Shown here: in pieces, positions 1-32,194 of the stretch
How positions within the stretch are numbered: position 1 is the stretch's first letter
Layout of the letters: every line of letters starts with the position of its first letter
Assembly: GCA_026646335.1 (NCBI GenBank)
Contig: JAPKFY010000018.1
Location: 1 to 32,194, forward strand
DNA from: Aequorivita sp.
GTDB taxonomy: Bacteria; Bacteroidota; Bacteroidia; Flavobacteriales; Flavobacteriaceae
Direction: 5' to 3'
Length of the DNA stretch: 32,194 bases
Notes under the pieces: model-generated
Database searches by the model: none
Seen by the model: only the letters and a program-made list of their open reading frames with translations
What the model was told of the DNA's origin: nothing
Made by a program: the position numbers and the translations under genes

Positions 1-100
1 CCCAGAAGGGCCTGTGGCCCATGAGCGACTCGTCGCGGTCCTGCGGCCCCGAGCCGGTGATCATGACCACGGAGGGGAAGGGGCCGGTGCCAGCGGGGAT
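1..100 (-). CDS. Partial alpha/beta-hydrolase fragment, GC-rich, probably foreign
   Basis: Read on the minus strand from base 100 down to base 2, this gives 33 uninterrupted codons containing PAGTGPFPSVVMITGSG followed by PQDRDESLMGHRPF. This is the typical beta-strand and oxyanion-loop region of secreted or cytosolic alpha/beta-hydrolases of the dienelactone-hydrolase / S9-like type. GC is about 72% and nearly every third codon base is G or C, unlike everything after base ~105 (about 34% GC in the next 100 bases). No start, stop or catalytic triad lies in the window. Family recognition is by motif only; the exact enzyme cannot be named. The abrupt composition change suggests a chimeric contig end rather than a native gene of this genome. 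Confidence 0.6.
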   Translation of the reverse strand, partial: MPAGTGPFPSVVMITGSGPQDRDESLMGHRPFW

Positions 101-102
101 TA

Positions 103-297
103 GGAATATTAGTTGGTAAGTTCATAATTTCAGCAATTGATACAAATTGGAATCTTCCAAAAGATGTGACTGACCGAAATGCATTTTTGACAGTCGGAAC
201 AATGCATAATTTTAGTTATATTGGTGGTTTAATCGGACTAATTTTCGGAACGATTTATCAAGTGCGACTGAAAAAAGACGTTGCACAACAATGGTAA
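103..297 (+). CDS. 3' end of an unidentified small membrane protein gene
   Basis: An open frame ending at TAA 295-297 encodes GILVGKFIISAIDTNW, then a polar stretch (NLPKDVTDRNAF), then a hydrophobic segment (SYIGGLIGLIFGTIY) and a basic tail QVRLKKDVAQQW. The pattern of one or two membrane helices with a positively charged C-terminus suggests an inner-membrane protein. The 5' part is missing because the native sequence seems to stop at the GC-rich junction near base 100. A factor-independent terminator follows 42 bases after the stop, which supports a real gene end. I do not recognise the family. Confidence 0.5.
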   Translation, partial: GILVGKFIISAIDTNWNLPKDVTDRNAFLTVGTMHNFSYIGGLIGLIFGTIYQVRLKKDVAQQW

Positions 298-309
298 CCG
301 TTGCACAAC
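279..309. repeat. Short direct repeat at the end of the truncated gene
   Basis: The 11-mer CGTTGCACAAC occurs at 279-289, inside the last codons of the truncated gene, and again at 299-309 just after its stop. The period is 20 bases. Its role is unknown. Confidence 0.5.
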
Positions 310-338
310 CCCTTAATTTTTAAAAACCGAACCGATAT

Positions 339-366
339 AAGCCGCTTTAAGCGGCTTTATTTTTTA
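339..366 (+). terminator. Rho-independent terminator after the truncated membrane gene
   Basis: The arms AAGCCGCT (339-346) and AGCGGCTT (350-357) pair perfectly around a 3-base loop. They are followed by TATTTTTTAA, a good U-tract in the plus direction. Confidence 0.85.
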
Positions 367-470
367 ATCAGTCTCGCAAATGGACAGTATTTGCAATCGT
401 TAAAAAGGATGCTTTAGGTCTGTGAAGCGCCATTTTGGGCAGAAAAAACAAAACAAGGCTTCCCGCCCCT

Positions 471-496
471 GCTAGCGCACGTTTGCAACGTGTGCC
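471..496. repeat. REP-like hairpin unit 1
   Basis: The unit starts with GCTAGCGC, ends with GTGCC, and has a 13-base variable core (ACGTTTGCAACGT) that folds into a short hairpin (CACGTT/AACGTG). The unit at 555-580 has the same length and the same left end with a different but also self-complementary core. This is the behaviour expected of REP elements mobilised by REP-associated tyrosine (RAYT) transposases, although no such transposase gene is in the window. Confidence 0.6.
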
Positions 497-554
497 TACA
501 AACCTGATCAATTCCAGTTCTTAAATTTGATAAAGGCTAACTACGCGTTGCCTC

Positions 555-580
555 GCTAGCGCGAGCCTCCCGCTCGTGTC
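555..580. repeat. REP-like hairpin unit 2
   Basis: The unit again starts with GCTAGCGC and ends with GTGTC. The core GAGCCTCCCGCTC forms the stem CGAGC/GCTCG around CTCCC. It matches the unit at 471-496 in length and flanks but not in stem sequence. A third partial copy (CCCGCTCGTGC) lies at 1292-1302, downstream of parE. Confidence 0.6.
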
Positions 581-685
581 TAAATTCAATTTTTATGTGA
601 AGCGTTCTTACCGAGATACACCACAATTGATAAAACGTTAGGCAACAATCCAAGTTAAAATTTTACAATAAAATATTTGTTTTTA

Positions 686-702
686 ATACCAACGCTTGGT
701 AT
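686..702. promoter_or_regulatory. Perfect palindrome, probable ParD autoregulatory operator
   Basis: ATACCAA-CGC-TTGGTAT is a perfect 7-bp inverted repeat with a 3-base centre, 17 bases before the chosen parD start. A further half site, TTGGTA, lies at 705-710. ParD-type ribbon-helix-helix antitoxins normally bind such palindromes at their own promoter. Operator function here is inferred from position and symmetry. Confidence 0.5.
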
Positions 703-718
703 TTTTGGTAAAAAAGTC

Positions 719-973
719 ATGGCTAAAAACACTTCCATTTTATTAGGCGATTATTTCGACAGTTTCATTAACAACCAAGTTAAATCTGGTAAATATACAT
801 CTGCAAGCGAAGTTATCAGAGCGGCGCTAAGAATGTTTGAACAGGAAGAAAACAAAAAAGCGGAACTGATTAAAGCATTGATTAAAGGTGAAAAATCGGG
901 ATTTGTAGAAAATTTTGATCGTGATTCCTTTTTGGACTCCCTAAAGAAAAAACATTCAAAAAATGAATTATAG
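719..973 (+). CDS. parD: ParD-like ribbon-helix-helix antitoxin
   Basis: This 84-residue protein starts MAKNTSILLGDYFDSFI and matches the ParD/CC2985-type antitoxin pattern. An N-terminal beta strand (TSILLG) is followed by two helices carrying the DNA-binding ribbon-helix-helix fold (YFDSFINNQVKSGKY, then TSASEVIRAALRMFEQEE). A charged C-terminal tail (NKKAELIKALIKGEKSGF onward) would wrap the toxin. In the family, ParD neutralises ParE and represses the operon. I chose ATG 719 rather than the in-frame ATG at 677, because the extra 14 residues are not family-like and the 686-702 palindrome would fall inside the gene. Its stop overlaps the toxin start by 11 bases, the usual antitoxin-first arrangement. 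Confidence 0.85.
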   Translation: MAKNTSILLGDYFDSFINNQVKSGKYTSASEVIRAALRMFEQEENKKAELIKALIKGEKSGFVENFDRDSFLDSLKKKHSKNEL

Positions 974-1255
974 ATTAAGTATTGAGGCCGCGAATGATTT
1001 GGAGAATATCTGGCTTTATACTTTTGAAACTTGGTCAATGGAACAAGCTGACCGTTACTTGAATTTGATATTTGACGAAATTGAATATATATCTTTTAAG
1101 CCGGAATCTGCATTTGATTATAATCATATAAGAAAGGATTATTTCCGAGCTAAAGTAAAGTCAAATTTCATTTTTATAAAGTAAACAAAAAACGCAACGA
1201 ACTTGAAATCATAAGAATTTTGCATGAAATGATGGATATTGAAAGTCATTTGTAG
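963..1255 (+). pseudogene. parE: ParE-like toxin, interrupted by a one-base deletion
   Basis: From ATG 963 the frame reads MNYRLSIEAANDLENIWLYT and continues as a RelE/ParE-superfamily toxin to TAA at 1182-1184 (73 residues). The protein stops inside the core: the T-run at 1171-1175 has five Ts, and with six the frame would continue as IFYKVNKKRNELEIIRIL, then HEMMDIESHL, to TAG 1253-1255. That makes a full-length toxin of about 97 residues, with the C-terminal strand and ILH-x-x-M-D ending typical of ParE. ParE proteins poison DNA gyrase. As written, the toxin lacks its last ~25 residues and is probably inactive, unless the missing T is a sequencing error, which is common in homopolymers. 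Confidence 0.8.
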
Positions 1256-1287
1256 AGGGTATCCGCAAATAGCCCTTAATAATTTGA

Positions 1288-1302
1288 CCGTCCCGCTCGT
1301 GC
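1288..1302. repeat. Remnant of a REP-like unit downstream of parE
   Basis: CCGTCCCGCTCGTGC shares its right half with the unit at 555-580 (CCCGCTCGTG) but lacks the GCTAGCGC left end. It looks like a decayed copy, so the toxin-antitoxin pair lies between REP-type sequences. Confidence 0.4.
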
Positions 1303-1378
1303 ACAATCCAAAAAAAATAAAAACTTCTAACATCTCACGTCTCAATACTCACAACTAAATACTCACTTCTATTTTCGC

Positions 1379-1386
1379 TACCTTTG
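1379..1386 (+). promoter_or_regulatory. Bacteroidota -7 promoter element for uvrB
   Basis: TACCTTTG matches the TAnnTTTG consensus used by the Bacteroidota primary sigma factor, 21 bases before the uvrB ATG. No clear -33 TTTG box is seen at the expected spacing. A five-codon mini-frame (ATG 1394, TGA 1409-1411) lies in the leader and overlaps the uvrB start codon. Confidence 0.5.
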
Positions 1387-1407
1387 TAGGGCAATGAAAA
1401 AGAACCA

Positions 1408-3405
1408 ATGAACTTTAAAATAGCCACAGATTTTCAACCTGCCGGAGACCAGCCACAAGCCATCAAAGCCTTGGTGGAAGGTCTGGATGCTGGCGAGAAA
1501 TACCAAACCCTACTGGGTGTTACTGGCTCCGGGAAAACCTTTACCGTGGGCAATGTGGTGCAGCAAGTGCAAAAGCCAACCCTCGTTCTGGCGCACAACA
1601 AAACCCTGGCGGCACAGCTATACACAGAGTTTAAAAACCTCTTCCCAGAAAACGCGGTGGAGTATTTTGTTTCCTATTACGATTATTACCAGCCCGAAGC
1701 GTTTATACCCAGCAGCGGCACCTATATAGAAAAAGATCTTTCCATAAACGAGGAGATTGAAAAAATGCGGCTTAGCACCACCTCGTCCCTGCTTTCGGGC
1801 AGGAGGGATGTGCTGGTGGTTTCCTCGGTTTCCTGCCTTTACGGTATCGGAAATCCAGCCGAGTTTCAAAAAAACGTAATCGATTTACAAAAAGGGCAGA
1901 CCATCTCCCGCACCAAATTGTTGCACCGTTTGGTGCAAAGTCTTTACTCAAGAACCGAAGCGGAATTCAACCACGGCCGTTTCCGCATCAAAGGCGATAC
2001 GGTGGATGTTTTCCCAGGCTATGCAGACGATGCTTTCAGAATCCACTTCTTTGGCGATGAAATTGAAGAGATTGAGGTTTTCGACCCATTAAACAACAAC
2101 ATAAAAGCGAAGTATGACCGCTTGAATATCTATCCCGCAAACATGTTCGTAACCTCGCCGGATGTGATACAGGGCGCTATCAGAAACATTCAGGATGATT
2201 TGGTAAAACAGATTGAATATTTTAAGGAAATAGGAAAACATTTGGAGGCAAAACGCTTGGAGGAACGCACCAATTTCGACCTCGAAATGATTCGTGAGCT
2301 AGGCTATTGCAGTGGTATTGAAAACTACTCGCGCTACTTAGACCAACGTCTGCCCGGAACGCGTCCTTTCTGTTTGTTGGATTTCTTCCCGAAGGATTAC
2401 TTAATGATAGTTGATGAAAGCCACGTTTCCATCCCACAAGTAGGCGCCATGTACGGTGGCGACCGCTCCCGAAAGGAAAATTTGGTGGATTACGGGTTTA
2501 GATTGCCAGCCGCAATGGACAACCGCCCGTTAAAGTTTGAGGAATTTGAGGCGCTGCAAAACCAAGTTATCTACGTAAGTGCAACCCCCGCAGATTATGA
2601 ACTTGAAAAAAGCGGCGGTGTATATGTGGAACAGATTATCCGTCCCACAGGCTTGCTGGATCCGCCCATTGAGGTGCGCCCAAGTCTAAACCAGATTGAC
2701 GATTTGTTGGAGGAAATACAATTGCGTGTGGAGAAAGATGAACGTGTTTTGGTAACGACCTTGACCAAACGAATGGCGGAGGAATTGACCAAATATTTAA
2801 TAAGAGTACAAATCCGCACCCGTTACATCCACAGTGATGTGGATACGTTGGAACGGGTGGAAATTATGCAGGATTTACGTCTTGGCCTGTTTGATGTATT
2901 AGTAGGGGTAAACCTCCTGCGTGAAGGTCTGGATTTACCCGAAGTTTCCTTGGTTGCAATTTTGGATGCTGACAAAGAAGGTTTTTTGAGAAGTGAGCGT
3001 TCGCTTACCCAAACCGTAGGTCGTGCTGCGCGAAACCTGAACGGAAAGGCAATTATGTATGCTGATAAGATAACCAACAGTATGCAGAAAACGATTGACA
3101 GTACAAATTACAAAAGGGAAAAGCAGCTTGCCTACAACCAAGCGCACGGCATTACGCCAACACAGATCAAAAAGTCTTTTGAAAACTCGCTGACGAAATC
3201 AAAACAGGCAGCCTATTCTTTTGAAAACGCCGAAACCCTTGCTGCCGAATCAGAAGTGGAATACTTGACCAAAGCCCAGATAGAAAAGAAAGTACGCGAC
3301 ACCCGAAAAGCTATGGAAACAGCCGCCAAGGATTTAGATTTTATAATGGCCGCCAAGCTTCGCGATAAAATAAAGACATATCAAAAACAATTGGAAGCAG
3401 TTTAA
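1408..3405 (+). CDS. uvrB: UvrABC excision repair helicase subunit UvrB
   Basis: At 665 residues this is normal family length. UvrB receives damaged DNA from UvrA, verifies the lesion and recruits UvrC for incision in nucleotide excision repair. Visible features are the Walker A motif GVTGSGKT at residues 37-44, the lesion-probing beta-hairpin region around residues 90-115 (YYDYYQPEAFIPSSGTYIEKD begins it), the DESH helicase motif (IVDESHVSIPQ), motif VI QTVGRAARN, and a C-terminal UVR coiled segment (QIEKKVRDTRKAMETAAKDL) that binds UvrC. The ATG at 1408 gives the canonical N-terminus MNFKIATDFQPAGDQPQAI. rluF follows after 35 bases on the same strand and may be cotranscribed. Confidence 0.98.
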   Translation: MNFKIATDFQPAGDQPQAIKALVEGLDAGEKYQTLLGVTGSGKTFTVGNVVQQVQKPTLVLAHNKTLAAQLYTEFKNLFPENAVEYFVSYYDYYQPEAFIPSSGTYIEKDLSINEEIEKMRLSTTSSLLSGRRDVLVVSSVSCLYGIGNPAEFQKNVIDLQKGQTISRTKLLHRLVQSLYSRTEAEFNHGRFRIKGDTVDVFPGYADDAFRIHFFGDEIEEIEVFDPLNNNIKAKYDRLNIYPANMFVTSPDVIQGAIRNIQDDLVKQIEYFKEIGKHLEAKRLEERTNFDLEMIRELGYCSGIENYSRYLDQRLPGTRPFCLLDFFPKDYLMIVDESHVSIPQVGAMYGGDRSRKENLVDYGFRLPAAMDNRPLKFEEFEALQNQVIYVSATPADYELEKSGGVYVEQIIRPTGLLDPPIEVRPSLNQIDDLLEEIQLRVEKDERVLVTTLTKRMAEELTKYLIRVQIRTRYIHSDVDTLERVEIMQDLRLGLFDVLVGVNLLREGLDLPEVSLVAILDADKEGFLRSERSLTQTVGRAARNLNGKAIMYADKITNSMQKTIDSTNYKREKQLAYNQAHGITPTQIKKSFENSLTKSKQAAYSFENAETLAAESEVEYLTKAQIEKKVRDTRKAMETAAKDLDFIMAAKLRDKIKTYQKQLEAV

Positions 3406-3440
3406 TTCAATTGCCATAAACAATTATCAATAACAATATT

Positions 3441-4313
3441 ATGAACCATCCAGATTCAGTCCGTCTTAATAAAGCGATCAGCGATAGTGGCTACTGTTCC
3501 CGCCGTGAGGCCGATACTTTAATTGAAAAAGGCCGTGTGACCGTAAATGGCGAAAAAAGTACGCTTGGAGATAGAGTAATGCCCGGCGATGAGGTACGCG
3601 TTGACGGCAAACTCATTACAGAAAACACTGCCGAAGTTTTCATTATGCTGAACAAACCCGTTGGGATAACTTGCACGACAGATACCCGTTTTGATGATAA
3701 TGTGATAGACTTCGTCAACCATCCCGAGCGCATTTTTCCCGTGGGAAGGTTGGACAAACCCAGTACAGGTTTGCTGTTGTTGACCAATGAGGGCGATATA
3801 GTCAATAAAATTCTACGCGCCGGCAATGCACACGAAAAGGAATACATTGTAAAAGTGGATAGACACGTTACGGATGAATTTCTAAAACGAATGGGCTCCG
3901 GTATCCCTATTTTGGACACGGTAACAAAACGCTGCAAGGTAGAACGCGTCAGCAGATTTGAGTTTCGGATATTTTTGGTGCAGGGTCTAAATAGACAGAT
4001 TCGCAGAATGTGTGAATATTTGGGCTATGAAGTTGTTGCCTTACAGCGAATCCGGATTATGAATCTGGAATTGGGCGATTTGCCAGTAGGGCAGTGGCGC
4101 GATCTTACCGCGGAAGAGCTGAAAACCCTAAGGGATTCCGTAAAGGATAGTGATGGACAGCCAAAGGTTTATGGAAAAGAAGAGAGAAAAGAGAACAAAG
4201 AAAAAAGACAAAAACCTGAAAATATTAAGCCTGAAGTACAAAGAAGGGAAGAACGTAAATTAAAAAGAGAGGAAAAAAACACAGAGGGAAGAAGGAGAAG
4301 AGGGCCGAGATAG
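3441..4313 (+). CDS. rluF: 23S rRNA pseudouridine synthase RluF-like
   Basis: This 290-residue RsuA/RluB/E/F-family pseudouridine synthase has an N-terminal S4 RNA-binding domain ([19 protein letters not shown], residues 7-25) and a catalytic domain with [13 protein letters not shown], Asp105 being the nucleophile. The fragments [24 protein letters not shown] and [19 protein letters not shown] match E. coli RluF better than RluB, so U2604 (E. coli numbering) is the likely target. The last ~70 residues are a lysine/arginine/glutamate-rich tail, low in complexity and probably disordered, as in RluF proteins. It follows uvrB by 35 bases with no terminator between them. Substrate assignment is by motif similarity only. 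Confidence 0.9.
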
Positions 4314-4320
4314 CACCATG

Positions 4321-4353
4321 AAAAAACCGCGCACCGATTGAGTAGCACGCGGT
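4321..4353 (-). terminator. Terminator of the small heat-shock protein gene
   Basis: On the minus strand ACCGCG (4353-4348) pairs with CGCGGT (4331-4326) and is followed by a run of Ts (4326-4321). It lies between convergent rluF and the hsp20 gene; the plus-strand side has only CATTTTC after the stem, so it serves the minus strand best. Confidence 0.6.
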
Positions 4354-4386
4354 CATTTTCAACTAACTAACCAAATTAAATTTCAA

Positions 4387-4821
4387 TTATGAAATCTCAA
4401 CCATTTTCTTCAATGCTTTCTTTTCTTCCATCTTTGGAATGGTAACCCGAAGGACTCCATTTTCGTAACTAGCTTGAATATCTTCAACTTTGATATTTTC
4501 AGGAAGTTTGAAAGAACGCTCAAAACTCTTGTAGTTAAACTCTCTTCTTATAAAGGAAGAATCGTTGGTTTTTTCTGTCTTCTCTTCTACCTTTTTCGAG
4601 GAGATTTTCAATGTATCTTCCTCAACCTCAATGGTGAAATCTTCTTTCTGCAATCCAGGTGCAGCTAATTCGACTACAAAATTCGGCAAATTTTCGATAA
4701 TATTTACTGTAGGAATGCTAAATGTTTCATAATTGTGATTAAACGCATCCAACTTGTTTTCAAAAAGGAAGCTATCCAAAAGTTCTGGCAACCAATTACT
4801 GTTTTTATTAACTGTTTTCAT
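4387..4821 (-). CDS. Hsp20/alpha-crystallin family small heat-shock protein
   Basis: This 144-residue protein has the ordinary layout of a bacterial small heat-shock protein. A short N-terminal arm (MKTVNKNSNWLPELLDSFLF) precedes the alpha-crystallin domain, which starts at PTVNIIENLPNFVVELAAPG with the strand pair EVEEDTLKISSKK. The signature near the end is SYENGVLRVTIPK, then a short C-terminal extension. Such proteins bind unfolding proteins as ATP-independent holdases in the cytoplasm. It is transcribed alone, away from the convergent rluF and with its own terminator. I saw no CIRCE element in its upstream region. Confidence 0.95.
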   Translation of the reverse strand: MKTVNKNSNWLPELLDSFLFENKLDAFNHNYETFSIPTVNIIENLPNFVVELAAPGLQKEDFTIEVEEDTLKISSKKVEEKTEKTNDSSFIRREFNYKSFERSFKLPENIKVEDIQASYENGVLRVTIPKMEEKKALKKMVEIS

Positions 4822-4969
4822 ATCTAAATATTGTTTAAGTTTTTGACTAATTCTGTAACTGGAAGGTCAATAACAATTCCAATTTCAAAAACAAGCCATT
4901 TTGGCCGATATCCAGATAATTTTAATGACGTTTTGTCTGTTCTTGTAGATTAGCAGAAAAGGCTTCGGG

Positions 4970-5365
4970 CTAATTGTAATATATTTTGAAAATTTTCAAA
5001 AGCTCTTCCGCGGGTACCATCTTGTTTTCGTAACTGTCCACTTTTTTCAGGATTTGGTCTGCTACGATTGGACGGATTCCCATCTTTAACCCGAAATTTT
5101 TCAGTGCTATCAATTCCTTTTCGTGGGTTTCGTTGTCCACGTTCATCACCAAAATCAGTTTGTAAAAATGGGTTATTCGGTCAACTTCGCTGAAAATGGG
5201 TTGCGATGGTTGTGGGTGATTGAAAAGGGCAATCACTTCTTCGTTGGCAATATCCATCCGCTTGGCCAATTTATGGATGAATTTAACTTCTGACGGATTT
5301 ATCTTGCCGTCGGCCATTACCATATTTATTAAATCACTCAGTAAAGATTTGGGATTTCTTTCCAT
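4970..5365 (-). CDS. TerB-like (tellurite-resistance superfamily) small helical protein
   Basis: The 131-residue, all-helical protein has the TerB/DjlA-type signature near its N-terminus: LINMVMADGKINPSEVKFI, with acidic residues that bind metal in characterised TerB proteins. No signal peptide or membrane segment is seen, so it is probably cytoplasmic. Family function is poorly known and tellurite resistance should not be assumed. Its start lies only 11 bases beyond the U-tract of the sucC terminator, so it must rely on readthrough or on a promoter overlapping that hairpin. The gap to hsp20 downstream is 148 bases. Confidence 0.75.
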   Translation of the reverse strand: MERNPKSLLSDLINMVMADGKINPSEVKFIHKLAKRMDIANEEVIALFNHPQPSQPIFSEVDRITHFYKLILVMNVDNETHEKELIALKNFGLKMGIRPIVADQILKKVDSYENKMVPAEELLKIFKIYYN

Positions 5366-5376
5366 AAGAATAGTTC

Positions 5377-5409
5377 AAAAAAAAGCCCTTGCAATGTGCG
5401 AAGGGCTTT
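5377..5409 (-). terminator. Terminator of sucC
   Basis: The perfect 9-bp arms AAAGCCCTT (5382-5390) and AAGGGCTTT (5401-5409) enclose a 10-base loop. On the minus strand the stem is followed by a run of eight Ts (5384-5377), just after the sucC stop. Confidence 0.9.
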
Positions 5410-5428
5410 ATTGTATAGCTATGGGTTT

Positions 5429-6619
5429 TTATGAAAGCACAGCTTTAACCTTGTCCGCAGCTTCTTGGAATTCAATGGCACTCTGAACGTCCAAACCGCT
5501 GTTGTCAATCATTTTCTTTGCAACGTCGGCATTTGTGCCTTGCAAACGCACAATAATTGGAACATTAACAGTTCCCATATTTTTATAGGCGTCAATAATT
5601 CCTTGCGCAACACGGTCACAACGAACAATTCCACCAAAAATATTAACCAAAATTGCTTTTACGTTAGGGTCTCTCAAAATTAACTTGAAAGCGGCCTCAA
5701 CGCGTTCTGCATCTGCTGTTCCACCAACGTCAAGGAAGTTTGCTGGTTCACCACCGGCTTGTTTAATAAGGTCCATCGTTGCCATTGCAAGTCCGGCACC
5801 GTTAACCATACAGCCCACGTTTCCGTCAAGGTCAACGTAGTTAAGTCCTTTTTCTTGGGCCTCAACTTCTATGGCGTTTTCCTCGCGTATGTCGCGCATT
5901 GCCAAATAGTCTTTGTGACGGTAAAGTGCATTATCGTCAATACTCACTTTTGCGTCAACCGCGATAATTCTATCGTCGCTTGTCTTTAATACCGGGTTTA
6001 TTTCGAAGAGCGAAGAGTCAGATTCGTTGTAAGCTGTGTAAAGCGCAGTAACGAATTTTGTCATTTCCTTAAAAGCCTTTCCGCTCAAGCCAAGATTGAA
6101 GGCAATTCTTCTGGCTTGAAATCCTAAAATGCCAACTGTTGGGTCAATTTCTTCAGTAAAAATTAAATGTGGAGTTTCCTCGGCAACAGTTTCAATATCC
6201 ATCCCACCTTCAGTAGAATACATAATCATGTTTCTTCCTGTGGAACGGTTTAAAAGAACGCTCATATAATATTCTTCTGGCTCATTATCGCCAGGATAGT
6301 AAACATCTTCAGCTATCAATACTTGGTGAACTCGCTTTCCTTCAGCAGAAGTTTGGGGCGTAATAAGATCCATCCCAATGATATTTCCAGCAATAGTTTC
6401 TACTTCTTGCAAATTTTTTGCAAGTTTTACACCACCACCTTTTCCACGGCCACCAGCGTGAACTTGGGCTTTGATAACGTGCCATCCGGTTCCTGTGGTC
6501 TCGGTAAGTTTTTTTGCGGCTTCCACTGCCTCTTTTGGAGTGGTGGCCACGATACCGCGCTGTATTTCAACGCCAAAACTGTTTAAAATTTCTTTTCCCT
6601 GATATTCGTGTAAATTCAT
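5429..6619 (-). CDS. sucC: Succinyl-CoA synthetase (ADP-forming) beta subunit
   Basis: This 396-residue protein is of normal length. SucC binds ADP/GDP through an ATP-grasp fold and with SucD interconverts succinyl-CoA and succinate in the TCA cycle. Visible are the N-terminus [12 protein letters not shown], the ATP-grasp glycine loop [14 protein letters not shown], the substrate region LFEINPV, and the C-terminal flavodoxin-like domain with [13 protein letters not shown] and [14 protein letters not shown] chose ATG 6619 because the longer in-frame extension to 6727 (36 residues) is not family-like and contains the promoter and a hairpin. sucD is not next to it, as is common in flavobacteria. 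Confidence 0.97.
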
Positions 6620-6634
6620 AGTTGCGGTTTTGTA

Positions 6635-6655
6635 CCTACCTGTTTGGCAGGCAGG
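6635..6655 (-). repeat. Stem-loop repeat in the sucC leader
   Basis: CCTACCTG-TTTGG-CAGGCAGG forms an 8-bp stem (one G-T wobble or mismatch) with a 5-base loop. It lies between the sucC -7 element and the start codon, in the predicted 5' untranslated region. Sequences of this CCTGCCTGCC type recur between genes in many flavobacteria, so it may be an inserted repeat. Confidence 0.5.
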
Positions 6656-6670
6656 CTTGTTTATGGATTG

Positions 6671-6678
6671 CAAAAATA
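6671..6678 (-). promoter_or_regulatory. Bacteroidota -7 promoter element for sucC
   Basis: On the minus strand this reads TATTTTTG (TAnnTTTG), 51 bases ahead of the chosen sucC ATG. No strong -33 box was found. Confidence 0.45.
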
Positions 6679-6836
6679 ACAAATGTGATAGGATTGCGCT
6701 AATGTTTTTTGAGGCATTAATTCGCAACTCATATATTGTTTAACTGAAACTGAAAAATTATGTAATTATTAATGAAGTATTTATAAGTACATCACTATTT
6801 TTACGCCCTAATTTTTAAAAATTTATTCTTTTACCG

Positions 6837-8042
6837 ATGAAAAATCAAGACCTTTTGGCAATTGCCCAAGAATTCGGAAGCCCTGTTTATGTTTATGACG
6901 CCGCTAAAATTGAAAAGCAGTATAAACGTTTGACCAGCGCTTTTGATAAGGTGGAGAAGTTGAGAATAAATTACGCAGTAAAAGCGCTTTCAAATATTTC
7001 AGTGCTGAAATTGCTCATTAATATGGGCAGTGGTTTGGACACCGTTTCCATACAGGAAGTAATGCTTGGCTTGGAAGCTGGCGCAAAACCTGAGGATATA
7101 ATCTACACCCCCAACGGAATTTCTATGGACGAGATAGAAAAAGCCGCAAAACTTGGCGTGCAGATCAATATTGACAATCTTTCCATTTTGGAACAATTTG
7201 GAACCAAGCATCCCAAAACCCCTGTTTGCATCCGCATAAATCCGCACGTTATGGCTGGCGGAAATACAAATATTTCCGTTGGTCATATTGATAGTAAGTT
7301 TGGGATTTCAATCCACCAAATGCCACTTTTGAAAAGAATTGTTGAAAACACCGGAATGAACATCAACGGTATCCATATGCATACGGGAAGTGATATTCTG
7401 GATATTGATGTTTTTCTTTATGCCTCGGAAATTCTTTTCAACGCTGCCGAAAATTTTGATAACCTTGAATTTATTGACTTCGGAAGCGGTTTTAAAGTAC
7501 CTTATAAAGAAGGCGATATTGAAACAAACGTAGAGGAACTCGGCAAAAAACTGAGCAAGCGATTTAATGAATTCTGTAAAAAATACGGTAAAAAACTAAC
7601 CTTAGTTTTTGAGCCAGGAAAGTTTTTAGTGAGTGAAGCTGGCCAGTTTTTGGTAAAAGTGAATGTGATCAAACAAACCACTTCTACCGTATTTGCTCAA
7701 GTTGATAGCGGTTTCAACCACTTGATCCGCCCGATGCTTTACGGCTCGCAGCACGAAATTTCAAACGTTTCCCGTCCACACGGAAGGGATCGTTTTTACA
7801 CTGTAACGGGTTATATCTGTGAAACCGACACTTTCGCAAATAATAGAAGAATTCCCGAAATTCACGAAGGCGATATTCTTTCCTTCCACAATGCTGGGGC
7901 ATATTGCTTCACTATGGCGAGCAATTACAATTCGCGCTATCGCCCAGCGGAAGTGCTTTGGTATAAGGGAAAGGCCCATTTGATTCGGAAAAGAGAAACT
8001 TTTGATGATATTCTGAAAAACCAAATTGCGATTGAGATATAA
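6837..8042 (+). CDS. lysA: Diaminopimelate decarboxylase
   Basis: This 401-residue fold-type III PLP enzyme catalyses the last step of lysine synthesis (meso-diaminopimelate to L-lysine plus CO2). The PLP-binding lysine is K49 in RINYAVKALSN. Other landmarks are HMHTGSDI, the glycine-rich phosphate loop DFGSGFKVPY, LVFEPGKFLVSEAG, the catalytic cysteine segment ICETDTFANNR, and HNAGAYCFTMASNYN near the end. Length and motif order are complete. It stands alone, divergent from sucC, with a 482-bp gap downstream. The ATG at 6837 gives the expected short N-terminus. Confidence 0.95.
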   Translation: MKNQDLLAIAQEFGSPVYVYDAAKIEKQYKRLTSAFDKVEKLRINYAVKALSNISVLKLLINMGSGLDTVSIQEVMLGLEAGAKPEDIIYTPNGISMDEIEKAAKLGVQINIDNLSILEQFGTKHPKTPVCIRINPHVMAGGNTNISVGHIDSKFGISIHQMPLLKRIVENTGMNINGIHMHTGSDILDIDVFLYASEILFNAAENFDNLEFIDFGSGFKVPYKEGDIETNVEELGKKLSKRFNEFCKKYGKKLTLVFEPGKFLVSEAGQFLVKVNVIKQTTSTVFAQVDSGFNHLIRPMLYGSQHEISNVSRPHGRDRFYTVTGYICETDTFANNRRIPEIHEGDILSFHNAGAYCFTMASNYNSRYRPAEVLWYKGKAHLIRKRETFDDILKNQIAIEI

Positions 8043-8070
8043 ACTTCAAATTTTTCTGGAGGTTTTATTT
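8041..8070 (+). terminator. Weak possible terminator after lysA
   Basis: AAACTTC (8041-8047) can pair with GAGGTTT (8059-8065), including one G-T wobble, followed by TATTTAA. The stem is weak and overlaps the stop codon, so this is tentative. Confidence 0.25.
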
Positions 8071-8524
8071 AATATTTGGATAATTTTTTCTTGGAATCTC
8101 CGCCTTGACTGATAATCAATATGTTATTAGTGTTAAATTTTCTTGTTTCTTTTGATTGAAAATATTCTTTCCGTACATTTATTATACTTTAAATAGTTTT
8201 TCTTTTCCTCTTAAGTTAAGATTGTAAAATAATTTTTAAAGCATTCAGTTAGTAAAAAATAAGGTTTAACCCTGCTTTTTATTCGCGAATTTTGACCTTT
8301 CAATTCTTATTGAAAATACGTCGTTTTTAATGTTCACCATATTTGGAAACTATAAATATTCTGAATTCGGCGTAAGTTTTCTCCTCTTCCCCAAATCCCA
8401 AAAATAAATGGGATTACAGCAAACCGATCTCCAGTTTCGGCTGGTGGCAGGGCATTCTCCTATTCAATAGCTCTGCAACAACCATTGAGTTGGCACACGT
8501 AGCGTAACCTTAATATCAAGAAAA
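8043..8524. other. Long intergenic region upstream of the zincin-like gene
   Basis: The first ~360 bases are very AT-rich with no recognisable gene, RNA or clear promoter; one small inverted repeat (TTTCAAT-tctt-ATTGAAA) sits near 8299-8316. From about 8402 the sequence becomes more balanced in composition and several frames stay open for 20-40 codons, including an ATG at 8408 with 20 codons. None of these reads like a known protein. It may be a long leader or a decayed gene. Confidence 0.4.
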
Positions 8525-11470
8525 ATGAAAACAGTATTTGACCCTCGATTAAAAGCGATGCTCTCACTAGATGATTCTGAGGTGGTTAGAGGCATCAACC
8601 ACACCGGTGAACTTTACGAAAGTGAAAAGGATACTCCAAGAATAGCAGCCTTGGAATATCTCAATGACATCCATGATGTTTTACAAATTCCTGCGAAAAC
8701 TTTGAAAAATGCCTATCAAAAAGTATCTTATATCCATCCGATGGATCAGGAGGTGGAATATAGGCTTTCCGAAGAAAAAACTTTTTTTGATTCTACCACT
8801 TTCGGTTTTTACCAGACCTATCTCAACGTTCCCATTTGGCGCACAGGACTTTCCGTTACTTTAAAACACGGTCCTAACAGGATTGTCATGCTGACAAACA
8901 ATAGCAAATATGATGTAAAGGGGAAATTGCCAAAGGAAGAGAACATCAACCGATTCAAGCAGTTTATTGCCCAAGGCAAATCAGACGACGGCCAGGGGCA
9001 GTTGACCGATGGTCTTGCGAAGGATTCCGAATCTGACATTGTATTGAACGATATTTTAGGAATAAGACCTAAGTCGAAATCAAAATCAAAACAATCAAAT
9101 GTGAGTACCAATGAAATCCCTGCAAAACTTGTCCGCGGAAGATTCTATATGTACAAATACGATAGTGCCAACAGGCAAAGAACGGAACCTCCTATACAAA
9201 CTGGGGAAGTTCTGCAACACGGACACGAGTTCCATTTTGATTTACCAGAAGTGGATTCCTCCATAAAGGACGGTAACTATTATTTGGTTGCGGAGATAAC
9301 ATTTTCCTACAACAAAATTGTTTATTTGATACTCGTTGATGTCCAGACCTCCTCCGTGCTTTATATTGAACCACTTTCTTCGGGAGTCAATGGACAGGTT
9401 TTCATCCAAGACCCCATTACCAGTTCGGGAGTGGGCACCAACACACCAAATCAAAGCAATGCGGTACTGAATCCATTCCGTACTTCCGATACCTTGGACA
9501 ATCTGGACGCTCCCGTTAGTGGAACACAGCACTTAAAAGGTGTATATGCTGAAATTTCCAATGTGGTAAACCCAAATCCCACCATCCCCACTAGACCTTC
9601 TGGTTCTAACTTTAACTATCAGGTGCGCACCGATGATTTTGCAGCTGTAAATGCTTATTATCATACCGATAGGTTTTTTTCAATGGTAGAGGATCTAGGA
9701 TTTCCTATTTCTACTTATTTTGATCAGACAACCTTTCCAATTCCCGTTGATCATAGAGGAAAAGGATCTGGGCACAGTGGAACGGGCAATGAGATAAACG
9801 CCCACTGCGTGGGCAATGGTTCAGGTGGCATAGGCCATTGCTGCTTCCTTTTGGCGGATAATAGCGACACTTCAAGCCCAATGGGCATTGCTGCCGATTG
9901 GCGGGTGCATTTGCATGAATTGGGAGGCCATGGTATTTTATATGAACATGTAGATTCCGCAAATTTTGGCTTCTCGCACAGTGCGGGCGACAGTTTTGCG
10001 ATGATTGTGAGCGACCCCGAATCCAATGCGCCAGATAGGTTTTTGCTGGCACCTTTTGTTCCTGTAATAGTTAGGAGGAGTGATCGGCCCGTTTCCACTT
10101 GGGCATGGGGAGGCACCATAGATATTAATGACACTTATTATAAATATCAAAGGGAACAAATTTTGTCAACAACTATGTTCAGGATTTACCGCTCCATCGG
10201 TGGCGATTCCACCAGTTTGAATCGCAGGAAATTCGCTTCGGAAATGATGGCTTACTTAATGCTTAGGACCATATCAACTTTCATGCCGGGAACCAATCCA
10301 GCAACCGCACTTCCTTTTTGCACCGCTATGATGGCTACGGATTTATTAAATTGGACCTCTAGGGGAATTTATGGTGGTGCCTATAACAAAGTGATACGTT
10401 GGTCTTTTGAGAAACAAGGGCTATTCCAGCCAACCGGAGCTCCCACTCCAGTTACAACGGAGGGCGCCCCTCCTGCAGTAGATGTATATATTGAAGATGG
10501 GCGTGCGGGCGAATACCAATACCAAGGGGTTCACTGGAATTGTCTGTCCATTTGGAACAACAATGGAAGCACCCTTTTTAGTCCTACTCACGAAGAGCCA
10601 ATTTTGGGGGCAACTAACAAGGCTTACGTAAAACTCAAGAATCGTGGAACCCAAACGGCTACGGGCGTCAATGTAAGGGCATTTCATTGCAAACCCGGGG
10701 CAGGCTTGCTCTGGCCAAATGATTTTGTTGAAATGACCTATACCGGCGGTACCATTGGCACCATAAACCCAAACAGTACCGAAGAAATACAGGTAGGACC
10801 ATTTGAATGGGTGCCCAATATAAACGCCTATGGTCACGATTGTATACTTATGATTGCAAGCGCCACCAATGACTCGAGCAATATCGACCACTTTATTGCG
10901 GGTGAAGTAATTCAGGAGTGGCGGTTGGTGCCAAACGACAATAATATTGGTCAACGCAATGTACATCCGGTTGCTGGTGGTGGCGGTACGGAGGGTTTGG
11001 TCGCTTCACTGCACAACAAAAGTTTTTGGGCTGGAAACCCCAATCCAAAAAAGGCGAAAATGACTGTTGAAGTAGAGCTGCCTCGGCTTTTGGTAAGCAA
11101 GAAATGGAGCATTTCATTTCCTGGGATACACAATAACGAGTTCCATCTAAGGCCCAATGAAAAAAAGGAACTTATTTATAATCTAAAAGTAGGTGAGGAC
11201 TTTACTAAGGCCGAGGTTGAGGCCAACGCAAATAAGGACATTACCGTATCACTGTTTGCGGACGGGGCCCTGATAGGAGGAATGACCTATTATTTGGATG
11301 CCAATATGAAAGCCCCCATCAATGCTGGTGACCCTTGCGGAACAAAATGCAATTCTAAAGCCGAAGAGCTCTTAAGATGTCTTAAACTTTCTAATCAAGA
11401 AATCAAGAGCGTTAAGGTTAAAAAGATTTCTTTAGACATTGAAATGAAAAATGGAGATTGTAAATGTTAA
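8525..11470 (+). CDS. Large zincin-like metalloprotease with HEXXGH motif and no signal peptide
   Basis: The product has 981 residues. The N-terminal part contains an FTP-like propeptide region (FYQTYLNVPIWRTGLSVTL near residues 97-115). The centre has HLHELGGHGILYEH, with H464-E465-x-x-G-H469 in place of the standard HExxH. A downstream HSAGDS places D489 exactly 20 residues after H469, where thermolysin-like enzymes have their third zinc ligand (Glu). After that come a beta-sandwich-like region (AYVKLKNRGTQTATGVNVRAF, CARDB-like) and a C-terminal tail with five cysteines (CGTKC...CLKL...CKC). There is no signal peptide (start MKTVFDPRLKAMLSLDD) and no T9SS domain. It is probably a metallopeptidase of M4/M36-like ancestry; activity and location are inferred and uncertain. 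Confidence 0.6.
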   Translation: MKTVFDPRLKAMLSLDDSEVVRGINHTGELYESEKDTPRIAALEYLNDIHDVLQIPAKTLKNAYQKVSYIHPMDQEVEYRLSEEKTFFDSTTFGFYQTYLNVPIWRTGLSVTLKHGPNRIVMLTNNSKYDVKGKLPKEENINRFKQFIAQGKSDDGQGQLTDGLAKDSESDIVLNDILGIRPKSKSKSKQSNVSTNEIPAKLVRGRFYMYKYDSANRQRTEPPIQTGEVLQHGHEFHFDLPEVDSSIKDGNYYLVAEITFSYNKIVYLILVDVQTSSVLYIEPLSSGVNGQVFIQDPITSSGVGTNTPNQSNAVLNPFRTSDTLDNLDAPVSGTQHLKGVYAEISNVVNPNPTIPTRPSGSNFNYQVRTDDFAAVNAYYHTDRFFSMVEDLGFPISTYFDQTTFPIPVDHRGKGSGHSGTGNEINAHCVGNGSGGIGHCCFLLADNSDTSSPMGIAADWRVHLHELGGHGILYEHVDSANFGFSHSAGDSFAMIVSDPESNAPDRFLLAPFVPVIVRRSDRPVSTWAWGGTIDINDTYYKYQREQILSTTMFRIYRSIGGDSTSLNRRKFASEMMAYLMLRTISTFMPGTNPATALPFCTAMMATDLLNWTSRGIYGGAYNKVIRWSFEKQGLFQPTGAPTPVTTEGAPPAVDVYIEDGRAGEYQYQGVHWNCLSIWNNNGSTLFSPTHEEPILGATNKAYVKLKNRGTQTATGVNVRAFHCKPGAGLLWPNDFVEMTYTGGTIGTINPNSTEEIQVGPFEWVPNINAYGHDCILMIASATNDSSNIDHFIAGEVIQEWRLVPNDNNIGQRNVHPVAGGGGTEGLVASLHNKSFWAGNPNPKKAKMTVEVELPRLLVSKKWSISFPGIHNNEFHLRPNEKKELIYNLKVGEDFTKAEVEANANKDITVSLFADGALIGGMTYYLDANMKAPINAGDPCGTKCNSKAEELLRCLKLSNQEIKSVKVKKISLDIEMKNGDCKC

Positions 11471-11497
11471 CAAGAATTGTATTTCAATATGCTTAAA

Positions 11498-11541
11498 GAA
11501 TAGTATCAGGTACATCCATATCTACCTGATACTATTCATTT
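11498..11541 (+). terminator. Long perfect stem-loop after the zincin-like gene
   Basis: The 15-bp arms GAATAGTATCAGGTA (11498-11512) and TACCTGATACTATTC (11523-11537) pair perfectly around a 10-base loop and are followed by ATTTTAG. The position 28 bases after the stop suggests a terminator, although the T-run is short; it could also protect the 3' end of the mRNA. Confidence 0.7.
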
Positions 11542-11633
11542 TAGATATAATATGTTAAAACTTAAAAAACTCTTTTGATTTTTTGGTTTTTAAAATAAAT
11601 ATTGCTAAAAAGCGTATTTGTCAATAATAGTTC

Positions 11634-11641
11634 TATCTTTG
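11634..11641 (+). promoter_or_regulatory. Bacteroidota -7 promoter element for the cold-shock gene
   Basis: TATCTTTG fits TAnnTTTG and lies 31 bases before the ATG. A TTTG at 11617-11620 is closer than the usual -33 spacing, so only the -7 box is convincing. Confidence 0.55.
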
Positions 11642-11672
11642 CAGCTTATTATAAATTTTTTAATTAAATACA

Positions 11673-11864
11673 ATGAACAAAGGAACAGTAAAATTCTTCA
11701 ACGACACCAAAGGTTTTGGCTTTATCACTGAAGAAGGAACAAACAAAGAACATTTTGTACACGTTACAGGCCTAATCGACGAAGTTCGTGAAGGTGACGA
11801 AGTAGAATTTGATCTTCAAGAAGGAAAAAAAGGATTGAACGCGGTTAACGTAAAAGTACTTTAA
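11673..11864 (+). CDS. cspA: Cold-shock domain protein (CspA family)
   Basis: This 63-residue single cold-shock domain has the opening MNKGTVKFFNDTKGFGFI (RNP1 core KGFGFI) and HFVHVTGL (RNP2). CspA-type proteins bind single-stranded RNA and DNA in the cytoplasm and melt mRNA structure, often when the temperature falls. The RNP2 core here is FVHVT rather than the more usual FVHFS, a small variation seen in Bacteroidota. The gene is monocistronic, with its own -7 element and a strong terminator 22 bases after the stop. It is unrelated in function to the large secreted or protease genes on both sides. Confidence 0.95.
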   Translation: MNKGTVKFFNDTKGFGFITEEGTNKEHFVHVTGLIDEVREGDEVEFDLQEGKKGLNAVNVKVL

Positions 11865-11885
11865 TACACACAATTTTTTTAAGAC

Positions 11886-11915
11886 AAAGCCTCCCAAACG
11901 GGAGGCTTTTTTTTT
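11886..11915 (+). terminator. Strong terminator after the cold-shock gene
   Basis: AAAGCCTCCC (11886-11895) pairs perfectly with GGGAGGCTTT (11900-11909) around a 4-base loop, followed by nine consecutive Ts (11907-11915). Confidence 0.95.
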
Positions 11916-12021
11916 GCCCTTTTTTCTCTGGAAAGATTTTATTTTGAAATTTATGATGACAAATGCCTGATTCTAACGATTATATTATAAATTTATAAAA
12001 CTAACTAAATCAAATTTCAAA

Positions 12022-15000
12022 ATGAAAAAATCAACACTACTCTTGATGGTGCTGTGCATGCTGACTATTCAGCTTTCCGCGCAGCACAAAAACCCAGAAA
12101 AAGAAAAGGAAGCAGCGCGATTGGCCACCGAGCCATCGACCATTTCGCTAGAAAAACTCATTACAAGTAAAAGTGATTCTTATGTAATTACTAAAGAACA
12201 CGTAAGCAGCATCAGTGGTATTCGCCACGTATATTTACGTCAGGCCATTAATGGGCTTGAGGTTTACGGAACCGAATCCAGCGTGCATTTTGACAAAACC
12301 GGAAAACTTATAGTGGAGCACAATAAGTTCTTGGCGGATATACAAGCTACCGTTAAGAGCAGTTCCCAAGGAATTTCAGCTCGACAGGCAATCTCTTCTG
12401 TCGCTGGCCAAATGGGATATAGGGTTGCAAACCTTCAGGAAATAAAAAGTATAGGAGGTAAGAATAAAGCGGCTGTATTTAATAAAGCAGGCATTTCTTC
12501 CGAAGATATTCCTGCCAAGTTAATATATTATTACAGAGAAGGTATCGGGACCCACTTGGTTTGGGAACTTTCCGTAGCCGAAAAAACTTCATCAGATTGG
12601 TGGAACTTCCGCGTTGACGCAGCCACAGGAAAAATAATAGACAAAGACAATTGGACTATTTCCTGTAATATTTTGGGTGATCACGAAGACCATGTACATT
12701 CCGCTAAGGACATAGCTCCTTTTGTTGGCCCAATGGAGAAACCAATTAATTACAATACTGCGAGCACATCAAATATGGCAGCACCCCCAGCTGCAAGCTA
12801 CAGGGTGTATGCTATGCCTATTGAAAGCCCAAATTTCGGAACACGTACTTTGGTTACTAATCCAGAGAATTTGACCGCCTCACCTTTTGGATGGCATGAT
12901 ACAAACGGAGATGACACTCCCGAATTTACCAATAGCCGCGGAAACAATGTAGATGCGTATGATGATGATAACGCAAACAATAATCCAGATGGTAAATATG
13001 CTTTCAGCCCTGGCGGAAACTTAGTTTTTGATTTTCCCCTGAACACTACATATAGCGCTGGGAACCAATCTGAAAGTGCGGCTATCACTAATTTATTTTA
13101 TTGGACAAACATCATTCATGATGTAACTTATCAATATGGTTTTGATGAAGCCAGTGGAAACTTTCAACATAATAACTACGGTAACGGCGGACTTGGGAAT
13201 GACCCTGTAAATGCTGAGGCCCAAGATGGATCGGGAACTTGTAATGCAAATTTTGCCACTCCTGGAGACGGTAACAGACCGCGTATGCAGATGTATGTTT
13301 GTAATACTAGGGATGGTGACTTGGATAATATGGTAATCATTCATGAATACGGTCATGGAATTTCGAACAGATTGAGCACATTAGGTGGCCAAGAACAAAT
13401 GGGTGAGGGTTGGAGTGATTATTATGGCTTATTGCTAACAATGGAAAGTGGAGATGCCGGGCCAGATTCTCGAGGTGTGGGAACTTGGTTGATTGGCGAA
13501 GGTCCAGGAGGCGCAGGTATAAGAACTTGGCCATACAGTACTAATTTTGGGGTAAACCCGCATACTTATGACGATATTAAAACCGAAGTAGCTCCACACG
13601 GCGTTGGCTCGGTATGGGCAGAAATGTTGTGGGAAATGACTTGGGAGCTTATAGCTATCCATGGTTTTGATCCAGATTTTTATAATGGAACCGGAGGAAA
13701 TAATATATCATTGGCATTGGTTACCGAAGGCTTAAAATTACAGGTAAGCCAACCCGGTTTTGTAAATGGACGAGACGCAATCTTGGCAGCAGATATGGCA
13801 ATGTACGGCGGAGCCAATCAATGTGCTATTTGGAATGCCTTTGCTAGAAGAGGTCTTGGCTATAGCGCCATTCAAGGTTCTTCGGCAAGCAAAACAGATG
13901 GTACCGAAGCTTTTGATTTGCCACCAACTTTTTCCAGTTTAGATGTTATTGATGAAGTATGTCTTTCCGATGGAATTCAAACTGGGCTTTCTGGTGGTAA
14001 TCCAGCTGGAGGTGTTTACAGTGGCCCGGGCGTAACCGATAATGGCGGTACATTTACTTTTGACCCAAGTGTGGGAGGCCCAGGTTTAGTGACTGTTACT
14101 TATACAGTTAATGACTTTTGTACTGGCGCTCCAACAATTTTAACAGACGATATTAATGTAACCAACGACCCACCTGAAATTATATGTTTGGGGACAGGGA
14201 ATATACCGATGACTGGCTCCCAATCCAGCAGTCCGGGAACAGCGATTCCAGATAATAACCCTACAGGCGTTACTGTAAATATGAATGTTACGGAAGATGT
14301 CTCCATTACAGATTTGGATGTCAATTTAAACATCTCACATACTTGGGTAGGTGACCTTATTGTTACAATAAAATCACCAGCGGGTACTATGGCAGTAATT
14401 GTAGATAGACCTGGAAGAACAACTTCTGGTGCTGGTTGCTCTGGAAATAATATTTTGGCAACTCTAGATGATGAAGCGGCTACTCCTGTTGAAAGTGAAT
14501 GTGCAGGATCAGTGCCTACTATTAATGGATCATTTATACCAAATAACCCATTGTCTATATTTGATGGTGAGAGCACATTGGGTATTTGGCAGCTTATAGT
14601 TTCTGATAATGCGGGTGCAGATATAGGCACAATTAACGGTTGGGGAATAGATTATGATTATGAAGTAACTGCACCAGTTTTAGATGTTACCCTAGACGGT
14701 AGCGGCAACGCAACTGTAAATGCTGAAGATTTACTGTTCAGTGTTACCGTTGATTGTGGAAGTTATACGGTACTTGCTGGAAGCCCCTTGGCTACAACGG
14801 TTAGTTTTACTTGTTCAGACATAGGCTTGAATACGGTTGCTGTTGAGGTTACCAATGATAGCGGCGCAACATCAACTTGCTCGGCCATTGTAAACGTTAT
14901 TGGCGGCGGCGGCGGCGGTCCATTTGTTTGCCCAGGAGATATTACCCAAGACAACGATCCAGGCATTTGCGGCGCAGTTATAACTTATACAGTTGATTCT

Positions 15001-17850
15001 CCTTCGGGTTGTGGCGGTAGTTCTGGACCTTTGGCAACAGCCATACCAGGACTCGTTCTTTCAGACGCAATCGCTGGTGGTGATTATAATATTAGTTTAT
15101 GTTACAATCCAAATGTAGATAAGTATTACAGCGTAAATGGCGGCTTTAATACCGGTTCTAACATACAATGCTTTGATGGAACAACAGGAGCTTCCATTAG
15201 TAGTACTACTGCAGACTTTGATTTTAGAGGAGCTTGGTGGAACCCTTTTCTAAACCAGGCAGAAGCAAACGGATATAGCTCTACTGGAATTGTAAGTTTA
15301 ATTTTAAGTGGCGATTGTCCTGTGACAGGTTTTAATCCAGAACAGACTGGAAACCAACCAGACATACAGTCATGTGGAGATTTTAACTATGATAGTAATG
15401 AAATAATCTATTATAATTCCGGCGCCATTACACGAGTTAATAGAACAACAGGTGTGACTGTAGGAACTGATATATTAACAGGTACTCCACCGGGTACAAT
15501 TTATAAGTCATATTCTATTGGATATACAGGTGAAACTGGTTATGAGTATATTTTATATGATAATGCTACACTATCTGCCCATTTGTATGATTTAAGTGGA
15601 GCGTTTACTGGTTCTACTTCAGTTGGGCAGACCACACCACAACTTGCTGATTTCCAGTTTACCTATGAAAATGGTCAGGCATGGTTTTTTGATGGCACTA
15701 AGTGGGTTGGCTATATTATTTTTGATGCTGCTAGCGGTACCATCACCCAAACAGCAGGCCTGCCAAGCGGTAGCACTTTCCCTGTGGGAACAACCACCAA
15801 TACTTTTGAGTATGACGATGGTGTGAATCCAGTACAAACCTGTTCTTTTGATGTAACAATAAATGATACTGAAGCACCAGTTGCAAATTGCGTAGCTCCA
15901 TTTATCGTCCAATTGGATGCCAATGGAATGGCAAATATTACTGTCGCTAATGTTGATAATGGAAGTACAGATAATTGCGGAATCGCTTCTTTAAGCGTTT
16001 CTCCAAGTAGTTTCACTTGTGCGGATGTAGGCCCTAACAGCGTTACGTTAACTGTAACCGATGTAAATGGTATAAGTTCAACTTGTACTACTACAGTAAC
16101 GGTGCAAGACAATGTAGCGCCAACAGCTGTTTGCCAAAACATAACCGTTCAGCTGGATGCTACCGGAAATGTTTCCATTACTGCAGGTGATGTGGATGGA
16201 GGCAGTACCGATGCTTGTGGAATTGCTGGCACGTCTATTGACATTTCAGATTTCACTTGTGCGGACATTGGCCCTAACAACATAACCTTAACGGTAACTG
16301 ATGTTAACGGAAATTCAAGCACTTGCGTCGCGGTTGTTACGGTAGAAGATGACCTTCCGCCAACAATAGCGTGCCCTGCAGACATAACTGTCAATAACGA
16401 TGCGGGAACGTGCAGTGCGATAGTTACCTTCCCAATGCCATTGGTATTGGATAATTGTGGTGCGACAGCTACCCAAACTGGCGGTCTTTCAAGTGGAAGT
16501 GACTTCCCAGTAGGAGTTAACACTGTTGAATTTACAGCTACTGACGGAAGCGGAAACACTGCAGTCTGTAGCTTTACAATAACAGTTGTTGATAATGAAG
16601 CGCCGACTATGGTTTGCCAAAACATCACTATTCAGTTGGATGCTTCAGGAAACGCATCTATTACTGCTGCTGATGTTGACGGAGGTTCTACAGATAACTG
16701 CGGAATTGCAAGTATATCGGTCAGTCCAAGTACTTTTGATTGTAGCGATGTGGGCGATAACCCAGTGGTGTTAACAGTTACTGATATTCACGGAAATTCA
16801 AATACTTGTACGGCAATTGTAACCGTAGAGGATGTTACCCCACCAGTAGCAGTTTGCCAGAACATTACTGTTGAATTGGATCCGGTGACCGGTACAGTGA
16901 CTATTACCGGAGCAGACGTTGACGGCGGAAGTACCGATGCTTGTGGAATAGGTTCCTATAGTTTGGATATCGATACTTTTGATTGTTCAAATATAGGCGA
17001 CAACACCGTTGTACTTACAGTAATTGATGTTAACGGTAACAGCAGCACTTGTACTGCTATCGTAACTGTTGAAGATAACACCAATCCAGATCTCGTATGT
17101 CAAGACTTTACGTTGGAACTTGGGGCTGATGGAACAGCCACGCTTAATCCAAATGACGTAATAGCAAGCAATACGGATAATTGCGGTATCGCAACTATTG
17201 CAGTAGATATTACTGAATTTAGCTGTGCAGATATCGGTACACCTGTAACGGTTCAAGTATTCGCGAGCGATGTGAACGGTAACTTAAGCACTTGTACTGC
17301 AGTGGTTACGGTTGTAGATCTATTGGCACCAGTATTGACTTGTCCTGCAGATCAAACCGTTGATCCCGGAGCTGGTAATTTGTTCTACATTCTTCCAGAT
17401 TATTTCGCAACTGGTGAAGCAACAGCAATTGATAACTGTACAGATCCAGTTACAATACTTTCGCAAGATCCAGTTGCTGGTACACCGTTACCTGATGGTG
17501 TTTATCCCATCACTTTAACTGCAGAGGATGAATATGGAAATGTATCCACTTGCTCGTTTGAACTTACAGTTATGTCTGTATTGGGTGCGGGCGATCATAA
17601 TGCTGATTTAGGAAGTGTACAAATGTATCCAAACCCTGCCAAGCATACGGTAATGATTGGAAACCCAGCAAGTCTTTCTCTTGAAAATCTAAGGATATTC
17701 GATATCAGAGGAAGAATGATCAAAACCATCGACCTGCGAAATATGGGAGCTGAAAAAGCAATTGATGTTTCTGAAATGGCTGCCGCTACTTACCTTGTAG
17801 TTATTCAAGGTGAAAACGGAGAGATAACCAAGAGGCTTATTAAGGAGTAA
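12022..17850 (+). CDS. Secreted M36 (fungalysin) metalloprotease with P-domain, HYR repeats and T9SS sorting domain
   Basis: The product has 1942 residues. Order of parts: signal peptide (MKKSTLLLMVLCMLTIQLSA); FTP propeptide (about 30-210); M36 catalytic domain with HEYGH at 441-445 and Glu462 in MGEGWSDYYG, the expected zinc ligands; a P/Homo-B domain (about 720-882, with HTWVGDLIVTIKSPAG and GIWQLIVSDNAG); a first HYR-like unit; a glycine linker (about 962-968); a HYR domain split by a ~235-residue insert (about 1000-1235); five homologous ~80-residue repeats plus two HYR domains (about 1290-1855); and a C-terminal T9SS type A sorting domain (MYPNPAKHTV to KRLIKE, about 1862-1942). It is expected to be exported by Sec, then by T9SS to the cell surface or medium to degrade proteins. 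A terminator follows directly. Confidence 0.93.
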   Translation: MKKSTLLLMVLCMLTIQLSAQHKNPEKEKEAARLATEPSTISLEKLITSKSDSYVITKEHVSSISGIRHVYLRQAINGLEVYGTESSVHFDKTGKLIVEHNKFLADIQATVKSSSQGISARQAISSVAGQMGYRVANLQEIKSIGGKNKAAVFNKAGISSEDIPAKLIYYYREGIGTHLVWELSVAEKTSSDWWNFRVDAATGKIIDKDNWTISCNILGDHEDHVHSAKDIAPFVGPMEKPINYNTASTSNMAAPPAASYRVYAMPIESPNFGTRTLVTNPENLTASPFGWHDTNGDDTPEFTNSRGNNVDAYDDDNANNNPDGKYAFSPGGNLVFDFPLNTTYSAGNQSESAAITNLFYWTNIIHDVTYQYGFDEASGNFQHNNYGNGGLGNDPVNAEAQDGSGTCNANFATPGDGNRPRMQMYVCNTRDGDLDNMVIIHEYGHGISNRLSTLGGQEQMGEGWSDYYGLLLTMESGDAGPDSRGVGTWLIGEGPGGAGIRTWPYSTNFGVNPHTYDDIKTEVAPHGVGSVWAEMLWEMTWELIAIHGFDPDFYNGTGGNNISLALVTEGLKLQVSQPGFVNGRDAILAADMAMYGGANQCAIWNAFARRGLGYSAIQGSSASKTDGTEAFDLPPTFSSLDVIDEVCLSDGIQTGLSGGNPAGGVYSGPGVTDNGGTFTFDPSVGGPGLVTVTYTVNDFCTGAPTILTDDINVTNDPPEIICLGTGNIPMTGSQSSSPGTAIPDNNPTGVTVNMNVTEDVSITDLDVNLNISHTWVGDLIVTIKSPAGTMAVIVDRPGRTTSGAGCSGNNILATLDDEAATPVESECAGSVPTINGSFIPNNPLSIFDGESTLGIWQLIVSDNAGADIGTINGWGIDYDYEVTAPVLDVTLDGSGNATVNAEDLLFSVTVDCGSYTVLAGSPLATTVSFTCSDIGLNTVAVEVTNDSGATSTCSAIVNVIGGGGGGPFVCPGDITQDNDPGICGAVITYTVDSPSGCGGSSGPLATAIPGLVLSDAIAGGDYNISLCYNPNVDKYYSVNGGFNTGSNIQCFDGTTGASISSTTADFDFRGAWWNPFLNQAEANGYSSTGIVSLILSGDCPVTGFNPEQTGNQPDIQSCGDFNYDSNEIIYYNSGAITRVNRTTGVTVGTDILTGTPPGTIYKSYSIGYTGETGYEYILYDNATLSAHLYDLSGAFTGSTSVGQTTPQLADFQFTYENGQAWFFDGTKWVGYIIFDAASGTITQTAGLPSGSTFPVGTTTNTFEYDDGVNPVQTCSFDVTINDTEAPVANCVAPFIVQLDANGMANITVANVDNGSTDNCGIASLSVSPSSFTCADVGPNSVTLTVTDVNGISSTCTTTVTVQDNVAPTAVCQNITVQLDATGNVSITAGDVDGGSTDACGIAGTSIDISDFTCADIGPNNITLTVTDVNGNSSTCVAVVTVEDDLPPTIACPADITVNNDAGTCSAIVTFPMPLVLDNCGATATQTGGLSSGSDFPVGVNTVEFTATDGSGNTAVCSFTITVVDNEAPTMVCQNITIQLDASGNASITAADVDGGSTDNCGIASISVSPSTFDCSDVGDNPVVLTVTDIHGNSNTCTAIVTVEDVTPPVAVCQNITVELDPVTGTVTITGADVDGGSTDACGIGSYSLDIDTFDCSNIGDNTVVLTVIDVNGNSSTCTAIVTVEDNTNPDLVCQDFTLELGADGTATLNPNDVIASNTDNCGIATIAVDITEFSCADIGTPVTVQVFASDVNGNLSTCTAVVTVVDLLAPVLTCPADQTVDPGAGNLFYILPDYFATGEATAIDNCTDPVTILSQDPVAGTPLPDGVYPITLTAEDEYGNVSTCSFELTVMSVLGAGDHNADLGSVQMYPNPAKHTVMIGNPASLSLENLRIFDIRGRMIKTIDLRNMGAEKAIDVSEMAAATYLVVIQGENGEITKRLIKE
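15892..17330 (+). repeat. Five intragenic repeats of about 79 codons in the M36 protease gene
   Basis: Units begin near 15892, 16132, 16612, 16852 and 17095. Each encodes the pattern CQNITVQLDATG - DVDGGSTDACGI - FTCADIGPN - TVTDVNGNSSTC - TVED, with cysteines at fixed places. A canonical HYR domain (16369-16611) separates the second and third units, and the fifth unit is the most diverged. These stalk-like repeats probably space the catalytic domain from the surface anchor. Confidence 0.8.
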
Positions 17851-17874
17851 GCAATAGATTTTAATCTAAATGAA

Positions 17875-17906
17875 AACCCTTCCGATTAAATTCGGAAGGG
17901 TTTTTT
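17875..17906 (+). terminator. Terminator after the M36 protease gene
   Basis: AACCCTTCCGA (17875-17885) pairs with TCGGAAGGGTT (17892-17902) around a 6-base loop and is followed by a T-run. Confidence 0.9.
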
Positions 17907-17969
17907 CTTTTGAATGGTATTGCAATTTTAATTTTGGTTTTATCGTTTGGAAGTATTAATCCCCAAATT

Positions 17970-18785
17970 ATGAAAATATATACGTTTTTTATTTTGGCAA
18001 TTATAACAATTGCTTGCTCCAATAATGACGATGAAAGCACTGAAATCCAACAGCCCAATTCAAACTATGTAATTCCCACGGGAAAAACTTTTGAATGGCG
18101 ATTGGACAGCCTTACCAATAATTACACAACTACCGCTGATGTTATAGACATAGATGCTTTTTCAGCAACACCCGAATTAGTGGCTAATTTAAAGACGCAG
18201 GGAAAAACCGTAATCGCGTATCTTTCTGTGGGGAGCGTTGAAAATTACCGTCCGGATGCAAGCGATTTTCCCCAAGGCGTAATAGGAAATGAATACGACG
18301 GTTATCCCGATGAAAAATGGTTGGATATTCGTGAAATTGAACTTTTGGCGCCAATTATGGAGGCCAGATTCAATATGGTAAAAAGCAAAGGTTTTGATGG
18401 TATTGAACCCGATAATATGAATGGCTACCAAAACAATACAGGTTTTGATATTTCCGAAGAAGATGCTATTGCATATTCTCGCTGGTTGATAGGGCAGGCG
18501 CACAGTCGAGGTTTATCAATGGGTCAAAAAAATTCGGAGGAATTGATTCCAAGCTTGTACGATGAATTTGATTGGATTCTTACGGAAGATGCTTTTGTAG
18601 ATGAATTTTATGAAGAACTGACTCCATTTATATCTGCAGGGAAAGCAGTTTTTTTAGTAGAATATACAGATAGAATCTCCTCAGGAGATTTTCAAACGCA
18701 AGTGTGTCCGAATGCTATTTCAAGAAATTATTCAGCAGTTTTGAAAAATAGGGATCTTACCAATGTAACTTTTTACTGCAATTAA
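17970..18785 (+). CDS. GH114-like (endo-alpha-1,4-polygalactosaminidase family) lipoprotein
   Basis: With the start at ATG 17970 the protein has 271 residues and a lipoprotein signal (MKIYTFFILAIITIAC, Cys16), followed by an Asn/Asp/Ser-rich linker, as for Bacteroidota surface or periplasmic lipoproteins. The longer frame from 17910 adds 20 residues that overlap no lipoprotein signal and was not used. The body matches the TM1410/GH114 TIM-barrel pattern: TFEWRLDSLTNNY, VIAYLSVGSVENYR, DEKWLDIRE, GFDGIEPDNMNGY (acidic residues D143, E146, D148) and a C-terminal region with FLVEYTD. Known members cleave alpha-1,4-galactosaminoglycan polymers such as Pel-type exopolysaccharide. Substrate here is unproven. 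It converges with the next gene, 17 bases apart. Confidence 0.8.
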   Translation: MKIYTFFILAIITIACSNNDDESTEIQQPNSNYVIPTGKTFEWRLDSLTNNYTTTADVIDIDAFSATPELVANLKTQGKTVIAYLSVGSVENYRPDASDFPQGVIGNEYDGYPDEKWLDIREIELLAPIMEARFNMVKSKGFDGIEPDNMNGYQNNTGFDISEEDAIAYSRWLIGQAHSRGLSMGQKNSEELIPSLYDEFDWILTEDAFVDEFYEELTPFISAGKAVFLVEYTDRISSGDFQTQVCPNAISRNYSAVLKNRDLTNVTFYCN

Positions 18786-18802
18786 ATTTAGAGGAAAACA
18801 AT

Positions 18803-19744
18803 TTAAAGTGAACCCACTTCCTTTTTGGCAATTTCAAATTCGTCAATCATATCTTTTAAAATCTGTGCCGCAGGTTTTATATCGTGGATAAGCCCTGCAA
18901 TCTGCCCAATTTCCAATTCACCTTCTTCAAGATCGCCTTCAAACATTCCGCGTTTGGCACGGGCTCGGCCCAAGTGTTTTATTAGGTCTTCTTTAGTTGG
19001 GTTGGTTGTGTAAAGCTGCATTACGCTTTCAAAGAATTTATTTTTCAGCATCCTCACGGGAGCCAATTCTTTTAAAGTAAGTTGTGTGTCGCCTTCTTTG
19101 GCATCTACCACCATTTGCTTAAAGGCACGATGGGAAGAAGCCTCTTCCGACGCAACAAAACGACTGCCTACTTGTACGCCATCTGCGCCCAAAACCATTG
19201 CTGCGAGCATTCCACGGCCAGTGGCTATTCCGCCAGCGGCTATTAAAGGAATGTCCAGTTGTTCTTTTACCATAGGGATCAACGTGAAGGTTGTAGTTTC
19301 TTCGCGACCGTTGTGTCCGCCAGCTTCAAAGCCTTCGGCAACCAAGGCATCAACGCCTGCTTCCTGTGCTTTCAATGCAAATTTCACACTGCTTACCACG
19401 TGAACAACAGTAATTCCGTGTTCTTTCAGTTTTGATGTATAGGTTTTTGGATTGCCAGCTGAGGTGAAAACTATTTTTACACCTTCTTCAATGATGATAT
19501 CGATTATTTTTTCAATATCAGGATAGAGCATCGGCACGTTTACGCCGAAAGGTTTATCAGTTGCCTTCTTACATTTCTGAATGTGTTCCCGAAGAACTTC
19601 AGGATACATGGACCCAGCGCCCAAAAGCCCCAAACCGCCAGAATTGGAAACAGCGGTGGCTAATCGCCAACCGCTGTTCCAAATCATTCCAGCTTGAATT
19701 ATAGGGTATTGAATATTAAAAAGTTCGGTAATCCGGTTTTTCAC
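18803..19744 (-). CDS. Nitronate monooxygenase / FabK-like flavoprotein
   Basis: This 313-residue FMN-dependent TIM-barrel protein belongs to the 2-nitropropane dioxygenase / nitronate monooxygenase family, which also includes FabK enoyl-ACP reductases. Landmarks are the N-terminus ITELFNIQYPIIQAGM, the SGGLGLLGAGSM loop, VAEGFEAGGHNG (His144, the usual catalytic histidine), AAGGIATGRGM and ADGVQVGSRF for FMN phosphate binding. The start codon is GTG at 19744-19742 and shares one base with the TAG stop of the upstream protease gene (TAGTG), which suggests translational coupling. The nitronate versus enoyl-ACP role cannot be decided from sequence alone; a housekeeping detoxification role is the default inference. 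Confidence 0.88.
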   Translation of the reverse strand: MKNRITELFNIQYPIIQAGMIWNSGWRLATAVSNSGGLGLLGAGSMYPEVLREHIQKCKKATDKPFGVNVPMLYPDIEKIIDIIIEEGVKIVFTSAGNPKTYTSKLKEHGITVVHVVSSVKFALKAQEAGVDALVAEGFEAGGHNGREETTTFTLIPMVKEQLDIPLIAAGGIATGRGMLAAMVLGADGVQVGSRFVASEEASSHRAFKQMVVDAKEGDTQLTLKELAPVRMLKNKFFESVMQLYTTNPTKEDLIKHLGRARAKRGMFEGDLEEGELEIGQIAGLIHDIKPAAQILKDMIDEFEIAKKEVGSL

Positions 19745-21372
19745 TATTCCTTGATAATTTTATAGCTTGTTGTTTTATTGTTTGACGTAATTGAAGCAAT
19801 ATACATTCCAGAGGCAAGTCCAGATACATCAATACGGTTCTTAAAAGTAGTGATATTTGCTTTAAGAATTCTTTCGCCTAAAATATTGAAAAGCATAAAT
19901 TCAGCATTCTCTGAATTTTTTGGGAAAGAAATATTTATTTCTGTGGTTACTGGGTTTGGATATAGTGCAAAATTAGTATCAAGCATTTGCTCTTCAACAC
20001 CTATGGTCAAAAGGGCATTCAAAGCGGAACCAAAATCTGGAACTCCGTAACCATATTGATCCGTAGGGTTGTTATATCTATCCGCAGATTCACGAATGGC
20101 CTGCATCACCACATCATTTTTCAAATTGGGAACCGCACTCCATAAAGAAGCTACCGCTCCTGCAGTAATAGGGGAGCTAAACGAGGTTCCACTTGCGGTA
20201 GTTACATTGCCGTTTTGGCTCACTATCGCTGCGTCAAGACCCTTGGCCATTACGTCTGGTTTAATTAGCCCAGCAGAATTAGGTCCGTAGGAACTAAAGC
20301 TCACATAATTTTTATTGGCATCAACGGCACCAATAGTAAATGATCCAGCTGCATCGGCTGGTGTACCTACATACCCAAAACCATTGCCGTCATTTCCAGC
20401 AGAGGTAACAGTAATCATTCCTTTGTCAAAAGAGGCGTTAGCACCACGAGCGGCAATAGTTGTCAGCCCGTCAAGATCTACATATTGATGGTCGTATGAT
20501 GGATTATCAAAATCTTGGTAGCCCAATGAAGTATTTGTTACATATACTCCTAAGCTATCAGCGCGTTCCAATGCTTCAACCCAATAGGCTTCTTCAGCTG
20601 GAGTCTCTTCATTACCGTCTTCTGTGATATACAAGTAATAAGATGCGCCAGGCGCAGTACCAACAAATTGACCGTTCATAAATCCAGCGGCATCACTGAA
20701 AGTTGCAGCACCGTGACTTCCAGTTCCATTTGGATTTACAGTTCTATCTACAAAATCGTAATAACCTAACAGTCTGCCTTCATTTCTAAGGGTTGCATAG
20801 GCTGGGTTGGTCAATACTCCTGGATAACCATTATCCATAAAAGCCACGATAATGTCTTGGCCTATATAATCGTTTTCGTGAAGGTAATCCACGTTGATCA
20901 TTTCTGTTTGGTTGGTTGCGCTTCCGTAGTTATAAACAGGTCTGGCTTGATTTTCAATTTCAAATTTATCTTTTGTAAATTGTTTTCCTGCAGTAGGTCT
21001 GTTTAAGCTTTTATCAGCAAACTCCACATCGGTCACAAAAGGAAGCGATAAAAGATTGTTGATGTTGTTTTCGGTTCCACGTACGTAAACAGCGTTCAGC
21101 CATTTTGATTTTGCAAGAACGGTAATTCCTGAGGCAGCATTAATAGCAGCTTTTTGGGTTTCGTTCAAGGGTACGTCACGATCATCTATTGCAATGCCTT
21201 GTGCATTTTTTCTGTCAATAGCCGCTTGGGTCATAATGGTTATTGGGGCAGCCAAAGCTGCTGAAACCACAGCTGGATCTTTAGCTTCCAAAAACACAAG
21301 AGCATCCTCGGTTTGGGCAAAACTAAAGGTTGAAACAAAAACAAGTAATAATAGGGATAATTTTTTCATCAT
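19744..21372 (-). CDS. Secreted subtilisin-like (S8) serine protease with T9SS sorting domain
   Basis: The product has 542 residues: signal peptide MMKKLSLLLLVFVSTFSFAQ, a pro-region (about 21-125), and an S8 catalytic domain. The triad is visible as Asp180 (IIVAFMDNGYPG), His220 (GTGSHGAATFS) and Ser397 (TASGTSFSSPITAG), with oxyanion Asn327 in TSAGNDGNG. The C-terminal T9SS type A domain runs from about 466 (ALYPNPVTTEINISFP) to the end (SYKIIKE). It should be exported by Sec and T9SS. It lies 7 bases downstream of mnmA and overlaps the following flavoprotein gene by one base, so the three look like one transcript even though their functions differ. Confidence 0.95.
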   Translation of the reverse strand: MMKKLSLLLLVFVSTFSFAQTEDALVFLEAKDPAVVSAALAAPITIMTQAAIDRKNAQGIAIDDRDVPLNETQKAAINAASGITVLAKSKWLNAVYVRGTENNINNLLSLPFVTDVEFADKSLNRPTAGKQFTKDKFEIENQARPVYNYGSATNQTEMINVDYLHENDYIGQDIIVAFMDNGYPGVLTNPAYATLRNEGRLLGYYDFVDRTVNPNGTGSHGAATFSDAAGFMNGQFVGTAPGASYYLYITEDGNEETPAEEAYWVEALERADSLGVYVTNTSLGYQDFDNPSYDHQYVDLDGLTTIAARGANASFDKGMITVTSAGNDGNGFGYVGTPADAAGSFTIGAVDANKNYVSFSSYGPNSAGLIKPDVMAKGLDAAIVSQNGNVTTASGTSFSSPITAGAVASLWSAVPNLKNDVVMQAIRESADRYNNPTDQYGYGVPDFGSALNALLTIGVEEQMLDTNFALYPNPVTTEINISFPKNSENAEFMLFNILGERILKANITTFKNRIDVSGLASGMYIASITSNNKTTSYKIIKE

Positions 21373-21379
21373 ATTTTTT

Positions 21380-22570
21380 TTAAGAGATTACGCCACTTCC
21401 AAGTAATTCTGGACCGTCGTACCAAGCAACAAATTGGCCTTCGGTAATGGCGGATTGTGGGTTGTCAAATATAATATAAAGTCCGGAAACTGTGCGGTGT
21501 AATGTTGCTTTTTCTAAAGGTTGTCTGTAGCGAATGCGTGCCATGACCTCCATTATTTGGTCTTCAGCAAGTTTTAGATCTTCGCGAATCCAGTGAATTT
21601 CTTCATTTTTAACAAAAAGACCACGGCGATACAAGCCAGGATGGTCCTTGCCTTGGCCTGTGTAGATTACGTTTTCTTCCACATCGGTGTCAATTACAAA
21701 CAATGGTTCCTTGGTGCCGCCTACTGCCAAACCTTTGCGTTGGCCCTTGGTAAAATAGTGCGCGCCGTGATGAATGCCCACTTGCTTGCCATCGGTTTGT
21801 GAATAATTGCGTTTTGCTGAAAGGTATTCCAGCTTTTCTTCTTCGGAAGAAAAAGTGGGGGCTTTCAATTTATATTCTGAAAAACTAGCGGGAACTTCCA
21901 CAATAGCACCGTCTTTTGGAGCCAATTTTTGCTGAAGAAATTCAGGCAGCCTCACTTTTCCGATGAAACACAAACCTTGCGAATCACGCTTTTCGGCAGT
22001 AATCAAACCTTGTTCTGAAGCAATTTTTCGGACTTCTGGTTTCAATAATTCCCCAATTGGGAAGAGCGTTTTTGAAAGCTGCTCCTGCGAAAGCTGACAT
22101 AAAAAGTAGGATTGATCTTTGTTTGGGTCTTTTCCGGCAAGCAGTTGATAGATTTCTTTGCCGTCTTTTATAATTGTACCCTTTTGGCAATAATGCCCTG
22201 TTGCCACAAAATCGGCACCCAAACCGAGGGCGATTTTCATAAAAACATCAAACTTTATCTCGCGGTTGCACAGTACATCTGGGTTTGGCGTTCGGCCCAT
22301 TTGATATTCGCGGAACATATAATCAACAATGCGCTCTTTATATTCTTCGCTTAAATCAACGGTTTGAAACGGGATTCCAAGTTTTTCAGCCACGAGCATA
22401 GCGTCGTTACTGTCTTCCAGCCACGGGCATTCGTCAGAAATGGTTACCGAATCATCGTGCCAATTCTTCATAAAAAGGCCTATAACGTCATAGCCCTGCT
22501 CTTTTAAAAGATAGGCTGCAACGCTGGAATCTACGCCTCCGCTAAGTCCGACAACTACTCGTTTTTTCAT
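21380..22570 (-). CDS. mnmA: tRNA-specific 2-thiouridylase MnmA
   Basis: The 396-residue protein transfers sulfur to the wobble uridine (s2U34) of tRNAs for Lys, Glu and Gln. The PP-loop for ATP is [15 protein letters not shown] at residues 8-22. The catalytic cysteines are visible in [14 protein letters not shown] and QGLCFIGKV, and DQSYFLCQL and [13 protein letters not shown] are further family landmarks. It is slightly longer than E. coli MnmA because of a charged insertion (about residues 220-250), which I believe is usual in Bacteroidota. It appears to be the first gene of an mnmA, S8 protease, flavoprotein operon and has a clear promoter upstream. Confidence 0.97.
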
Positions 22571-22623
22571 AAAAATTTAAATGTGTAAACCTTTGCCTTA
22601 AATATCTTCAGTTTGCGAAGATG

Positions 22624-22656
22624 CAAAGATACGGCTTGGAAGTACCAAACTCCAAA
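22624..22656 (-). promoter_or_regulatory. mnmA promoter with -33 and -7 boxes
   Basis: On the minus strand TTTG (22656-22653), a 21-base spacer, and TATCTTTG (22631-22624) match the Bacteroidota consensus TTTG-N19/21-TAnnTTTG. The -7 box is 53 bases ahead of the mnmA ATG. The -33 box lies in a short CCAAATTCC repeat. Confidence 0.6.
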
Positions 22657-22723
22657 TTCCAAATTCCAAAGAAATCACAAAATGTTAAAAATCAAACTAT
22701 AAGTGAATTTTAATATGCGGTTT

Positions 22724-22814
22724 TTGGAATTTGTGATTTGGAATTTGTGATTTGGAATTTGTGATTTGGAATTTGTGATTTGGAATTTGTGATTTGGAAT
22801 TTGTGATTTGGAAT
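22724..22814. repeat. Perfect 14-bp tandem repeat, six and a half copies
   Basis: TTGGAATTTGTGAT is repeated six times without change (22724-22807), followed by a half copy TTGGAAT. The array ends 10 bases from the stop codon of the MORN-repeat gene. The upstream flank at 22643-22680 carries CCAAATTCC and AAATCACAAA, the reverse complement of parts of the unit, so the transcript could fold back. Confidence 0.95.
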
Positions 22815-22824
22815 TTTAAAAAAA

Positions 22825-23514
22825 TTATTTATCAGGTTTTGGATAGGTTTCCTCCAAAATCACTTTCCCGTCTTTGTAGTATTTCCAAAGTCCGTGTTTT
22901 TTGTCGTCCTTGTAAAAACCTTCAATTACTACATTGCCGTAGGCATCATAGTATAGCGCTATACCTTGTAGTTGGTCTTCTTTATAAATCAATTTTTTCA
23001 GCAAAACACCATCGGGTGAGTAATAATTGTCTTCACCTTCTTTTATGCCGTTTTTATAAGTGGTTTCCTGTGTGATTTTTCCGTTTGGGTAGTAAGTAAT
23101 CACTTTCCCGTCCAACTTGCCGTTGGCGTAATGTTCACGCGTCATTATGTTTTTCGACTTTTCGTGATAATAAACCCATTCCCCAATACGGTCTTTATCC
23201 TCCATTTTTCCTTCGCTAACCAGTTTTCCCTTGATGGTGAAATATTTCACTTCGGCAATGTTGTCTTTGCTGTTGAAGTTTTTGGTTACCGTAGGTTTGT
23301 CTTTACATTCTGCGCAATAAAATTTGAATTCGCCAACTTCCTTTCCGTGTTCAAAAGCACCCTCGTAGCGAAGCTGATCTGTTCCTTCAAAAGTTTTTTT
23401 CCATACGCCGTGACGCTTTCCCTGCGCATCCATTTGGTTTATTTCACTTTGTGAAAAAACCATAGGAGAACAGAAAATTATTCCTAAGAAGAAAATTAAA
23501 GCAGTTTTTTTCAT
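22825..23514 (-). CDS. Exported MORN-repeat (YwqK-like) protein
   Basis: This 229-residue protein has a signal peptide MKKTALIFFLGIIFCSPMVFSQ and then a series of beta-hairpin repeats of the YwqK/MORN type, for example GKRHGVWKKTFEG, DRIGEWVYYHEKSK, GKLDGKVITYYPNGK, GIKEGEDNYYSPDG and KKHGLWKYYKDGK. A CAEC pair (YCAECKDK) interrupts the second repeat and might bind metal or form a disulfide. In Bacteroidota such proteins are common and often named 'toxin-antitoxin YwqK antitoxin' without proof; this one is exported and has no toxin neighbour. It lies 73 bases downstream of yidC on the same strand. Confidence 0.8.
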   Translation of the reverse strand: MKKTALIFFLGIIFCSPMVFSQSEINQMDAQGKRHGVWKKTFEGTDQLRYEGAFEHGKEVGEFKFYCAECKDKPTVTKNFNSKDNIAEVKYFTIKGKLVSEGKMEDKDRIGEWVYYHEKSKNIMTREHYANGKLDGKVITYYPNGKITQETTYKNGIKEGEDNYYSPDGVLLKKLIYKEDQLQGIALYYDAYGNVVIEGFYKDDKKHGLWKYYKDGKVILEETYPKPDK

Positions 23515-23587
23515 TGTTTATTTACTTAAAAAGCAAACGTTGAAATTCACATTCTATTTTTCAAATCGTTTTATTCCTAACAGAAGA

Positions 23588-25474
23588 TTAACGTTTTCCA
23601 GCTTTTTTCTGCTGTTCAGCCTGTTCCATCATTTCAGACATTTTGCGCTGAAACTTGTTTTGTTTTTTTGGAGTGGCTTTTTTCACTTGGATTTTAGCGT
23701 GAATTTTATCCTCATCTATGATAAAGTTCTTTATTACAAGCATTATACCAATAGTAATCAAGTTTGAAACAAAGTAGTACAATGAAAGCCCACTCGCATA
23801 GTTGTTGAAGAATACCAACATAAACAGTGGTGAAAGATACATAAGGAATTTCATGTTCGGCATTCCCGGTTGCTGGGTTTGCTGCATACTTTGACCCATG
23901 GTCATCATCATATAAACAAAGATGGCGATGGATGCCAAAATAGGGAATAAACTCACGTGGTCTCCATAAAATGGAATGTGGAACGGCAATTCCGCTACCG
24001 TATCATAACTGGAAAGATCTTCTGCCCAAAGAAAACTTTTCTGCCTCAAGTCAAAGGCCGATGGGAAAAATGTAAAGAGCGCATAAAACACGGGAATCTG
24101 CAGTAAGGCTGGCAAACACCCTTTCAGCGGACTGGCACCGGCGGAATTCTGAAGCTTCATGGTTTCCTGCTGGATTTTCAGTTTGTTGTCTTTGTACTTT
24201 TCTTTTAATTCATCCATTTCAGGCTTCAAAACCTTCATTTTTGCTTGTGCCAAGTATTGTTTGTACTGGACTGGTGAGAGCAAAAGCTTTATCAAAATGG
24301 TCAAGACAATAATGGCAATTCCCGCTGGTAAAAAGTCAGTTAAAAAGCCAAATACCGGAATAATGATGTATTTGTTTATCATTCCAAATATTCCCCAACC
24401 AAGTGGCATGGCTTCGTCAAGATTGCGGTCGTATTCTTTGAAAATCTGATAGTCAGACGGTCCAATATACATATTCATATTTTGCGCTAAAGCACCATTT
24501 TTGGGCTCTAAAAGCATTTTTGCACCGTATTGTTTGGTGAAGATTGTATCTATTTCTTCATCTTTTACCAAATCTACCGAAGTAAGTTTCACCTCTTTAA
24601 ATGGAGTGTCGGTAAGCAGCATGGAGCTGAAGAAATGCTGGCGAAAGTTCATCCAAGTAACGTCCTTTTCCAATTCGTCATCTTCACCTGTAGGGGAAAG
24701 TTTTGAATGTTTTTCGCCATCGTACTCATACGTTAAGCGCGAATAGCGGTTTTCATACGAAATACTTTTCGCGTGGCGATACCCCTTCAAATTCCAATCC
24801 AAATACATTGGTTGTGAAGTATTGATAACCCCATCCAAGCCTTGGCTGTTGATGCTGAAATCCATCATATATTCACCTGGGCGCAGCGTATAGCGATATT
24901 CAATAAACCCGTTTTCAGAAGTTTTTAGCTTCATAGAGAGCACGCGGTCTTCGCCATTTTTGCTCAAGGTAGGTTCAAAATATAGGTCTTGGGAGTTTAA
25001 GGTTCTGTTTTCAGATGTAAACTGAAGGTTTAATGAGGCATTTCCGTCTTTTATCAAATAAATTGGAACGGAATCATATTTAGTGAAATTCTTCAGAAGC
25101 GCTTCAGAAATGTATCCACCTTTGTTACTCACTTTCAAATAAAGTACATCGTTTTCAAAAACGGTCGTGTCATCGGTGGCCGAAGGAAGCGTTCCTGAAT
25201 ATGCAAAGGAGCCAAGTTTATTTTTTAATTCTTCTAAAGCCAATGAATCTCCTGGTTTTACAGAATCCATCGTATCAGTAGTTGCCTGTGCAAGGGTAAT
25301 GTCTTGCTTGCCTTTTTCAGCTTCTACTTCTTCTTTGGCAGCGGCTTCTGTCTTGGCTTTTTCAGCTTGAAGTTCTTCTTCGGTAGGTTTGTTAAGGTAT
25401 AGCATCCAGACTAGGATGCCACCAATCAATAAAAATCCTATAAGTGAGTTAAGGTCAAATTTCTTTTGTTCCAT
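23588..25474 (-). CDS. yidC: Membrane protein insertase YidC
   Basis: This 628-residue Oxa1/YidC/Alb3-family insertase places and folds inner-membrane proteins alone or with SecYEG. The layout is complete: N-terminal membrane anchor (SLIGFLLIGGILVWMLYL, residues ~9-27), a Glu/Lys/Ala-rich linker, a large periplasmic beta-sandwich (to ~350), then the conserved core with five hydrophobic segments, including FLPAGIAIIVLTILIKLLLS, the cytoplasmic hairpin (KPEMDELKEKYKDNKLKIQQ), LPALLQIPVFYALFTFF, SLFPILASIAIFVYMMMT and SLYYFVSNLITIGIMLVIKN. The tail is lysine-rich (KKATPKKQNKFQRKMSE), as in ribosome-binding YidC versions. It lies 99 bases downstream of pyrG on the same strand. Confidence 0.97.
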   Translation of the reverse strand: MEQKKFDLNSLIGFLLIGGILVWMLYLNKPTEEELQAEKAKTEAAAKEEVEAEKGKQDITLAQATTDTMDSVKPGDSLALEELKNKLGSFAYSGTLPSATDDTTVFENDVLYLKVSNKGGYISEALLKNFTKYDSVPIYLIKDGNASLNLQFTSENRTLNSQDLYFEPTLSKNGEDRVLSMKLKTSENGFIEYRYTLRPGEYMMDFSINSQGLDGVINTSQPMYLDWNLKGYRHAKSISYENRYSRLTYEYDGEKHSKLSPTGEDDELEKDVTWMNFRQHFFSSMLLTDTPFKEVKLTSVDLVKDEEIDTIFTKQYGAKMLLEPKNGALAQNMNMYIGPSDYQIFKEYDRNLDEAMPLGWGIFGMINKYIIIPVFGFLTDFLPAGIAIIVLTILIKLLLSPVQYKQYLAQAKMKVLKPEMDELKEKYKDNKLKIQQETMKLQNSAGASPLKGCLPALLQIPVFYALFTFFPSAFDLRQKSFLWAEDLSSYDTVAELPFHIPFYGDHVSLFPILASIAIFVYMMMTMGQSMQQTQQPGMPNMKFLMYLSPLFMLVFFNNYASGLSLYYFVSNLITIGIMLVIKNFIIDEDKIHAKIQVKKATPKKQNKFQRKMSEMMEQAEQQKKAGKR

Positions 25475-25486
25475 CTTTTATTTCTT

Positions 25487-25506
25487 CTTTTGAAATATTT
25501 CAAAAG
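25487..25506. promoter_or_regulatory. Perfect 20-bp palindrome in the yidC leader
   Basis: CTTTTGAAAT joined to ATTTCAAAAG forms a perfect palindrome with no spacer, 12 bases ahead of the yidC ATG. It could be an operator or a hairpin masking the start region. The AT-rich context makes chance partly possible. Confidence 0.4.
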
Positions 25507-25573
25507 TGTATTATCGTTAATTTTATATGGCAAGGCAATAATCCCGCCTTTTTTGGTATTGCGTCAAATTGTC

Positions 25574-27238
<1,665 letters not shown>

Positions 27239-27294
27239 TTATTGTGGAAAGGAAAGGGGTAAATTTCAAAAATCAAGTGCCAAATTCCAAACAT

Positions 27295-27323
27295 CTTTGA
27301 CAAAGTTTCAAACTTTGTCAAAG
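27295..27323. repeat. Perfect inverted repeat between pyrG and the DUF3820 gene
   Basis: CTTTGACAAAGTTT (27295-27308), one base, then AAACTTTGTCAAAG (27310-27323): two perfect 14-bp arms. It is too symmetric for chance. It may act as a bidirectional hairpin at the end of the DUF3820 gene, or be a dispersed palindromic repeat. Confidence 0.85.
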
Positions 27324-27350
27324 TTCACCGCCAACCGCAACTTCCAACTA

Positions 27351-27581
27351 CTATTTTTTTATAAGTTTTTTCAATAATCCCTCCAGCCCGTTAAGCTTCA
27401 ACTCATACATTTCGGCCATCATCCGGCCTAATTTTCCTTCAGGAAAACCTTTCTGTTTGAACCACACAAAATAGTATTCAGGAATATTGGCCAAATAATA
27501 GCCTTCGTATTTGCCGAATGGCATTTTGTAATTTGCGAGTTCCACCAAATGGTTTGGGTCTGGGCTACTTCCAAGATTCAT
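27351..27581 (-). CDS. DUF3820 family small protein
   Basis: With the start at ATG 27581 the protein has 76 residues and carries the DUF3820 core: MPFGKYEGYYLANIPEYYFVWFKQKGFPEGKLG, followed by a leucine- and lysine-rich tail. Its function is unknown; related domains are found near nucleases and in small stand-alone proteins. The longer in-frame extension to 27659 runs inside the upstream gene and looks like shadow sequence (Lys/Ser/Asn-rich), so I rejected it. The start overlaps the end of the upstream DUF922 gene by 17 bases, which suggests coupled translation. Confidence 0.75.
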   Translation of the reverse strand: MNLGSSPDPNHLVELANYKMPFGKYEGYYLANIPEYYFVWFKQKGFPEGKLGRMMAEMYELKLNGLEGLLKKLIKK

Positions 27582-28095
27582 GTTCGGCGAGTTGTTGGGC
27601 GATGTATTTCTGCCAGAAAGTTTCTTTTTCTTCGTTGCGGGAATGATCTGTTTCAGCATCGAACTTGGTTTGCATAGCCCGTCTTTTTTGTTCCACTTGT
27701 TGATAGATACTTTCTATTTCAGACTTTATTTTTTTTGAGAATTTTCTTCCCGCTAAATTTTTCCGAAGCATCCGCGCGTGCAATTCTGAAATATCAAAAT
27801 GGGCCTGTTCGTGTTTTAAAATATGAGGGGTTACGCGATCGGGAATATACCAAGAGCTTTCAGGTGTAAAAAAACTTTCAACGGAATATTCCACCTCCAT
27901 CACTCCATTTTTTATGGAGTAGGAGTAATGAAAACTGATGCCTGAATTGGTAATCGCAACAAAACTGGCGCTAGGCATAGGTTTTCCACGAAAATCTTCC
28001 CAGCTGAGTTTTTGGTTTTCATTCCAAATAATCTTTTCCGAATTGAGCTTCGGAATAGAAAGAAAGAAAAATAATGAGAGGAAAAGTAGTTTCAT
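27565..28095 (-). CDS. DUF922-like exported zinc-protease-type protein
   Basis: This 176-residue protein has a hydrophobic N-terminal export signal (MKLLFLSLFFFLSIPKLNS). It then has the DUF922 pattern: IIWNENQKLSWEDFRG near the start, and HILKHEQAHFDISELHARML with HEQAH at residues 95-99, a standard HExxH zinc site. The C-terminal third is a charged helix (SKKIKSEIESIYQQVEQKRRAM) as in other family members. DUF922 proteins are predicted secreted zinc-dependent proteases, but biochemical proof is lacking as far as I know. It is the first gene of a pair with the DUF3820 gene. Confidence 0.8.
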   Translation of the reverse strand: MKLLFLSLFFFLSIPKLNSEKIIWNENQKLSWEDFRGKPMPSASFVAITNSGISFHYSYSIKNGVMEVEYSVESFFTPESSWYIPDRVTPHILKHEQAHFDISELHARMLRKNLAGRKFSKKIKSEIESIYQQVEQKRRAMQTKFDAETDHSRNEEKETFWQKYIAQQLAEHESWK

Positions 28096-28150
28096 AGCAA
28101 CGGATAATCAAAAATAATACCTTTTTTAATGCTCCTCTTGCGAGGGGAGT

Positions 28151-28555
28151 TTACCCCCAATTAAAAACAATCACCTTTTCAATATCAGGATGAAGGCTGA
28201 AAAGTACAGGACAGGTCCTACCTGTGTTTTCAAGGATTTTTCGAGACTTATCGTCAATTCCGGCAGGAAAATCCAAAATCACTTCAACCTTAGAAATGCG
28301 GCGCGGGTCTGCGGCCATAGTTTTTGTTACCATCGCCGTGGTGCCATCCATATTCACTTGCATGTCTCGTGCCTTAATGCCCATCACGGTAATCATACAG
28401 TTGGCGAGCCCAGTGGCCACGGTATCTGTAGGGGAGAAAGCCTCGCCCTTCCCGTTGTTGTCCGTTGGGGCATCTGTGATAAATTTATTCCCCGATTTTA
28501 AGTGTTCGTTCTCGGTGCGAAGGTTTCCCAAATAGGTTACTTTAGAGGTGCTCAT
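28151..28555 (-). CDS. OsmC/Ohr-family peroxidase-like protein
   Basis: The 134-residue protein has the two OsmC-type cysteines: Cys53 in VATGLANCMITVMGIKA and Cys115 in ENTGRTCPVLFSLHPD. In characterised OsmC and Ohr proteins this pair reduces organic hydroperoxides. The order of parts (N-terminal strands, central helix with the first Cys, second Cys near the end) is complete. No signal peptide, so cytoplasmic. Its ATG overlaps the TGA of the upstream LysM lipoprotein gene by four bases (ATGA), the usual sign of translational coupling. Subfamily (OsmC, Ohr or YhfA-like) is not resolved. Confidence 0.88.
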   Translation of the reverse strand: MSTSKVTYLGNLRTENEHLKSGNKFITDAPTDNNGKGEAFSPTDTVATGLANCMITVMGIKARDMQVNMDGTTAMVTKTMAADPRRISKVEVILDFPAGIDDKSRKILENTGRTCPVLFSLHPDIEKVIVFNWG

Positions 28556-30486
28556 TCTACTACTTCAAATTTAAGTTCGTTGTTGTATTTTAAAATATAG
28601 GCAGCTTCATTGCAGTAGCCTTGCGTGCCCGATTTTTCATATCGGAATTTATTTTCAATATAAACCGTTTCGCTTTCGGGCATTATGGCATCGTAAATAT
28701 CTTTTTCCGAAGCCAATCGAAGCAGCACATCGTAGGTTACATCGAACCCGCGAATGGCATATCTGTTTGGCAAAATGCCGTATTTATTTTTATAGCTTAT
28801 TAAAAAAGGGTTCCGGTCGTCTTCAGAAATATTTCTATTCACTGAAGGGAAGGTGAAGTTCAGTTTTGCCAATCGCGTACTGGAAACCTCATGCCATTCA
28901 AACGCCTCATTTTTGTTCAAAGTAAATAAACGCACTCTATAATTATTCGGCATTGAGGAAAGTACATTTACGGCACTACTCACCAACACAGGGTTTTGTG
29001 TCTCAAGGATAACCCAGTTTTCCATACCTTCAGAAGCTACTGATGTTATATCGCTAGCTTGAATGTATCCTCCACCACGAGGCGATACGGTTTTGGCCGT
29101 TGGTATTGCGGTTTGGATCATTTCGCGTTGTTTCGCTCTTTTGGAATCTGAAACTATTATGATGTTTTTTCCTGAACTGTGCTCTTTTAAATAGCGAATC
29201 ATCGTTTTCTGAAGTACCGCGTCTGTGGGAAGCGTCTGGAAAAGATTGTCGTTCATCGACAACTCTCTATTGCTCAAGGGTGAAAAGACTGGAATCTTTT
29301 CGTCTTTCAAAATATCGGAAGCCTTTTCAACATTTTTTTGAAGTAAGGGGCCAATAACGGCATCCACGTTTTTGAATTCGCTTTTTGATACTATGGAAGC
29401 AACTTTGCTTTCGCTATTTTCTGTGTCATAAACGTTCAGTGTTACCGAAATTCCTTTATCCTTTGCAAATTCGGCAGCCATCAGTGCGCCACTGTAAAAA
29501 TCTAACGCCACCCGAAGGGTCGGATCCCTTTTCAACAAATCGTTGTCGTTGCTCGTTGTATCGCTTGCGCTGCGTATTAAGCGGAAGGGAAGCATCAACG
29601 CTACCGTTTTCATCTTTTTGTTGTCAATTCTATTTTCGAGATTGACTGTTGAAATGTCTTCCTGTGAAATTGTAGTTTCTTCTTTAGGGATTTTTAAGAT
29701 CATTCCTTCCTTCAGACCATCTTTTGCATACGGATTCAAGGCGATAACTTCCTCTTCGGAAAGACCGAATTTCACTTTCAATCTGTAAAAACCTTCCTTT
29801 GGTTTTACTTCGTAATACTGAAAGTTTTCTTCATCAATCTCAGCATTTTCAATTACTGTTTTATCAGGAACAATAAGGGTTTCTCCTATTTTAATGCTTT
29901 CGCCCATATCTGGGTTTAAATCTTCCAATTCAGCAATTGAAACACCGAATTTTCTGGCAATCCCAAACTTTGTTTCTTTTGCCCCTACAGTATATTTCTG
30001 CGTTCCGGGCAAGGTGTTTCCAGTGGTTGAGCCAATTGGCTCCGTGTTTTTGGAAGCCGCAGGAATCAACAATCGCTCGCCTTTTTTCAAACCACGGGAA
30101 TACAATTCCTTGTTCACCTTTTTAATATCGTCAACGCTAACGTTGTATAATTGTGCAATCCCGTATAGCGTTTCCTTATTTTTTACTTTGTGCTCCCGAA
30201 AATTGTTATTGTTGGTCCCTGAACTAATGATGCTGCTGGAAGGGAGAATTAGCACACTATTCACCTTCAATCCGGATTTTGCATCAGGGTTGAGGTTGTA
30301 AATGGTTTCTTCGGAAATATTGTATTGCTTTGCAATGCTGTAAACCGTTTCACCTCTTTGAACAGCATGGCTTTTGTACTGTTGCTGCGCGGCAGAACCG
30401 CAACTAACCATAAAAAGGAAGGTCACTGAAACGTATATTAAACACTTCAACATAGGGATAATCAATTTTTTAAGTTTGTCAAACAT
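28552..30486 (-). CDS. LysM-repeat lipoprotein with periplasmic-binding-protein-like domain
   Basis: The product has 644 residues. The N-terminal signal ends in FLFMVSC (Cys29 from this start), indicating a lipoprotein. Four LysM peptidoglycan-binding repeats follow (about 38-82, 97-142, 163-207 and 223-268; for example HAVQRGETVYSIAKQYNISE). The rest (about 293-640) is a type 1 periplasmic-binding fold similar to ABC-transporter substrate-binding proteins and LpoA-type regulators (KTVALMLPFRL, FYSGALMAAEFAKDKGI, AVIGPLLQKNVEKAS, IPVFSPLSNRELS). It probably sits at the cell wall; a role in peptidoglycan synthesis control is inference. A second possible start is ATG 30453 (MLKCLIYVSVTFLF), which gives a more typical lipoprotein signal. 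It lies 18 bases after guaA. Confidence 0.85.
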   Translation of the reverse strand: MFDKLKKLIIPMLKCLIYVSVTFLFMVSCGSAAQQQYKSHAVQRGETVYSIAKQYNISEETIYNLNPDAKSGLKVNSVLILPSSSIISSGTNNNNFREHKVKNKETLYGIAQLYNVSVDDIKKVNKELYSRGLKKGERLLIPAASKNTEPIGSTTGNTLPGTQKYTVGAKETKFGIARKFGVSIAELEDLNPDMGESIKIGETLIVPDKTVIENAEIDEENFQYYEVKPKEGFYRLKVKFGLSEEEVIALNPYAKDGLKEGMILKIPKEETTISQEDISTVNLENRIDNKKMKTVALMLPFRLIRSASDTTSNDNDLLKRDPTLRVALDFYSGALMAAEFAKDKGISVTLNVYDTENSESKVASIVSKSEFKNVDAVIGPLLQKNVEKASDILKDEKIPVFSPLSNRELSMNDNLFQTLPTDAVLQKTMIRYLKEHSSGKNIIIVSDSKRAKQREMIQTAIPTAKTVSPRGGGYIQASDITSVASEGMENWVILETQNPVLVSSAVNVLSSMPNNYRVRLFTLNKNEAFEWHEVSSTRLAKLNFTFPSVNRNISEDDRNPFLISYKNKYGILPNRYAIRGFDVTYDVLLRLASEKDIYDAIMPESETVYIENKFRYEKSGTQGYCNEAAYILKYNNELKFEVVE

Positions 30487-30504
30487 AGTCTCGCATTCGT
30501 TTTT

Positions 30505-32034
30505 TTATTCCCACTCAATGGTCGCGGGCGGTTTTGAGCTGATGTCATAGACTACTCTATTAACGCCTTTCACGCGGTTTATTATATGGTTGCTCACTTC
30601 TTGCAAAAATTCGTAAGGAAGGTTCACCCAATCGGCTGTCATTCCATCTGTAGATTCCACAGCTCGTAATGCAACAACTTTTTCATAGGTTCTTTCATCA
30701 CCCATTACGCCCACACTATTTACTGGCAAAAGGATTGCTCCAGCTTGCCATACTTTGTCATAAAGATCCCACTTTTTTAATCCATTGATGAAGATTGCGT
30801 CAACCTCTTGTAATATACGAACTTTTTCGGCAGTAATATCACCTAAAATCCTGATGGCCAAACCTGGTCCGGGGAAAGGATGTCTTCCCAAAAGTTCTGG
30901 GTCAATGCCCATTTCCTTTCCAACGCGTCGCACTTCATCCTTAAAAAGCATTCGCAAAGGTTCCACGATTTTAAGTTTCATAAAATCTGGAAGGCCACCA
31001 ACGTTGTGGTGACTTTTTATAGTAACCGAAGGCCCGTTAACCGAAACGCTTTCTATAACGTCTGGATAAATGGTGCCTTGTCCAAGCCAGTCCACGCCGG
31101 TTACTTGATGTGCTTCATCATCAAAAACCTCGATGAAAGCGTTGCCAATGGCTTTGCGTTTCCGTTCGGGATCGCTTTCGTCTTTCAAAGCTTTCAAAAA
31201 ACGTTCTGAAGCATCAACGCCTTTCACGTTTAGCCCCATATCTTTATATTGGTGAAGTACACTTTCAAATTCGTTTTTCCGAAGCAGACCGTTGTTCACG
31301 AAAATGCAGTACAGATTTTCGCCAATGGCCTTATTCAGAAGAATAGCTGCCACAGTAGAATCTACGCCACCACTCAAACCGAGAACAACTTTGCCATCAC
31401 CAATCTGCTCTTTTAAAGTTGCAACCGTCGTTTCCACAAAAGCCGCAGGTGTCCAAGTTTGTGGAACTTCGGCAATGTTTACCAAAAAGTTTTCCAGCAA
31501 TTGCTTGCCGTGTTCTGTGTGATAAACTTCTGGGTGGAATTGTATTGCGTAGGTTTCCTCGCCCTCAATTCTATAAGCTGCGTTCAAAACATCAACCGTG
31601 CTCGCCAAACGCACTCCGTTTTCGGGAAGTTGTGAGATAGTATCGCTATGGCTCATCCAAACGTTAGTGTTTTCGGGAATATCCTTAAAGAAATCTTCCC
31701 CAGATTTTATCATTGAAAGTTTCGCCCTTCCGTATTCGCGAATGTTGGAGGGTTTCACGCTTCCACCACTGAAATGTGCCAAATACTGCGCGCCATAACA
31801 AACTGCCAAAAGGGGCTTGTGGCCGCGAATCTGTGATAGATCGGGGTGTGGAGCGTCATCCGCGCGAACGGAAAACGGACTGCCCGAAAGTATTACGGCC
31901 TTAAAAGGCTCCAAGTTTTCTGGAATGTGATGGTAAGGATGGATTTCGCAGTAAATGTTCAGCTCCCGCACGCGTCTCGCGATCAATTGGGTGTACTGCG
32001 AACCAAAATCTAAAATGAGGACGTTGTTTTGCAT
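30505..32034 (-). CDS. guaA: GMP synthase (glutamine-hydrolysing)
   Basis: The 509-residue enzyme converts XMP to GMP with glutamine and ATP. The N-terminal class I glutaminase domain has [18 protein letters not shown], Cys79 in [14 protein letters not shown] and the His-Glu pair in [14 protein letters not shown]. The synthetase domain has the PP-loop [17 protein letters not shown], and the C-terminal dimerisation domain ends with the invariant [10 protein letters not shown] chose ATG 32034, giving [11 protein letters not shown]; the frame extends two codons to a TTG at 32040, which is not needed. It is the first gene of a guaA, LysM lipoprotein, osmC-like cluster. Confidence 0.98.
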
Positions 32035-32037
32035 AGG

Positions 32038-32045
32038 CAAAAATA
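32038..32045 (-). promoter_or_regulatory. -7 promoter element immediately upstream of guaA
   Basis: On the minus strand TATTTTTG (TAnnTTTG) ends only three bases before the guaA ATG. If used, transcription would start at or next to the start codon, giving a leaderless mRNA. No -33 box was seen. Confidence 0.4.
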
Positions 32046-32139
32046 CTTTAAATATATAAGTTGGTTAAAGGGTTGTATAGAATTTTTTTAAGGGTTTTCA
32101 ACAGTGGTTTTTTACCACAAATTCACGAATTAAAATTGT

Positions 32140-32171
32140 AAACCTAACAGGTTTTAAAACCTGTTAGGTTT
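32140..32171. repeat. Perfect 32-bp palindrome upstream of guaA
   Basis: AAACCTAACAGGTTTT (32140-32155) is followed directly by its exact reverse complement AAAACCTGTTAGGTTT (32156-32171). It lies about 105 bases upstream of the guaA start. It resembles dispersed palindromic repeats of Bacteroidota genomes, and could also be a terminator of a gene outside the window. Confidence 0.85.
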
Positions 32172-32194
32172 GAATCAGAATACCAAAACAGTAA

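Follow-up and report, generated by a model that had tools for sequence, protein, structure and literature searches.

The locus and its product

The window, that is the whole analysed stretch of 32,194 nucleotides from Aequorivita sp., carries a gene for a putative metallopeptidase, whose features are collected in Table 1. Translation of positions 9908-9997 of the forward strand gives HLHELGGHGILYEHVDSANFGFSHSAGDSF, corresponding to residues 462-491 of the 981-aa product of the ORF 8525-11470. Within this segment, H464, E465 and H469 are encoded at 9914-9916, 9917-9919 and 9929-9931, and H485 and D489 at 9977-9979 and 9989-9991, respectively. Two statements of the original prediction hold at this level: the motif at residues 464-469 is HELGGH, one residue longer than HExxH, and D489 follows H469 after 20 positions (x19).

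Table 1. Features of the putative metallopeptidase gene, in positions of the window
Feature	Position	Strand	Basis
Whole gene, 981-aa leaderless M36-like putative metallopeptidase	8525..11470	+	ORF; full-length relatives L002, L003, L004 (46-53% identity)
FTP-like N-terminal propeptide-type region, residues 24-132	8594..8920	+	hhalign E 4.7e-7; sub-threshold Pfam FTP in relatives
M36-like catalytic domain, residues 286-637	9380..10435	+	hhalign to M36-like set
HELGGH hexapeptide, with H464 and H469 as putative zinc ligands and E465 as putative general base	9914..9931	+	H464, E465 and H469 invariant in 15/15 rows
HSAGD (HxxxD), with H485 as putative third zinc ligand where M36 has Glu and D489 as putative Asp of the second shell	9977..9991	+	15/15 invariance; hhalign pairing in 4/5 settings; masking mixed
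Y541-Q-R-E544, Tyr541 putative oxyanion stabiliser	10145..10156	+	invariance in the 14 rows reaching it; hhalign pairing
C-terminal module, approximately residues 649-815, common to other peptidases	10469..10969	+	matches to M28 protein L022, M43 protein L018 and S8 protein L016

The Pfam HMM search that the original prediction had called for returned no match to the window protein at E ≤ 1, and the same holds for NCBIfam; the expectation that nothing beyond the motif would resemble M49 was thereby borne out. No family name was obtained from Pfam for the window protein and six relatives scanned, or from NCBIfam for the window protein and five relatives, and CARDB matches in two of the relatives (L003 and L020) stayed below the Pfam threshold. 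Among PDB sequences nothing matched the window protein at E ≤ 10, and a search with a 7-row family profile likewise found nothing. AlphaFold2 models built on an alignment of four rows reached a mean pLDDT of 35.3 (full length) and 31.9 (catalytic domain), which is too poor for any use of the fold, and the explanation developed below therefore rests on sequence profiles.

The neighbouring gene at 12022-17850 encodes a T9SS-sorted M36 protein that matches 4k90 and is referred to below as the window's own M36. A foreign origin by composition was rejected for lack of contrast, as the GC content of the gene (0.437) differs little from that of the window (0.409).

Motif states and occurrence of the family

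The family comparison comprises 15 distinct rows and covers window residues 274-663. Left out were L019, whose motif stretch and ORF length are the same as those of L004, repeats of earlier loci (L023-L026, L035, L036, L044, L045 and L050) and L049, which is the same gene as L048. The latter is cut at a frame break soon after the HxxxD motif and was counted only where letters are present, so that the comparison beyond about residue 502 is based on 14 rows.

The hexapeptide HExxGH is found in six of the 15 rows, namely the window protein, its nearest relatives L002, L003 and L004, L047, and L048 (as HEVLGH). Homologues lacking it had been named in advance as evidence against the original prediction; nine rows (L005, L020, L027, L039-L043 and L046) do lack the hexapeptide, yet all nine carry HExxH at this place, a length difference of one residue. 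H485 and D489 are as invariant as H464, E465 and H469, and H464, H469 and H485 are the only invariant histidines of the compared region, in which D520, Y541, E544, K622 and E629 are also among the invariant residues. In all 15 rows the string H-S-x-G-D is present, its histidine standing 16 positions after the second motif His. The first invariant Glu beyond E465 is E544, 75 positions past H469.

Among the genomes searched, in groups that are mostly samples of each taxon, the family is rare and patchy. The full-length relatives listed in Table 1 were obtained by scanning genome contigs with peptides of the window protein, a procedure sensitive to close relatives only, and relatives are present in plasmid records of Paracoccus sp. 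AK26 (46.3% identity) and Mesorhizobium onobrychidis (L020, 39.2%). The window protein matched no second copy in its own genome assembly, and neither of two further genomes of its genus matches. Within the window's taxonomic family, 14 of 299 genomes match at E ≤ 1e-3; judged by their motifs, G000 and G156 (L005) alone carry members of the protein family, and the other matches are M36-like proteins or arise via the C-terminal module. At E ≤ 1e-20 matches occur in 2/395 genomes of the window's phylum (G000, G651) and 2/385 of the class of G681. With a threshold of E ≤ 1e-12, the counts are 4/398 for the phylum of G681 (two of the four being M36-like proteins), 3/125 for its genus, 6/7 for the genus of G1012, 2/9 for the genus of G156, 1/193 for the phylum of G680 and 1/61 for the order of G679. 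Phages yielded no relative, and neither did viral contigs queried with profiles A1, A3 and A4 and the window's M36; PADLOC gave no match for the two proteins submitted. There was no sign of a conserved operon, as the neighbours vary by annotation, or by Pfam where scanned.

Homology to M36-like proteins

For its catalytic domain, the family was compared by hhalign with an M36-like set of 15 rows, which includes the window's own M36 and is mostly only distantly M36. In five members of this set scanned with Pfam, PF02128 is over the cut-off in L006 and L012, under it in L028 and L037 and absent (E ≤ 0.1) in L013; all five match FTP, L013 below the cut-off. The comparison gave a probability of 99.3% (E 1.9e-20) with seven family rows and of 99.2% (E 1.7e-19) with 15, and the controls, a reversed and five column-shuffled templates, gave E values of 0.31-0.81. 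Taken alone, the window's own M36 as a true fungalysin is only weakly linked to the family (10.6%, E 0.0029). PF02128 itself has no match at E ≤ 1 in the window protein and none in L002, L003, L004, L020, L005 and L027. For the N-termini, nine family rows and 14 M36/M36-like rows including L021 and the window's M36 (rows >60 aa kept) were aligned with a probability of 92.6% (E 4.7e-7) over residues 24-132; Pfam FTP is absent from the window protein at E ≤ 1 and present below threshold in three of six family relatives scanned (L004, L020, L005). These profile comparisons relate the catalytic domain to gluzincins of the M36-like (fungalysin-type) kind and the N-terminal region to FTP propeptides, which bears out the ancestry first suggested from the FTP-like region.

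Outside the family, the protein closest in kind is L021 (genome G651). It aligns with the family at 99.6% (E 6.1e-25), passes PF02128 like L006 and L012 (M36 2.4e-10), matches FTP (2.8e-5) and, by its profile matches, is a bridge between the family and M36. L021 resembles the family in its HEFGH motif, in its Tyr at the position of Y541 and in the C-terminal module, but differs in that it retains the ligand Glu (EEGFND). As judged by the best 12-residue hydropathy near possible starts, a crude test and not a signal-peptide predictor, none of the 14 family rows scored has an N-terminal hydrophobic segment (≤ 1.43; the start of L048 is not scorable), against 2.1-3.15 in 13 M36/M36-like proteins, and L021 with 0.52 is apparently leaderless too.

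With L021 and the M36-like proteins taken as outgroup, a tree of the 15 family rows has a branch with support of 100/99 that sets all HxxxD rows apart, and a second tree of 14 rows without L048, in which the zinc motif was removed from every row, gives 100/100 for this branch. L021 is placed on a long branch among the ExxxD proteins. The HExxH rows of the family form a single group (98/99 in the first, 89/99 in the motif-removed tree). The HExxGH rows are not grouped in the best tree and form one group in 8% (first) and 45% (second) of the bootstrap trees; a single HExxGH clade is not rejected (p-AU 0.439, motif-removed tree). Counted on the tree, the change from Glu to His takes one step and the change in motif length one or two, and HExxGH may accordingly have been gained either once or with a later loss.

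The proposed metal site and its place among known peptidases

In the ExxxD motif of M36 enzymes, the Glu is described as a zinc ligand and the Asp as contacting a motif His (PMC6117016), and for thermolysin Asp170 is reported to be bonded to His142 (PMC3268031). H485 and D489 pair with the Glu and Asp of ExxxD in four of five hhalign settings, both for the M36-like set and for L021, and the fifth setting (-mact 0.6) gives no pairing at these residues for either. With H485-S-A-G-D489 aligned in this way, His485 would take the ligand place, and the Glu would, given correctness of the pairing, be replaced by HxxxD in 15/15 rows. HxxxD is also kept by the nine HExxH relatives, so this histidine is no side effect of the hexapeptide. 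Masking of residues 484-490 makes the M36-like profile slide, which brings D489 opposite the ligand Glu, while the pairing with L021 is unchanged; with 463-470 masked, H485 stays on Glu with both, and H469 slips by one against the M36-like set. Masking 463-490 preserves the pairing with L021 and leaves the M36-like set with none there. Compared with the window's M36 alone, the third-ligand region is reached only at -mact 0.1, with H485 opposite W and D489 opposite D of EGWSD; an alignment including this protein (A5) was dropped, as MAFFT placed the third-ligand region badly. This mixed outcome favours H485, short of proof, and we regard H485 as probably the third ligand and D489 as the second-shell Asp.

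The original prediction had instead assigned the third ligand to Asp489, which would make the protein an Asp-zincin derived from an M36-like peptidase, H485 playing a supporting part. D489 is indeed invariant, its distance from H469 equals that of the thermolysin ligand from the second motif His, and one of the maskings sets it opposite the Glu. However, because the spacing from the second His to the ligand Glu varies among M36-like relatives (17 in the window's own M36, 18 in L021 and 19 in L006), the thermolysin-like value is weak evidence. An Asp ligand would also predict a second-shell acid four residues on, and none of the 15 rows has an acid at residue 493, which is occupied by Met, Ala or Leu. 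Moreover, this assignment leaves the invariant H485 unexplained, the unmasked profiles pair D489 with the Asp and not the Glu, and the pairing of H485 with the Glu of L021 survives masking. We consider Asp489 as ligand unlikely and this element of the prediction probably mistaken.

Y541 is paired with a conserved His of the M36-like set in four of five settings and with the Tyr of L021 in three of five, and these pairings persist with 538-548 masked; against the window's M36 alone, the sole setting reaching it sets Y541 opposite a Val two past the His. We take this conserved His to correspond to His231 of thermolysin. A Tyr near the metal is also a feature of astacins and serralysins.

Taken as a whole, we think it likely that the protein is a catalytically active zinc peptidase of the M36-like type that lacks a leader, has three histidines at its metal site and uses E465 as base, in a family of which one subgroup carries a hexapeptide like that of DPP III. 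It would be a zinc endopeptidase that descends from gluzincins and whose metal site has been remodelled: zinc would be held by H464, H469 and H485, water would be activated by E465, and D489 would act from the second shell to orient a motif His. HExxGH is probably accommodated by widening of the helical turn, in the manner of DPP III and TldD, and Y541 may substitute for the transition-state-stabilising His of thermolysin and M36 enzymes. The FTP-like region probably folds against the catalytic domain and restrains it, comparable to M36 zymogens. As a signal peptide seems to be absent, the protein would act inside the cell or leave it by some other route.

The protein could also be a catalytically dead relative in which the metal site or fold is retained to bind a partner or to act as a scaffold; an inactive relative is what the original prediction had allowed. 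Such a role would fit with the replacement of two residues of M36-like proteins, the ligand Glu and the conserved His, with the apparent lack of a signal peptide and with the lack of a match to a known family, but E465 and both motif histidines are invariant in 15/15 rows, which is unexpected in a dead enzyme and makes inactivity improbable. HExxxH sites can furthermore be active, as reported for M49 and TldD (PMC3268031, PMC5810440). A metzincin-like site with H475 as third ligand, six residues past H469 as in HExxHxxGxxH, is very improbable: H475 is present in five of six hexapeptide rows and in L020, but is replaced by Asn in L005 and L046, Ala in L048 and Arg in six rows of the L027 group, and the position of the metzincin Gly is held by Leu472 in 15/15 rows. 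Least probable of all is a metal enzyme other than a peptidase. Three-His sites are able to bind iron too, and HELLGH is described as the iron site of the aromatic amino acid hydroxylases (PMC3268031); against this stand the homology of the catalytic domain, which is to M36-like peptidases, and the FTP-like region joined to it.

Compared with M36 (PF02128, fungalysin), the family shares by profile the catalytic domain and the FTP-type N-terminus, together with the HE..H pair and the Asp of xxxxD. It differs in the lack of a Pfam M36 match in the window protein, His for the ligand Glu, Tyr for the conserved His, the residue added to HExxH in one subgroup and the absence of a recognisable signal peptide. 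Parts of the proposed site are already known from elsewhere. In M49, HExxGH and HExxH variants occur side by side (PMC5805324, PMC9820243), and the HELLGH of DPP III was found in no other metalloprotease according to a 2011 review, which also describes altered activity with copper upon shortening of the motif (PMC3268031). Nevertheless, the third ligand of M49 is a Glu 52 residues on (PMC3268031), in contrast to the candidate His 16 positions on, and the window protein has no M49 match in Pfam. TldD of the TldD/E protease places HExxxH in a single helical turn and has a third ligand other than Glu, but uses Cys454 in this role, and its fold is described as unlike that of thermolysin (PMC5810440). 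Working HExxxH sites are thus on record for both M49 and TldD (PMC5805324, PMC3268031, PMC5810440). With the metzincins (clan MA(M): astacin, serralysin, MMPs) the family would share the three-His zinc site proposed here, whereas HExxHxxGxxH is not conserved and the homology is to gluzincins. Among the titles and abstract openings covered, from open-licence papers, none described an enzyme of the M36 or thermolysin type whose third ligand is His, and the string HELGGH was not found in the open-licence papers searched. The likely site, an M36-like one in which His serves as third ligand and Tyr stands in for the conserved His, is more unusual than the Asp489 reading. Of the undescribed subfamily first envisaged, the lack of a Pfam or NCBIfam name in the rows scanned is upheld, and the HEXXGH-x19-Asp site proposed for it is probably wrong in its Asp ligand.

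The third ligand is the main basis on which clan MA is split into subclans, namely Glu, Met-turn and Asp (PMC3890501). In this context, we see an even chance that the zinc site of an M36-type gluzincin scaffold has naturally turned into an all-histidine, metzincin-like site (HExxH...HxxxD with Tyr for the catalytic His), to which one subgroup has also added HExxGH; on this same joint reading, the family would be an unnamed leaderless subfamily in which ligand swap and change of motif length are both caught among living relatives. If true, a lineage of the Glu branch has exchanged Glu for His and carries both HExxH and HExxGH, so that the MEROPS labels would not be fixed by descent. Its members would provide natural matched pairs for the effect of the extra residue and of the ligand swap on metal choice and catalysis, and the family may serve as a natural test of how far a zinc site can change and yet function.

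C-terminal regions of the window protein

Besides its M36-like part, the window protein carries a C-terminal module that is also present in peptidases of other families, namely M28 (L022), M43 (L018) and S8 (L016), and that has no Pfam name apart from a sub-threshold match to CARDB. Likewise, the C-terminal part of the Mesorhizobium onobrychidis relative (L020) is matched at two plasmid places, annotated as an S8 peptidase and a zinc-dependent metalloprotease. The short tail ending in DC-x-C is kept in the nearest relatives L002, L003 and L004.

Coordinates of the features discussed
Feature	Location	Strand	Remark
C-terminal module of the window protein	window 10469-10969	+	residues ~649-815
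Cys-containing tail ending DC-x-C	window 11330-11467		C-terminal end of the window protein
T9SS-sorted M36 peptidase with HYR repeats	window 12022-17850		downstream of the window protein gene
Leaderless M36-like gene (L021), then M28 peptidase gene	L033:2336-7231		genome G651

Gene neighbourhoods

Two further genes downstream of the window protein gene, at window 17910-18785 and 19744-21372, between them encode a T9SS-sorted S8 peptidase and a GH114 protein. In G651, the M28 peptidase gene following L021 bears the C-terminal module of the window protein, and its tail resembles an Ada-type zinc-binding domain below threshold. The surroundings of L020 in Mesorhizobium (L020:1-2146 and 8919-10979) include genes for an FAD monooxygenase and an oxidase of the LodA/GoxA type close to the relative, as well as a downstream M28 peptidase gene in which no resemblance to the window protein could be detected. 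In G1012, the family member adjoins a gene for a PAP2-superfamily protein with a glycine-rich start (L034:4279-5727).

Placement and integrity of the relatives

L002 and L003 stand near one another on the tree and come from MAGs that bear the labels Kiloniellales and Candidatus Omnitrophota, which possibly reflects mis-binning or transfer. L048 and L049 of G1692, a genome from the same genus group as Paracoccus aerius, represent one gene of the family, whose reading frame is interrupted just past the HxxxD motif, through either decay or an assembly error.
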